A stretch of DNA of 51,846 nt, from NCBI GenBank assembly GCA_018268675.1, contig JAFDWB010000024.1, forward strand, positions 1 through 51,846. The letters run 5' to 3'. Origin of the DNA: Actinomycetota bacterium. GTDB taxonomy: Bacteria > Actinomycetota > Thermoleophilia > Solirubrobacterales > 70-9. Below are positions 1 to 51,846 of the stretch, one piece after another (position 1 is the first letter of the stretch; each line of letters starts with the position of its first letter). A program made the position numbers and the translations under genes. The notes beneath the pieces were generated by a model. The model made no database searches, was not told the origin of the DNA, and saw nothing but the letters and a program-made list of their open reading frames with translations.

Positions 1-1
1 C

Positions 2-640
2 GAGAAACTGCGCAACAACGTCGACACCCTGATCATCGTCCCGAACGAGAAGCTGCTGCAGGCGGTGGAGCGGCGGACCAGCGTCCTCGACGCCTTCCGC
101 CAGGCCGACGACATCCTCCGCCAGGGCGTCCAGGGCATCACCGACCTGATCACGATCCCCGGGCTGATCAACCTCGACTTCGCCGACGTGCGGACGATCA
201 TGCGCGACGCCGGCTCGGCGCTGATGGGGGTCGGCTCGGCCTCGGGCGAGAAACGCGCCCTCGAAGCGGCCAAAGCGGCGATCACCTCGCCGCTGATCGA
301 GGAGTCGATCAAAGGCGCGACCGGGATGCTGCTGAACATCACCGGGCCCGAAGACCTCGGCCTCTTCGAGGTCAACGAGGCGGCCCAGCTGGTCCAGCAG
401 GAAGCCGACGACAACGCCAACATCATCTTCGGCTCGGTCGTCGACCAGTCGATGCGCGACGAGATCCGGGTCACGGTGATCGCCACCGGCTTCGAAGGCT
501 TCGAGCTGCTGGCGCGCTCCCCGCAGCGGGTGCGGCGGCGCTACGAGTCGCGCCCGCGCGTCTCCGCCGAGGACACCGACATCCGCAAACTGCGGGTGTC
601 CGACGACGACATCGACGTCCCCGGGTTCCTCAAAGAGTAG
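2..640 (+). CDS. ftsZ: Cell division protein FtsZ, C-terminal part (5' end cut by window)
   Basis: Tubulin-like GTPase that polymerises into the cytokinetic Z-ring. The reading frame is open from base 2, so only the C-terminal part is present. Visible features are [12 protein letters not shown], the T7-loop region NLDFADVR whose aspartate acts in GTP hydrolysis across the subunit interface, and a beta-rich C-terminal domain ending near residue 160 of this fragment. After a linker the last residues, [10 protein letters not shown], match the conserved C-terminal peptide that binds FtsA/SepF-type partners. Identification is firm. It is followed by a long palindrome, so it probably ends its transcription unit. 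Confidence 0.96.
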
Positions 641-648
641 GCGCGTGG

Positions 649-719
649 GGGACCCGCCGGGAGTCCCTCTCCAGGCCGCGTTCGCGGGAGTTCCTGGAGA
701 GGGACTCCCGGCGGGTCCC
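649..719. repeat. Perfect 27-bp palindrome with inner hairpin between ftsZ and gcvT
   Basis: Arms 649-675 and 693-719 are exact reverse complements (gggacccgccggga... against its complement). The 17-nt spacer contains a second small hairpin, ccgcg/cgcgg at 676-687. It begins 8 nt after the ftsZ stop and may act as a terminator, but it is longer than needed and lacks a T tract. Its outer-arm plus inner-hairpin design resembles the other palindromes of this window. Confidence 0.9.
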
Positions 720-738
720 GGCGGGGGCCGCTGTGAAA

Positions 739-744
739 TAGCCT
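739..744 (+). promoter_or_regulatory. Probable -10 box of gcvT (leaderless)
   Basis: TAGCCT ends 7 nt before the gcvT ATG, and no Shine-Dalgarno sequence lies between. This fits the TANNNT pattern repeated throughout the window. Confidence 0.5.
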
Positions 745-751
745 GCCGTCG

Positions 752-1813
752 ATGCGACGGACTCCGTTCTATGAGCAGCACGTCGAGCTCGGCGCCAAAT
801 TGGTGCCCTTCGCCGGCTGGGAGATGCCGGTGCTCTACGAGGGGATCAAGGAGGAGCACACGGCGGTGCGGACGCACGCGGGGATGTTCGACGTCTCGCA
901 TATGGGCGAGGTCGAAGTCGAGGGTCACGGCGCGCTCGAGTTCCTGCAACTGGTGCTCTCGAACGACGTCGCCAGGGTCGCCGTGGGCGGGGCGCAGTAC
1001 TCGTGTCTCTGCAACGAGTCTGGAGGGGTTGTCGATGATGTCTTCCTCTACCGGCTCGGGACCGACCGCTACCTGATCGTCACCAACGCCTCCAACCACG
1101 AGACCGACCTCCAGTGGCTCGGCCGCTGGTCGCGCGAGTACGAGGTCGCGGTCCGCGACGTCGCCGACCGCTACGCGATGCTCGCCGTGCAGGGCCCGCA
1201 TGCCCGCGCGATCCTCGCCGAGACGCTGAAGATCGAGTTGCCGGAGCGCTTCCATGTCCGCGCGGCCCAGGTCGGCCGCCGCCCGGCGCTGATCTGCGGC
1301 ACCGGCTACACCGGCGAGGACGGGGTCGAGCTCCTGGTCGACCCGGAGGTCTCGATCCCGATCTTCACCGAGCTGCGGCTGGCCGGGATCGTCCCCTGCG
1401 GCCTCGGCGCCCGCGACACGCTGCGCCTCGAGGTCTGTTATCCGCTGCACGGCCACGAGCTGACCCCGGAGCGCAACCCGATCGAGGCCGACCTCGCCTG
1501 GGCCTGCAAGGAGGAGACCGGCTTCCTCGGCTCCCCCGCGGTGGCGACGGCGCGCGCCGAGGGCACCGCCGAGCGCCTTGTCGCGTTCACGATCGAGGGC
1601 GCCGGGATCCCCCGCGACGGCAACCCGGTGCTGGGCGAGCGCGGCGCGCAGGTCGGGACCGTCACCAGCGGCACCTTCGCGCCGTCGCTCGAGCTCGGCG
1701 CCGGGATGGCCTACGTCCGCGCCGATCTCGCCGAGCCTGGCACCGAGGTCGAGATCGACGTGCGCGGCAGGCATCGTCCCGCCCGGATAGCTTCCAAGCC
1801 CCTCTACCCGTGA
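752..1813 (+). CDS. gcvT: Glycine cleavage system T protein (aminomethyltransferase)
   Basis: Transfers the methylene group from aminomethyl-lipoyl GcvH to tetrahydrofolate, releasing ammonia and making 5,10-methylene-THF. The 353-residue product has the usual family length. Near the N terminus are FAGWEMPVLY and the FDVSHMGEVEVEG block; the middle has GYTGEDGVELL, and GLGARDTLRLE(V/A)-type folate-site residues follow; the C terminus is the GCV_T beta-barrel. ATG 752 gives a standard N terminus and has TAGCCT 7 nt upstream. First gene of the gcvT-H-PA-PB operon. No glycine riboswitch is visible in the 110-nt leader. Confidence 0.96.
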   Translation: MRRTPFYEQHVELGAKLVPFAGWEMPVLYEGIKEEHTAVRTHAGMFDVSHMGEVEVEGHGALEFLQLVLSNDVARVAVGGAQYSCLCNESGGVVDDVFLYRLGTDRYLIVTNASNHETDLQWLGRWSREYEVAVRDVADRYAMLAVQGPHARAILAETLKIELPERFHVRAAQVGRRPALICGTGYTGEDGVELLVDPEVSIPIFTELRLAGIVPCGLGARDTLRLEVCYPLHGHELTPERNPIEADLAWACKEETGFLGSPAVATARAEGTAERLVAFTIEGAGIPRDGNPVLGERGAQVGTVTSGTFAPSLELGAGMAYVRADLAEPGTEVEIDVRGRHRPARIASKPLYP

Positions 1814-1853
1814 TCACCAACCGGACCAGCGTCCACCAGATAAGGAGTTGAAC

Positions 1854-2243
1854 TTGGCCGAGGCCAACTACCCAGACGACCTGCGCTACCACGATCAGCA
1901 CGACTGGGTCCGGGTCGAGGGTGACACCGCGACCTTCGGGATCACCTGGTACGCCCAGGACACGCTCGGCGAGGTCGTCTTCTTCGAGCCGCCCGAGGTG
2001 GGCACGGTGCTGACCAAAGACTCCTCCTACGCCGAGGTCGAGTCGGTGAAGGCGGTCTCCGACGTGATCGCGCCGATGTCGGGCGAGGTGACCGAGGTCA
2101 ACGACTCGCTCTCGGACAGTCCCGAGAAGATCAACGAGGATCCCTACGGCGAGGGCTGGCTGGTCAAGGTGAGCCTGTCGCACCCGGAGGAGAGCGAGGC
2201 GCTCCTCTCCGCCGCCGAGTACCAGAAACTGCTCGACCGCTAG
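1854..2243 (+). CDS. gcvH: Glycine cleavage system H protein (lipoyl carrier)
   Basis: Lipoylated shuttle that carries the aminomethyl intermediate between the P, T and L proteins. The 129-residue product has the H-protein fold signature, with the lipoyl lysine in VESVKAVSD at about residue 66, followed by SGEVTEVND. The start chosen is TTG 1854, because AAGGAG at 1842-1847 lies 6 nt before it; an in-frame TTG at 1848 directly abuts the ribosome site and is unlikely. It lies 40 nt after gcvT, consistent with one operon. Confidence 0.95.
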   Translation: MAEANYPDDLRYHDQHDWVRVEGDTATFGITWYAQDTLGEVVFFEPPEVGTVLTKDSSYAEVESVKAVSDVIAPMSGEVTEVNDSLSDSPEKINEDPYGEGWLVKVSLSHPEESEALLSAAEYQKLLDR

Positions 2244-2261
2244 CCCGGCCCCCGCCTTCCC

Positions 2262-2267
2262 TAGCCT
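2262..2267 (+). promoter_or_regulatory. Possible internal -10 box upstream of gcvPA
   Basis: TAGCCT, the same hexamer as before gcvT, ends 8 nt before the GTG start of gcvPA. It may give an internal leaderless promoter in the gcv operon. Confidence 0.4.
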
Positions 2268-2275
2268 TACCTGGA

Positions 2276-3678
<1,403 letters not shown>

Positions 3679-3682
<4 letters not shown>

Positions 3683-5202
3683 CGCTCGCCGAGGCGCCGA
3701 TGCAGCGCGAACGCGCGACGACGATCTACGAGAAGTCGAAGGCGGGGCGGCGTGCGGCCGTGCTCCCCGACGCGGGCGCCCCGGAGACGCCGCTCGAGGA
3801 CCTGATCCCGGCGAACCTCCTGCGCGCCGAGCCGCCGCGGCTCCCGGAGATCGCCGAGCCCGAGATCGTCCGCCACTACAACCGCCTCAGCCGGCGGAAC
3901 TTCGACCTCGACACCGGCTTCTACCCGCTCGGGTCCTGCACGATGAAGCACAACCCGCGGCTGAACGAGCGGGTCGCGGCGCTGCCCGGCCACGCCCGCC
4001 TCCACCCGGCCCAGGACCCGCGCCGCGCCCAGGGTGCGCTCGAGCTGATGTGGCTGCTGCAGGCGAGCCTGGCCGAGATCTCCGGCCTGCCCCACGTCAG
4101 CCTGCAGCCGTCCGCCGGGTCCCACGGCGAGCTCGCCGGCCTGCTGCTGACCCGCGCCTACCACGCCGACCGCGGCGAGGTCCGCACCAAGGTGCTGGCG
4201 CCCGACACCTCGCACGGCACCAACCCCGCCTCGGTGACGATGGCGGGCTACGAAGTCGTCAAGGTGGCGACGAATCAGGGGGGTGGGGTCGACATGGACG
4301 ACCTCCGCGCCAGGATCGAGGAGGATCACGACCAGATCGCCTGCCTGATGCTCACGAACCCGAACACGCTTGGGCTCTTCGACGAGAACATCGAGGAGAT
4401 CGCGGCGCTGATCCACGCGGCGGGTGGGACGCTCTACTACGACGGGGCGAACCTGAACGCGATCATGGGGCGGACGCGGCCCGGCGACATGGGCTTCGAC
4501 ATCGTCCACCTGAACCTGCACAAGTCCTTCAGCCAGCCGCACGGCGGTGGCGGCCCGGGGGCGGGGCCGATCGCGGTGTCGGAGCGGATCGAGCCGTTCC
4601 TGCCCCGGCCGCAGGTGGTCCGCCGCGAGGGCGCGGACGGCGAGGGCCCGACCTTCGACCTCGATTTCGAGCGGCCGAAGTCGATCGGCCGCCTGCGCGG
4701 CTTCCAGGGCAACTTCGGCGTCTTCGTGCGCTCCTACGCCTACATCCTCAGCCTTGGCGCCGACGGGCTCGCGGAGGCCTCCGAGACCGCGGTGCTGAAC
4801 GCCAACTACCTGAAGGCGCGGCTTGCCGAGGGCCGGGCGGGGGAGCGGCTGCCGGTCGCCTTCGACCGCCTCTGCATGCACGAGTTCGTCCTCTCCGGGC
4901 GGCCGATGAAGACCGAGCTCGGCCTCGCCACCCTCGACCTGGCCAAGCGCTTGCTCGACTTCGGTTTCCACCCGCCGACCGTCTACTTCCCGCTGCTGGT
5001 CGAGGAGGCGCTGATGGTCGAGCCGACCGAGACGGAGACGAAGGAGAGCCTCGACGCCTTCGCCGCCGCGGTCGAGGAGATCCTCGCCGAGGCCGAGACC
5101 GACCCCGAGGTGGCAAAGAACGCGCCCTACTCGACCCCGGTGCGTCGCCTCGACGAGGTCCGCGCGACCCGCCAACCGGTCGTCCGCCAACCCCTGGGCT
5201 GA
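3679..5202 (+). CDS. gcvPB: Glycine dehydrogenase (decarboxylating) subunit 2, split P protein
   Basis: C-terminal, PLP-binding half of the P protein; pairs with GcvPA. 507 residues. The PLP lysine is in HLNLHKSFSQPHGGGG at about residue 282. Other family blocks are YPLGSCTMKHNPR, SLQPSAGSHGELAG and SHGTNPAS. ATG 3679 overlaps the gcvPA stop. The split P protein is the arrangement found in many Gram-positive bacteria, archaea and Thermotoga. The lipoamide dehydrogenase (L protein) is not in this window. Confidence 0.96.
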
Positions 5203-5208
5203 CCCGAC

Positions 5209-5856
5209 ATGGACACGCGCGTCGCCGAGGCGGGGGATCTGGACCGGATCGGGGAGACGTTGGCGCGGGCGTTCGAGCACGACCCGCTCTGGGGCTGGGC
5301 CTTCGAAGACGCCTCCCGCGAGCGCAAGCTGGCGGCGCTCGAGCGCGTCTTCGGCTTCTTCGCCGGCGCGGCCCTCGGGATGGGGTGGGTGCGGGTCACC
5401 GACGGGGTCGAGGCGGTGGCGCTCTGGATCCCGCCCGGCTCTCCGGAGATGCCGCCCGCCGAGGAGGAGCGCTTGCCGGGCGTCATCGCCGCGGCCTGCG
5501 AGCCCGAGGCGGCGGCGCGGGTGAAGGAGCTCCTGGACGCCTTCGAACGCAACCACCCCCACGAGCCGCCGCACTTCTACCTCAGCCTCCTGGCCACCCA
5601 CCCCGACCACGCCGGCCGCGGGCTCGGCGTCGGCCTCGTCGCCGCCAACCTGGCCGAGATCGACGCCGGCGACCCGCCCGCGCCCGCCTTCCTCGAGTCG
5701 TCGAACCCGCGCAACGTCCCCCGCTACGAATGCCTCGGCTTCCGCCCGATCCGCGAGGTCGAACTGGTTCCCGGCCGCTCCGGCACCCAGATGTGGCGCG
5801 GCCCGCGAGGGTCGGTACCGCCCGCGATGCGCGGCCGCTTCGACCCGGGGCCGTAG
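5209..5856 (+). CDS. GNAT family N-acetyltransferase
   Basis: Predicted acetyl-CoA dependent acyltransferase of unknown substrate, 215 residues. The acetyl-CoA pyrophosphate-binding loop is in LATHPDHAGRGLGVGLV at about residues 128-144, followed by the typical C-terminal FLESSNPRNVPRYECLGF. The N terminus (MDTRVAEAGDLDRIGETLARAF) is the usual beta1-alpha1 of this fold. It lies 6 nt after gcvPB and may be co-transcribed, but nothing links it functionally to glycine cleavage. It is followed by a repeat-rich convergent gap. Confidence 0.85.
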   Translation: MDTRVAEAGDLDRIGETLARAFEHDPLWGWAFEDASRERKLAALERVFGFFAGAALGMGWVRVTDGVEAVALWIPPGSPEMPPAEEERLPGVIAAACEPEAAARVKELLDAFERNHPHEPPHFYLSLLATHPDHAGRGLGVGLVAANLAEIDAGDPPAPAFLESSNPRNVPRYECLGFRPIREVELVPGRSGTQMWRGPRGSVPPAMRGRFDPGP

Positions 5857-5883
5857 AGATTCGTTCCGGCGCCGGGGTCGGAA

Positions 5884-6259
5884 CTGGCGCCCCGAGAGGG
5901 CAAGGGACGACGGCCGGTGGGTGGGCAGCGGAAGAAGGGCCGGGGCGCGCGGAGGAAGGGTCGCGGGGGAGCCACACGAGCGCACCCTCCGTCCAGCTGT
6001 TCCTTATGCCCGTATATCGACGATAAGGAACAGCTGGACGGGGTCAGGTCGGGGGGAGCGAGGTCCGTCACTGGTCCTCCCGCCTTCCACAGACTCCCCG
6101 GTCCTCGATCCCGGGCCCTCCCGGGCGCTCCTCTCGTAAGGGACGATCACGGAAGTCCGACTCCCCCCGTCCCTGTGCCCGCTCTCACACGCACCATCAC
6201 GTCCCAGGACGCACCTCGGACGGCCGCCGACGCCCGGGTCGCGCCGCCCGTCCCTACAG
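5884..6259. repeat. Convergent intergenic repeat, copy A
   Basis: Non-coding stretch between the GNAT gene (+) and ligD-pol (-). It contains a series of blocks shared in the same order with the gap at 28923-29591: tggcgcccc at 5886, cggaggaagggtcgcg at 5950, ccctccgtccagctgttcc at 5986, aggtccgtcac at 6061, cctcgatcccggg at 6103, and acctcggacggccgc at 6213. The shared blocks run almost to the stop codon of the minus-strand gene on both sides. It contains one long hairpin (5990-6040) and short inverted repeats at 6110-6125 and 6200-6211. No gene seen. Confidence 0.65.
5990..6040. repeat. Class III palindrome, 18-bp arms
   Basis: Arms 5990-6007 and 6023-6040 are perfect complements (cgtccagctgttccttat). 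Spacer 6008-6022. The left arm plus flank is identical over 26 nt with 29209-29234 in copy B, where the right arm has decayed. Confidence 0.9.
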
Positions 6260-7177
6260 CTACAGCTCAGGCACTTCCTGTTCCAGCTCCAGCACCGGCG
6301 CGAAGAGGTCGCCTTGGCGCTCGATCCGGTCGAGGACCGCGTCGGCCTCGAAGACGAGCTTGCTCCCGTCGCCGGAGTCGGCCGTCTCGGCCACCTCGTC
6401 CCAGGTGATGGGGGTCGAGGCGGTCTGGCGTTCGCGGGCGCGCAGGGAGTAGACGGCGACGGTGGTTTTGCGCTGGTGGTTCTGGGACCAGTCGACGAAG
6501 ACCTTGCCCTCCCGTTCGACCTTTTTCATCTTCGAGACAACCGCGTCCGGCGTCTGCTTCTCGAGCAGCTGGGCGATCGCTTTGGCGAACGGTTTGGTCA
6601 CCTCGTAGTCGACCTTTTTGGAGTTGAGCGGGACGTAGACCTGCATCCCCTTCGAGCCCGAGGTCTTGGGGAAGCAGCGGACGTCGAAGTGGCCGAAGAG
6701 ATCGCGCAGGCGGAGCGCGACGCGGCAGCAGTCGACGATGTCGGCGGGCGGGCCGGGGTCGAGGTCGAAGGCGAGCACGGTCGGGCGTTTCGGGGCGCGC
6801 GCGAGGGAGAGGGAGGGGTGGAACTCGACCGTCGCCAGCTGCGCCATCCAGACCAGCGTCGGCAGCCCGTCGCAGACGCAGAAGTCGATCTTGCCGGCGC
6901 GCGGGCCCGCTTCTACGGTCGCCGTCTTCACCCATTTCGGGCGGTGCCGCGGGCAGCGCTTCTCGAAAAACGCCGCGTCGAGGTCTTCGACCCCTTCCGG
7001 GAAGCGGCGCAGGGTGACCGCGCGGCCGCTCAGGTGGGGGATCATCGCCGGCGCCACCTTGGCGTAGTAGTCGATCATCTCGCCCTTGGTGAAGCCGCTC
7101 TTCGGGTAGAGGACCTTGTCGAGGTTGGTGAGCTTCAGCTCACGACCGTCGATCTCGACCTGGCGGCTCGACGCCAC
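6260..7177 (-). CDS. NHEJ polymerase/primase domain protein (LigD PolDom, stand-alone)
   Basis: Primase-like polymerase that fills or extends ends during bacterial non-homologous end joining. 305 residues, only the polymerase domain of LigD, with no ligase or phosphoesterase domain. The metal-binding aspartates are in LAFDLDPGPP, the nucleotide-binding block is KTSGSKGMQVYVPL, and FVDWSQNHQRKTTVAVYS is typical of the family. GTG 7177 starts 9 nt after the ku stop, so both form one operon. The partner ATP-dependent ligase must lie elsewhere. The protein ends at the border of repeat copy A. Confidence 0.92.
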   Translation of the reverse strand: MASSRQVEIDGRELKLTNLDKVLYPKSGFTKGEMIDYYAKVAPAMIPHLSGRAVTLRRFPEGVEDLDAAFFEKRCPRHRPKWVKTATVEAGPRAGKIDFCVCDGLPTLVWMAQLATVEFHPSLSLARAPKRPTVLAFDLDPGPPADIVDCCRVALRLRDLFGHFDVRCFPKTSGSKGMQVYVPLNSKKVDYEVTKPFAKAIAQLLEKQTPDAVVSKMKKVEREGKVFVDWSQNHQRKTTVAVYSLRARERQTASTPITWDEVAETADSGDGSKLVFEADAVLDRIERQGDLFAPVLELEQEVPEL

Positions 7178-7186
7178 GGGGCGGGC

Positions 7187-8056
7187 CTAGTTGGATTTGG
7201 CTTTCGCCCGCGCCGGGCGTTTGGCTTTTTTCGCTTTCGGCGGTGCTTTCTTGCGCGTTTTCGGGGCCGGCTTCTTGTCCTTGACCGCGGCGATGCTCGC
7301 CTCGAGCGCCGCCATCAGGTCCGGCGCCGTGGTCGCCTGCGGCGCCTCGGCCTCGGCGGCGACGATCTCCTTGCCTTCGGCCTTGCGTTCGATCAGGGCC
7401 AGCAGCTGCTCGCGGTACTCGTCGCGGTAGGCGGTCGGGTCGAAGTGGGTGGAGAGAGAGTCGATCAGCTGCTCGGCCATCTCCTGCTCGCGTTTCGCCG
7501 GTTTCTGGGCCTTCTCGGGGAGGATCTCGAGCTCGTCGACCGGCACGACCTCGTCGGCGAAGCGCATCGTCGTCAGCGTCAGCACGTTGCCGTCGCTGCG
7601 GAGCGCCGCCAGGTGCTCTTTGTTGCGGAGCACGAAGTGGGCGATCGCCACCTTGCCCGAGGCTTTCATCGCTTTCGCCAGCAATGCGTAGGCTTTCTCG
7701 GCGCCGGCCCCCGGCCCGAGGTAGTAGGGGCTGTCGAAGTACATCGGGTCGATCTCGTCGAGGCCGACGAAGTCCTGCACCTCGATCGCGCGCGTCCGTT
7801 CCGGCGCCAGCGCTTCCATCTCCTCCTTGGTCAGCGGCACGTACTGACCCGGCGTCAGCTCATACGCTTTGATGATCTCGTCGTAGGGGACCTCCTCGTC
7901 GGTCCCTTCCGCCACCCGCCGGTGTTTGATCCGCGCCGAGTCGGCCGCCCGGATCTCCCGCAGCGCGATGTTCCGCCGCGCCACCGCGCTGTACATGCGC
8001 ACCGGCACGTTCAGCAGCCCGAAGCTGATCGAGCCGGACCAGATCGCTCTCGCCAT
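7187..8056 (-). CDS. ku: Ku protein, non-homologous end joining
   Basis: Homodimeric ring that binds double-strand DNA ends and recruits LigD-type enzymes. 289 residues from ATG 8056 (MARAIWSGSISFGLLNVPV, the canonical Ku start). The Ku core covers about residues 1-255. The last 30 residues are a Lys/Ala/Pro-rich basic tail (KKAPPKAKKAKRPARAKAKSN region), as in the extended Ku of some actinobacteria, where such tails bind DNA. First gene of the ku/PolDom operon. AACAAT, 6 nt upstream of the ATG, is a possible weak -10 box for a leaderless transcript. Confidence 0.95.
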   Translation of the reverse strand: MARAIWSGSISFGLLNVPVRMYSAVARRNIALREIRAADSARIKHRRVAEGTDEEVPYDEIIKAYELTPGQYVPLTKEEMEALAPERTRAIEVQDFVGLDEIDPMYFDSPYYLGPGAGAEKAYALLAKAMKASGKVAIAHFVLRNKEHLAALRSDGNVLTLTTMRFADEVVPVDELEILPEKAQKPAKREQEMAEQLIDSLSTHFDPTAYRDEYREQLLALIERKAEGKEIVAAEAEAPQATTAPDLMAALEASIAAVKDKKPAPKTRKKAPPKAKKAKRPARAKAKSN

Positions 8057-8170
8057 GGGGGGATTGTTCCAGCCTCCGCGCCGCGCGCAAGCGGCCGCCC
8101 CCGACCGGTCGGGAACTTGCGTCCCTGGGCCTCGGCGCCGCCCGCGAGGACGCCGAGCCCGCGGAGAAAT

Positions 8171-8176
8171 TAGATT
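8171..8176 (+). promoter_or_regulatory. Probable -10 box of trpS (leaderless)
   Basis: TAGATT ends 9 nt before the trpS ATG, with no ribosome-binding sequence between. Confidence 0.5.
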
Positions 8177-8185
8177 TGGCGGCCC

Positions 8186-9181
8186 ATGGCCGACGGCAGA
8201 CCGATCATCTTCTCCGGCATCCAGCCGACCGGGCGCAAGCACCTCGGCAACTTCATCGGCGCGATCCGCCAGTACGTCGAGGGGCAGGACCGTGGCGACC
8301 CGGCGATCTTCTGCGTCGTCGACCTGCACTCGATCTCGGTGCCCTACGAGCCCGCCGACCTGCGCGAGCGGGTCCTCGACACGGCGGCGATCCTGCTCGC
8401 CGCCGGGCTCGACCCGGAGCGCTGCATCTTCTTCCGCCAGTCCGACGTGCGCGAGCACACCGAGCTGACCTGGCTGCTCTCGGCGGTGACGTCGCATGGC
8501 GACCTCGACCGGATGACGCAGTTCAAGGAAAAGTCGGGGCGGGCGCGCGAGCTGGCCTCGGCGGCGCTCTTCTACTACCCGGTTCTGATGGCCGCCGACG
8601 TGCTCGCCTACCGGGCGACCGAGGTGCCGGTAGGCGACGACCAGCGCCAGCACGTCGAGCTGATGCGGGAGATCGCGCGGCGGTTCAATGCGCGCTTCGG
8701 CGAGGTGCTGGTGGTGCCGGAGCTGGTGCTGCCGGAGGTCGGGGCGCGGATCATGGACCTGCAGGAGCCGGAGCGGAAGATGTCGACCACCGGCGGGACC
8801 GAGGCGGGGACGGTGTTGGTGCTGGACGACGAGAAGACGATCCGCAAGAAGGTCGGCTCGGCGGTGACCGACTCGGGGCGCGAGGTGCGGGCGGCGCCGG
8901 ACAAGCCGGGGGTGACGAACCTGATCGACATCCTCGCGGTGGCGCGGGGGACCGGGCGGGCCGAGATCGAGCGCGAGTTCGACGGGCTCGGGTACGGGGA
9001 CTTCAAGCGAGCGGTGGCCGACGGGGTGGTCGAGCTGCTGGCGCCGGTGCGCGAGCGCTACGAGGAGCTGCGGCCCGACGAGGCGGGGCTCGAGGCGACG
9101 CTGGCGGCCGGGGCGGAGAAGGCGCGCGCGATCGCGGCGGCGACCCTGGTGGACGTGCGCGAGCGCATGGGGTTCGGCTGA
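8186..9181 (+). CDS. trpS: Tryptophan--tRNA ligase
   Basis: Class I aminoacyl-tRNA synthetase charging tRNA-Trp. 331 residues, normal bacterial length. The HIGH-type motif is seen in QPTGRKHLGNFIG and the KMSKS equivalent in ERKMSTTGG at about residue 196; tryptophan-pocket blocks are YPVLMAADVL and VGDDQRQHVEL. It stands alone, divergent from ku, with TAGATT 9 nt before its ATG and a hairpin directly after its stop. Confidence 0.96.
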   Translation: MADGRPIIFSGIQPTGRKHLGNFIGAIRQYVEGQDRGDPAIFCVVDLHSISVPYEPADLRERVLDTAAILLAAGLDPERCIFFRQSDVREHTELTWLLSAVTSHGDLDRMTQFKEKSGRARELASAALFYYPVLMAADVLAYRATEVPVGDDQRQHVELMREIARRFNARFGEVLVVPELVLPEVGARIMDLQEPERKMSTTGGTEAGTVLVLDDEKTIRKKVGSAVTDSGREVRAAPDKPGVTNLIDILAVARGTGRAEIEREFDGLGYGDFKRAVADGVVELLAPVRERYEELRPDEAGLEATLAAGAEKARAIAAATLVDVRERMGFG

Positions 9182-9193
9182 GGCCGTCAGGCC

Positions 9194-9219
9194 GCAAATA
9201 GCGTCGAAACGCGGTTTGC
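9194..9219 (+). terminator. Hairpin terminator candidate after trpS
   Basis: Two-level stem: gcaaa/tttgc outer (9194-9198, 9215-9219) and gcgt/acgc inner (9201-9204, 9209-9212) with loop cgaa. It begins 12 nt after the trpS stop. No T tract. Confidence 0.55.
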
Positions 9220-9236
9220 CCGTCTCGGGCCGCCTC

Positions 9237-9242
9237 TAATCT
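9237..9242 (+). promoter_or_regulatory. Probable -10 box of scpA (leaderless)
   Basis: TAATCT ends 6 nt before ATG 9249; no Shine-Dalgarno sequence. Confidence 0.5.
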
Positions 9243-9248
9243 GGCCGG

Positions 9249-9986
9249 ATGGCCGTCGCCGACCTTGACCTGGACCTCGATGTCTTCGCCGGGCCTTTCG
9301 ACCTCCTGCTCGCGGTCGTCCTGCGCGAGGAGGTCAGCCTGCTCGAGCTGCAGCTCGGCGAGGTCGTCGTCGCCTATGTCGACCACCTCGAAGAGACGGG
9401 GCAGCTCGACCTCGAGGTGGCGACCGAATTCCTCGTCCTGATCGCCGCCCTGCTGGAGCTGAAGTCGCGCCTGATGCTGCCGCGCGAGGAGGACGGCATC
9501 GAGCCGATGAAACCGGAGGAGGCGGTCGAGGAGCTGCTCGCCCGCATGCTCGAGTACCGCCGCTACCGTGAGGCCTCCACCGTCCTCGTCGACCGCTTCG
9601 AGGCCGAGCGCGGCTACCTCTACCGCTCGGCGCCGCTCCCCGCCAACCTGCGCCGCGTCGCCGTCGACGCCGCCGTCGTCGTCTACGACCCGGAGCGCCT
9701 CGGCGCCGCGATCGGCGACCTCCTGCGCGAGCCCGAGGAAGTCGACGTCTCCCATATCCGCCCGACCGTCTCCCTCCAGCGCCGCCTCCGCGCCCTGCGC
9801 GACGCGCTCACCCGCCGTCCCAGCTTCGACTTCGACGAGGAGTTCGGCAAGGAGGACCGGCTGACCCAGGCGGTCACCGTCTTCGCGCTGCTCGAGCTCT
9901 ACCGCAACGGCGAGGTGACCTGGGAGCAGACCCAGACCTTCGGCCCGATCCGCGTCCTCCGCGGCAACGGGGTGGCGGCGGCGTGA
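9249..9986 (+). CDS. scpA: Segregation and condensation protein A
   Basis: Kleisin subunit that bridges the SMC ATPase heads of the chromosome-condensing complex. 245 residues. The N-terminal kleisin block is FAGPFDLLLAVVLREEVSLL, followed by FLVLIAALLELKSRLMLPRE; the C-terminal winged helix ends with LELYRNGEVTWEQ. GTGA overlap with scpB (4 nt) shows translational coupling, the usual scpAB arrangement. Confidence 0.95.
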   Translation: MAVADLDLDLDVFAGPFDLLLAVVLREEVSLLELQLGEVVVAYVDHLEETGQLDLEVATEFLVLIAALLELKSRLMLPREEDGIEPMKPEEAVEELLARMLEYRRYREASTVLVDRFEAERGYLYRSAPLPANLRRVAVDAAVVVYDPERLGAAIGDLLREPEEVDVSHIRPTVSLQRRLRALRDALTRRPSFDFDEEFGKEDRLTQAVTVFALLELYRNGEVTWEQTQTFGPIRVLRGNGVAAA

Positions 9987-10552
9987 CCGACCTTTCGCGC
10001 ACGGTCGAAGCACTGCTGTTTCTCTCCTCCGACCCGGTCAGCGTCGCCGACCTCGCCGCGGCGACGGAAGCGACCGAGGGCCAGGTCGCCGAGGCGATCG
10101 AGCTGCTGAGCGAAGACTTCGCCGAAGGCCGCCGCGGCCTCGTCCTGCGCCTGGTCGGCGGCGGCTACGCCCTGGCAAGCGACCCGGCGACCGAGGGCGC
10201 CGCCCGCCGCCTCCTCGCCAAACCGCGCACCCCGCCGCTCACCCCGGCGCAGGCGGAGACGCTGGCGATCGTCGCCTATCTGCAGCCGGTCTCGCGGCCG
10301 GAGGTCGCCCGCATCCGCGGGGTCAGCTCCGAGTCGGCGGTCCAGACCCTCGCCGACCGCGGCCTGATCGAGGAGGCCGGGCGCTCCCAGTTCGGCGCCG
10401 CGATCTTCAAGACCTCGGAGCTCTTCGAACGGCTCTTCGGCCTCGTCGGCCTCGACCAGCTCCCGGACCCCTCGCGCTTCGACCCGACCCCCGAGGACGA
10501 ACGCGAGCTGCGCGAGCGCCTCCTCAAAGCCGGCGAACAGCGCGCCGAGTAG
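9983..10552 (+). CDS. scpB: Segregation and condensation protein B
   Basis: Dimeric tandem winged-helix (kite) subunit of the SMC-ScpAB complex. 189 residues. Family blocks are VEALLFLSSDPVSVADLA at the N terminus, LTPAQAETLAIVAYLQPVSR at about residues 92-111, IRGVSSESAVQTLADRGLI and FKTSELFERLFGL. The GTG start overlaps the scpA stop. A short gap of 12 nt leads to the pseudouridine synthase gene, the frequent scpA-scpB-rluB gene order. Confidence 0.95.
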   Translation: MTDLSRTVEALLFLSSDPVSVADLAAATEATEGQVAEAIELLSEDFAEGRRGLVLRLVGGGYALASDPATEGAARRLLAKPRTPPLTPAQAETLAIVAYLQPVSRPEVARIRGVSSESAVQTLADRGLIEEAGRSQFGAAIFKTSELFERLFGLVGLDQLPDPSRFDPTPEDERELRERLLKAGEQRAE

Positions 10553-10564
10553 CGCCGGGCGGCG

Positions 10565-11278
10565 ATGCGGCTCGCCAAGTACCTCGCGCACGGCGGGGTC
10601 GCCTCACGGCGTAAAGCCGAGGAGATCATCGCGAAGGGGCTGGTGACGGTCGGCGGCGAGGTGGTGACCGATCCGGCGCGGGACGTGGGGGAGGGCGACG
10701 ACGTGCGCGTGAACGGCGCCCTGGTCGGCGCCGAGGCGCGCGAGGTGTGGGCCGTCAACAAGCCCGCCGGGGTCGTCTCGACCGCGCGCGAGCCGGGGGC
10801 GCGGCCGGCGGTGGTCGACCTGGTCGACTCGAAGGCGCGCCTCTACCCGGTCGGCCGCCTCGACGCCGACTCCACCGGCCTGCTGCTGCTCACCAACGAC
10901 GGCGCCCTGGCGAATCGCCTCACCCACCCGCGCTACGAAGTCCCGAAGGTCTACCGGGCGCGCCTCGCCAAGCCGCCGGGCGAGCGCGAGCTGGCGCGGT
11001 TGCGCGAGGGCGTCGAGCTCGAGGACGGCCCGACCGCGCCCGCCCAGGTCCGTCAGGTCGGTGACCGCGAGATCGAGATCGTCCTCCGCGAAGGCCGCAA
11101 CCGCCAGGTGCGCCGCATGGTCGACGCGGTCGGCAACCGCGTCGTCGCCTTGAGGCGCGTCGCGTTCGGACCACTGGCACTCGGAGGCCTCGCGGAGGGC
11201 AAGGCGCGGCGCCTCACGGATGCCGAGATCGAGGAGCTCCGGGCGGCAACTGGCGAGGACGCGAGCCCGGGCGTGTAG
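10565..11278 (+). CDS. rluB: RsuA/RluB family rRNA pseudouridine synthase
   Basis: Isomerises a uridine of ribosomal RNA to pseudouridine; by context (scpAB-rluB) probably the 23S enzyme RluB. 237 residues: N-terminal S4 RNA-binding domain (RLAKYLAHGGVASRRKAEE, about 1-60), then the catalytic domain with NKPAGVVST and GRLDADSTGLLLLTNDG, whose aspartate at about residue 100 is the family nucleophile, and EGRNRQVRRM. The gene converges on DUF559 gene 1 with only 17 nt between. Confidence 0.92.
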   Translation: MRLAKYLAHGGVASRRKAEEIIAKGLVTVGGEVVTDPARDVGEGDDVRVNGALVGAEAREVWAVNKPAGVVSTAREPGARPAVVDLVDSKARLYPVGRLDADSTGLLLLTNDGALANRLTHPRYEVPKVYRARLAKPPGERELARLREGVELEDGPTAPAQVRQVGDREIEIVLREGRNRQVRRMVDAVGNRVVALRRVAFGPLALGGLAEGKARRLTDAEIEELRAATGEDASPGV

Positions 11279-11295
11279 GCGGAGGCGGCCCGAGG

Positions 11296-12240
11296 CTACA
11301 CGGAGCCGCTCCGTTGGAGTTCTTGGCGGATCACCGCGAAGACGGCGTCCGGTTCGTTTTCGGCTTCCCGCCAGGTGACCCGCAGGAGCCCGTAGCCGGC
11401 GGCGAGGAGTTCGCGGGCGCGCCTGTGGTCGCGCTCGAAGGCCACCTCGATGCCGTGGTGGCGGCGGCTGTCGGCTTCGACCACGAAGCGCTCGTTCGGC
11501 CAGAGGAGGTCGACCTCGAGGACGCGATCTGGGGTGCGGACGCGGGCGTTGAACTGCGGCGTCGGCAGCTCCGCCGCGGCGACCAGAGGCAGGAGCCTGG
11601 CCTCGAAGAGGCTCCGGAACGTCGCGTACCTCGCCGTCTCGGCGACCGGTCGCCACTCGTCGAGGACGCGCCGCAGGCACGGCGTCCCGCGCCGCCTCGG
11701 CCCTGCGGTGAGGATCGCGTCGATTGCTGCCAGGTCGAGCACCCGTTCCGTCGCCGCCATCTCGATCGTCTCCCGCAGCCCCTTCTCCCCGTACGTCCCC
11801 GCAAGGTCCACAACCGTCCGCGCCACCGAGGTGCAGGCGATCCCGTGGATGGGCCGCACTTCAGTGGGCGCGGGATAGGGCACGTTGTGGACGCGGATTC
11901 CCTCCAGCTTTCGCCCGGCCTGACCCGTGCAGATGACATCCACGGTCACCGGGTTCTTCTCCCGCAGCCGAAGAAGCCACGCGGCGCTTCGATGGGAGAT
12001 CACGGCTCCGGGTCCGCAGGCGAGGACCGGTGCGCGCAGGCAAGCGCGGGGCCCAAGCCCCGGGTGTCCGAGGGCGAAAACGGTGCGCATGACAGGGTGG
12101 AGGCGCCCGGTCGCCACCCAACGCGAGACGACATCGTCACCCAGTCCGGCCGCCCGAAGTTGCGCCGTCGTCACCAGCCCTTCCTGGGCCACGGCGATCG
12201 GGGCGAGGAGGCGGCTTGCCGTGTTCGAAACTTGGGTCAT
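11296..12240 (-). CDS. AbiEi-type winged-helix / DUF559 nuclease-like protein, copy 1
   Basis: 314 residues from ATG 12240. Residues 18-58 (EGLVTTAQLRAAGL ... LHPVMRTVFALGHP) match the winged-helix domain of type IV AbiEi antitoxins; 75-150 form the middle domain (ACGPGAVISHRSAAWLL, SVARTVVDLAG); 240-310 is the DUF559 domain, a Vsr/restriction-endonuclease-like fold with EVDLLWPNERFVVEADSRRHH, ERDHRRARELLAAGY and LLRVTW. Candidate acidic residues are D244, E255 and D257. No AbiEii toxin gene is adjacent. The ATG lies in the loop of a palindrome (12218-12260); a longer GTG start at 12273 would translate the palindrome too, but its SD directly abuts the codon. The function is not established. 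Confidence 0.85.
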   Translation of the reverse strand: MTQVSNTASRLLAPIAVAQEGLVTTAQLRAAGLGDDVVSRWVATGRLHPVMRTVFALGHPGLGPRACLRAPVLACGPGAVISHRSAAWLLRLREKNPVTVDVICTGQAGRKLEGIRVHNVPYPAPTEVRPIHGIACTSVARTVVDLAGTYGEKGLRETIEMAATERVLDLAAIDAILTAGPRRRGTPCLRRVLDEWRPVAETARYATFRSLFEARLLPLVAAAELPTPQFNARVRTPDRVLEVDLLWPNERFVVEADSRRHHGIEVAFERDHRRARELLAAGYGLLRVTWREAENEPDAVFAVIRQELQRSGSV

Positions 12241-12260
12241 CGGCAAGTAAGGAACACGGC
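12218..12260. repeat. Class V palindrome enclosing the start codon of DUF559 copy 1
   Basis: Arms 12218-12234 and 12244-12260 pair at 14 of 17 positions (gccgtgttc...acttg with caagtaaggaacacggc). The 9-nt loop, read on the minus strand, is ccgATGacc and holds the start codon. A related 43-nt hairpin with the same loop length is at 44245-44287 (30 of 43 identical; caagtaaggaacac exact). Confidence 0.85.
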
Positions 12261-12328
12261 GGGGAATATTCACCCCCTCCGCGCCGGGGAAACCCGCTCC
12301 GTCCGCCGCTTTGGGAAGATGCGCGCCG

Positions 12329-12724
12329 ATGGACGTCGGCAGCTATCAGGGACCGCAGCGCCGTCTGTTTGCGCTCCGGGGGGCGGTGCAGGCCGAGGCG
12401 AACGAGCGGGAGGCGATCCTCGCCGCCGCCGAGGAGCTGATGCGGGCGCTGATCGAGCGGAACTCGCTCGAGGCCGACGACATGGTGAGCTGCATCTTCA
12501 CCACCACAGCCGACCTCGATGCGGAGTTCCCCGCGGTCGCGGCGCGGCAGCTCGGGCTGAGCACGGTGCCGCTGTTGTGCACGCGGGAGATCCCGGTGCC
12601 CGGATCGATGGAGCGGGTGATCCGGGTGATGCTGCACTACTACGCGCCCGAGGACGCGACCCCCGACCACGTTTACATCGGCGAGACGCAGAAGCTGCGC
12701 GGCGATCTGAACGCCGCCCAGTGA
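12329..12724 (+). CDS. aroH: Chorismate mutase, AroH class
   Basis: Rearranges chorismate to prephenate for Phe and Tyr synthesis. 131 residues, the length of the trimeric Bacillus-type AroH fold, not the helical AroQ type. Matching blocks are LRGAVQAEANEREAILAA, SCIFTTTADLDAEFPAVAAR, and the active-site arginine region SMERVIRVMLHYY, followed by DHVYIGETQKLRGDL. ATG 12329 is preferred; an in-frame TTG at 12311 adds six residues of no family likeness. First gene of the aromatic cluster. Confidence 0.93.
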   Translation: MDVGSYQGPQRRLFALRGAVQAEANEREAILAAAEELMRALIERNSLEADDMVSCIFTTTADLDAEFPAVAARQLGLSTVPLLCTREIPVPGSMERVIRVMLHYYAPEDATPDHVYIGETQKLRGDLNAAQ

Positions 12725-12733
12725 CGGCACGCG

Positions 12734-12740
12734 TAAGAAT
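12734..12740 (+). promoter_or_regulatory. Possible -10 box of the hisC-type gene
   Basis: TAAGAAT ends 6 nt before ATG 12747, with no Shine-Dalgarno sequence. Confidence 0.4.
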
Positions 12741-12746
12741 CGGCCG

Positions 12747-13841
12747 ATGACGGTCACCTACGCAGAGAAGCTCGCGCGGATGCCGGGGTACAAGGCGGGG
12801 GTGCCGACCGGGCAGGCGCCGGAGGCGATCGCTGCCGGGGGGATCGCGCAGCTCGCCTCCAACGAGTCGCCGCTGCCGCCCCACCCGAAGGTGGTCGAGG
12901 CGATCGGCCGCGCGGCGGGGTCGATGAACCGATACCCGGACCCCGACGCGACCTTGCTGCGCCGCCGGCTCGCCGATCGCTACGACACGCAACCCGGGCG
13001 GATCGCGGTCGGCAACGGCTCCTGCGACCTGCTCCTGGCGGCCGCGGCCGCCCTCTGCGAGCCGGGCGACGAGATCCTCTACGCCTGGCCGAGCTTCTCG
13101 ATGTACCCGTACCTGCCGGCGCTGACCGGGGCGCGGGAGGTCCGCGTGCCGCTCGGCGAGGGCGACGCGCTCGACCTCGAGGCGATGGCGGCGGAGGCGA
13201 CCGCGGCGACGCAGCTGCTGATCGTCTGCAACCCGAACAACCCGACCGCGACCCACCACCCGGCGGCGGCGATCGCCACGTTCCTGGAGGCGGTTCCCGC
13301 GCACGTGACGGTGATCCTCGACGAGGCCTACGTCGAGTTCCAGACCGACGATGACCCCGACGCCTCGCTCGACCTGCTGAAGGACTTCCCGAATCTGGTC
13401 GTGCTGCGGACGTTCAGCAAGTGCTACGGGCTCGCCGGGCTGCGGGTCGGCTACGCGATCGGGTCCTCGAACTTCCGCGCCGCGGTCGACGCGGTGCGCC
13501 AGCCGTTCAGCGTCAACGCGCTCGCGCAGGCGGCGGGCGCGGAGGCGATCCTCCACCAAGACGACGTGCTGGCGCGGGTCGAGGCGGCGGTGGCGGAGAG
13601 GATCCGGGTCCAGGAGGGGCTGCGCGACCTGGGCCTCTGGGTGTCGGAGTCGCAGGCCAACTTCTCCTGGGTGGAGCTCGGCGACCGCGACGAAGCCGCG
13701 GTGATCGCCGGGCTCGCCGCCGCCGACATCGCGGTGCGGGCGGGGGCGCCGCTCGGCGACCCCGGGCACTTCCGGGTCAGCTACGGCACCGAGGAGGAGG
13801 ACGGCCGGTTCCTGGCGGCGCTCGCGCCGCTGCTCGGCTGA
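12747..13841 (+). CDS. hisC: HisC-type PLP aminotransferase (histidinol-phosphate or aromatic aminotransferase)
   Basis: Fold type I aminotransferase, 364 residues. Seen: LASNESPLPPHPKVVEA, VGNGSCDLLLAAAAAL, CNPNNPTATHHP, LDEAYVEFQ and the PLP-lysine block RTFSKCYGLAGLRVGYAIG at about residue 225. By family it makes histidinol phosphate in histidine synthesis. Its place between aroH and aroF, with tyrA and aroA next and no his genes near, makes an aromatic aminotransferase role (phenylpyruvate or hydroxyphenylpyruvate) equally likely; the sequence cannot decide this by eye. Confidence 0.88.
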   Translation: MTVTYAEKLARMPGYKAGVPTGQAPEAIAAGGIAQLASNESPLPPHPKVVEAIGRAAGSMNRYPDPDATLLRRRLADRYDTQPGRIAVGNGSCDLLLAAAAALCEPGDEILYAWPSFSMYPYLPALTGAREVRVPLGEGDALDLEAMAAEATAATQLLIVCNPNNPTATHHPAAAIATFLEAVPAHVTVILDEAYVEFQTDDDPDASLDLLKDFPNLVVLRTFSKCYGLAGLRVGYAIGSSNFRAAVDAVRQPFSVNALAQAAGAEAILHQDDVLARVEAAVAERIRVQEGLRDLGLWVSESQANFSWVELGDRDEAAVIAGLAAADIAVRAGAPLGDPGHFRVSYGTEEEDGRFLAALAPLLG

Positions 13842-13993
13842 GGGCGTCGGCGAGGCTCCCTTCTTCGCGGACGATCGGCGGCTCGGTCGCGCGGAGGGGG
13901 GAGAGAAATCACGCCCCGGACCCTTCCCCGGGTGGGGGATGGTGGTTGCGCCCGCTGGACCTCGGTCGGCCTGAGTGGTACAAAGACTCCGCT
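13842..13993. other. Intergenic region before the aroF leader
   Basis: No gene seen. A short stem, tcccc/gggga near 13925-13938, may terminate the hisC-type transcript. The purine-rich 14-mer gaggggggagagaa at 13894-13907 recurs exactly at 21216-21229, upstream of DUF559 copy 2. Confidence 0.5.
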
Positions 13994-14092
13994 GTGAAGC
14001 GACTTGCCACCGCCGCATCTGAATCTCGACTCGCGCTCGACGCGACACCCGGCCGTGGCGACTTCACCGCGTATTACTGGCGATTTACCTAG
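13994..14092 (+). CDS. Candidate aromatic leader peptide of aroF
   Basis: A 32-codon frame from GTG 13994 ends DFTAYYWRFT with a TAG stop at 14090-14092. Adjacent Tyr-Tyr-Trp-Arg-Phe codons just before a set of alternative hairpins and 150 nt upstream of DAHP synthase are the hallmark of ribosome-mediated attenuation: stalling on scarce charged tRNA would change the folding of the downstream RNA. The start codon is uncertain; no good ribosome site is seen, and translation could be leaderless. Confidence 0.55.
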   Translation: MKRLATAASESRLALDATPGRGDFTAYYWRFT

Positions 14093-14192
14093 GCGTCCGG
14101 CCCGGCGGCCCACGGCCGCCCCGAGACAGTCTTCGGCCGGGCGCCGCCCACGCGCGTGCGCACTCACGCACCCGCGCAGGTCCTCGTCAGGA
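14092..14192 (+). promoter_or_regulatory. Putative attenuator hairpins between leader peptide and aroF
   Basis: Long stem 14092-14102 with 14135-14145 (one G-U pair) encloses a perfect hairpin ggcggcc/ggccgcc around 14104-14120 and a weaker one at 14121-14136. Further stems follow at about 14151-14177 (gcg-tgcg/cgca region) and 14179-14193 (gtcct/aggac). The first stem begins at the last base of the leader stop codon, so a stalled or terminating ribosome would block it. No clear T tract is present. Confidence 0.5.
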
Positions 14193-14239
14193 CAAGGGGA
14201 AGTTACGATTGCACCGTTTTGGAGAAAGGCGAAGGGAAA

Positions 14240-15319
14240 ATGATCATCGGCATGCAGGGCGCCCAGCGGGGCGGCGTCCGTGACCAGCGGATCGCAAAAG
14301 TGGTCGAGTTGACCCCACCCGGGCGGGTGCTCGAGGAGCTGCCGCTCGGCGACGAGCGCACCAAGGCGGTCATCCGCGGCCGCCAGGAAGTCGTCGACGT
14401 CCTCCACGGACGCGACCCACGGCTGATGGTCGTGGTCGGCCCGTGCAGCGTCCACGACCCGAAGGCGGCCCTCGACTACGCCAACCGGCTCGCCGCCGTC
14501 GCGCGCGAGCTCGGCGACGACCTCCTGGTCGTGATGCGCGTCTACTTCGAGAAGCCGCGGACGACGACCGGCTGGAAGGGCCTGATCAACGACCCGCACC
14601 TCGACGGCTCCGCCGACGTCAACGCCGGCCTGCGCATCGCCCGCCGCCTGCTGCTCGAGGTGGTCGGCCTCGGCCTCCCGGTCGGCTGCGAGTTCCTCGA
14701 CCCGATCACCCCGCAGTACATCGCCGACGCGGTCGCCTGGGGGGCGATCGGCGCGCGCACCTCGGAGAGCCAGACCCACCGCCAGCTCGGCTCCGGCCTC
14801 TCGATGCCGATCGGCTTCAAGAACCGCACCGACGGCAACGTCCAGGTCGCGGTCGACGCGGTCCGCGCCGCCGCCGCCGAGCACGCCTTCGCCGGGATCG
14901 ACGACACCGGCGCGCCCGCGGTGCTCCACACCACCGGCAACCCCGACTGCCACATCATCCTCCGCGGCGGCCACGGCATGCCGAACTACCACGTGCCCGA
15001 GGTCGAGGACGCGCTGGTCACCCTCGGCGTCGCCGGCCTGCCGGAGCGCCTGGTCATCGACGCCTCCCACGACAACAGCGGCAAGGACCCGGAAAAGCAG
15101 TTCTTCGCCGCCGGGGAAATCGCCGACCAGGTCGCCGACGGCAACAAGGCGATCGTCGGGGTGATGCTCGAGTCCTTCCTGGTCGAGGGGCGCCAGGACC
15201 TGCGCCCGGGGCAGGAGCTCCTCTACGGCCAGTCGATCACCGACGCCTGCCTTGGCTGGGAGGACACCGTCCAGGCGCTCGACCGGTTCGCCTCCGCGGT
15301 GCAGGCGCGGCGCGCCTGA
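14240..15319 (+). CDS. aroF: 3-deoxy-7-phosphoheptulonate synthase (DAHP synthase, type I alpha)
   Basis: First step of the shikimate pathway, condensing PEP with erythrose 4-phosphate. 359 residues from ATG 14240, which has GGCGAAGGGAA just upstream. The AroF/G/H-type features are MVVVGPCSVHDPKAALDYA, MRVYFEKPRTTTGWKGLIND (about 20 residues), GCEFLDPITPQYIADAV, GARTSESQTHRQLGSG and GNPDCHIILRGG; the metal ligands Cys, His, Glu and Asp are in these blocks. Probably regulated by the leader peptide and attenuator upstream and by aromatic end products. An upstream in-frame extension to 14156 is unlikely because it runs through the attenuator. Confidence 0.96.
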   Translation: MIIGMQGAQRGGVRDQRIAKVVELTPPGRVLEELPLGDERTKAVIRGRQEVVDVLHGRDPRLMVVVGPCSVHDPKAALDYANRLAAVARELGDDLLVVMRVYFEKPRTTTGWKGLINDPHLDGSADVNAGLRIARRLLLEVVGLGLPVGCEFLDPITPQYIADAVAWGAIGARTSESQTHRQLGSGLSMPIGFKNRTDGNVQVAVDAVRAAAAEHAFAGIDDTGAPAVLHTTGNPDCHIILRGGHGMPNYHVPEVEDALVTLGVAGLPERLVIDASHDNSGKDPEKQFFAAGEIADQVADGNKAIVGVMLESFLVEGRQDLRPGQELLYGQSITDACLGWEDTVQALDRFASAVQARRA

Positions 15320-15338
15320 GAAAGCGCCGTGGCACTGG

Positions 15339-16439
15339 ATGAGTGAGTCGGCGGCGCCGCGGATCGCCGTCCTCGGCGTCGGGCTGATCGGCGGCTCGAT
15401 CGGGCTCGCGGCGCGGGAGCGCCTCGGCGCCGCGGTGGCGGGCTTCGACCCCGACCCGGCGACGCGCCGGGCCGCCCTCGACGCGGGTGCCGCCGACACC
15501 GTCGCGGACTCGATCGCCGCCGCGGTCGAGGGGGCCGAGCTCGTCTTCTGCGCGGCGCCCGTCGGGCACCTGCCGGAGCTCGCCGCCGCCGCGCTCGCGG
15601 CGGCCGGCCCCGACACCGCGGTCACCGACGTCGGTTCGACCAAGCGCGACATCGTCGCCGCCCTCGGAACCGACGAGCGCTTCGTCGGCGGCCACCCGCT
15701 GGCCGGCGCCGAGACCGCCGGCGTCGCCAACGCCCGCGCCGACCTCTTCGAGGGGGCGCGCTGGTACCTGACCCCGACAGGGCGCTCGAGCGGCGTCCTC
15801 TACGACCGCCTGCAGCGCGCCGTGGCGGGGCTCGGCGCCCGTCCCCAGGCGATCGACGCGGCCCGGCACGACCACCTGATGGCGACCGTCAGCGGGATGC
15901 CGCACGCGGTCGCCAACGCGCTCGTCGCCGCGGCCGCCGCCGACCTGGCGGGGGACGATCGCGTCCCCGAGGTCGGCCCGAGCTTCCGCGACGCCACCCG
16001 CGTGGCCGGCTCCAACCCGGCGATCTGGGCCGACATCTTCGCCTCCAACCGCGAGGCGGTCGCCGACTCGGTCGCGGCCGTGGCGCGGCGGCTGGACGCG
16101 GCGGCGGCGCTGATCCGCTCCGGCGACCGGGACGCGATCGCCGCCTGGCACTCCGCCGCCGGGGAGGACCGCCGCCGCCTGCTCGAAGCCGAGCGCCCCG
16201 ACGGACCTTTGTACGAGTTGCGGGTGATCGTCGCCAACCGGCCGGGGACGATGGCGCGGCTCGCGCTGGCGCTCGGCGAGGCCGGAGTCAACATCGAGGA
16301 CATGGCTCTGCACCCGGCCTCCGACATGACCTCCGGGGCGGTCTCGCTGTGGCTGGCCGGGGCCGAGCAGGCCGAGCGGGGCGCGGCGCTGGTTCGCGAG
16401 CTGGGCCACGGCGTCACCGTCGTCGGCGCCGGCGGGTAG
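15339..16439 (+). CDS. tyrA: Prephenate dehydrogenase with C-terminal ACT domain
   Basis: Oxidatively decarboxylates prephenate to hydroxyphenylpyruvate for tyrosine synthesis. 366 residues from ATG 15339. The Rossmann motif VLGVGLIGGSIGLA begins at about residue 10; GGHPLAGAETAGVANA and SGMPHAVANAL are catalytic-domain blocks. Residues about 288-360 (LYELRVIVANRPGTMARLAL ...) form an ACT domain, so allosteric control by an amino acid, most likely tyrosine, is expected. It lies 19 nt after aroF and probably shares its transcript. Its TAG stop overlaps the TAGCGT box of aroA. Confidence 0.94.
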   Translation: MSESAAPRIAVLGVGLIGGSIGLAARERLGAAVAGFDPDPATRRAALDAGAADTVADSIAAAVEGAELVFCAAPVGHLPELAAAALAAAGPDTAVTDVGSTKRDIVAALGTDERFVGGHPLAGAETAGVANARADLFEGARWYLTPTGRSSGVLYDRLQRAVAGLGARPQAIDAARHDHLMATVSGMPHAVANALVAAAAADLAGDDRVPEVGPSFRDATRVAGSNPAIWADIFASNREAVADSVAAVARRLDAAAALIRSGDRDAIAAWHSAAGEDRRRLLEAERPDGPLYELRVIVANRPGTMARLALALGEAGVNIEDMALHPASDMTSGAVSLWLAGAEQAERGAALVRELGHGVTVVGAGG

Positions 16440-16442
16440 CGT
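16437..16442 (+). promoter_or_regulatory. Possible -10 box of aroA overlapping the tyrA stop
   Basis: TAGCGT, whose first three bases are the tyrA stop codon, ends 7 nt before ATG 16450. Confidence 0.4.
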
Positions 16443-16449
16443 CGCCCCG

Positions 16450-17805
16450 ATGACCGACCGAACTCACTTCAGGTCGCTGGGCGCGCTGCGCGGCGCCCTC
16501 CGCGCGCCCGCCGACAAGTCGATCTCCCACCGGGCGGCGATGATCGCCGCGATGGGCGAGGGGGAGACCGACGTCGTCGGCTACCTGGACGCCGCCGACA
16601 CGCGCTCGACCCTGGTCGCCATCCAGGCGGTCGGGGCCCGACTGCTGCACGAGGACCTCTCCGCCGACGCGCGCGGCGCCGCCGACGGGCTCGGCGCGCC
16701 GAACCTGCGGATCGCCGGGGTGGGGCTGCGCGGCGCCCGCCCGGCGGCGATCGACGTCGGCAACGCGGGGACGCTCCTGCGCCTGCTGCCGGGCTGGCTC
16801 GCCGGGCAGCCCGAAGGCGCCTGGACGCTCGACGGTGACGAGTCGATCCGCCGCCGCCCGGTCGACCGCGTCGCCGACCCCCTGCGGCTGATGGGCGCGC
16901 GCCTCACCGCCCGCGAGGAGCGCCTGCCGCCGCTCGAGATCGAGGCGGCGCCGCTCCACGGCATCGCCTACGAGCTGCCGGTGGCTAGCGCCCAGGTCAA
17001 GTCCTGCCTGCTCTTCGCGGCGCTCCTCGCCGCCGGCGAGACCCGGGTGGTCGAGCCGCTGCCGACCCGCGACCACTCCGAGCGGATGCTCGCCGCCGCG
17101 GGCGCCGCGGTGCGCCGCGAGGGGGACACGGTCGTCGTCGCGCCCGCCGAGCGGCTCGAGCCGGGCCGGATCGTCGTCCCCGCCGACTTCTCCTCCGCCG
17201 CCTTCTTCGTCGTCGCCGCGACGATCGTCCCGGGCAGCGACATCCTCCTCCACGGGGTCGGCCTCAACCCGACCCGCACCGGGCTGCTGACGATCCTCGA
17301 GCGGATGGGCGCGGCGGCGATCGAGATCACGCCGAAGGGGGAGGAGGGCGGCGAGCCGATCGGCGACATCCGCGTCGGCCACTCCGAGCTCGTCGGCTGC
17401 GAGGTCGGCGGCGCCGACGTGCCGCTGGCGATCGACGAGCTGCCGCTGGTCGCGCTCGCCGCCTGCTTCGCCGAGGGGACGACCACGATCCGCGACGCCG
17501 CCGAGCTGCGGCGCAAGGAGTCAGACCGGATCGCCACCGTGACCGACGCGCTGCGCGCCCTCGGCGGGAAGGTCGAGGCGACCGCGGACGGGATGGTGAT
17601 CGAGGGCACCGGCGGCCTGCGCGGCGGCGCGATCGACTCGCATGGCGACCACCGCATCGCGATGCTCGGCGCGATCGCCGGCGCCGCCTCGCGCGAGGGC
17701 GTCGAAGTCACCGACATGGCAGCCGCCGCGGTCAGCTACCCGGCCTTCGAGTCCGACCTCGTCTCCCTCCAGCACGGCCCCCCGCTCCGCGACCCGGTCC
17801 ACTGA
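16450..17805 (+). CDS. aroA: 3-phosphoshikimate 1-carboxyvinyltransferase (EPSP synthase)
   Basis: Sixth shikimate-pathway step, transferring enolpyruvate from PEP to shikimate 3-phosphate. 451 residues. Seen: PADKSISHRAAMIAA at the N terminus, VGNAGTLLRLLPGWLAG at about 102, PVASAQVKSCLLFAALLA, LPTRDHSERML, and the C-terminal ELRRKESDRIATVTDALR with SHGDHRIAM. The RDHSE/GNAGTLLR wording resembles class II enzymes more than the E. coli class I sequence (inference only). Part of the aro cluster, 10 nt after tyrA. Confidence 0.95.
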   Translation: MTDRTHFRSLGALRGALRAPADKSISHRAAMIAAMGEGETDVVGYLDAADTRSTLVAIQAVGARLLHEDLSADARGAADGLGAPNLRIAGVGLRGARPAAIDVGNAGTLLRLLPGWLAGQPEGAWTLDGDESIRRRPVDRVADPLRLMGARLTAREERLPPLEIEAAPLHGIAYELPVASAQVKSCLLFAALLAAGETRVVEPLPTRDHSERMLAAAGAAVRREGDTVVVAPAERLEPGRIVVPADFSSAAFFVVAATIVPGSDILLHGVGLNPTRTGLLTILERMGAAAIEITPKGEEGGEPIGDIRVGHSELVGCEVGGADVPLAIDELPLVALAACFAEGTTTIRDAAELRRKESDRIATVTDALRALGGKVEATADGMVIEGTGGLRGGAIDSHGDHRIAMLGAIAGAASREGVEVTDMAAAAVSYPAFESDLVSLQHGPPLRDPVH

Positions 17806-17822
17806 GCCGGGCCGCGGGTCCG

Positions 17823-17828
17823 TAGGCT
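17823..17828 (+). promoter_or_regulatory. Probable -10 box of cmk-der (leaderless)
   Basis: TAGGCT ends 7 nt before ATG 17836, without a Shine-Dalgarno sequence. Confidence 0.5.
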
Positions 17829-17835
17829 GCCGCCC

Positions 17836-19881
17836 ATGGTGATCGCGATCGACGGCCCGGCCGGGGCCGGCAAGTCCACGGTGGCGCGGGCCGTGGCGGC
17901 CGAGCTCGGCTTGACCTACCTCGATTCCGGGGCGATGTACCGCAGCGTGGCGCTGGCGGCGCATGAGGCCGGGGTGGACCCCGACGACGCGGCGGCGCTC
18001 GGGCCCCTCGCGGCCGGGCTCGAGATCGGCTTCGACGGCCCCCGGGTGCTGCTCGGCGGGCGCGACGTGACCGAGGCGATCCGCCGCCCCGAGGTGAGCG
18101 CCGGCGCCTCCCGCGTCTCCGTCCATGGGGCGGTGCGCGAGGCCCTGGTCGCCCGTCAGCGGGCGCTGATCGAGGCCGGGGACTATGTCGCCGAGGGGCG
18201 CGACATCGGCACCGTGGTGAGCCCCGACGCGCCGCTCAAGGTCTTCCTCACGGCGAGCGACGAGGAGCGCGCCCGCCGCCGCGCCGCCGAGACCGGCGAG
18301 GACGTGGAGGCGGTCCTCGCCGCCCAGCGCGACCGCGATACCCGCGACACCGAGCGTCGACACGGCGCCCTGCGCCCGGCCTCCGACGCGGTCGAGTTGG
18401 ACACCACGAATCTTTCCCTGGAGGAAGTCGTCGCCCGCATCGTCACCCTCGCCCAAGACCGAGGCCTCACCGGCCCCTCGACGGGAGGATCGGAGGACCC
18501 TGAGCGAACCTCCCGGCAGTTCGTGAGCGAAGGGTCCCCCGATCCTCCCCCTCGCCGAGCCCAAATGAGCGCCACGGTCGCCATCGTCGGCTTCCCGAAC
18601 GTCGGCAAGAGCACCCTCGTCAACCGCCTGGTCGGCGGCTCCGAGGCCGTGACCTCCCCCGAGCCCGGCGTCACCCGCGACCGCAAGCGCCTCGCCACGG
18701 AGTGGAACGGGATGGGCCTGGAGCTGATCGACACCGGCGGCATCGATCTCGAGGACGAGGCGGAGCTCGCCCGCGACGTGCAGGCCCAGGCGCGCCTGGC
18801 GATGGCCGAGGCCGACGCGATCCTGCTGGTGGTCGACGGCCGCGCCGGCCTCCGCGCCGGCGACGCGGAGCTGGCCCGCACCCTGCGCGGCTCCGAGGTC
18901 CCGGTCCTGGTCGTCGTCAACAAAGCCGACCGGCCCGACGACTACGGCGCGACCGCCGAGTTCCACTCGCTCGGGCTCGGCGAGCCGCTCGCGGTCTCGG
19001 CCACGCACGGCCTCGGCACCGGGGATCTGCTCGATGCGGTCGTCGCCGCGCTCGGCGACCGCCCCGCCGCCGAGGAGCCCGACGACGCCGTCCGGGTCGC
19101 CGTCATCGGCCGCCCGAACGTCGGCAAGTCCTCCCTCGTCAACGCGTTCCTCGGCGCCGACCGGGTGATCGTCTCCGACCTCGCCGGCACCACCCGCGAC
19201 GCGATCGACACCGAGCTCGAGGTCGAGGGACGCCGCGTGATCCTGGTCGACACCGCCGGTCTGCGACGCCGCGCCAAGGTCGCCGGGACGGTCGACTTCT
19301 ACGCCCAGCTGCGCTCCGAACGGGCGGTCGAGCGGGCCGACGTGGCGATCGTCGTCTGCGACGCCGCCGACGGGGTCACCGCCGAGGACCTGCGGGTCGC
19401 CGAGATGGCGATGCGGGCGGGCTGCGCGACCTTGCTGGTGCTCAACAAGTGGGACGTCGGCGAGACCGACATCGACGACGCGCGCATCCGGGTCGGTCGC
19501 AAATTGCGGCTTCGCCCCGCCGTGATCACCGCCAGCGCGACCCGCGGGCGCAACGTCGCCACGCTGCTGCCGAAGGCGCTCGAGCTGGCCGACCGCGCCG
19601 CCTCGCGCATCCCCACCCCGGAGCTCAACAAGTTCGTCGCCGAAATCGTCGCCAAGACGCCGCCGCCCGCCCGCCGCGGTCGCCGCCTGCGGCTCTACTA
19701 CGCGGCGCAGATCGGCGAGAGCCCGCCGCGGATCGCGATCCAGGTCAACGACCGCAAGCTGATCACCCGCGACTGGGCCTACCACCTGGAGAACCGGCTG
19801 CGCGAGGCCTACGGGCTGGAGGGCGTGCCGCTCGTCATCGACTTCGTCCCGCATTCGGGCGGTCGCGGGCGCCCCCGGTAG
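17836..19881 (+). CDS. cmk-der: Bifunctional cytidylate kinase / ribosome-assembly GTPase Der
   Basis: 681-residue fusion. Residues 1-220 are CMP kinase ([20 protein letters not shown]-loop, [23 protein letters not shown]); residues 244-681 are Der/EngA with two GTPase domains ([14 protein letters not shown] and [14 protein letters not shown], each with DTAG-type and NKAD/NKWD motifs) and a C-terminal KH-like domain ([12 protein letters not shown] ... [13 protein letters not shown]). Cmk-Der fusions are known in actinobacteria. The linker of about 30 residues is encoded by a 19-bp-arm palindrome (18483-18549). ATG 18565 opens the Der half but has no ribosome site, so fusion translation is likely. 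Confidence 0.92.
18483..18549. repeat. Palindrome encoding the Cmk-Der linker
   Basis: Arms 18483-18501 and 18531-18549 pair at 18 of 19 positions (gggaggatcgg-ggaccct). The 29-nt spacer has an inner stem cgaac/gttcg (18505-18509, 18519-18523). It lies exactly between the two enzyme domains and is in frame. Confidence 0.85.
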
Positions 19882-19913
19882 CGCGCCCGCCGGGGCGGCG
19901 CCGGCGTTTCCTC

Positions 19914-19919
19914 TACGCT
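19914..19919 (+). promoter_or_regulatory. Probable -10 box of metK (leaderless)
   Basis: TACGCT ends 6 nt before ATG 19926. Confidence 0.5.
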
Positions 19920-19925
19920 TCGCCG

Positions 19926-21173
19926 ATGCCGACTTCCAAGCCACTCGCCGAGGGCGAGCACCTGTTCACGTCCGAGTCGGTGACCGAGGGGCATCCCGAC
20001 AAGGTCGCCGACCAGATCTCCGACGGCGTCCTCGACGCGATCATGAGCGAGGACCCGGGCGGCCGGGTCGCCTGCGAGACCCTGGTCAACACGGGGATGG
20101 CGGTGGTCTCAGGCGAGATCTCGACCGAGATCTACGTCGACATCCCGGAAATCGTCCGTGAGACGGTGCGACGGATCGGCTACGACGCCAACCACGGATA
20201 CGACTGCGACCGCATCTCGGTGCTCACCTCGATCGACAAGCAGAGCCCCGACATCGCCCAGGGCGTCGACCACGCCTACGAGACGCGGATCGACCCGTCC
20301 GACGACGACGAGCTCGACGTCGCGGGCGCCGGCGACCAGGGGATGATGTTCGGCTACGCCTCGAACGAGACCGACGCGTTGATGCCGATGCCGATCCACC
20401 TCGCGCACCGGCTCGCCGAACGGCTCACCGCGGTCCGCAAGGACGGCACGCTCGGCTACCTCGGGCCCGACGGCAAGACCCAGGTCAGCGTCCGCTACGC
20501 CGACGGCCGCCCGGTCGCGGTCGAGAAGCTCCTGATCTCCACCCAGCACGACGAGGGCGTCGACTCCCAGTCCACGATCCGGCCCGACCTCTGGGAGCAC
20601 GTGGTGCTGCCGGTGCTGGCCGCCGAGGTCCCGGGGATGTACGAGGAGGGCCCGCTCCGCGACGGCTTCCTCGTCAACCCGACCGGCAAGTTCGTGATCG
20701 GCGGGCCGGTCGGCGACGCGGGCCTGACCGGCCGCAAGATCATCGTCGACACCTACGGCGGCATGGCCCGCCACGGCGGCGGCGCCTTCTCCGGCAAGGA
20801 CCCGTCCAAGGTCGACCGCTCGGCCGCCTACGCGGCCCGCTACGTGGCCAAGAACCTGGTCGCTGCCGGTCTCGCCGACCGCTGCGAGGTCCAGGTCGCC
20901 TACGCGATCGGCGTCGCCCACCCGGTCTCCCTGATGGTCGAGACGTTCGGCACCGGCAAGCTCTCCGACCAGCGCATCGCCGAGCTGATCGAAGCCGAGT
21001 TCGACATGCGCCCCGGCGCCTTCCGCCAGTACCTCGACCTCCACCGCCCGATCTTCCAGAAGACCGCGGCCTACGGCCACTTCGGCCGCGAAGAGCCCGA
21101 GTTCACCTGGGAGCGGACGGACCGCGCCGAGGCCCTCAAGGCCGCGGCCGGCGCCGAGGCCGCAGCCGCGTAG
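19926..21173 (+). CDS. metK: S-adenosylmethionine synthetase
   Basis: Makes SAM from methionine and ATP; a cytosolic tetramer. 415 residues, slightly longer than E. coli MetK. Signature blocks are [35 protein letters not shown] and [19 protein letters not shown], with [20 protein letters not shown] between. No SAM riboswitch is visible in the 44-nt gap upstream; a TACGCT box 6 nt before the ATG suggests leaderless expression. The C terminus ends in an Ala-rich tail ([10 protein letters not shown]). Confidence 0.97.
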
Positions 21174-21236
21174 TTCGCGCTCGTAGCGGGCCGCGGGTCC
21201 CCGCCAGGTCCCGCCGAGGGGGGAGAGAACCACGGC

Positions 21237-21278
21237 CTGCATGAATTTAGGCCCCTATGGGGGCCAAGATTCATGCAG
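21237..21278. repeat. Class VI palindrome enclosing the start codon of DUF559 copy 2
   Basis: Outer arms ctgcatgaat / attcatgcag (21237-21246, 21269-21278) are perfect; inner arms ggcccc / ggggcc (21250-21255, 21260-21265) close a 4-nt loop, tatg. The gene's ATG is 21257-21259, in that loop and the first base of the inner arm. A purine-rich stretch at 21216-21227, resembling a ribosome site, lies outside the palindrome, 29 nt before the ATG. Confidence 0.85.
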
Positions 21279-22171
21279 CGCGCAGCTCGGCGGCGTGGCG
21301 ACTGGCGCGGGACCAGCACGGCGTCCTCACACGGGCCGACATGCTCCGTCTCGGCTTCACCAGCAAGGGCATCAGGCACCGGATCGCCTCAGGCCGCCTG
21401 CATCCGGTGGCGGGCGGCATCTACGCCGTGGGGAGGCCGGAGCTGACGCCGAACGGGCGCTGGATGGCGGCGGTGCTCGCCTGCGGGGACGGAGCCGCGC
21501 TGAGTCACCGGAGCGCCGTGGGGCTCTGGGGAATCGGCCAGGAGAAGAAGGGACGGATCGACGTCTCGATCAGGCGGAGGAGCAGGCTAGAGCGGCCGGG
21601 GATCAAGGTCCACGCGAGGCCCTCGCTGCCGCAGGGGAGCGTGACCAGGCATCTCGGCATCCCGGTGACCGATCCGGTGCAGACGCTGATCGACCTCGCC
21701 ACCGAACTCCCGCCCCTGCGCCTGGAGCGATCCGTCAACGAGGCCGACAAGCGCGACCTCGTCGACCCGGAGACCTTGCGCCGCGCCCTCGACTCCTACG
21801 TCGGCATGCCCGGCGTGAAGACCCTCCGCACGATGCTCGACCGGCACACGTTCCGGCTCTCGGACTCCGACCTCGAGGTCCTCTTCCGCCCTCTCGCCGA
21901 GGCCGCGGGGCTACCTGTCCCGCTGACGAAACGATGGGTACTGGGATACGAAGTGGACTTCTGGTTCCCCCGCCAGTGCCTCGTCGTCGAGACCGACGGC
22001 CTGCGCTACCACCGCACGGCCTCCCAACAGGCCCGCATGGCGAGGCGCGACCAGACCCACTCCGCCGCGGGCCTGCGCGTGCTCCGTTTCACGCACTGGC
22101 AGATCGCCCACGCCCCGGACGAGGTGACCGACGTCCTCCGCCGCATCCGCCCGCACCTGCCCGGCGGCTGA
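21257..22171 (+). CDS. AbiEi-type winged-helix / DUF559 nuclease-like protein, copy 2
   Basis: 304 residues, same three-part plan as copy 1: winged helix at about 20-60 (QHGVLTRADMLRLGFTSKGI, LHPVAGGIYAVGRPELTP), middle domain (LACGDGAALSHRSAVGLW, IPVTDPVQTLIDLA), and a C-terminal DUF559 domain at 228-300 (YEVDFWFPRQCLVVETDGLR, YH, ARRDQTHSAAGLRVLRFTH). Candidate nuclease residues are D234, E245 and D247. The two copies are clearly related but diverged. No toxin partner lies next to it. The ATG sits in a hairpin loop; another ATG at 21241 is in a different frame. The function is unknown; the domain names suggest a DNA-binding regulator fused to an endonuclease-like domain. Confidence 0.85.
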   Translation: MGAKIHAARSSAAWRLARDQHGVLTRADMLRLGFTSKGIRHRIASGRLHPVAGGIYAVGRPELTPNGRWMAAVLACGDGAALSHRSAVGLWGIGQEKKGRIDVSIRRRSRLERPGIKVHARPSLPQGSVTRHLGIPVTDPVQTLIDLATELPPLRLERSVNEADKRDLVDPETLRRALDSYVGMPGVKTLRTMLDRHTFRLSDSDLEVLFRPLAEAAGLPVPLTKRWVLGYEVDFWFPRQCLVVETDGLRYHRTASQQARMARRDQTHSAAGLRVLRFTHWQIAHAPDEVTDVLRRIRPHLPGG

Positions 22172-22182
22172 GCGATCCGGCC

Positions 22183-22686
22183 CTAATTCGGCGCCTGCGG
22201 CTCTCCCAGCCCGTGGCTCCCGGCCGCCCCGGCGCCGGTCGCCTGATCCACCCGGTGCACCACTTCCTCGGGGTTCGCGACGCCGTAGAAGATGAAGTCG
22301 TACTCGCCGCTCGCCGCGGTGTCGAAGTCGACGTCGCCGATCCGCACCAGCCGCTGGTAGACCGACTGGTTGTAGTTGACGTTCTGGACCCGCTCGAGGC
22401 GCGTCTCCTGGACCTCGCGCTGGACGATGCCGCGCTTGATGTTGAGGCGCCTCGTCGTGATCGTGTAGACGGTGGCGACCCGCCGGATGAACCCGACCAG
22501 GACGGTCACCGCGATCACCACGAGGACCACGAGGAAGACGGTGAGGCTGCTCGCGCCGACCAGCTTGGCGATCACGCCGAGCACGATCGCGATCGCGACG
22601 CCTTTCAGGTAGAAGCCGATGATCGCGCGCCAGGACGGGTGGCCCTGGAAGATGACCTGCTCGCCGGGGCTGAGATTGAGGCTCAT
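22183..22686 (-). CDS. PH (bacterial Pleckstrin-like, bPH2) domain membrane protein
   Basis: 167 residues from ATG 22686 (MSLNLSPGEQVIFQGHPSWR). The N terminus has the typical LxPGE..hxGHPSW motif of YdbS/YdbT-like proteins. Two adjacent hydrophobic segments at about residues 22-65 (IIGFYLKGVAIAIVLGVIAK, LTVFLVVLVVIAVTVLVGFI) are membrane-spanning. The bPH2 domain follows (YTITTRRLNIKRGIVQREV, ETRLERVQNVNYNQSVYQRL, GDVDFDTA). Function unknown; probably a membrane-stress or lipid-linked role. It diverges from priA, with TATGCT 7 nt before its ATG. Confidence 0.82.
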   Translation of the reverse strand: MSLNLSPGEQVIFQGHPSWRAIIGFYLKGVAIAIVLGVIAKLVGASSLTVFLVVLVVIAVTVLVGFIRRVATVYTITTRRLNIKRGIVQREVQETRLERVQNVNYNQSVYQRLVRIGDVDFDTAASGEYDFIFYGVANPEEVVHRVDQATGAGAAGSHGLGEPQAPN

Positions 22687-22693
22687 GCGCGGC

Positions 22694-22699
22694 AGCATA
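22694..22699 (-). promoter_or_regulatory. Probable -10 box of the PH-domain gene
   Basis: TATGCT (minus strand) ends 7 nt before ATG 22686. It shares the 59-nt divergent gap with the priA box. Confidence 0.45.
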
Positions 22700-22732
22700 A
22701 GCGACGCTGAGCGCCCCGTCCCCCGGCATCCA

Positions 22733-22738
22733 TAACCT
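22733..22738 (+). promoter_or_regulatory. Probable -10 box of priA (leaderless)
   Basis: TAACCT ends 7 nt before ATG 22746. Confidence 0.45.
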
Positions 22739-22745
22739 CGGCCCG

Positions 22746-24944
22746 ATGTCGATCCTCAAGGTCGAGCCGCTGACCACCGCCCGCGCGCTGCGGGGGCCGT
22801 TCGACTACCGGCGGCCGGCGGCGATGGAGGGGCTCGAGGTCGGCAGCCTGGTGCGGGTGCCGTTCGGCCCGCGGCGCCTCCTCGGGGTGGTGGTCGAGCT
22901 CGCCGACTCCTCGGAGGTGGCCCCGGAGCGACTCGCCGAGCCGATCGAGGCGCTCGAGGCGGGGACCCCCGCGGAGCTGGTCGAGCTCGGCCTCTGGGTG
23001 GCGCGCGAGTACTGCTCGACGCCCTCGCGCGGCCTCTCGCTGGCGCTGCCACCCGGGACCGGGACGGGGCGCTCGGGCCGCACCGTGCGGGCGAAGACCG
23101 AGCTGCGGGCGGAGATCACCCCGGCGGGCGAGGCGGCGCTCGAGGGCGGCGGCCGGCTCGGGGTGAAGCAGCGGGCGGTGCTCGAGGCGCTCGCCGAGAC
23201 CGGCGAGACCTCGGCGCCGCAGCTGGCCGCAGCCGTCGGGGCGGATCGCGCCACCCTGCGCCGGCTCGCCGCGCGCGGCCTGATCGCCACCCGCGACTCG
23301 AGCGTCCGCCGCGCCCCCGCCGCGCCCGGTCTCACCGCCGCCGCGGCGCCGCCGCGCCTCCTCCCCGAGCAGCGGGCCGCGGTCGACGCCCTCGTCGCGG
23401 CGCTCGACGGCGAGGCCGGCGCCCCCCGCGAGCAGCTCCTCCACGGCGTCACCGGCTCGGGCAAGACCGAGGTCTACCTGGCGGCGGTCGAGGCGGCGCT
23501 CGCGCGCGGCCGCGGCGCCATCGTCCTCGTCCCCGAGATCGGCCTCGCCCCGCAGGCCGTCGCCCGCTTCCGCGCCCGCCTCGGCGACCGCTTCGCCGTC
23601 CTCCACAGCGCCCTCTCCGACGGCGAGCGCTTCGACGAGTGGCAGCGCCTGCGCCGCGGCGAGGCGAGCGTCTGCGTCGGGCCGCGCTCGGCGATCTTCG
23701 CCCCGGTCCACGATCTCGGCCTGGTGGTGATCGACGAGGAGCACGACCCCTCCTACAAGCAGGAGGGCGACCCGACCTACGACGCCCGCGCCGTCGCCCG
23801 CCACCGGGCGCGGGAGCGGGGCGCCGTGCTCGTCGCCGGGACCGCGACGCCGCGCCCGGAGACCTGGCTCGAGCTCCCCCGCCTGGAGCTGCCGCGCCGT
23901 GTCGACGGCCTCCGCATGCCGCCGGTGAACATCGTCGACATGCGCGCGGCCGACCCGCGATCGGGCCCGCTCCACGCCGACACCTGGGCGGCGCTGGAGG
24001 CGGTCCGCGCGGCGGGCCGCAAGGCGATCGTGATGATCAACCGGCGCGGCTTCGCCCCCTGGCTCACCTGCCGTTCCTGCGGGCACCACTGGAGCTGCCC
24101 GAACTGCGACGTCTCGTTGATCGTCCACCGCGAGTCGGGTCGCCTCGTCTGCCACCACTGCGCCCACGTCGAACGGGCGCCGCGCGCCTGCCCGGTCTGC
24201 GCCTCGACCACGCTGGCGCGGGCGGGCGCCGGGACCGAGCGGATCGAGGCGCTGGTGCGCGAGCGGCTCGCGCCGATGCCGGTCTTCCGCCTCGACTCCG
24301 ACACCACCGCCGCGCGCGGCGCCCACGCCCGCATCCTCGCCGAATTCGGCGAGGCGGCGAGCGCCGTTCTGGTCGGCACCCAGATGGTCGCCAAGGGCCA
24401 CGACTTCCCCGAGGTGACGCTGAGCGCGATCCTCGACGCCGACGCGACCCTGCGCTTCCCCGACTTCCGCGCCGAGGAGCGGACCTTCGCGATGGTCGCG
24501 CAGCTGGCCGGGCGCTCGGGACGGGGCGCGGCCGGGGGGGAGGTGATGGTGCAGACGCTGGCGCCCGGCGCCGCCTCGATCGAGCTCGCCGCCGCCCACG
24601 ACTCGGCGGCGTTCCTGGCGGGCGAGCTGGAGCGCCGGCGCATCCTCCGCTACCCGCCCTACTCGCACCTCCTGCGCGTGAACCTCGCGGCCGAGGCGGA
24701 GGAGAAGCTCGACGCGGCCGCCGCCGCGATCGCCGCCGAACTGCGCTCCCGCCTCCCTCTCGACTCGGAGCTGCTCGGGCCGGCGCCGATGTTCCGGGTG
24801 CGCGGGCGGCACCGCCGCCGCATCCTGGTGAAGGCCCAGGACCGGGCCGGGACGGTCGCCGCGGCCCGCGCCACGGTCGAGCGCCGCGCCGCCGACCGCG
24901 GCCTCAAGGACGTCTCGATCGGGGTCGACGTCGACCCGGTGTAG
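22746..24944 (+). CDS. priA: Primosomal protein N' (PriA helicase)
   Basis: Superfamily 2 3'-5' helicase that reloads the replisome at stalled forks. 732 residues. The N-terminal DNA-binding domain begins LTTARALRGPFDYRRPA; Walker A HGVTGSGKTEVYLAAVEAAL is at about residue 235, the DEEH box (VVIDEEHDPSYKQEGDP) at about 330, and the zinc-binding insert with eight cysteines (CRSCGHHWSCPNC ... CHHCAHVERAPRACPVC) at about 440-485. Helicase motifs V/VI (VLVGTQMVAKGHDFPEV, AGRSGRG) are intact, unlike the degenerate PriA of mycobacteria. It heads a priA-def-fmt-rsmB run. Confidence 0.95.
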   Translation: MSILKVEPLTTARALRGPFDYRRPAAMEGLEVGSLVRVPFGPRRLLGVVVELADSSEVAPERLAEPIEALEAGTPAELVELGLWVAREYCSTPSRGLSLALPPGTGTGRSGRTVRAKTELRAEITPAGEAALEGGGRLGVKQRAVLEALAETGETSAPQLAAAVGADRATLRRLAARGLIATRDSSVRRAPAAPGLTAAAAPPRLLPEQRAAVDALVAALDGEAGAPREQLLHGVTGSGKTEVYLAAVEAALARGRGAIVLVPEIGLAPQAVARFRARLGDRFAVLHSALSDGERFDEWQRLRRGEASVCVGPRSAIFAPVHDLGLVVIDEEHDPSYKQEGDPTYDARAVARHRARERGAVLVAGTATPRPETWLELPRLELPRRVDGLRMPPVNIVDMRAADPRSGPLHADTWAALEAVRAAGRKAIVMINRRGFAPWLTCRSCGHHWSCPNCDVSLIVHRESGRLVCHHCAHVERAPRACPVCASTTLARAGAGTERIEALVRERLAPMPVFRLDSDTTAARGAHARILAEFGEAASAVLVGTQMVAKGHDFPEVTLSAILDADATLRFPDFRAEERTFAMVAQLAGRSGRGAAGGEVMVQTLAPGAASIELAAAHDSAAFLAGELERRRILRYPPYSHLLRVNLAAEAEEKLDAAAAAIAAELRSRLPLDSELLGPAPMFRVRGRHRRRILVKAQDRAGTVAAARATVERRAADRGLKDVSIGVDVDPV

Positions 24945-24966
24945 CGCCCGCCCTCGCCGCCCCGCT

Positions 24967-24972
24967 TAGAAT
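24967..24972 (+). promoter_or_regulatory. Probable -10 box of def (leaderless)
   Basis: TAGAAT ends 6 nt before GTG 24979, without a Shine-Dalgarno sequence. Confidence 0.5.
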
Positions 24973-24978
24973 CTCCCC

Positions 24979-25611
24979 GTGAGCGACGAGCAGGCCGTCG
25001 GCGCCGACGAGAACGAAGAGCAGCTCCACCAGCGGCTTCTGGAGCGTCGCGAAGCGGCGCTCGCCAACGTGCTCAAGTTCGGCGACCCGGTGCTGAAGAG
25101 CCGCGCGTCCCCGGTCCACGAGTTCGGCCCCGAGCTGCGCGACGAGGTCGAGCGGATGGTCCACATCATGCAGGACGGCATGGGGGTCGGCCTGGCCGCC
25201 ACCCAGCTCGGCGTGCTGCGGCGCCTGCTCGTCTTCCAGGTCGGCTCCGACAACGAGCCGACCGCGCTGGTCAACCCGAAGATCGAGTGGACCTCAGACG
25301 TTCTGGCGATCGCCGAGGAGGGCTGCCTCAGTCTGCCGCGGGTGACGATGGACGTCGAGCGCCCGCTCCACGCCCGCTTCACCGGCCGCGACGTCGACGG
25401 CGAGCCGGTCGTGATCGAGGCCTCGGGCCTCGAGGCGCGGGTGCTCCAGCACGAGATCGACCACCTCGACGGGGTGCTGATCCTCGACCGCACGCCGCGG
25501 GCGCAGCGCAAGGCGGCGCTGCGGGCGCTGCGGGCGGGGGAGAGCTACCACCCGCCGGTCGAGGACCTCGATCCCGGCGAGGAGCTCCGCGAGCCGCGCA
25601 CCGACGCGTGA
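24979..25611 (+). CDS. def: Peptide deformylase
   Basis: Metalloenzyme that removes the formyl group from nascent proteins. 210 residues. The three motifs are present: GVGLAATQLG (motif 1, with Leu/Ala in place of the usual GVGLAAPQ Pro), EEGCLSLP (Cys ligand) and QHEIDHLDGVL (two His ligands and catalytic Glu). The first 25 residues (acidic, Gln-rich) are an extension. GTG 24979 follows a TAGAAT box. Directly followed by fmt, its functional counterpart. Confidence 0.95.
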   Translation: MSDEQAVGADENEEQLHQRLLERREAALANVLKFGDPVLKSRASPVHEFGPELRDEVERMVHIMQDGMGVGLAATQLGVLRRLLVFQVGSDNEPTALVNPKIEWTSDVLAIAEEGCLSLPRVTMDVERPLHARFTGRDVDGEPVVIEASGLEARVLQHEIDHLDGVLILDRTPRAQRKAALRALRAGESYHPPVEDLDPGEELREPRTDA

Positions 25612-25615
25612 CCGC

Positions 25616-26524
25616 GTGAGGACCGTCTACCTCGGCACCTCGGACTTCGCCGCAACCGTCCTGCGCCGGGTCGCCGCGACCCCGCACGCGCCCGTCCTCG
25701 TCGTCACTCCGCCGGACAGCCGTCAGGGCCGCGGCCGCAGGGTCTCCGCGCCGCCGGTGGCGGAGGCGGCGCGGGAGCTGGGGGCGGAGCTCCTGCAGGC
25801 GCCGGACGTCAACGGCGAGGACGCCCTGGCGCGGATCCGGGCGGCGGAGCCCGAGGTGCTCCTCGTCTGCGCCTTCGGCCAGCTGATCCGCGAGCCGCTC
25901 CTGAGCCTCGCCGAGATCCTCAACGTCCACCCCTCGCTCTTGCCGCGCTGGCGCGGGGCGGCGCCGATCGAGCGGGCGATCATGGCCCGGGACGCGAAGA
26001 CCGGCGTCTGCGTGATGCGCCTCACGGCGGGGCTCGACTCCGGCCCGGTGGCGCTCCGCGGCGAGGTGGCGATCGGCGGGGACGAGGACTACGGGGCGGT
26101 GGCGCCGCGGCTGGCCGAGCTCGGCGGCGAGCTCCTGGTCGAAGCGCTCGACCTGCTCGAGGATGGGACGCTCACCTTCGCCGAGCAGGACGACGCGGCG
26201 GCGACCTACGCGGAGAAGATCGGGGCGGCCGACCGGCGGCTCGACCTTTCGCGGCCGGCCGTCGAGGTCGCGGCCGTGGTGCGCGCACTGACGCCGCATA
26301 TCGGCGCCTACCTCGAGCTGGAGGGCGGCGAGCGGCTCGGGGTGCGCGGCGCCCGCACCGTCGACGTCGGGGTCAGCCCCGGGACGCTGAAGGTCGAGTG
26401 GGGGGCGCTGCTGCTCGGCTGCACGCCCGGCACGCTGCGGCTCGAGGTCGTCCAGCCCGCGGGCGGCAAGCCGATGCCGGTCGACGCCTATCTGCGCGGG
26501 CACCCGCTGCCGACGCTGGGATGA
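25616..26524 (+). CDS. fmt: Methionyl-tRNA formyltransferase
   Basis: Formylates initiator Met-tRNA using 10-formyl-THF. 302 residues from GTG 25616, four bases after the def stop. N-terminal Rossmann domain (RTVYLGTSDFAATVLRRV), the formyl-THF-binding block LNVHPSLLPRWRGAAPIERA with catalytic Asn, His and downstream Asp (TAGLDSGPV), and a C-terminal tRNA-binding domain from about residue 200 (DRRLDLSRPAVEVAAVVRAL). Translation is probably coupled with def. Confidence 0.95.
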   Translation: MRTVYLGTSDFAATVLRRVAATPHAPVLVVTPPDSRQGRGRRVSAPPVAEAARELGAELLQAPDVNGEDALARIRAAEPEVLLVCAFGQLIREPLLSLAEILNVHPSLLPRWRGAAPIERAIMARDAKTGVCVMRLTAGLDSGPVALRGEVAIGGDEDYGAVAPRLAELGGELLVEALDLLEDGTLTFAEQDDAAATYAEKIGAADRRLDLSRPAVEVAAVVRALTPHIGAYLELEGGERLGVRGARTVDVGVSPGTLKVEWGALLLGCTPGTLRLEVVQPAGGKPMPVDAYLRGHPLPTLG

Positions 26525-26534
26525 GGGCGGCCCG

Positions 26535-27908
26535 ATGCCGGTAGCGGCGCCGCGGGCGCTCGCCTTCGAGACGCTGCGGGAGACGTTCGAGCGCGGCGCC
26601 CACACCGAGCTCGCGTTCCGGGCCGGGGCGGAGCGCCTCGGTCTCGCCGGGCGCGACCGGGCGCAGGCGCAGCGGCTCGCCTACGGGTCGGTGCAGCGGC
26701 GGGGCACCGCCGACGCGGCGATCGAGCGGCTCTCGGGTCGCGCGATCCGCCTCCTCGACCCGCCGGTGGCCGCGGCGCTGCGCCTCGGTCTTTATGAGCT
26801 GCTCTTCGCCGACGGGACGCCGGATCACGCCGCCGGCGACCAGGCGGTGGAGCTGGTGAAGATCGCCAAGGCGGCGCACGCGTCCGGCTTCGTCAACGCG
26901 ATCCTGCGGCGGGCGGCGCGCGAGCGGGAGGAGCTGACCGAGGCGCTGCTCGGCGACGATTCGACTCCCGAGGCGGCCGCGGTCGCGCACTCGGCGCCGC
27001 TCTGGCTGGCGCGGATGTGGTGGGAGGAGCTCGGCGGGGAGAGCGCCCGGTCGCTCCTCGCCGCCGCCAGCGAGCCTGCCGAGGTGGCGATGCGGGCGGT
27101 GAGCGCGGAGGCGCGGGCCGACCTGGTGGCGCGGCTGCGCGGCGAGGGCGTCGAGGCGTCGCCGGCGGGCGGGGGCTGGCCGCTGGCGGTGCCCGAGGCG
27201 ATGACCTTCGCGGGCCGGGTCGGGGACTCGGTGCCGGCGCTCGTCGCCGAGGGCGCGCTGACGCCGCAGAGCCGCGGCTCGGCCGCCGTGGTCGAGGTCC
27301 TGGATCCGCGGCCGGGGGAGAGCGTGCTCGACCTCTGCGCCGGGCCGGGGATCAAGACCGGCCAGATCGCCGCCCGGATGGAGGACCGCGGCCACGTGAT
27401 CTCGGTCGAGCTCGACCAGCGCCGCGCCGCCGAGATCAGCGCCCAGGCGAGCCGCCTCGACCTCCACGGCGTCTCGGTCTTCGAGGGGGACGCGACCTCG
27501 CTGTCGCTTCCGGAGGGCTTCGACCGCATCCTCCTCGATGCGCCGTGCTCGGACCTCGGCACGCTCGCCTCCCGCCCCGACGCGCGCTGGCGCAAGACGC
27601 CGCGGACGATCGAGCGGGTGGCGATGGTGCAGGAGCGGGCGCTCCTCCACGCGGCGAGGCTGCTGCGGCCGGGGGGCACCCTCGTCTACTCGACCTGCAC
27701 GATCTCGCGGCGCGAGAACGAGGACCGGATCGCGGCCCTGCTCGAGGCGGTCGCGGCGGGGCTGGTCCCGCCGCTCGAGCTCCACGACCTCGGCGCCCGC
27801 GCGCCGGGGCTCGCCTCACCGCACGAGCCGCGCACCCTGCAGCTGCGCCCCGACCGCGACCGCACGACCGGCTTCTTCATCGCCCGCCTGGGGCGGCCGG
27901 CCGACTGA
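26535..27908 (+). CDS. rsmB: 16S rRNA (cytosine-C5) methyltransferase RsmB
   Basis: SAM-dependent RNA methyltransferase with an N-terminal NusB-like domain. 457 residues. The NusB-like part covers about 1-140 (ARALAFETLRETFERGAHTE ... FVNAILRRAARER); the SAM site is VLDLCAGPGIKTGQIAARM at about 258; the two catalytic-site cysteines are in DAPCSDLGTLASRPD and YSTCTISRREN. Its ATG follows the fmt stop by 10 nt (GAGGG between), so it belongs to the def-fmt-rsmB operon, a common gene order. Confidence 0.94.
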   Translation: MPVAAPRALAFETLRETFERGAHTELAFRAGAERLGLAGRDRAQAQRLAYGSVQRRGTADAAIERLSGRAIRLLDPPVAAALRLGLYELLFADGTPDHAAGDQAVELVKIAKAAHASGFVNAILRRAAREREELTEALLGDDSTPEAAAVAHSAPLWLARMWWEELGGESARSLLAAASEPAEVAMRAVSAEARADLVARLRGEGVEASPAGGGWPLAVPEAMTFAGRVGDSVPALVAEGALTPQSRGSAAVVEVLDPRPGESVLDLCAGPGIKTGQIAARMEDRGHVISVELDQRRAAEISAQASRLDLHGVSVFEGDATSLSLPEGFDRILLDAPCSDLGTLASRPDARWRKTPRTIERVAMVQERALLHAARLLRPGGTLVYSTCTISRRENEDRIAALLEAVAAGLVPPLELHDLGARAPGLASPHEPRTLQLRPDRDRTTGFFIARLGRPAD

Positions 27909-27925
27909 GTCGGCATCATTGACCG

Positions 27926-28165
27926 ATGCCCGAGGCCCGAAGCGGCAGCAGCGTCCTCGACCGGGCCCCGTGCCCGCACTGCGGCGAGCCCTGGCTGCGC
28001 CCCACCCAGCTCCCCGGCCGCCTGCGCTGCGTCAACTGCCTGAGCCGCTTCGAACTGGTCTCCCAGTGCCCCGAGTGCGGCGAACACCAGACGATCGCCC
28101 GGATGACCCACACCGCCGACATGCAGTGCCAGATGTGCGGCGCGTCGATGCTCAAACCGACCTGA
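27926..28165 (+). CDS. Small double zinc-ribbon protein
   Basis: 79 residues. Four CXXC pairs, CPHC, CVNC, CPEC and CQMC, form two zinc ribbons; the rest is short and polar, with no other domain. Similar small zinc-ribbon proteins often follow rsmB/rpe-type genes in actinobacteria, but I do not recognise a function; nucleic-acid or protein binding is the general expectation. It lies 17 nt after rsmB and may be in the same transcript. A palindrome follows its stop. Confidence 0.75.
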   Translation: MPEARSGSSVLDRAPCPHCGEPWLRPTQLPGRLRCVNCLSRFELVSQCPECGEHQTIARMTHTADMQCQMCGASMLKPT

Positions 28166-28174
28166 GATGTCGAC

Positions 28175-28211
28175 GGGCCGAAAACCCGTCAGATAGTCCG
28201 GTTTTCGGCCC
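28175..28211. repeat. 12-bp-arm palindrome between zinc-ribbon gene and rpe
   Basis: Perfect arms gggccgaaaacc / ggttttcggccc (28175-28186, 28200-28211) with a 13-nt loop that includes GATAG, the loop motif of the class IV hairpins. It may terminate the upstream transcript, and it lies 6 nt before the rpe -10 box, so it may also act as an operator. Confidence 0.75.
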
Positions 28212-28217
28212 ATCGAT

Positions 28218-28223
28218 TAGCGT
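28218..28223 (+). promoter_or_regulatory. Probable -10 box of rpe (leaderless)
   Basis: TAGCGT ends 7 nt before GTG 28231; the same hexamer precedes aroA. Confidence 0.45.
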
Positions 28224-28230
28224 GCGCGCG

Positions 28231-28917
28231 GTGAGTGAGCGCTTTCGGGAGTTGATCGCCGCCCCGCGGGTGGCGCCGTCGATCTTGTCGGCCGACTTCG
28301 CGCGGCTCGGGACGCAGGTCGAGGAGGTGATGGCGGCCGGGGCGCGGGTGATCCACGTGGACGTGATGGACGGGCATTTCGTGCCGCCGATCACGATCGG
28401 GCCGCTGGTCGCGGGCGCGATCGCCGATCTGGTCCACGACGCGGGGGGCGCGATCGACGTCCACATGATGATCGAGGCGCCGGAGCGCCAGATCGAGGAG
28501 TTCGCCAAGGCCGGGGCGGACTCGATCACCTTCCACGCCGAGGCGACCCCGCACGCCAACCGCACCCTGACCGCGATCCGCGACCTCGGCTGCTGCGCCG
28601 GCGTCGCGATCAACCCCGGCACCCCGGTCGAGGCCGTCGCCGAGCTCCGCGACCTCGCCGACCTCGTCCTCTGCATGACCGTCAACCCCGGCTGGGGCGG
28701 CCAGTCCTTCATCACCGGCTCCGGCGACAAGGTCGAACGCCTTCGCCCTCTTGTCGGCACCGCCAAGATCGAGGTCGACGGCGGCATCGACGCCGAGACC
28801 GCCGGCCCGATCGCCGCCGCCGGCGCGTCCCTCTTCGTGGCCGGTTCCGCGATCTTCGGGGCGGACGACCCGGCGGCGGCGTACCAGGCGATCGCCGAGG
28901 CCGCGGGCGCGTCTTAG
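28231..28917 (+). CDS. rpe: Ribulose-phosphate 3-epimerase
   Basis: Interconverts ribulose 5-phosphate and xylulose 5-phosphate in the pentose phosphate pathway; feeds both erythrose 4-phosphate for DAHP and ribulose 5-phosphate for riboflavin. 228 residues from GTG 28231. TIM-barrel blocks: VAPSILSADFARLG, VIHVDVMDGHFVPPITIGP, IDVHMMIEAPERQI, DLVLCMTVNPGWGGQSFI and KIEVDGGI, containing the metal-binding His and Asp residues. Upstream ORF extension through the palindrome is not supported. Confidence 0.95.
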   Translation: MSERFRELIAAPRVAPSILSADFARLGTQVEEVMAAGARVIHVDVMDGHFVPPITIGPLVAGAIADLVHDAGGAIDVHMMIEAPERQIEEFAKAGADSITFHAEATPHANRTLTAIRDLGCCAGVAINPGTPVEAVAELRDLADLVLCMTVNPGWGGQSFITGSGDKVERLRPLVGTAKIEVDGGIDAETAGPIAAAGASLFVAGSAIFGADDPAAAYQAIAEAAGAS

Positions 28918-28949
28918 GGGCGGCTGGCGCCCGAAGGTGAAAGGGACGC

Positions 28950-28999
28950 GGCCGTCTCGGTCACGACCCTGGCAGGCTGTGGCCGTGGCCGAGACGGCC
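28950..28999 (+). repeat. Class I hairpin (conserved loop), first copy
   Basis: Arms 28950-28964 and 28985-28999 pair over 15 positions (one G-T). The loop contains ggcaggctgtgg (28971-28982), identical to the loop of 51604-51659 and, on the other strand, of 29474-29533. The arms are unrelated to those of the other two. Confidence 0.85.
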
Positions 29000-29051
29000 G
29001 GGTCCGTGGGAGAGGAAGGGCCCGCACGGTGCACCAGGTGCGCCCACCCGA

Positions 29052-29096
29052 TGAGTTCGCAGAAACCCGCGCGATGCGCGGCAAACTGCGAACTCA
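29052..29096. repeat. Class IV palindrome, first full copy
   Basis: Outer arms tgagttcgcag / ctgcgaactca (29052-29062, 29086-29096); inner stem ccgcgc/gcgcgg (29067-29072, 29076-29081). The outer arms and AAACCCGCG core are the same as at 44303-44353. Confidence 0.88.
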
Positions 29097-29213
29097 CCTG
29101 GGGCGGGACGCCGGGTGCGGAGGAAGGGTCGCGGGGGAGTCACGGGACTCGCACGGGGGCGCCACGGGTCCGTCACCGAAGTGGGACTTCGCCGCCGTCA
29201 GGGGGGCGCCCTC

Positions 29214-29263
29214 CGTCCAGCTGTTCCTTATGCCGACCAGTCCGGCAAAAAGAACAGCTGACG
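29214..29263. repeat. Class III palindrome, decayed copy
   Basis: The left arm cgtccagctgttc (29214-29226) pairs with gaacagctgacg (29252-29263) with one bulged C. An inner stem, gccg/cggc (29232-29235, 29243-29246), has replaced the A copy's apex. Confidence 0.75.
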
Positions 29264-29322
29264 GGGGTCGGCCGGGGGAAGGGCAGGTCCGTCACCCTTC
29301 CTCCCGACTTCCTCAGACGTCG

Positions 29323-29380
29323 GGGACACGCTGCAAGGATTTGGGTCGCCAGAGCGACACAAATGCTTGCAGCGTGTCCC
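29323..29380. repeat. Near-perfect 27-pair palindrome with CAGA apex
   Basis: The outer 15-bp arms gggacacgctgcaag (29323-29337) and 29366-29380 are perfect. The stem continues through atttg/caaat and gtcgc/gcgac, interrupted by only two single mismatches, to a four-base apex at 29350-29353. Copy A has no hairpin at the equivalent place (about 6100). Confidence 0.88.
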
Positions 29381-29473
29381 GGGGCCTCGATCCCGGCCTT
29401 CAGACCGCACGGAAGTGTGACGTCCCCGGCATCCTCGTGGCGAACCCGTGCCCTCTTCCCCACGCACCCCTCA

Positions 29474-29533
29474 CGTCCCGGGCGCCTCATGGGGGTCACA
29501 GCCTGCCAGGACCCCCATGAGGCGCCCGGGACG
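29474..29533 (-). repeat. Class I hairpin (conserved loop), second copy, opposite orientation
   Basis: Perfect 23-bp arms (29474-29496, 29511-29533; starts cgtcccgggcgcc). The loop 29497-29510, read on the minus strand, is cctggcaggctgtg. Copy A has only the short palindrome cgtcc-ca-ggacg (6200-6211) here. Confidence 0.9.
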
Positions 29534-29591
29534 GACCTCGGACGGCCGCACCGGCCCCGAACCCCGCCCGTCCGGGCCCCTCAGTCACCCC

Positions 29592-31397
29592 CTACAGCCT
29601 CCGCCCCCGCGCGATCAGCGCGCCGGTCACCTCCTGGAGCCAGGCCTTGGCCTCGGGGTCGAGGTCGGTGAGTTCGGCGCGGCGCTCGCACCAGGCGGCG
29701 AGGGCGCGCCGGCCGCCGACGGCGACCAGGTCGGTGCTCGTCACCGCGTAGCGGCCGTCGGCCAGGGCGGCCATCGCGCCGACGTCGTCGCGGCGGCTGC
29801 GCAGGAGGGCGACGACGGCCACGCCGTCGATCTCGGCCGGCGTCTCGGGGTCCTCACCCGCCCGCAAAGGCCGCACCGAGAAGACCTGCGAGGCCGCGCG
29901 GCGGGGGAGGGGCGGCGGCGCCGGCTTGCCGATCGGGCCCTTCACCCAGCGCTCGGTCTCGCGCTCGACCGCGTCGCGGAGGTCGCCGCGGACGAGGATG
30001 TGGAGCTCGTCGCCCTCGCGGAGCTCGGTCGAGCCGCGCGGCGCGATCGCGTGGCCGTCGCGCACGATCACGTTGACCAGCGCCTCCCGCGGCAGCTCCA
30101 GCTCCCGCACCCGGTGCCCGGCCGCGGCCGCCCCCGGCGGCAGGCGGAAGGCGACCACGTCGCCGCCCATCTCCCTGATCCGCCCCGACTCGAAGAGTCG
30201 CTGCGGCAGCGCCGGCTCGTCCGTGGTCAGGCGCAGGCGCTTGGCCAGCGGCTCGAAGCTCGCCCCCTGCACGAGGGTCGAGGTGACGACGACGAAGAAG
30301 ACGATCGCGAACTCTTCCTCGCCGCTCCGCACCCCGGCGACGACCGGGAAGGTGGCGAGCCAGATCGGCGTCGCCCCGCGCAGCCCGGCCCAGCCGAGCA
30401 TCAGCTTCTCGCGCACGTTCAGCGGCGAGAAGACGGTCGCCGCGAAGGTCGCGATCGGGCGGGCGAGGAAGATCAGCACCGCCGAGAGCGCCAGCCCCTT
30501 GCCTGCGACCCCGCCCAGGTCGCCGGGGAACACCAGCAGCCCGAGCAGGATGAAGAGGCCGATCTGCGACACCCAGCCCAGCCCCTCGTGGAAGGAGACG
30601 ACGCTGCGCTTCGCCGGGATCGGCGCCGAGCCGAGCGCCAGCGCGGTCAGGTAGACGGCGAGCAGGCCGGAGCCTCCCGCGACCTCGGAGAGGCCGTAGG
30701 CGAGCGCCGCCGCGGCGATCGTCGCCACCGGATAGATCCCGTCCGAGGGCAGCTCGATCCGGGTGATGACCCAGACCGCCACCCGCCCCAGGATCAGCCC
30801 GACGACGATCCCGACCGCGATCTTCAGCGCGATCAGCCCGAGCATGTCGGCCGCCCCGTAGCCCGGCTGCTGGATCCATTCGATGAAACCGATCACGAGC
30901 AGCAGGGCGACCGGGTCGTTCATCCCCGACTCGCCCTCGAGCGAGCGCGCCAGCCGCTTCTCCAGGGTCGAGTTGCGCAGCACGGCGAAGATCGCGGCCG
31001 AGTCGGTGGCGGCGATCGCGGCGCCGACGATCATCCCTTCCAGCCAGGTCAGCCCGAAGATCCATTTCGCCGCGACCCCCGCCAGCAGCGCCGTCGCCAG
31101 CGTCCCCACGGTGGCGAGCGAGGCCGCCGTGCCGAGCACCGGCCGGATCTCCGACCACCCCGAGGTGAGCCCGCCCTCGAACAGGATCAGCACCAGCGCG
31201 ATCGTCCCCAGCGTCCGCGCCAGCTCCGTGTTGGCGAAGTCGATCCCGCCGATGCCTTCCGAGCCGGCGAGCATCCCCAGCGCCAGGAACAGCAGCAGCG
31301 CCGGCACCCGCACCCGGTCGGCGAGCAGCGCCCCGGCGATCCCCGCCGCCAGGAGGACCCCCGCGACCAGGATCAGGACGGCGTCGTGGTGGCCCAT
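29592..31397 (-). CDS. CPA1-type potassium/proton antiporter with C-terminal RCK_C domain
   Basis: Integral membrane exchanger of K+ (or Na+) for protons, 601 residues. About 12 hydrophobic segments occupy residues 5-390; the antiporter core includes LVLILFEGGLTSGW, VGAAIAATDSAAIFAVLR and LEGESGMNDPVALLLVIGF, with the ion-binding aspartates. The C-terminal 200 residues are cytoplasmic: an RCK_C (TrkA-C) domain (VVAFRLPPGAAAAGHRVREL ... EGDELHILVRGD) and a further domain as in NhaP2/CvrA. The stop is at the edge of repeat copy B. Assignment to the NhaP2-like K+/H+ group is by resemblance. Confidence 0.88.
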   Translation of the reverse strand: MGHHDAVLILVAGVLLAAGIAGALLADRVRVPALLLFLALGMLAGSEGIGGIDFANTELARTLGTIALVLILFEGGLTSGWSEIRPVLGTAASLATVGTLATALLAGVAAKWIFGLTWLEGMIVGAAIAATDSAAIFAVLRNSTLEKRLARSLEGESGMNDPVALLLVIGFIEWIQQPGYGAADMLGLIALKIAVGIVVGLILGRVAVWVITRIELPSDGIYPVATIAAAALAYGLSEVAGGSGLLAVYLTALALGSAPIPAKRSVVSFHEGLGWVSQIGLFILLGLLVFPGDLGGVAGKGLALSAVLIFLARPIATFAATVFSPLNVREKLMLGWAGLRGATPIWLATFPVVAGVRSGEEEFAIVFFVVVTSTLVQGASFEPLAKRLRLTTDEPALPQRLFESGRIREMGGDVVAFRLPPGAAAAGHRVRELELPREALVNVIVRDGHAIAPRGSTELREGDELHILVRGDLRDAVERETERWVKGPIGKPAPPPLPRRAASQVFSVRPLRAGEDPETPAEIDGVAVVALLRSRRDDVGAMAALADGRYAVTSTDLVAVGGRRALAAWCERRAELTDLDPEAKAWLQEVTGALIARGRRL

Positions 31398-31424
31398 CCA
31401 GGGACCCTATGGAAGCGGCGGACG

Positions 31425-32831
31425 CTAGACGTTCTCGTCCATGATCGCCAGGCGCGCCTCGAGCTCCTCCGGGGAGCCGGGCAAGGGCGTGTCGCCCTCG
31501 TGGGCGTGCGGATGGCGGTACACCCAGTAGAGGAGCGAGAAGAGCACGCCGGCGGCGAGCAGGAAGCCGAACTCGACCCGGCGCTGCTCGTTGGCGACCA
31601 GGGGGACGAAGTTCCAGGCGATGAAGAGGGCGGCGCAGGTGATCCAGCGGGCCGCGGCCCGGCGCACCTGGCCCTGGGCGACGCAGGCCTGGTTGAGGGT
31701 CACCGAGGCGAGGTAGAGGCCCATCCCGAAGGTCACCAGGAGCAGGCCGAGGCGGTCGTAGGTGAATTTCTTGCCGAAGGCGATCTGCATGCACTTCGGC
31801 CCGGCGATCAGGACGACCACCGCCACCAGGGCGGTGAAGGCGACGATCCCCAGCAGCACCATCTTCACCGTGTGGCCGAATTCACGGTCGCTGTCGGGAT
31901 CGTCGGAGGCGTGGAGCCGGGTGAGGTGGGGGAGGATCGAGGTCGAGACCGACTGGAAGAGCTGCAGCGGCGCCCGCGCCAGCATCAGCACGTTGAAGAT
32001 GAAGCCCGCCTCGGCGGCGCCTTGGAGGCCGCGGATGATCAGGGGCCCGGCGTTCAGGAAGGCCTGTTCGGAGAACATGATCAGGAGGACGGCCGCGGCG
32101 AAGCCGCCGCCGTGCCGGAAGGAGAACTTTTCGTCCGGCGCCTCAACCGCCTTGGCGCCGGGCGCCGCCGCTTTCTCTTTCTGCGCCCGCCGCGCGAACG
32201 CGAACGGAACCACCAGCAGCGAGAGCGCGGGCGCCGCGGTGATCCCGATCGCGACCGCGCCCTGGCCGCTGAGGACGCTGGCCGCGACCAGCACCGCGAA
32301 GATCGTCCGGAAGCACGATTCGGAGAGGATCAGCGCGACGAAGAGCCCGAACCGCTGTCGGCCGGCGAGGAAGCCGCGGGCGAAATAGCTCGCGGCGTAG
32401 AAGAGGACCGAGGTGAAGAAGACCCAGTAGAGGGTTTCGTTGCCCTCCAAAAGGGTGTTCTGGATCGGCCCGCGCAGGGCCAGCGCCAGCACCGTGAAGA
32501 GCAGCGAGAGGCCGAGCTGGATCAGCGAGGCGACCCGCATCGGCTCGCTCAGCGACTGCCCTTTCTCGATCCGCTCGGAGATGTGGCGGCTGAGCAGCTG
32601 TTCGATCGGCCGGTAGAGGGTCGAGATCGTGATGAAGACCGCCGACCAGAGCACCGTGATCTGCCCGTAGTCGGTCTTCGACAGGGTGTGGGACGCGATC
32701 AGGAAGTAGGCGTAGGTGATGACCCCGGTCAGCCCGACCCCGACCGCCAGGAAGCTCGCCGTCTTGCCGTAGTCGGCCGAGGCGGAGGCTTTGCCCTCGC
32801 CCTCCGGCGTGTCGCCGTTCTGCGAGCTCAC
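31425..32831 (-). CDS. MATE/Wzx-like polysaccharide flippase family membrane protein
   Basis: 468 residues with roughly 12-14 membrane segments and a short acidic C-terminal tail. The pattern (LSKTDYGQITVLWSAVFI, a small loop ending RHISERIEKGQ, YAASYFARGFLAGRQRF, PLIIRGLQGAAEAGFIFNVL) is that of oligosaccharide-lipid flippases of the MOP superfamily. It overlaps the GT2 gene downstream of whose stop it starts by 4 nt, so glycosyltransferase and flippase are translated together, suggesting export of a lipid-linked glycan. The substrate cannot be deduced. Confidence 0.8.
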   Translation of the reverse strand: MSSQNGDTPEGEGKASASADYGKTASFLAVGVGLTGVITYAYFLIASHTLSKTDYGQITVLWSAVFITISTLYRPIEQLLSRHISERIEKGQSLSEPMRVASLIQLGLSLLFTVLALALRGPIQNTLLEGNETLYWVFFTSVLFYAASYFARGFLAGRQRFGLFVALILSESCFRTIFAVLVAASVLSGQGAVAIGITAAPALSLLVVPFAFARRAQKEKAAAPGAKAVEAPDEKFSFRHGGGFAAAVLLIMFSEQAFLNAGPLIIRGLQGAAEAGFIFNVLMLARAPLQLFQSVSTSILPHLTRLHASDDPDSDREFGHTVKMVLLGIVAFTALVAVVVLIAGPKCMQIAFGKKFTYDRLGLLLVTFGMGLYLASVTLNQACVAQGQVRRAAARWITCAALFIAWNFVPLVANEQRRVEFGFLLAAGVLFSLLYWVYRHPHAHEGDTPLPGSPEELEARLAIMDENV

Positions 32832-33886
32832 TCGTCGACCACTTCGGTCGGCGCCTCGGCGGGCGGCGTCCCGTGGAGCTTCGTCGGCGCCTCCGAGGCG
32901 GCCGGCCGGTCGCTGCCCTTTTCGTAGTGCGAGGGCGGCACGCCGAGCGCCAGCTCGATCCGCCGCACCCGCTCGAAGATCCGCTGCGTCATCACGCGCT
33001 GCCCGGCCAACAGGTCGCCGATCACGCCGAGGGCGAAGAGCACGACCGCGGTGATCATCAGCACCGCGCCGAGGATCAGCGACTGGATGTGGCCGCGCGA
33101 GTTACCGTTGAAGATCGCGTCGATCAGGAACGGCAGCCAGGCGATCAGCGCCAGCACCGCGACGGCGATCGCCGCGGTGACGAAGGCTCGCAGCGGCTCG
33201 TAGCGCGCGTAGATGCGCAGGATCGCGGGCGCGTTGCGGCGCACGTAGTCGCCGGTCGACCCGGCGAGGCGCGACTCGCGCGTCTGCGGGTTGGTCCCGA
33301 CCGGCACCTCGTCGACCGCGACCAGCATCTTCCCCGCCTGCACGAGGCTCTCCAGCGTGTAGGTGAAGTTGTCGACCACCGAGAGCTGCAGCGCCGCCTC
33401 GCGGTTGTAGGCGCGAAAGCCGGAGGTGGTGTCGGTGACCTCGGTGTTCGACACCCGCCGCACCACCCAGCTGCCCCAGTGCTGGAGCTGTTTCTTGGCG
33501 TCGGAGAAGTGCTCGATCCCGGCCACCTGGCGGTCGCCGACCACCATGTCGGCCTCACCCGCGAGGATCGGCGCGACCAGCCTGGCGACGTCGGCGCCGG
33601 CGTACTGGTTGTCGGCGTCGGTGTTGACGACGACGTCGGCGCCGAGCTTGAGGCAGGCGTCGAGCCCCGCCTGGAACCCCGCCGCGAGCCCCTTGTTGTT
33701 GGTCAGCCGGACGATGTGCTCGACCCCGCATTCGCGGGCGACGTCGACCGTGCGGTCGGTGGAGCCGTCGTCGATCACCAGCAGCTCGACCGTGTCGAAG
33801 CCCGCGACCGAGCGCGGCAGGTCGGCGATCGTCGCCGCCAGCGTCTCTTCCTCGTTCAGGCAGGGGATCTGGATGATCAACTTCAA
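32828..33886 (-). CDS. GT2 family glycosyltransferase (DPM1/GtrB-like) with membrane anchor
   Basis: 352 residues. GT-A fold start IIQIPCLNEEETLAATI, nucleotide-sugar block LLVIDDGSTDRTVDVA, and the metal motif in VVNTDADNQYAGADV at about residue 92. Two hydrophobic segments at about 235-260 and 275-300 anchor the protein. It probably transfers a sugar to a polyprenyl phosphate. First gene of the minus-strand envelope group, divergent from ribD; only 56 nt separate them. Confidence 0.85.
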   Translation of the reverse strand: MKLIIQIPCLNEEETLAATIADLPRSVAGFDTVELLVIDDGSTDRTVDVARECGVEHIVRLTNNKGLAAGFQAGLDACLKLGADVVVNTDADNQYAGADVARLVAPILAGEADMVVGDRQVAGIEHFSDAKKQLQHWGSWVVRRVSNTEVTDTTSGFRAYNREAALQLSVVDNFTYTLESLVQAGKMLVAVDEVPVGTNPQTRESRLAGSTGDYVRRNAPAILRIYARYEPLRAFVTAAIAVAVLALIAWLPFLIDAIFNGNSRGHIQSLILGAVLMITAVVLFALGVIGDLLAGQRVMTQRIFERVRRIELALGVPPSHYEKGSDRPAASEAPTKLHGTPPAEAPTEVVDE

Positions 33887-33929
33887 GGGGAAGCCCTCAA
33901 AATACGCAGGCCGGGGGTCAGAGCGGAGC

Positions 33930-33935
33930 TAGAAT
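33930..33935 (+). promoter_or_regulatory. Probable -10 box of the rib operon (leaderless)
   Basis: TAGAAT ends 7 nt before TTG 33943. There is no room for an FMN riboswitch in the 56-nt gap. Confidence 0.5.
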
Positions 33936-33942
33936 CACCTGA

Positions 33943-35055
33943 TTGACCAGTCAATCAACCACACCAGGCGACTCTAAGTATCTGCGAAAGGCGCTCGCGC
34001 TGGCCGAGGGGGGCCGCGGCCGGGTGAGCCCGAACCCGCTGGTCGGGGCGGTCCTGGTCCGCGACGGGGAGGTTATCGGGGAGGGCTTCCACGCCGAGCT
34101 CGGGGGGTTGCACGCCGAGCGGGCGGCGCTCGCGGACGCGGCGCGCCGGGGCGAGGACGCGGGCGGGGCGACGATGTACGTGACGCTCGAGCCCTGCGCC
34201 CACCACGGCCGCCAGCCGCCTTGCGTCGAGGCGATCCTCGCCGCCGACCTCGCCCGCGTCGTGATCGCGAGCGACGACCCGACCGCGAAGGCGGCCGGTC
34301 GGGGGCCGGAGGAGCTGCGGGCCGGCGGCGTCGCGGTGGACGTCCTCGACCCCTACGGCGAGATCGCCGCCGCGGCGCGCCTGCTCAACCAGCCCTTCCG
34401 CAAGCACGGCCGCAGCGGCCTGCCCTGGGTGCTCTGGAAGACCGCGATGTCGCTCGACGGGCGTACCGCGACCCCCGAGGGCGCCTCGCCCTGGATCTCC
34501 GGCGAGCGCAGCCGCGAGCTGGTCCACGTCTGGCGCGGGGAATGCGACGCGATCGCGGTCGGGATCGGCACCGTGCTCGCCGACGACCCGCTGCTGACGG
34601 CACGCCTCGGCGAAGCGCGCCAGCCGGTCCGCGTCGTCTTCGACTCCGATGCCCGCCTGCCGCTCGACTCCCAGCTGCTGGCGACGACGGACGAAGCGCC
34701 GGTGACCGTCGTCCACGCCCGCGAGGCCGACCACGGCCGCCTCGAAGCCCTGCTCGCCGCGGGCGCCGAGACGATCGCGGCTGCCGGCCGGACCCCCGCC
34801 GAGCGGGCGACCGCGGCGCTGGCCGAGCTCGGCCGCCGCGGCCTCACCAGCCTTCTGCTGGAGGGCGGGGCGACGCTCGCCGCCGCCTTCGCCGCCGCCG
34901 AGGAGATCGACGAGGCGCGCGTCTTCGTCGCCCCGCTGGTCCTCGGCGGGCCGGCCGCCGCGGAGGTTCCCGTCGCAGGGCTTCAGGGAACCCTCGTCGG
35001 GGCCGAGACGGTAGGGGAGGACACTTTGATCCGAACCCGATTCAAGGAGTGGTGA
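33943..35055 (+). CDS. ribD: Bifunctional riboflavin biosynthesis deaminase/reductase RibD
   Basis: Deaminates and then reduces the pyrimidine intermediate of riboflavin synthesis. 370 residues from TTG 33943. The deaminase domain (1-150) has the zinc site HAERAAL and [11 protein letters not shown]; the reductase domain (155-370) has [36 protein letters not shown] and [13 protein letters not shown]. First gene of ribD-ribE-ribBA-ribH. Its TGA overlaps the ribE ATG by one base (TGATG), and AAGGAG within its end serves ribE. Confidence 0.95.
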
Positions 35056-35660
35056 TGTTCACCGGACTGGTGCAGGACATCGGCAGCGTCGAGAGCGTCG
35101 AGGCCGGCGCCGAGGGGGCGCGGCTGCGGATCGCGACCCGCCTGGGGGCGGAGATCGGCCTCGGCGACTCGATCGCCGTCAACGGGGTCTGCCTGACGGC
35201 CACCGCGGCCGACCCGGACGGCTTCGCCACCGAGGCGATGAACCAGACGCTCGAGGTGACCGTGATCGGTGCGCTCGAGCCGGGAGCCCGAGTCAACCTG
35301 GAGCTCGCGACCCGCGCCGACGAGCGGCTCGGCGGCCACATCGTCCAGGGCCACGCCGACGGCTCCGGCCGCGTGCTCGCGGTGGCCGACGACGGTTTCG
35401 CCCGCCGCGTCCGGGTCGAGCTCCCGCCCGATCTCCTGCGCTACGTCGTCGACAAGGGCTCGGTCGCCCTGAACGGCGTCAGCCTCACCGTCGCCGAGCT
35501 CGGCGACAGCTGGGTCGAGGTCTCGCTGATCCCCGAGACCCTGGAGCGCACCAACCTCGGCGACGCCGCCCCGGGCGATCCGCTGAACGTCGAGGTCGAC
35601 GTCCTCGCCAAGTACGTGGAGCGCCTCCTGTCACCATTGGCGGGAACGGAGCAAGCGTGA
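35055..35660 (+). CDS. ribE: Riboflavin synthase, alpha chain
   Basis: Dismutates two dimethylribityllumazine molecules to riboflavin. 201 residues with the internal duplication of two lumazine-binding barrels: [10 protein letters not shown]...NGVCLTA and [11 protein letters not shown]...[10 protein letters not shown] 35055 overlaps the ribD stop, and AAGGAG lies 5 nt upstream; the stop overlaps the ribBA GTG. Confidence 0.95.
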
Positions 35661-37033
35661 GCCAGGAGCCCGACATCATCAACCGGACCGACACCGACAA
35701 GACCAGCAACCCCGACGCCCCCACCGACGAGCAGTCCGCCGCGAGCCCCTTCGCCGCGATCGAGGAGGCGATCGAAGACATCCGCCGCGGCAAGATGGTC
35801 GTCGTCTGCGACGGCGAAGACCGCGAGAACGAGGGCGACCTGGTGATGGCGGCCCAGTTCGCGACGCCGGAGGCGGTCAACTTCATGGCCAAGGAGGCGC
35901 GCGGGCTGATCTGCCTGGCGCTGACCCCGGAGCGCTGCCGCCGGCTCGGCCTGAACCTGATGGCGGCGAAGAACGAGGCGCCGCTGCAGACCGCCTTCAC
36001 GGTGACGATCGAGGCCGCCGGCGGGGTCAGCACCGGCATCTCCGCCCACGACCGCGCCCACACGATCCAGGTGGCGATCGACCCCGACTCGGGGCCGCGC
36101 GACCTCGTCGTCCCCGGCCACATGTTCCCGCTGCAGGCCAAAGAGGGCGGCGTGCTGGAGCGCACCGGCCACACCGAGGCGTCGGTCGACCTGGCCCGCC
36201 TCGCCGGCCTGATCCCGGCCGGGGTGATCTGCGAGGTGATGAACGACGACGGCTCGATGGCGCGCGTCCCCGACCTCGTGCCCTACTGCGAAAAGCACGG
36301 CCTGAAGATGATCACGGTCGCCGACCTGATCGCCTACCGGCGGAAGACCGAGAAGCTGGTCGAGCGGGTCGTGGCGACCGCCCTGCCGACCTCTTTCGGC
36401 GACTTCACCGCGGTCGGCTACCGCTCGCTGGTCGACGACAAACACCACGTGGCGATGGTCAAAGGCGAGGTCGACGGGGCCGAGGACGTGCTCGTCCGCG
36501 TGCACAGCGAGTGCCTCACCGGCGACGTCTTCCACAGCATGCGCTGCGACTGCGGCGAGCAGCTCGAGGCCTCGCTGGCGATGATCGAGCGCGAGGGCCA
36601 GGGCGTCCTCCTCTACCTCTCCCAGGAGGGGCGGGGGATCGGCCTGCTGAACAAGCTGCGCGCCTACAAACTGCAGGAGGAGGGCCACGACACGGTCGAA
36701 GCCAACCTCAAGCTGGGCCTGCCCGCCGACCTGCGCGACTACGGGATCGGCGCCCAGATCCTCGGCGACCTGGGGCTGACCAGCATCCGGATCATCACCA
36801 ACAATCCGAAAAAGATCGTCGGTATGGAGGGGTACGGGCTCTCGGTCACCGAGCAGGTGCCGATCGAGTCGGTCCCCAACCAGCACAACGAGGCCTACCT
36901 GCGGACGAAGCGCGACAAGATGGGCCACACCCTCCACCACCAGGGGCTCGACCTGGACGAGGAAATGCTGCACGAAGAGGAGGAACGCGACTCCGGGCAC
37001 GGGAACGCCGCCTCCGCCGGTGGCGATGGCTGA
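35657..37033 (+). CDS. ribBA: Bifunctional DHBP synthase / GTP cyclohydrolase II (RibBA)
   Basis: Makes both riboflavin precursors: dihydroxybutanone phosphate from ribulose 5-phosphate and the pyrimidine from GTP. 458 residues. The N-terminal 30 residues are polar; the DHBP synthase domain (about 30-240) has [20 protein letters not shown]; the cyclohydrolase II domain (about 245-440) has the zinc site [19 protein letters not shown] and [20 protein letters not shown]. The GTG start overlaps the ribE stop (GTGA). The C terminus has an acidic, Glu-rich tail. Its end overlaps ribH. Confidence 0.95.
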
Positions 37034-37517
37034 GGGCGGGGCGTTCCTCGAGGAGTTCACCGACGGCGAGCGCGAGATCCTGGCGCCGCTGCGCTTCGCG
37101 GTGGTCGTCGGGCGCTTCTACGAGGACCTGGCGCGGCGGTTGACGGCCGGGGCGGAAGCGGGGTTCGCGCTGGCGGGGGTGACGGGCAGCCAGGTCGAGC
37201 ACCACTCGGTTCCCGGCGCCTACGAGCTCCCGTTCGCGGCCAAGGTCCTGGCCGAGGCGGGGAAGGTCGCCGGGGTCGCCTGCCTCGGCGTCGTGATCCG
37301 CGGCGAGACGGCCCACTTCGACTACGTCTGCGCCGAGTCGGCGCGGGGGATCCAGGACGTTCAGCTCGCCACCGGCATCCCCTGTGCCTTCGGCGTCATC
37401 ACCTGCGACACGATGGACCAGGCGCTGGCGCGGGCAGGGGGCGACAAGCGCGACCAGGGCCGCAACGCGGCGCTGACGGTTGCGCGGATGGCCTTGCTGA
37501 AGCGCCGAGTCGCCTGA
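37026..37517 (+). CDS. ribH: 6,7-dimethyl-8-ribityllumazine synthase
   Basis: Condenses the RibBA/RibD products to the lumazine precursor of riboflavin; usually forms an icosahedral or pentameric shell. 163 residues from ATG 37026, which overlaps the end of ribBA; GTG 37020 is an alternative. Family blocks are [49 protein letters not shown] and [20 protein letters not shown]. Confidence 0.95.
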
Positions 37518-37522
37518 CCGGG

Positions 37523-37528
37523 TACCAT
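37523..37528 (+). promoter_or_regulatory. Possible -10 box of rpmB
   Basis: TACCAT ends 10 nt before ATG 37539; no Shine-Dalgarno sequence. Confidence 0.4.
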
Positions 37529-37538
37529 CCCGCGTCCG

Positions 37539-37730
37539 ATGGCAAAGGTATGTCACAGCTGCGGCAAGAAGCCCGGGTTCGGGCAGTCCCGCAGCCACTC
37601 CATGGTCGCGACCAAGCGCCGCTTCGAGCCGAACCTGCAGAAGGTCCGGATCACCGAGAACGGCCGCCCGCTCCGCGCCTACGTCTGCACCCGCTGCCTG
37701 AAGAGCAACAAGGTCACCAAGGCCGCCTAG
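37539..37730 (+). CDS. rpmB: Large ribosomal subunit protein bL28
   Basis: 63 residues, the normal size. Starts MAKVCHSCGKKPGFGQSRSH and carries CHSC and CTRC, i.e. the zinc-binding C+ form of L28 rather than a zinc-free paralogue. It stands after the riboflavin operon with its own TACCAT box and converges on the ROK gene with a 6-nt gap. Confidence 0.95.
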   Translation: MAKVCHSCGKKPGFGQSRSHSMVATKRRFEPNLQKVRITENGRPLRAYVCTRCLKSNKVTKAA

Positions 37731-37736
37731 CCTTCC

Positions 37737-38693
37737 CTAGCGGCTGACGAGCAGCGAGGCGCCGATCGCGCCGCCGAGGTCGCCGAGGGTGGCGACCCTG
37801 ACCACCGGCATCGTCTCGAAGAAGACGTGCTTGCGCATCTCGTCGAGGAGCGGCTCCATGTAGGGCTCGCCGAAGCGCAGGCCGAGGCCGCCGCCGATGA
37901 TGATCGCCTCGGGGTCGAGCAGGTTGATCGCCGAGCCGACCGCGGTCCCGATCGCCTCGATCGCCCGGTCGATCAGCTCCGCGGCCAGCTTGTCGCCGTG
38001 TTCGAGCGCGCGCTCCCAGACGCCGCTGGTGAGCCGCGGTTTGTCGTGCTTCTCCATCAGCTTGAAGAGGTCGGTCTTCTCCCCGTCCTCCTGGCGCCGC
38101 CGCGCCTCGGCTTCCATCGCCGCGCGCCCGGCGTAGGCCTCCATGCAACCCCGCCGCCCGCACGGGCAGCGGGCGCCGCCGCGCTTGACCACCATGTGGC
38201 CGATCTCGCCCGCCGCACCGCGGCCGAGCCACGGCTTGCCGCCGAGGATCAGCCCGCCGCCGACCCCGGTCCCCCAGAAGACGCCGATCAGGCTGTCGAA
38301 GCCCTTGCCCGCGCCGAGCTGGTACTCGGCGTCGGTCGCGACCGTGACGTCGTTGCCGATCCGCACCTTCGTGCCGAGGGCCTTCTCGAGCGTCTCGCCG
38401 AGTGGGAAGCCGTCCGCCCAGCCGGGCAGGTTGCCGGCGTTGCTGACGATGCCGGTCTTCTCGTCGGCGTCGCCCGGCGACCCGACCCCGACGCCTTGCA
38501 GCTCGGCACTCTCGACCCCGGCCCCCGTGGCCGCCTCGACCAGCGCCTCGGCCATCGCCGCGGCGACGTCCTGCGGGCCGCCTTCGGTCGGCGTCGGGCG
38601 CCGCGCTTCGCCTTTGACCTCGCCCTCGGTGTCGATCACCGCGGTCTGGATCTTCGTCCCACCGAGATCGATGCCCCCGCGCAGGTCGCTCAT
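37737..38693 (-). CDS. ROK family sugar kinase, probable glucokinase
   Basis: 318 residues from ATG 38693. ATP-binding block GGIDLGGTKIQTAVIDTEG at the N terminus, the catalytic-Asp region VRIGNDVTVATDAEYQLGAG, GTGVGGGLILGGKPWLG, the ROK zinc motif (EIGHMVVKRGG then CPCGRRGCMEAY) and IIIGGGLGLRF. It probably phosphorylates glucose or an amino sugar; no transporter or repressor is adjacent. TAAACT lies 8 nt before its ATG, in a 41-nt gap divergent from the acyltransferase. Confidence 0.9.
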   Translation of the reverse strand: MSDLRGGIDLGGTKIQTAVIDTEGEVKGEARRPTPTEGGPQDVAAAMAEALVEAATGAGVESAELQGVGVGSPGDADEKTGIVSNAGNLPGWADGFPLGETLEKALGTKVRIGNDVTVATDAEYQLGAGKGFDSLIGVFWGTGVGGGLILGGKPWLGRGAAGEIGHMVVKRGGARCPCGRRGCMEAYAGRAAMEAEARRRQEDGEKTDLFKLMEKHDKPRLTSGVWERALEHGDKLAAELIDRAIEAIGTAVGSAINLLDPEAIIIGGGLGLRFGEPYMEPLLDEMRKHVFFETMPVVRVATLGDLGGAIGASLLVSR

Positions 38694-38701
38694 CGGGCGC
38701 A

Positions 38702-38707
38702 AGTTTA
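38702..38707 (-). promoter_or_regulatory. Probable -10 box of the ROK kinase gene
   Basis: TAAACT on the minus strand ends 8 nt before ATG 38693. Confidence 0.45.
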
Positions 38708-38722
38708 CGTCGATGGGCTGGG

Positions 38723-38728
38723 TAACGT
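38723..38728 (+). promoter_or_regulatory. Probable -10 box of the acyltransferase gene
   Basis: TAACGT ends 6 nt before ATG 38735. Confidence 0.45.
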
Positions 38729-38734
38729 GCGCGC

Positions 38735-39331
38735 ATGGCGCAGACCGGCTGGCGGATCTGGTGGGCGAAGCGGCGCTGGTATGAGCGCAACCACCGGCTC
38801 TCGCGCCGGCTCCGGATCGACCGGCACGCCGCGCGCGGTGGGTTCTTCGTCCGCCACCCGGTGGAGGGGGAGATCCTCGAGGCGCTCGACGAGGGCCGCC
38901 TGCGGATCGGCGAAGGGACGCTGCTCGAGCCGGGCTGCTGGCTGACGCTCGCGCCCGCGGGGGAGATCGAGATCGGCGCGGGCTGCTTCCTCAACCGCGG
39001 CACGATGATCGCCGCCCAGGCGCGGGTCGCGATCGGCGACCATACGATGTTCGCCAACGGCTGCTTCGTCGGCGACGCCGAGCACCGCTTCGACGACCCG
39101 GAGCTGCCGATCACCTGGCAGGGCTTCACCTCCAAGGGCACGGTGGAGATCGGCGCCAACTGCTGGTTCGGCGTCAACTGCGCGGTGACCAGCGGGGTGA
39201 CGGTGGGAGAGCGCTGCGTGATCGGCGCCAACTCGGTGGTCACCCGCGACCTGCCTGCCCGCACGATCTGCGCCGGCGCCCCCGCGAAGCCGATCCGGCC
39301 GATCGAGTTCGGCCCGCCGAGCGCCATGTAA
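38735..39331 (+). CDS. Hexapeptide-repeat (left-handed beta-helix) acyltransferase
   Basis: 198 residues. After a basic, Trp/Arg-rich N terminus, repeats of the (LIV)GxxxX type form a left-handed beta-helix (IEIGAGCFLNRGTMIAAQ, VAIGDHTMFANGCFVGD, VEIGANCWFGVNCAVTSGV, GERCVIGANSVVTRDLP), followed by the family C terminus AGAPAKPIRPI. The predicted histidine is in the loop GDAEHRF. It resembles maltose/galactoside O-acetyltransferases; acceptor unknown. A glycan-modifying role would fit the nearby glycosyltransferase group but is inference. Confidence 0.85.
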   Translation: MAQTGWRIWWAKRRWYERNHRLSRRLRIDRHAARGGFFVRHPVEGEILEALDEGRLRIGEGTLLEPGCWLTLAPAGEIEIGAGCFLNRGTMIAAQARVAIGDHTMFANGCFVGDAEHRFDDPELPITWQGFTSKGTVEIGANCWFGVNCAVTSGVTVGERCVIGANSVVTRDLPARTICAGAPAKPIRPIEFGPPSAM

Positions 39332-39350
39332 CGAAACGCGCGCGGGTGCC

Positions 39351-39356
39351 TATACT
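39351..39356 (+). promoter_or_regulatory. Probable -10 box of the panCDB operon
   Basis: TATACT, the best -10 match in the window, lies 26 nt before ATG 39383, so this transcript should have a short leader of about 20 nt. Confidence 0.5.
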
Positions 39357-39382
39357 TCGCCTACGGCCGTGACCCACGAGGC

Positions 39383-40303
39383 ATGGACCTGATGACCTTG
39401 AGTTCCTTCCCCGGCGACACCGTCACCTCCTGCGCTCCGGCGCGCGCCCTGCGCGGGGTCGAGGACCTGCGCGCCGCGCTCGCCCCGGCCCGCCGCGAAG
39501 GGCGGACGATCGGCCTCGTGCCGACGATGGGCTTCCTCCACGAGGGCCACCTCTCGCTGCTGCGCGCCGCTCGCGACGAGTGCGACGTCGTCGTCATGAG
39601 CCTCTTCGTCAACCCGACCCAGTTCGGACCGAACGAGGACCTCGACCGTTACCCGCGCGACGAGGAGCGCGACCTGCGCCTGGCGGGCGAGGCGGGCGTC
39701 GACCTCGTCTTCGCCCCCGAGGTCGCCGAGCTCTACCCGGACGGCTTCGCCACCGCGGTCGAGGTGGACGGCGGCCTCACCTCGGTCCTCGACGGCGACC
39801 CCGCCCGCCGCGGCCCCGGCCACTTCCGCGGCGTCACCACCGTCGTCGCCAAGCTCTTCAACATCGTCGGCCCCGACGTCGCCTACTTCGGCCAGAAGGA
39901 CGCCCAGCAGGCGGCCGTGATCAGGCGGATGGTGCGCGACCTCGACTTCCCGGTGCGGATCCAGGTGATGCCGATCGTGCGCGAGGAGGACGGGCTCGCG
40001 CTGAGCTCCCGCAACGTCTACCTCGAGCCCGCCGACCGCGAGCGCGCCGTCGCCCTCTCGCGCGCCCTCGCCGCCGCCGAGCAGCAGGCGCGCGCCCACG
40101 ACTCGCTCGCCGCCGGGCTCGACGCCGCCCGGATCGAGCTCGCCGCCGCCGCGATCGAGCCCGAGTACCTGGAGGCGCGCGATGCCGAGACCCTCGCGCC
40201 GGTCGCCGGGCTGACCGGCCGCCCGATCCTCGTCGCCGTCGCCGCGAAGGTCGGCGGCGCCCGCCTCATCGACAACGTCGTGATCGAGCCGCAGGGCGGC
40301 TGA
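39383..40303 (+). CDS. panC: Pantothenate synthetase
   Basis: ATP-dependent ligation of pantoate and beta-alanine. 306 residues. Seen: TIGLVPTMGFLHEGHLSLLR (HIGH-like), MSLFVNPTQFGPNEDLDRYP, KLFNIVGPDVAYFGQKDAQQ and LSSRNVYL with the KMSKS-like serine/arginine. ATG 39392 is an alternative start that is better spaced (10 nt) from CGAGG at 39377-39381. First gene of panC-panD-panB, which together supply all pantothenate-specific steps except ketopantoate reductase. Confidence 0.94.
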   Translation: MDLMTLSSFPGDTVTSCAPARALRGVEDLRAALAPARREGRTIGLVPTMGFLHEGHLSLLRAARDECDVVVMSLFVNPTQFGPNEDLDRYPRDEERDLRLAGEAGVDLVFAPEVAELYPDGFATAVEVDGGLTSVLDGDPARRGPGHFRGVTTVVAKLFNIVGPDVAYFGQKDAQQAAVIRRMVRDLDFPVRIQVMPIVREEDGLALSSRNVYLEPADRERAVALSRALAAAEQQARAHDSLAAGLDAARIELAAAAIEPEYLEARDAETLAPVAGLTGRPILVAVAAKVGGARLIDNVVIEPQGG

Positions 40304-40332
40304 CCCGAGCCAGGACCAGGAGGAGCCACACC

Positions 40333-40713
40333 GTGCAGAGGCAGATGCTGAAGTCGAAGATCCACCGCGCGACGGTGACCGACTGCGACGTCGACTACGT
40401 CGGGTCGATCACGATCGACACCGAGCTGATGGCCGGCGCCGACCTGCTGACCAACGAGCAGGTCCACGTCTGGGACGTTGACAACGGCGCGCGTTTCGTC
40501 ACTTACGTCATCGACGGTGAGCGCGGCTCCGGCGCGATGCAGGTCAACGGGGCCGCCGCCCGCCTGGTCGAGCCCGGCCACAAGATCATCGTCGCCTCCT
40601 TCGCCGCCTACGACGAGGCCGACCTGGAGCGCTACGCCCCGGTGGTCGTCCACGTCGACGACCGCAACCAGCCAATCGCAATCGACGACCGTCCGGAGGT
40701 GCTCGTCGTATGA
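40333..40713 (+). CDS. panD: Aspartate 1-decarboxylase (pyruvoyl enzyme)
   Basis: Makes beta-alanine from aspartate. 126 residues from GTG 40333, chosen because AGGAGGAG lies 7 nt upstream. Begins VQRQMLKSKIHRATVTDCDV; the self-cleavage site is the Gly-Ser of DYVGSITID at about residue 24-25, which yields the pyruvoyl cofactor. ATGA overlap with panB indicates coupling. Confidence 0.95.
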   Translation: MQRQMLKSKIHRATVTDCDVDYVGSITIDTELMAGADLLTNEQVHVWDVDNGARFVTYVIDGERGSGAMQVNGAAARLVEPGHKIIVASFAAYDEADLERYAPVVVHVDDRNQPIAIDDRPEVLVV

Positions 40714-41642
40714 GCTCTGGAGTCCGTTCCCACACCGTCCCGCAGGCCGACCGCGTGGCGATGACCCTGCCGCGCCTCGAGGAGATGAGGCGCAATGGTG
40801 AACCGATCGTGATGGTGACCGCCTACGACTACCCCTCCGCGACGGTCGCCGAGGCGGCCCGGGTCGACCTCGTCCTGGTCGGCGACTCGGCGGCCAACGT
40901 GGTGCTCGGGTACGAGCGCACCGACCTGGTCTCGATGGAGGAGATGATCGTGCTCGGCAAGGCCGTGCGCCGCGGGCTGAAGACGCCGTTGATGATCGCC
41001 GACATGCCGATGGGGAGCTACGAGGCGAGCGACGAGCTGGCCGTCGTCTCCGCCCAGCGCCTGATCAAGGAGACCGGCGCCCAGTGCGTGAAGCTCGAGG
41101 CCGGCGGCGTCTCCGCCCGGCGCGCCCGCGCGATCGTCGCCGCCGGGGTCCCGGTGATGGGCCACCTCGGCCTCACCCCGCAGACCGCCACCGCCCTCGG
41201 CGGGTACAAGGCCCAGGGGAAGTCGGCGAAGGCCGCGGTCAAGCTGTACGAGGACGCCCTCGCCCTCCAGGACGCGGGCTGCTTCTCGATCGTCTTCGAG
41301 GCGGTGCCGGCGGAGATCGCGGCGACCATCGCGGCGCGCCTCGACCTCGTCACGATCGGCATCGGCGCCGGCTCCGGCACCTCGGGCCAGGTCCTCGTCT
41401 TCCACGATCTGCTCGGCATCACCACGGGCCACATGGCCAAATTCGTCAAGCAGTACGCCGACGTCCACGCCGAGATGGTCGCCGCGGTCGGCCGCTACGC
41501 CACCGAGGTCCGCACCGGCGCCTTCCCCGGGCCCGAGCACGCCTACGCGATCGACGCGGAGGAGCTCGCCGAGTTTCGCCGCCAGGTCGATGTCGACGCG
41601 CTCGCCTCGGCGAAGGCCTGGGAGTGGGAGCCGCTCAGTTAG
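40710..41642 (+). CDS. panB: 3-methyl-2-oxobutanoate hydroxymethyltransferase
   Basis: Transfers a hydroxymethyl group from methylene-THF to ketoisovalerate, giving ketopantoate. 310 residues. TIM-barrel blocks: PIVMVTAYDYPSATVAEAA, LVLVGDSAANVVLGYERTD, IADMPMGSYEASDE, VKLEAGG and MGHLGLTPQTATALGGYKAQ. It uses methylene-THF, which the gcv operon also produces. Its 3' end overlaps the convergent secreted-protein gene by 8 nt. Confidence 0.95.
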   Translation: MSSGVRSHTVPQADRVAMTLPRLEEMRRNGEPIVMVTAYDYPSATVAEAARVDLVLVGDSAANVVLGYERTDLVSMEEMIVLGKAVRRGLKTPLMIADMPMGSYEASDELAVVSAQRLIKETGAQCVKLEAGGVSARRARAIVAAGVPVMGHLGLTPQTATALGGYKAQGKSAKAAVKLYEDALALQDAGCFSIVFEAVPAEIAATIAARLDLVTIGIGAGSGTSGQVLVFHDLLGITTGHMAKFVKQYADVHAEMVAAVGRYATEVRTGAFPGPEHAYAIDAEELAEFRRQVDVDALASAKAWEWEPLS

Positions 41643-42711
41643 GGCTCGAGGCCGACACGAGCTGGATCGCGACGGCCGCCGTGAAGGCGCCGCCGAGAAT
41701 GTTTTCTTCGAGGAACGGTTGAAGGGCGGCGGGCAGCGTCTTGGTGCAGTGCGAGCGCCCCTGGCAGAGCCCGGCCCCGATGCCGCCTCCGGTCAGCGGC
41801 ACCTTGCCGACGCCGGGGAGCTCGACCGCCAGGGCGCCAGTCCAGGATGCGGAGTGGGGCCCGTCGAGGTGGAAGGTGGCCGAGCCTGAGAACGGCGCGG
41901 GGGGTTGGAGCGTCGCTTCGGCAAGCGGTTCGGCGAGGTTCGGCACCTGGAACGCGGACGCGGCGTTCGGACCGACATCGAAGACCACGGCGGTGCGGTT
42001 GACGAAGAAGCTGCTGGGCCGGCCGCTGGTGGCCGACGCCATGAAGACTGCCGGATGCGTGCTGAACTTTTTCGGGACCCCCACCAGGTCCGCCATCAGG
42101 AGGACATCGGAGTTGGAGTCGCCGGCGATCAGGCGGAATTCGCGTTCTTCCAGTTCCCGTTCGCGCTTGGCCTGGCGCGGCGACCGGTGTCCGCGGGGTG
42201 CGGCCGGGGCCTTGCAGCGCACCGCGCCGTGGTGCGTCACCGACCCGGGCACCCGACGAGCGTGGACGACCGTGTAGCCGCGTTCGCCGCGAAAGTCGAA
42301 GGAGCCGACGAAGTACCCCGTTGCGGTCAGCGTCGGTTCCCCGGTACAGCCGCGGCGCGGCTTTTCGGTTTTGCTCTTCGTCGGGACGAAGCGGCCGCGG
42401 AAGTGGCCGAGCGGGCCGATCTTCACGTCCAGGGTCCCGTCGAACGGGGCCCGTTCACCCTGGGACATGGAGAAATAGCTGGCGACCTCCATGGCGAGTT
42501 TCGATACCGACTTCGTCGCCCGGAGCATGTATGAGCCTTCGCCGAGGTTCGAGAGTTCGACTTCGAAGCCGTGCGTCCCGCGCGCTTGGAGTTCGGCGGT
42601 GACCGAGGCCTTTTCGCGGTAGTGGTGGGTGGCCGCGGCCGCGAGCGTCGGCAGCCCCAGGGCCGCGAGCGCGCTCAGCGTCAGGATCGCCGCTGTCGTC
42701 TTTGCCCTCAT
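41635..42711 (-). CDS. Predicted secreted protein of unknown function
   Basis: 358 residues. The N terminus (MRAKTTAAILTLSALAALGL...) is a signal peptide with a likely cleavage after AAA at about residue 27. The mature part is beta-rich and has three or four cysteines (RRGCTGEPTL, VRCKAP, GLCQGRSHC), with a basic/charged stretch RQAKRERELEEREF near the middle. I recognise no domain. AATACT, 8 nt before ATG 42711, is a likely leaderless promoter. Transcription converges on panB with an 8-nt overlap of the coding ends. Confidence 0.7.
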   Translation of the reverse strand: MRAKTTAAILTLSALAALGLPTLAAAATHHYREKASVTAELQARGTHGFEVELSNLGEGSYMLRATKSVSKLAMEVASYFSMSQGERAPFDGTLDVKIGPLGHFRGRFVPTKSKTEKPRRGCTGEPTLTATGYFVGSFDFRGERGYTVVHARRVPGSVTHHGAVRCKAPAAPRGHRSPRQAKRERELEEREFRLIAGDSNSDVLLMADLVGVPKKFSTHPAVFMASATSGRPSSFFVNRTAVVFDVGPNAASAFQVPNLAEPLAEATLQPPAPFSGSATFHLDGPHSASWTGALAVELPGVGKVPLTGGGIGAGLCQGRSHCTKTLPAALQPFLEENILGGAFTAAVAIQLVSASSPN

Positions 42712-42719
42712 AAGTGCGG

Positions 42720-42725
42720 AGTATT
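42720..42725 (-). promoter_or_regulatory. Probable -10 box of the secreted-protein gene
   Basis: AATACT on the minus strand ends 8 nt before ATG 42711. Confidence 0.4.
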
Positions 42726-42742
42726 TCCTATTTTCGGGGCGG

Positions 42743-42748
42743 TAGATT
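42743..42748 (+). promoter_or_regulatory. Probable -10 box of the FmdB-like gene
   Basis: TAGATT ends 8 nt before GTG 42757; it is the same hexamer as before trpS. Confidence 0.45.
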
Positions 42749-42756
42749 CTGCCGTT

Positions 42757-43017
42757 GTGCCCATCTACGAGTTCGAGTGCGAGGAGTGCGGGGCGTGCTT
42801 CGAGGAGCTGGTCACGGCGGGGACCACGGCGGCGCCGTGCCCCGAGTGCGGGGCGGGGCGGACCCGGCGGTTGATCTCGGCGGTCTCGCCGCCCGGGAGG
42901 GTGCCGCGGGGGGCGCGGGTGCGGGCCGACGAATCGCGGCGGCGCGACCGGGAGGCGGCGCGGCAGGACCGGCTGCTCGAGTCGCGGAAGCGGCGGGCGG
43001 CGGGGGAGCGGCCGTGA
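42757..43017 (+). CDS. FmdB family zinc-ribbon protein
   Basis: 86 residues from GTG 42757. Begins PIYEFECEECGACFEELV and continues CPECGAG: the two CXXC pairs of the FmdB/CxxC_CxxC_SSSS regulatory-protein family. The C-terminal half is strongly basic and Arg-rich, possibly helical. Family members are thought to be regulators or small metal-binding proteins; no precise role is known. The annotated start follows the family pattern (V/M-P-x-Y-E-F/Y). GTGA overlap with the UDG gene indicates one operon. Confidence 0.88.
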   Translation: MPIYEFECEECGACFEELVTAGTTAAPCPECGAGRTRRLISAVSPPGRVPRGARVRADESRRRDREAARQDRLLESRKRRAAGERP

Positions 43018-43715
43018 GTGGGGCCGACGCGGCGGCGCGGCGCGAGGAGCTCGTCGCGCTCTACAAAGAAGTCTCGAAGTGCACGAAATGCCCGCTGCAC
43101 GAGACGCGCACCAAGACGGTCTTCGGAGCGGGCAACGCGGACGCCGACCTGATGTTCGTCGGCGAGGCGCCGGGGGCCGAAGAGGATCGCCAGGGGCTGC
43201 CGTTCGTGGGCCGGGCGGGGCAGCTGCTGAACGAGTTGCTGGTCGAGATCGGGCTCTCGCGCGAGGACACCTTCATCTGCAACGTGCTGAAGTCGCGGCC
43301 GCCGAACAACCGCGACCCGCTGCCGACCGAGATCGCCGCCTGCGAGCCGTGGCTGTGGGAGCAGGTCAGGCTGATCGAGCCGCGGGTCGTCTGCACGCTC
43401 GGCAACTTCGCCACCAAGCTCCTGACCGGCAACCCGACCGGGATCACGCGGGTCCGCGGCACGCCGCAGGTGCAGCAGCTCGGCAGCCGCACCGTCTACC
43501 TGCTGCCGATCTTCCACCCGGCCGCCGCCCTCCGCACGCCCGCGGTCAAGGAACAGTTGCGCGCCGATTTCGCCACCATCCCGGCACTGCTCGAGCGCGA
43601 GTTGCCGGGGCCGCTGCCGAGCGCCGCGGAGATCGCCGAGGAGGAAGCCCGCGAGGAGGCGGCGGAGCAACCGCCGCCCGCCGACCAGCTCGGGTTCTTC
43701 GGCGACGCGGGCTGA
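43014..43715 (+). CDS. Uracil-DNA glycosylase, family 4 (Fe-S)
   Basis: Removes uracil from DNA to start base-excision repair. 233 residues from GTG 43014. Seen: [19 protein letters not shown] (first two cluster cysteines), motif [34 protein letters not shown] and CEPWLWEQ with the other cysteines, and HPAAALR near residue 180. The C-terminal 45 residues are an acidic, Pro/Glu-rich extension ending QLGFFGDAG. Translationally coupled to the FmdB-like gene; tsaE follows 7 nt later. Confidence 0.92.
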
Positions 43716-43722
43716 GTCGACC

Positions 43723-44145
43723 GTGGGCGACGGACGCACCGAGACCGGCTCCGCGGCGGAGACCGAAGCGGTCGGCGCCCGCCTCGCCGAGCGCCTCGGC
43801 CCTGGTGACGTGGTGATCGTCTCCGGCGAGGTCGGGGCGGGGAAGACGACCCTGATCCGCGGCGCCGCCCGCGCCCTCGGCGTGGCCGAGCCGGTCACCT
43901 CGCCGACCTTCACGATCGGCCGGCGCTACACCGGCGGCCGCCTGCCGATCTCCCACCTCGACCTCTACCGCCTCGAAGACCTCGACGGCGAGGATCCCGC
44001 CCTCCTCGACGACTACCTCGGCCCCGACGGCGTCGCCTTCGTCGAGTGGCCCGCCGCCGGCGCCGACCGCCTCGGCCGCCCCCCCCTCGAGGTCCGCCTC
44101 GCCCACGCCGGCGAGGAACGCCGCACGATCGAGATCGTCGAGTAG
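43723..44145 (+). CDS. tsaE: tRNA t6A biosynthesis ATPase TsaE
   Basis: ATPase that works with TsaB and TsaD in making threonylcarbamoyl-adenosine at tRNA position 37. 140 residues from GTG 43723. Walker A GEVGAGKTTLIRGAA at about residue 35; TSPTFTIGRRYTGG and the HLDLYRLEDL block are typical. Separated from tsaB-rimI-tsaD by a 500-nt island holding three palindromes and a small secreted-protein gene. Confidence 0.93.
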   Translation: MGDGRTETGSAAETEAVGARLAERLGPGDVVIVSGEVGAGKTTLIRGAARALGVAEPVTSPTFTIGRRYTGGRLPISHLDLYRLEDLDGEDPALLDDYLGPDGVAFVEWPAAGADRLGRPPLEVRLAHAGEERRTIEIVE

Positions 44146-44150
44146 CTCCC

Positions 44151-44181
44151 GACGCTTGTCCTCGTATGGAAGACAAGCGTC
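44151..44181 (+). terminator. 10-bp-arm hairpin after tsaE
   Basis: Perfect arms gacgcttgtc / gacaagcgtc (44151-44160, 44172-44181), 11-nt loop, 5 nt after the tsaE stop. Position suggests a terminator; no T tract. Confidence 0.6.
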
Positions 44182-44199
44182 GATGCGCCTGCCGGCTGC

Positions 44200-44266
44200 C
44201 GCCCGGCGTCTCGGCCTGCGCCGCGATCGGGGAGCTTCGGCCTTCCGGTGTTCCCTACTTGCACAT
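44200..44266 (-). pseudogene. Possible remnant of a DUF559 gene 5' end
   Basis: Read on the minus strand, the class V hairpin gives VPYL..VQVGNT, against VPYL..TQVSNT across the start of DUF559 copy 1, with a GTG in the loop. Beyond the hairpin the 10-mer gcgatcgggg (plus strand 44223-44232) lies 13 nt from the hairpin; in copy 1 it lies 14 nt away (12194-12203). No winged-helix or nuclease sequence follows. Confidence 0.35.
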
Positions 44267-44286
44267 ACGCCAAGTAAGGAACACCG
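44246..44286. repeat. Class V palindrome, solitary copy
   Basis: Arms cggtgttcc-tacttg and caagtaaggaacaccg (44246-44261, 44271-44286) pair with one mismatch; 9-nt loop. Closest relative is the palindrome around the start codon of DUF559 copy 1. Confidence 0.85.
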
Positions 44287-44302
44287 CAGGGGCTGACCCC
44301 TC

Positions 44303-44353
44303 CGGTGAGTTCGCAGAAACCCGCGGATAGCGCGGGGAACTGCGAACTCACCG
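44303..44353. repeat. Class IV palindrome, second full copy
   Basis: Perfect 14-bp outer arms cggtgagttcgcag / ctgcgaactcaccg (44303-44316, 44340-44353); inner perfect stem cccgcg/cgcggg (44320-44325, 44331-44336) with loop GATAG. Same element as 29052-29096. Confidence 0.9.
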
Positions 44354-44653
44354 TGCCCGGGCCGCACCCGCGGTCGTCCTTTCCCACCCTCCAGCGACCG
44401 CGCCTTAGATCGACCGCGCTCCCTCCTGCGCGCCTCCCGACGGCTGTGGCGGCGACGCCCGGGCCGGTGCGCGCCGCCGGGGTGTCAGCCGGCCTCGGGC
44501 GCCGGCTCCCACGCCGGCGAATCCCGCCCCGCGTTCGGTCGTCCAGCTACCCTCAGAAGACCGCATCCGCAGCCCCTGGCAGGGGTTACGGGATCGATGC
44601 TGAAGGTTTCAGGGCACATTCGTGACAGGATCGAGACAGGAGGACTTTTGAGG

Positions 44654-45040
44654 ATGAAGAAGGGAACGCTCTCGGCGTTGGCACTTGCCGCCCTGGTGAC
44701 GGGGTTGCTGATCGGCGTCTCCTCGTCCTCCGCCGGCACCCCGACGCCCGCCTACAAGCACTATGTGGCCTGCGGGCTGTCGCGCAAGGCGAAACCGGCC
44801 ACGGTCTGCCCGGTCAAGAGCAAGAAGGGCGCCTTCTTCAAGAGCCTGAAGGGCGACGTCAAATACACGGTCTGCGTCAAGTTCCCGAAAAAGGAACATC
44901 TGTGCACTGAAAAGCCGCAGGAAGCCGAACAGGGCACGCTCTACGTCAACAAGATCACCTCGACGACCCCCGGCCGCCACCAGGTCACCTGGTTCGCGAA
45001 AGGCAAGAAGGTCGGCACCACCATCTTCCGGGTGAAGTAG
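44654..45040 (+). CDS. Small predicted secreted protein
   Basis: 128 residues from ATG 44654, with ACAGGAGGAC about 8 nt upstream (TTG 44648 is an alternative). The signal peptide KKGTLSALALAALVTGLLIG is followed by SSSSAG, so cleavage near residue 28 is likely. The mature part is Lys-rich (18 or more lysines) with four cysteines (VACGLS, TVCPV, TVCVKF, HLCTE) and ends in a beta-like stretch HQVTWFAKGKKVGTTIFRVK. I do not recognise the family. It lies in the t6A gene group only 12 nt before tsaB, perhaps by chance insertion. Confidence 0.72.
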   Translation: MKKGTLSALALAALVTGLLIGVSSSSAGTPTPAYKHYVACGLSRKAKPATVCPVKSKKGAFFKSLKGDVKYTVCVKFPKKEHLCTEKPQEAEQGTLYVNKITSTTPGRHQVTWFAKGKKVGTTIFRVK

Positions 45041-45052
45041 GGAAGGCCACTC

Positions 45053-45754
45053 CTGGTCGTCGTCGGCTTCGACACCGCGACCCCCGACACGGCCGCCTGC
45101 GCCTGGCGCGACGGCGAGGTCCTCGCCGAGGCGCACCTCGGACTCTCCGAGCGCGGCCGACCGTTGCACGCGACCGGCCTCCTCGCCGAGGTCGAGCGCT
45201 GCGCCGAGGAGGCGGGCGGCTGGGACGCCGTCGACCTGATCGCGGTCGGGCTCGGTCCCGGGTCGTTCACCGGCCTGCGGGTCGGGATCGCCACCGCCAA
45301 AGGGCTGGCGCTGAGCCTCGGCAAGCCCGCCCGCGGCATCTCGACCCTCGACGCGCTCGGCGCCGGGATCGCCGCCGCGGGCGCTCCCGGCGAGCGCCTC
45401 GCGATCCTCGACGGCTACCGCGGCGAGGTCTTCGTCGCCCTCTACGACGGCGCCGGCGCCACCCGCTGGGAGCCCGCCGTGATGCGCCCCGAGGCGCTCG
45501 CGGAGCGCCTCGCCCAGCTCCCCGCGCCGCCGTCGGCCGCCGGTTCGGGGGCGATACGATTTCGTCACGAGTTGGAAGGAGCAGGCGGCATCCGCATCCC
45601 GGAGGACGCCGATCCCGTCCACCGGGTCGCGGCGCGACAGATCTGCGCCCTGGCGGCAGCGGGGGAGGGCTCCGAATCGCTCGAACCGATCTACCTCAGA
45701 CCTCCGGATGCAGAGCGATGGCGTGAGCGAGATTCTTTCCAAAGAGCAGACTGA
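45053..45754 (+). CDS. tsaB: tRNA t6A biosynthesis protein TsaB, probable CTG start
   Basis: Inactive ASKHA partner of TsaD in t6A synthesis. The frame must begin near 45053 to include the N-terminal strand [16 protein letters not shown]; the in-frame stop is at 45038-45040, and the only plausible codon between is CTG 45053, with GGAAGG (45041-45046) 6 nt upstream. ATG/GTG/TTG starts are absent until TTG 45164, which would remove the fold's first hairpin. From CTG the product is 233 residues. [20 protein letters not shown] is the family signature. The gene overlaps rimI. Confidence 0.9.
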
Positions 45755-46199
45755 CCGCCGGACCGCCGCGGGGATCGAGGTCCGCCGGCTCGCCTACAGC
45801 GACCTGCCGAACGTGATCTCGATCGAGCGCCGCTCCTTCCCGACCCCCTGGTCGCTGGCGATGTTCGTGCTCGAGCTCTCCAAGCCCTCCGGCATCTGTC
45901 TCGCGGCGACCCGCGGAGGCGAGCTCGCGGGCTACGTCGTCTGCTCCCGCTACGACCAGGTCTGGCACCTGATGAACGTCGCCGTCTCGCCCGACCACCG
46001 CGCCCGCGGCGTCGCCGGCGCCCTCCTGCGACGGCTCTTCGAGGAGGGCCGGGGCCGGCTCCCGTTCACGCTCGAGGTCCGGGTCACCAACCACCGCGCG
46101 ATCGGCATGTACGAACACTTCGGCTTCCGTTCCGCCGGCGTCCGTCCCCGCTACTACCACGACAACGGCGAGGACGCGCTGATCATGTGGTTGGACTGA
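45708..46199 (+). CDS. rimI: Ribosomal protein S18-alanine N-acetyltransferase RimI
   Basis: GNAT enzyme acetylating the N-terminal Ala of S18. 163 residues from ATG 45708 (GTG 45723 also possible). Family features: [16 protein letters not shown] at about 40-55, [21 protein letters not shown] (acetyl-CoA loop) and ALIMWLD at the C terminus. It overlaps tsaB by 47 nt and sits in the common tsaB-rimI-tsaD order. Confidence 0.93.
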
Positions 46200-46223
46200 A
46201 GTGGCCGGACTGAGGACCCCGCC

Positions 46224-47228
46224 GTGCTCCTTGCGATAGAGACCTCCTGCGACGACACCTGCGCCGCGGTGCTCGACGGCGGGCGCATCCTGTCCAACGT
46301 GATCTCCTCCCAGGCCGCCGCCCACGCGGGCTTCGGCGGCGTCGTCCCCGAGGTCGCCGCGCGCCACCACCTGGAGCTGGCGGCGCCGGTGGTCGAGGCG
46401 GCGCTCGCCGAGGCCGGGATCACGCTCGACGACGTCGAGGCGGTCGCCACCACCGCCGGTCCGGGGCTGATCGGCGCCCTCCTGGTCGGCGTCTCGACGG
46501 CGAAGGCGATCGCCGCGGCGCGCCGCCTGCCGCTGATCCCGGTCGACCACCTGCAGGGCCACGTCGCCGCCAACTTCCTCGAGCCGGAGCCGCTCGAGCC
46601 GCCGTTCCTCTGCCTCGTCGCCTCCGGCGGCCACACCCTGCTCGCCGCGGTCCGCGACCACCGCGGCCACGAGATCCTCGGCCAGACGCTCGACGACGCC
46701 GCCGGCGAGGCCTTCGACAAGTCGGCGCGCCTGCTCGGCCTCGGCTACCCGGGCGGCCCGCTGATCCAGGAGGAGGCCGAGGGCGGCGACCCGGAGGCCT
46801 TCGAGATGCCGGTCGCGATGCAGCGCGACCCCGGCCTCGACTTCTCCTTCTCCGGCCTGAAGACGGCGCTCGTCTACCGCTGCCGCGAGCTCGGACCCGA
46901 CGGCGTCGCCGCCCGCCGCGCCGACCTCGCCGCGTCCTTCCAGAAGGCGGTCGTCGACCAGCTCGTGGCCAAGCTGCGGCGGGCGCTCAAGCAGGGCGAC
47001 TGGGACGCGGTCGCGCTCGGCGGCGGGGTCGCCGCCAACGGCCCGCTGCGCGCCGCCGTCGCCGCTCTCTGCGAGCGCCACGGCGTCCGCCTCAAGCTCG
47101 TCCCGCTCAGCCTCTGCACCGACAACGCGGCGATGATCGGCTCCGCCGCCCGCTGGGCGACCGCCGTCCCCTACCCCGACTACCTCGGCTACGACGCCTT
47201 CGCCACCGGCGAAAGGATGGCCGCGTGA
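46224..47228 (+). CDS. tsaD: tRNA N6-adenosine threonylcarbamoyltransferase TsaD
   Basis: Catalytic subunit transferring the threonylcarbamoyl group to A37 of tRNA. 334 residues from GTG 46224. Seen: LAIETSCDDTCAAVLDG, the two-histidine metal site VDHLQGHVAANF at about residue 110, LVASGGHTLL, LDDAAGEAFDKSARLLGL, FSGLKTAL and a final ALGGGVAANGPLR and CTDNAAMIG. GTGA overlap with the glutaredoxin-like gene. Confidence 0.95.
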   Translation: MLLAIETSCDDTCAAVLDGGRILSNVISSQAAAHAGFGGVVPEVAARHHLELAAPVVEAALAEAGITLDDVEAVATTAGPGLIGALLVGVSTAKAIAAARRLPLIPVDHLQGHVAANFLEPEPLEPPFLCLVASGGHTLLAAVRDHRGHEILGQTLDDAAGEAFDKSARLLGLGYPGGPLIQEEAEGGDPEAFEMPVAMQRDPGLDFSFSGLKTALVYRCRELGPDGVAARRADLAASFQKAVVDQLVAKLRRALKQGDWDAVALGGGVAANGPLRAAVAALCERHGVRLKLVPLSLCTDNAAMIGSAARWATAVPYPDYLGYDAFATGERMAA

Positions 47229-47500
47229 GCGAGCCCGCGGGGGCGACCGAGGTGGTCGTCTACTCGCGCCCCGGCTGCCACCTCTGCGAGCGGGCGATCG
47301 AGCGTCTTGTCGCCCTGCACGAGGAGGGATACCGCTTCGAGCTGCACGAGATCGACATCGAGAGCGACGAGCTGCTCCTGCGCCGGCACCTGGAGAAGAT
47401 CCCGGTGGTCGAGGTGGACGGGATCGTCGCCTCCGAGCTGATCCTCGACGAGGCGGCGGTGCGCGCCAGGCTCGATACTGTGGGGGCATGGCCGACGTGA
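47225..47500 (+). CDS. Glutaredoxin-like (DUF836) protein
   Basis: 91 residues, thioredoxin fold: VVVYSRPGCHLCERAIERL with the redox pair CHLC at about residues 19-22, and the cis-proline block KIPVVEVDGIV at about 59. Probably a thiol-disulfide reductase of unknown partner. The GTG start overlaps the tsaD stop, and its 3' end overlaps rex by 13 nt, so it is expressed with the redox sensor; a link to thiol or NADH balance is plausible but inferred. Confidence 0.85.
   Translation: MSEPAGATEVVVYSRPGCHLCERAIERLVALHEEGYRFELHEIDIESDELLLRRHLEKIPVVEVDGIVASELILDEAAVRARLDTVGAWPT
47476..47481 (+). promoter_or_regulatory. Possible internal -10 box of rex
   Basis: TACTGT ends 6 nt before the rex ATG, inside the glutaredoxin-like gene. 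Confidence 0.35.
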
Positions 47501-48156
47501 TCGACGAGATTCAGGCAGCCGGGCTGCCGGTGGAAGGCGAGCGCCTCTCGCTCGGCGTCGCCGCGCGCCTCTCGCGCTACCTCCAGGTCCTGACCCAGGC
47601 GCGCAAGATGGGCCGCGAGACGATCTCCTCGCAGGAGCTCTCCGAGTACACCCACATCAACCCGACGCAGATCCGCCGCGACCTCTCCGGCTTCGGCAAG
47701 TTCGGCAAGCGCGGGGTCGGCTACAACGTCGACTCGCTCGTGTCGGAGATCCGCAAGATCCTCCGCACCGCCGGCCAGCACAACATCGCCCTTTTCGGCG
47801 CCGGCCACCTCGGCCAGGCGATCGCCTCCTCGGCCATCTTCGCCGACCACGGCTTCCAGGTGGTGGCCGTCTTCGACGTCGACGAAAGCAAGGTCGGCAC
47901 AGAGATCGGCGACGTCGTCGTGCGGCCGCTCGACGACGGCCTCACCAAGGTGGTCGCCGACGAGGAAGTCGTGGTCGGCGTGCTCGCGGTCCCGGCCGCC
48001 GCCGCCCAGGAGGTCGCCGACCGGCTCGTCGCCGCCGGGGTCAAGATCATCTTCAACTACTCCGAGCAGCTCCTCCAGGTGCCGCCGGAGGTGACCGTCC
48101 ACACCTCGAGCCCCGCCGTCGACCTCCTTTACGCGCTGTACTTCTACCTGGCCTGA
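47488..48156 (+). CDS. rex: Redox-sensing transcriptional repressor Rex
   Basis: NADH/NAD+-responsive repressor of respiratory and fermentative genes. 222 residues. Winged helix at about 15-85 (LSRYLQVLTQARKMGRETIS, then QIRRDLSGFGKFGKRGVGY) and a Rossmann domain with FGAGHLGQAIASS at about 107 and VAVFDVDESKVG. The C-terminal domain-swap helix region ends with YALYFYLA. I found no clear Rex operator (TGTGAAN-type palindrome) before any gene of the window. Confidence 0.94.
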   Translation: MADVIDEIQAAGLPVEGERLSLGVAARLSRYLQVLTQARKMGRETISSQELSEYTHINPTQIRRDLSGFGKFGKRGVGYNVDSLVSEIRKILRTAGQHNIALFGAGHLGQAIASSAIFADHGFQVVAVFDVDESKVGTEIGDVVVRPLDDGLTKVVADEEVVVGVLAVPAAAAQEVADRLVAAGVKIIFNYSEQLLQVPPEVTVHTSSPAVDLLYALYFYLA

Positions 48157-48177
48157 GCTTGGCCTGAACCCAGTCCC

Positions 48178-49335
48178 GTGACCCTCGATCTCGACGGCGC
48201 TCGCGAGCGGTTCGAGAGCTCGACCGACTTCACCGTCGGCCTCGAGGAGGAGTTCGCGCTGCTCGACCCGGCGACCCTGGAGCTGGCACACCGCTACGAG
48301 GAGCTCAAAGCCGAGTGCGAGCGCGACGAGCTGCTGGCCGAGTCCGCGGCGGGGGAGCTGATCGCCTCGGAGATCGAGATCCGCTCCGGGCGGGCGGAGA
48401 CCTTCGCCGAGGCGGTCGCCGCCCAGCAGGAGCGCCGCGAGCGGCTCTTCGCCCTCGCCGGGCGGATGGGGCTGGCGCTGGCCTCGATGGGGACCCACCC
48501 CTGGGCGAGCTACCTCGACCAGACGATCATCGACACGCCCCACTACAACCGGCTACGTGAGGAACTCGGCTACGTCGCCCAGCGCAACAACACCTGGAGC
48601 CTGCACGTCCACGTCGGGGTGCGCGGCGCGGACCGGGCGATCGCGGTCTGCGACCGGGTGCGGGACATCCTGCCGCACCTCCTCGCGCTGTCCGCCAACT
48701 CGCCGTTCCTCGACCGCCGCGACACCGGCCTGGCGACGGTGCGGACGGAGATCTTCACCCGCACGTTCCCCCGCTGTGGGGTGCCCTCGCCGTTCGTCGA
48801 CTGGGACACATACGCGCGCTTCGTCGAATTTCTGCAACGAACGGGCTCGGTGGTCGAGTCGACGCAGCTCTGGTGGAGCGTCCGCCCGCATCACAGCTTC
48901 GGCACGGTCGAGGTGCGGATCTGCGACGCGCAGACGCGCGGCGAGGAGGCGACGGCGCTGGCCGGGCTGATCGTCGCCTGCGTGGCGCAGACGGCGCTCG
49001 ACCTCGACGCGGCGGGCGCTGATGCCTGGGTGCCGCTCGCCGATCGTGAGATCGAGGAGAACCTCTGGCGGGCGATCCGCTACGGCGCCGGGGGACGGAT
49101 GATCGACTTCCGGGCCGGGGAGGAGATCGAAACGCGCGCCGCGCTCGAGCGGCTCCTCGAGTGGACCGAGCCGGCCCGCGCCGCCCTCGGCATCGATCCC
49201 GCCTTTCCCGCCCGCAACGGGGCGGAGCGGGCCCGCGCGGAGCTCGCCGCCGGGGCCTCGTTGGAGGACGTATACCGAGCGGCGGTCGCCGAGACGGCCC
49301 GCACCTACGCGCTCGGCAGCCGACCTCTCATATAG
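48178..49335 (+). CDS. YbdK-type carboxylate-amine ligase (glutamate-cysteine ligase 2 family)
   Basis: 385 residues from GTG 48178. GCS2 family: FTVGLEEEFALLDP at about residue 16 with the metal-binding Glu residues, SEIEIRSG, ASMGTHPWASY, RNNTWSLHVHVGV, FPRCGVPSPF and RPHHSFGTVEVRICDAQTRG. These enzymes have weak glutamate-cysteine ligase activity in E. coli YbdK; in actinobacteria related proteins act in thiol or unrelated amide synthesis, so the substrate is open. It follows rex by 21 nt. Confidence 0.88.
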   Translation: MTLDLDGARERFESSTDFTVGLEEEFALLDPATLELAHRYEELKAECERDELLAESAAGELIASEIEIRSGRAETFAEAVAAQQERRERLFALAGRMGLALASMGTHPWASYLDQTIIDTPHYNRLREELGYVAQRNNTWSLHVHVGVRGADRAIAVCDRVRDILPHLLALSANSPFLDRRDTGLATVRTEIFTRTFPRCGVPSPFVDWDTYARFVEFLQRTGSVVESTQLWWSVRPHHSFGTVEVRICDAQTRGEEATALAGLIVACVAQTALDLDAAGADAWVPLADREIEENLWRAIRYGAGGRMIDFRAGEEIETRAALERLLEWTEPARAALGIDPAFPARNGAERARAELAAGASLEDVYRAAVAETARTYALGSRPLI

Positions 49336-49338
49336 GCT
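49333..49338 (+). promoter_or_regulatory. Probable -10 box of hppA
   Basis: TAGGCT within tataggct overlaps the stop of the upstream gene; the hppA transcript would have a leader of about 28 nt with GGAGGA at 49359-49364, 7 nt before the TTG. Confidence 0.4.
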
Positions 49339-49371
49339 GCCGCGCGGGAAAATCCACCGGAGGAAATCGAC

Positions 49372-51453
49372 TTGACCAGTTTTCTTAGGGAATACGGAGT
49401 GGTCGTCGCACTTGTTTGTGCCGGGGCCGCGGTTGCATATGGCCTACTGATCACCCAGCGCCTGTTGTCGAAGTCGCCCGGCAACGAGCGGATGCGCGAA
49501 ATCTCGGGAGCCGTGCAGGAAGGCGCGCAGGCCTACCTGACGCGCCAGTACACGATCATCGCCGCGGTCGCGATCCCGATCGCGATCGTGCTGCTCCTCC
49601 TGCAGAACTACAAGACCGCGATCGGCTTCCTGATCGGGGCCTCGCTCTCCGGCGCGACCGGCTTCATCGGGATGAACGTCTCGGTCCGCGCCAACGCGCG
49701 CGTCGCCGAGGCGGCCCGCGGCGGCGTCCCGCCGGCGCTCGACGTCGCCTTCAAAGGCGGCTCGGTCACCGGCCTGCTGGTCGTCGGCCTGGCGCTGCTC
49801 GGCGTCGCCGGGTACTTCGGCATCCTGGTCATCACCGGCTCCAGCGACAAGGACGCGGTCGACGCCCTGGTCGGGCTCGGCTTCGGCGGCTCGCTGATCT
49901 CCGTCTTCGCCCGGCTCGGCGGCGGCATCTTCACCAAGGCCGCCGACGTCGGTGCCGACCTGGTCGGCAAGGTCGAGGCGGGGATCCCCGAGGACGATCC
50001 TCGCAACCCGGCGGTGATCGCCGACAACGTCGGCGACAACGTCGGCGACTGCGCCGGCATGGCCGCCGACCTGTTCGAGACCTACGCGGTCACCTCGGTC
50101 GCCGTGATGCTGCTCGGCGTCCTCACCTTCAACCCCGAATACGCGCGTGAGGTGGCGATCTACCCGTTGGTACTGGGCGGAATCGCGATCATCGCCTCGA
50201 TCATCGGGGCGCTCTGCGTGCGGACCACCACCGACAAGGTCGAGGGCGCGCTGTACCGCGGCCTGCTGATCTCCGGCGCCCTCTCGATCGCGGCGTTCTA
50301 CCCGATCACCGACTGGATGATGAGCGATCCGCTGCGGGTCGGCTTCGCCAACGCGGCGGCCAAGTCGGTCAGCGTCGGCGATCTCTGGCTCTGCGCCGTG
50401 ATCGGCGTCGCGGTCACCGCGCTGCTCTTCGGGATCACCGAATTTTATACGGCGACCCGCTTCCGGCCGGTGAAGATGATCGCCGAGGCCTCGGAGACCG
50501 GGCACGCGACGAACATCATCGCCGGCCTCGCCCAGGGCTTCCAGTCGACCGCGGCCCCGGCCCTGGTCATCGCCCTGGCGATCCTCGCCGCCAACCAGCT
50601 GGCGGGCATCTACGGCATCGGCATCGCCGTCGTCGCCCAGCTCTCGCTCTGCGGCCTGATCGTTGCGCTCGACGCCTTCGGGCCGATCACCGACAACGCC
50701 GGCGGCATTGCCGAGATGGCGGACCTGCCAGAGGAGGTGCGAGCGGTCACCGACCCGCTCGACGCGGTCGGCAACACCACCAAGGCGGTGACCAAGGGTT
50801 ACGCGATCGGCTCGGCCGCCCTTGCCGCGCTCGTCCTCTTCGCCGCGTTCCGCAGCGAATTGGCCGACGAAGCGCCGCCCGGGTTCAACCTCAACTCGTT
50901 GTTCCACCTGACCAGTCCCGACGTGCTGATCGGGCTGATCATCGGCGGGATGATGGTCTACCTCTTCCTGGCCTTCTCGATCGAGGCGGTCGGCCGGGCC
51001 GGCGGCCAGGTGGTCGAGCAGGTGCGGAAACAGTTCAAAGAGCACCCGGGGATCATGGACGGGACCGAAAAACCGGAGTACGGGGAAACGGTCAGCATCG
51101 TCACCCTGGCGGCGCAGAAAGAGATGATCCTGCCCGCCTTGATCCCGATCGTGGTGCCGGTGATCGTCGGCCTCCTCAGCGTCGACGCGCTTGGCGGCCT
51201 CTTGATCGGCGTGATCGTGGTCGGCCTCTTCGCGGCGATCTCGATGACCGCCGGCGGCGGTGCCTGGGACAACGCGAAGAAGCTGATCGAGGACGGCGCC
51301 CACGGCGGCAAAGGCTCCGAGGCTCACGCCGCCTCGGTGACCGGCGACACGGTCGGCGATCCCTACAAGGACACCGCCGGCCCGGCGATCAACCCGATGA
51401 TCAAGGTCGCCAACATCGTCGCGATCCTGATCATCCCGATCGTCCACTTCTAG
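49372..51453 (+). CDS. hppA: Membrane-bound proton-translocating pyrophosphatase
   Basis: Pumps protons outward with energy from pyrophosphate hydrolysis. 693 residues, about 15-16 membrane segments. The TTG start has a clear ribosome site (GGAGGA, 7 nt). The catalytic block [20 protein letters not shown] is at about residue 198, and [20 protein letters not shown] follows. [11 protein letters not shown] carries Lys at the position that distinguishes K+-independent from K+-dependent (Ala) enzymes, so it is predicted K+-independent. The final block [20 protein letters not shown] is intact. Confidence 0.96.
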
Positions 51454-51470
51454 AAACTGACGCCCGGTCG

Positions 51471-51498
51471 GCGGGCGGGGGTGAAACCCCCCGCCCGC
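51471..51498 (+). terminator. Strong GC hairpin terminator of hppA
   Basis: Perfect 11-bp arms gcgggcggggg / cccccgcccgc (51471-51481, 51488-51498), 6-nt loop, 17 nt after the stop. No T tract, as usual for such GC-rich genomes. Confidence 0.7.
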
Positions 51499-51603
51499 GG
51501 CCGAAGCGTGTGGGCTGGCGGTTTGGTTGGTTGGGGAGATTCGGGGGCGGGGTGAGCTGGCGCTCGGGTGGGGTTCGGGCCGGACCGATCGGGGTTCCGG
51601 CGT

Positions 51604-51659
51604 CCCGGCCTTTTCGGAGGCGCCCCGGGCAGGCTGTGGCCGCCTCCGAAAAGGCCGGG
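51604..51659 (+). repeat. Class I hairpin (conserved loop), third copy
   Basis: Perfect 19-bp arms (51604-51622, 51641-51659; cccggccttttcggaggcg). The 18-nt loop contains ggcaggctgtgg (51628-51639), shared with the two class I hairpins near 29 kb. Confidence 0.9.
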
Positions 51660-51745
51660 TCATGAGGAGACGGCGGAGGGTCCGGGCGAGTGGCGGGGAT
51701 CGTGGAGGGAGGCGCGCCGGAGGACGGTTCCTCATCGCTCGGATC

Positions 51746-51795
51746 CTCCCTCGTAAACCTGGGCACACCCTGGTGTGCCCAGGTTTACGAGGGAG
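51746..51795. repeat. Perfect 24-bp palindrome with 2-nt centre
   Basis: Arms 51746-51769 and 51772-51795 are exact complements (ctccctcgtaaacctgggca...). It is the longest uninterrupted short-spacer palindrome apart from 649-719, and a reading frame compatible with a DUF559 N terminus begins in its right arm. Confidence 0.92.
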
Positions 51796-51846
51796 CTCTT
51801 GAGCATTGTGGACCGATGGTGGATCGCACGTCTCCCTGACGAATGC
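51775..51846 (+). CDS. Possible 5' end of a third DUF559-like gene (cut by window)
   Basis: From GTG 51775 in the palindrome's right arm, an open frame runs 24 codons to the window end: VPRFTREL... then VDRWWIARLPDEC. The position of the start next to the palindrome centre and the helix-like VDRxxIARL stretch resemble the N termini of the two DUF559 proteins, but no domain signature is reached. TTG 51799 and GTG 51808 are other starts. It may be spurious. Confidence 0.25.
   Translation, partial: MPRFTRELLSIVDRWWIARLPDEC

Follow-up and report, generated by a model that had tools for sequence, protein, structure and literature searches.

In REP/RAYT systems, high-copy intergenic palindromes are accompanied by a mostly single-copy cognate gene beside a palindrome, several such pairs occur per genome, and gene and repeat co-evolve (PMC8266576, PMC3733652). 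At its own promoter, AbiEi binds two inverted repeats of 23 bp with a spacing of 3 bp (PMC7319586). I-Bth0305I occupies a target of nearly 60 bp as a dimer (PMC3943268), and the homing nuclease I-TevI acts as a repressor of its own gene by way of an operator that resembles its homing site (PMC2988022). By analogy, the data on these three proteins can serve as precedents for the model of DUF559 proteins discussed below, not as tests of it. Pfam assigns no function to DUF559 proteins, and palindromic repeats also spread in genomes that lack RAYT transposases. In the literature searched, outside which most subscription journals lay, no paper connects palindromic repeats with DUF559 proteins or with AbiEi-DUF559 proteins.

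DUF559 proteins compared with the described systems

The window, the whole analysed stretch of 51,846 nucleotides, encodes two DUF559 proteins (Table 1). The Pfam domains of DUF559 paralogs are AbiEi_4 and DUF559/REase_MTES_1575; AbiEi_4 is reported in 9 of 10 paralogs and stays below the reporting level in copy 1. In the predicted structural model of copy 1 (mean pLDDT 86), residues 3-197 match AbiEi (6y8q; Z 14.2, rmsd 4.1, 182 aligned) and residues 210-313 match the catalytic domain of I-Bth0305I (3r3p; Z 13.0, rmsd 2.3, 96 aligned), and the model matches Vsr (1cw0) with Z 10.6. Residues E213, D244, E255, D257 and H262 are invariant in 13 paralogs. From this model, copy 1 is predicted to combine a DNA-binding repressor of the AbiEi type with a nuclease domain of the EDxHD/Vsr type.

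Over residues 1-200 the predicted fold is that of AbiEi antitoxins and of Rv2827c of the type IV toxin-antitoxin systems, which likewise have inverted repeats near the start, and the AbiEi repeats are close in size to the DUF559 palindromes. However, copy 1 differs from these antitoxins in having no adjacent toxin, an extra nuclease domain and dispersed copies of its site. Its neighbours are a pseudouridine synthase and a chorismate mutase, and no DUF1814/AbiEii toxin gene is among the immediate neighbours of copy 1 or copy 2. The second domain shares its predicted catalytic fold and its conserved acidic and histidine residues with I-Bth0305I and Vsr. In contrast to EDxHD homing endonucleases, no intron or intein is seen around the DUF559 gene, and it is the short palindrome that spreads, the nuclease gene itself being absent from the dispersed sites. 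I-TevI shows that a nuclease can repress the gene encoding it by means of a target-like operator, but it belongs to the GIY-YIG family and to a phage intron. We know of no dispersed palindrome family for I-TevI.

The likeness to REP/REPtron systems lies in the repeat, which is short, intergenic and present in many copies, stands at its cognate gene and co-varies with it across species, DUF559 taking the place of RAYT. The cognate enzyme is unrelated, being a HuH tyrosine transposase in REPtrons and a predicted AbiEi-EDxHD/Vsr-type nuclease fusion here. Y1_Tnp (PF01797) has no match in the 96.65% complete draft genome that contains the window (G000), although 6 of 14 control genomes are positive. 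Furthermore, the DUF559 palindrome spans the start codon, and the foot of the aligned consensus of the dispersed copies carries neither a GTAG nor a CGTC tag.

Table 1 Positions of the palindromes, hairpins and DUF559 genes in the window
Feature	Position	Strand	Remark
Core of the 44-kb palindrome: GTGTTCCCTACTTG CACATACGC CAAGTAAGGAACAC	44248..44284	+	
Whole family A element	44224..44304	+	Conserved flanks GGGGAGC..CGGCCTTCCG and CGCAGGGGC.GACCCC; R1 91.5 bits
Block missing from relatives, tsaE to next gene	44146..44545		~370-400 bp; approximate, ends not base-exact
Second hairpin, module B: GGTGAGTTCGCAG..CTGCGAACTCACC	44303..44353	+	
Additional module B hairpin	29047..29101		
DUF559 copy 1, 314 aa	11296..12240	-	Predicted AbiEi-like regulator and EDxHD/Vsr-type nuclease domain
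Start-codon palindrome of copy 1	12218..12260	-	Central ATG 12,240-12,238
DUF559 copy 2, 304 aa	21257..22171	+	AbiEi_4 and DUF559
Start-codon palindrome of copy 2	21237..21278	+	Arms differ; ATG central
Dispersed palindrome, F1 family	5994..6036		Cognate to DUF559 gene at C82:80 kb; site absent in G006, G008
Second F1-family palindrome	29220..29258		
Weak member of family cognate to DUF559 gene C29:6.5 kb (L039)	29329..29374		71.7% identity, just below the 72% cut

The 44.25-kb palindrome and its dispersed family

When compared on one strand, the palindromes at 44,245-44,287 and 12,218-12,260 agree at 30 of 43 positions, as an earlier sequence-only reading had noticed. The exact 14-nt right arm CAAGTAAGGAACAC is common to both and occurs within the window only at 12,244 and 44,271. 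The 10-mer GCGATCGGGG is found at 12,194 and 44,223, and at the latter place it is part of the conserved left flank of the family described below. Among all other places in the window, 44,245 matches the 12,218 palindrome most closely (31/43, reverse strand), whereas 300 palindromes obtained by permuting the same arms match at no more than 28 positions. The minus-strand reading VPYL...QVxNT does occur at both places, but only as a consequence of the palindrome match.

The 44.25-kb hairpin had been described as solitary, which holds inside the window but not genome-wide. The proposed genome search for the 43-nt pattern, run as GTGTTC-N3-ACTTG-N9-CAAGT-N3-GAACAC with up to 3 mismatches, returns 36 places, whereas the reversed control returns 0. 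This family, family A, has the pattern GTGTTCCTTACTTG-N9-CAAGTAAGGAACAC and about 36 copies in the 4.2-Mb genome. Thirty-three copies can be aligned over ~80 nt, and their flanks CCGGCCTTCCG and CGCAGGGGCCG are conserved beyond the palindrome. With the model R1, the 44-kb copy scores as canonical (Table 1), and the palindrome over the start of DUF559 copy 1 reaches 27.6 bits and is an outlier. In a scan of the genome collection, the exact pattern matched only G007 (JAFDWG01). Matches of R1 in G006, G008 and G011 were rejected as family A, those inspected belonging to the F1 family instead.

Family A copies lie between genes at 36 of the 37 sites with called genes. These intergenic sites comprise 16 convergent, 16 tandem and 4 divergent gaps, against 58 convergent and 101 divergent regions in the intergenic background (Fisher p = 4e-4; length-weighted p = 0.002). 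Compensatory changes are almost lacking among the 33 copies, which are simply alike, and a structural RNA within family A was rejected on this ground.

The sequence-only reading had offered two origins for the 44.25-kb palindrome, the deletion of a DUF559 gene that left its 5' tag behind and the copying of the tag itself. A deleted gene would account for the arms and the 10-mer shared with copy 1. However, no DUF559 gene lies near any other family A copy, the sole exception being the start of copy 1, so that some 35 similar copies stand without a gene. A six-frame search with an HMM of 13 DUF559 proteins, which covered all flanks up to 3 kb around the 35 other sites, detects neither a gene nor a remnant, and the 44.25-kb copy is an ordinary family member and not a gene remnant. 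The synteny comparison after tsaE likewise reveals no occupied DUF559 site. Flanks at tsaE in G003, G006, G007 and G008 are 84-87% identical to the window, and 24-47 bp separate the tsaE block there from the matching block that follows, versus ~420 bp in the window. Sequence extracted from ten relatives has a short, gene-free gap at this place. Since the insert after tsaE is lacking in all ten, a gene deletion at 44.25 kb is not supported, and we give the loss of a former DUF559 gene next to no probability. Copying of the tag is supported, since the dispersed copies share their arms with a DUF559 start palindrome of the same genome.

The block at 44 kb in the window also holds the repeat modules B, D and E, and therefore the 44-kb palindrome arrived in, or sits in, a composite. 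As part of a composite of several modules, this copy may have been carried along with a larger element moved by a transposase. Neither target-site duplications nor exact insertion boundaries were detected for the copies. In an operon common to G000 and G007, the palindrome occupies different gaps. The module B hairpin is dispersed in G000, G003, G008 and G011, and its outer arms probably resemble the start palindrome of an L037-type DUF559 gene, with a match at threshold.

Several further repeats were observed. Family A copies often lie within E-C-A-B-D composites with TIR-like ends GCCGGCTGCCGCC (L044-L078, around 3001-3037), an arrangement that recalls modular BOX elements. Copies in G007 (L089-L101) often lie in a cloverleaf-like unit, with apparent 23-bp inverted repeats GATTCGAACGGTCAGGAATCTGC around two hairpins. 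Two dispersed hairpin types in the window, F4 and F5 (28944-29005 and 29474-29533), have the loop CACAGCC(T/A)GCC in common and different stems; no cognate gene was identified for either family.

Start-codon palindromes of DUF559 genes and their dispersed siblings

A strong start palindrome is present at 30 of 41 DUF559 genes of the genus versus 5 of 686 other genes (p = 7e-39, one uniform measure), and its arms are private to each paralog. It is rare in the DUF559 genes sampled from other actinobacterial groups (2/31). In G076, a genome of the same phylum but a different class, near-identical, near-perfect palindromes of 49 bp stand on both sides of one DUF559 gene (L314:12139-12188 and 13171-13219), with no further copy in 320 kb.

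At the copy-1 locus, eight species can be aligned without gaps; the 43-bp palindrome is kept in all, the arms differ, and the ATG is central in seven. The gene is missing from the orthologous place in three of the relatives examined. The arms co-vary, with 93% of cells paired and both members altered in 10 of 13 pairs, a level reached by 0 of 500 shuffles. Arm co-variation alone would be expected from a hairpin as well as from a dimer-binding site. However, among 104 scored cells no pair is kept through a one-sided G-U change, and for this reason a symmetric DNA site is favoured over an RNA stem. Hairpins acting at the RNA level, where they would control translation of DUF559 genes from the start codon and mark transcript ends elsewhere, would agree with the stability of the predicted hairpins, with the gene-3' bias and with the start codon in the loop. 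Yet terminators need not share their arms with the start of one gene, the lack of one-sided G-U pairs is unusual for RNA stems, and Rfam gives no match to a known RNA family in the window. We regard such an RNA-level role as very unlikely.

In a sample of 0.84 Mb (20% of the genome), dispersed siblings, defined by an ungapped full-length identity of at least 72% and controlled with permuted palindromes, were found for the palindromes of 9 of 13 DUF559 genes, whereas the permuted palindromes gave 0. Plain BLAST E-values with +1/-1 scoring were abandoned, as control intragenic palindromes averaged 13 matches in this GC-rich genome. Matches in the sample number 17 for L031, 13 for L035 (copy 1), 11 for L037, 8 for L039, 5 for L038, 4 for L043, 2 for L042, and 1 each for L036 and L041; L033 matches itself only, and the counts of L031, L033 and L035 include the palindrome of the gene itself. 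In this sample the L032, L033, L034 and L040 palindromes have no siblings; none are found for the copy 2 palindrome. The pattern is thus reproduced at other DUF559 start palindromes, and the proposed tie between dispersed palindromes and the DUF559 family extends to most paralogs, more broadly than first claimed. Many F1-family copies in G006 and G008 lie 150-860 bp from contig starts (L200-L205, L214), as if near longer repeats that break the assembly.

The other large families likewise occupy convergent or tandem gaps, and L043-family palindromes, unlike those of other families, lie 15-40 bp from gene starts (G000:C87:116634-116677 and 121444-121488; C82:273082-273126). These bear on an ordinary regulon, in which DUF559 proteins would be transcription regulators, the dispersed palindromes their operators, and the nuclease fold incidental. 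The AbiEi-type N-terminal part and the arm co-variation expected for dimer sites fit this reading, and so does the L043 family, which may be a small true regulon and looks more like ordinary operators. However, family A avoids divergent promoters, as do the other large families, its conserved flanks extend past the palindrome, its sites are lineage-specific and lie within insert-like blocks, and the catalytic residues are invariant. A general regulon is therefore unlikely.

The arms were also compared within single genomes. In G007, the arm pair of its own copy 1 occurs in 13 copies, one of which is at the gene itself, and 12 of the 13 carry the GAAA/TTTC half that is coding sequence in the gene. 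G003 has its own copy-1 arms at five places, four of them without a DUF559 gene nearby, and this arm pattern is missing from most other genomes of the genus. The presence of own copy-1 arms in the dispersed copies indicates, in G007 and G003, a direction from gene start to dispersed site. In G011, the palindrome of the L031-type gene and a dispersed copy are identical at 32 of 32 arm positions compared. The arm matrix of G006 and G008 is not diagonal, owing to the likeness of their L031-type families. In G000, one arm pair is GAAA/TAAG in the gene copy versus CTTA/TAAG in the dispersed copies; the latter have two CTTA/TAAG half-sites and therefore do not exactly reproduce the present gene palindrome. 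Comparison of the arms suggests that the copy-1 start palindrome is the cognate or the source of family A.

These comparisons also bear on a REP- or MITE-like element moved by an unrelated transposase, whose palindromes DUF559 genes would merely have captured as operators or start regions. The frequent location of copies within E-C-A-B-D composites with terminal inverted repeats, and the 23-bp inverted repeats that seem to frame the G007 copies, agree with it. Of the MITE features, TIR-like ends are present in the composites and no target-site duplication is established. Against such capture, the gene-start palindrome is kept in the orthologs of eight species while the dispersed copies vary between genomes, most DUF559 paralogs own a palindrome with different arms, and no Y1 transposase is found in the genome. 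We judge this explanation improbable.

Proposed recognition and spread of the palindromes

Taken as a whole, the explanation that we hold to be probable is that the copy-1 protein has a recognition palindrome of which the 44.25-kb palindrome is one non-coding copy, dispersed in a REP-like, nuclease-driven manner. The copy-1 protein would recognise the start palindrome as its own binding site, and a dimer bound over the start codon would repress its own gene. The family would spread, separately in each lineage and like REP elements, from the gene start to intergenic, mostly gene-3' positions. The likeliest driver may be an attack of the nuclease domain on DNA that is bound or folded into a hairpin, followed by a repair that copies the site; this is the least certain step. 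The explanation is supported by the dispersed family, the genus-wide start palindromes, the arm co-variation, the same-genome arms, the insert-free sites in relatives and the two-part predicted fold. The rarity of the palindrome at DUF559 genes outside the genus, the four genes without siblings, the arm mismatch in G000, the closeness of the L043 family to gene starts, the composite setting of the 44-kb copy and the failure to detect a target-site duplication or an exact insertion boundary count against it.

More generally, and only tentatively, repressor-nuclease fusions of AbiEi and EDxHD type might multiply their start-codon operators, each paralog having a private palindrome family and specificity co-evolving with the arms. 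The scattered copies and the start palindromes in the genus suggest an unrecognised repeat-spreading or repeat-binding system. Sequence alone suffices to pair the gene family with its repeats, in several species and for several paralogs, and therefore binding, repression and copying are directly testable with defined protein-DNA pairs.
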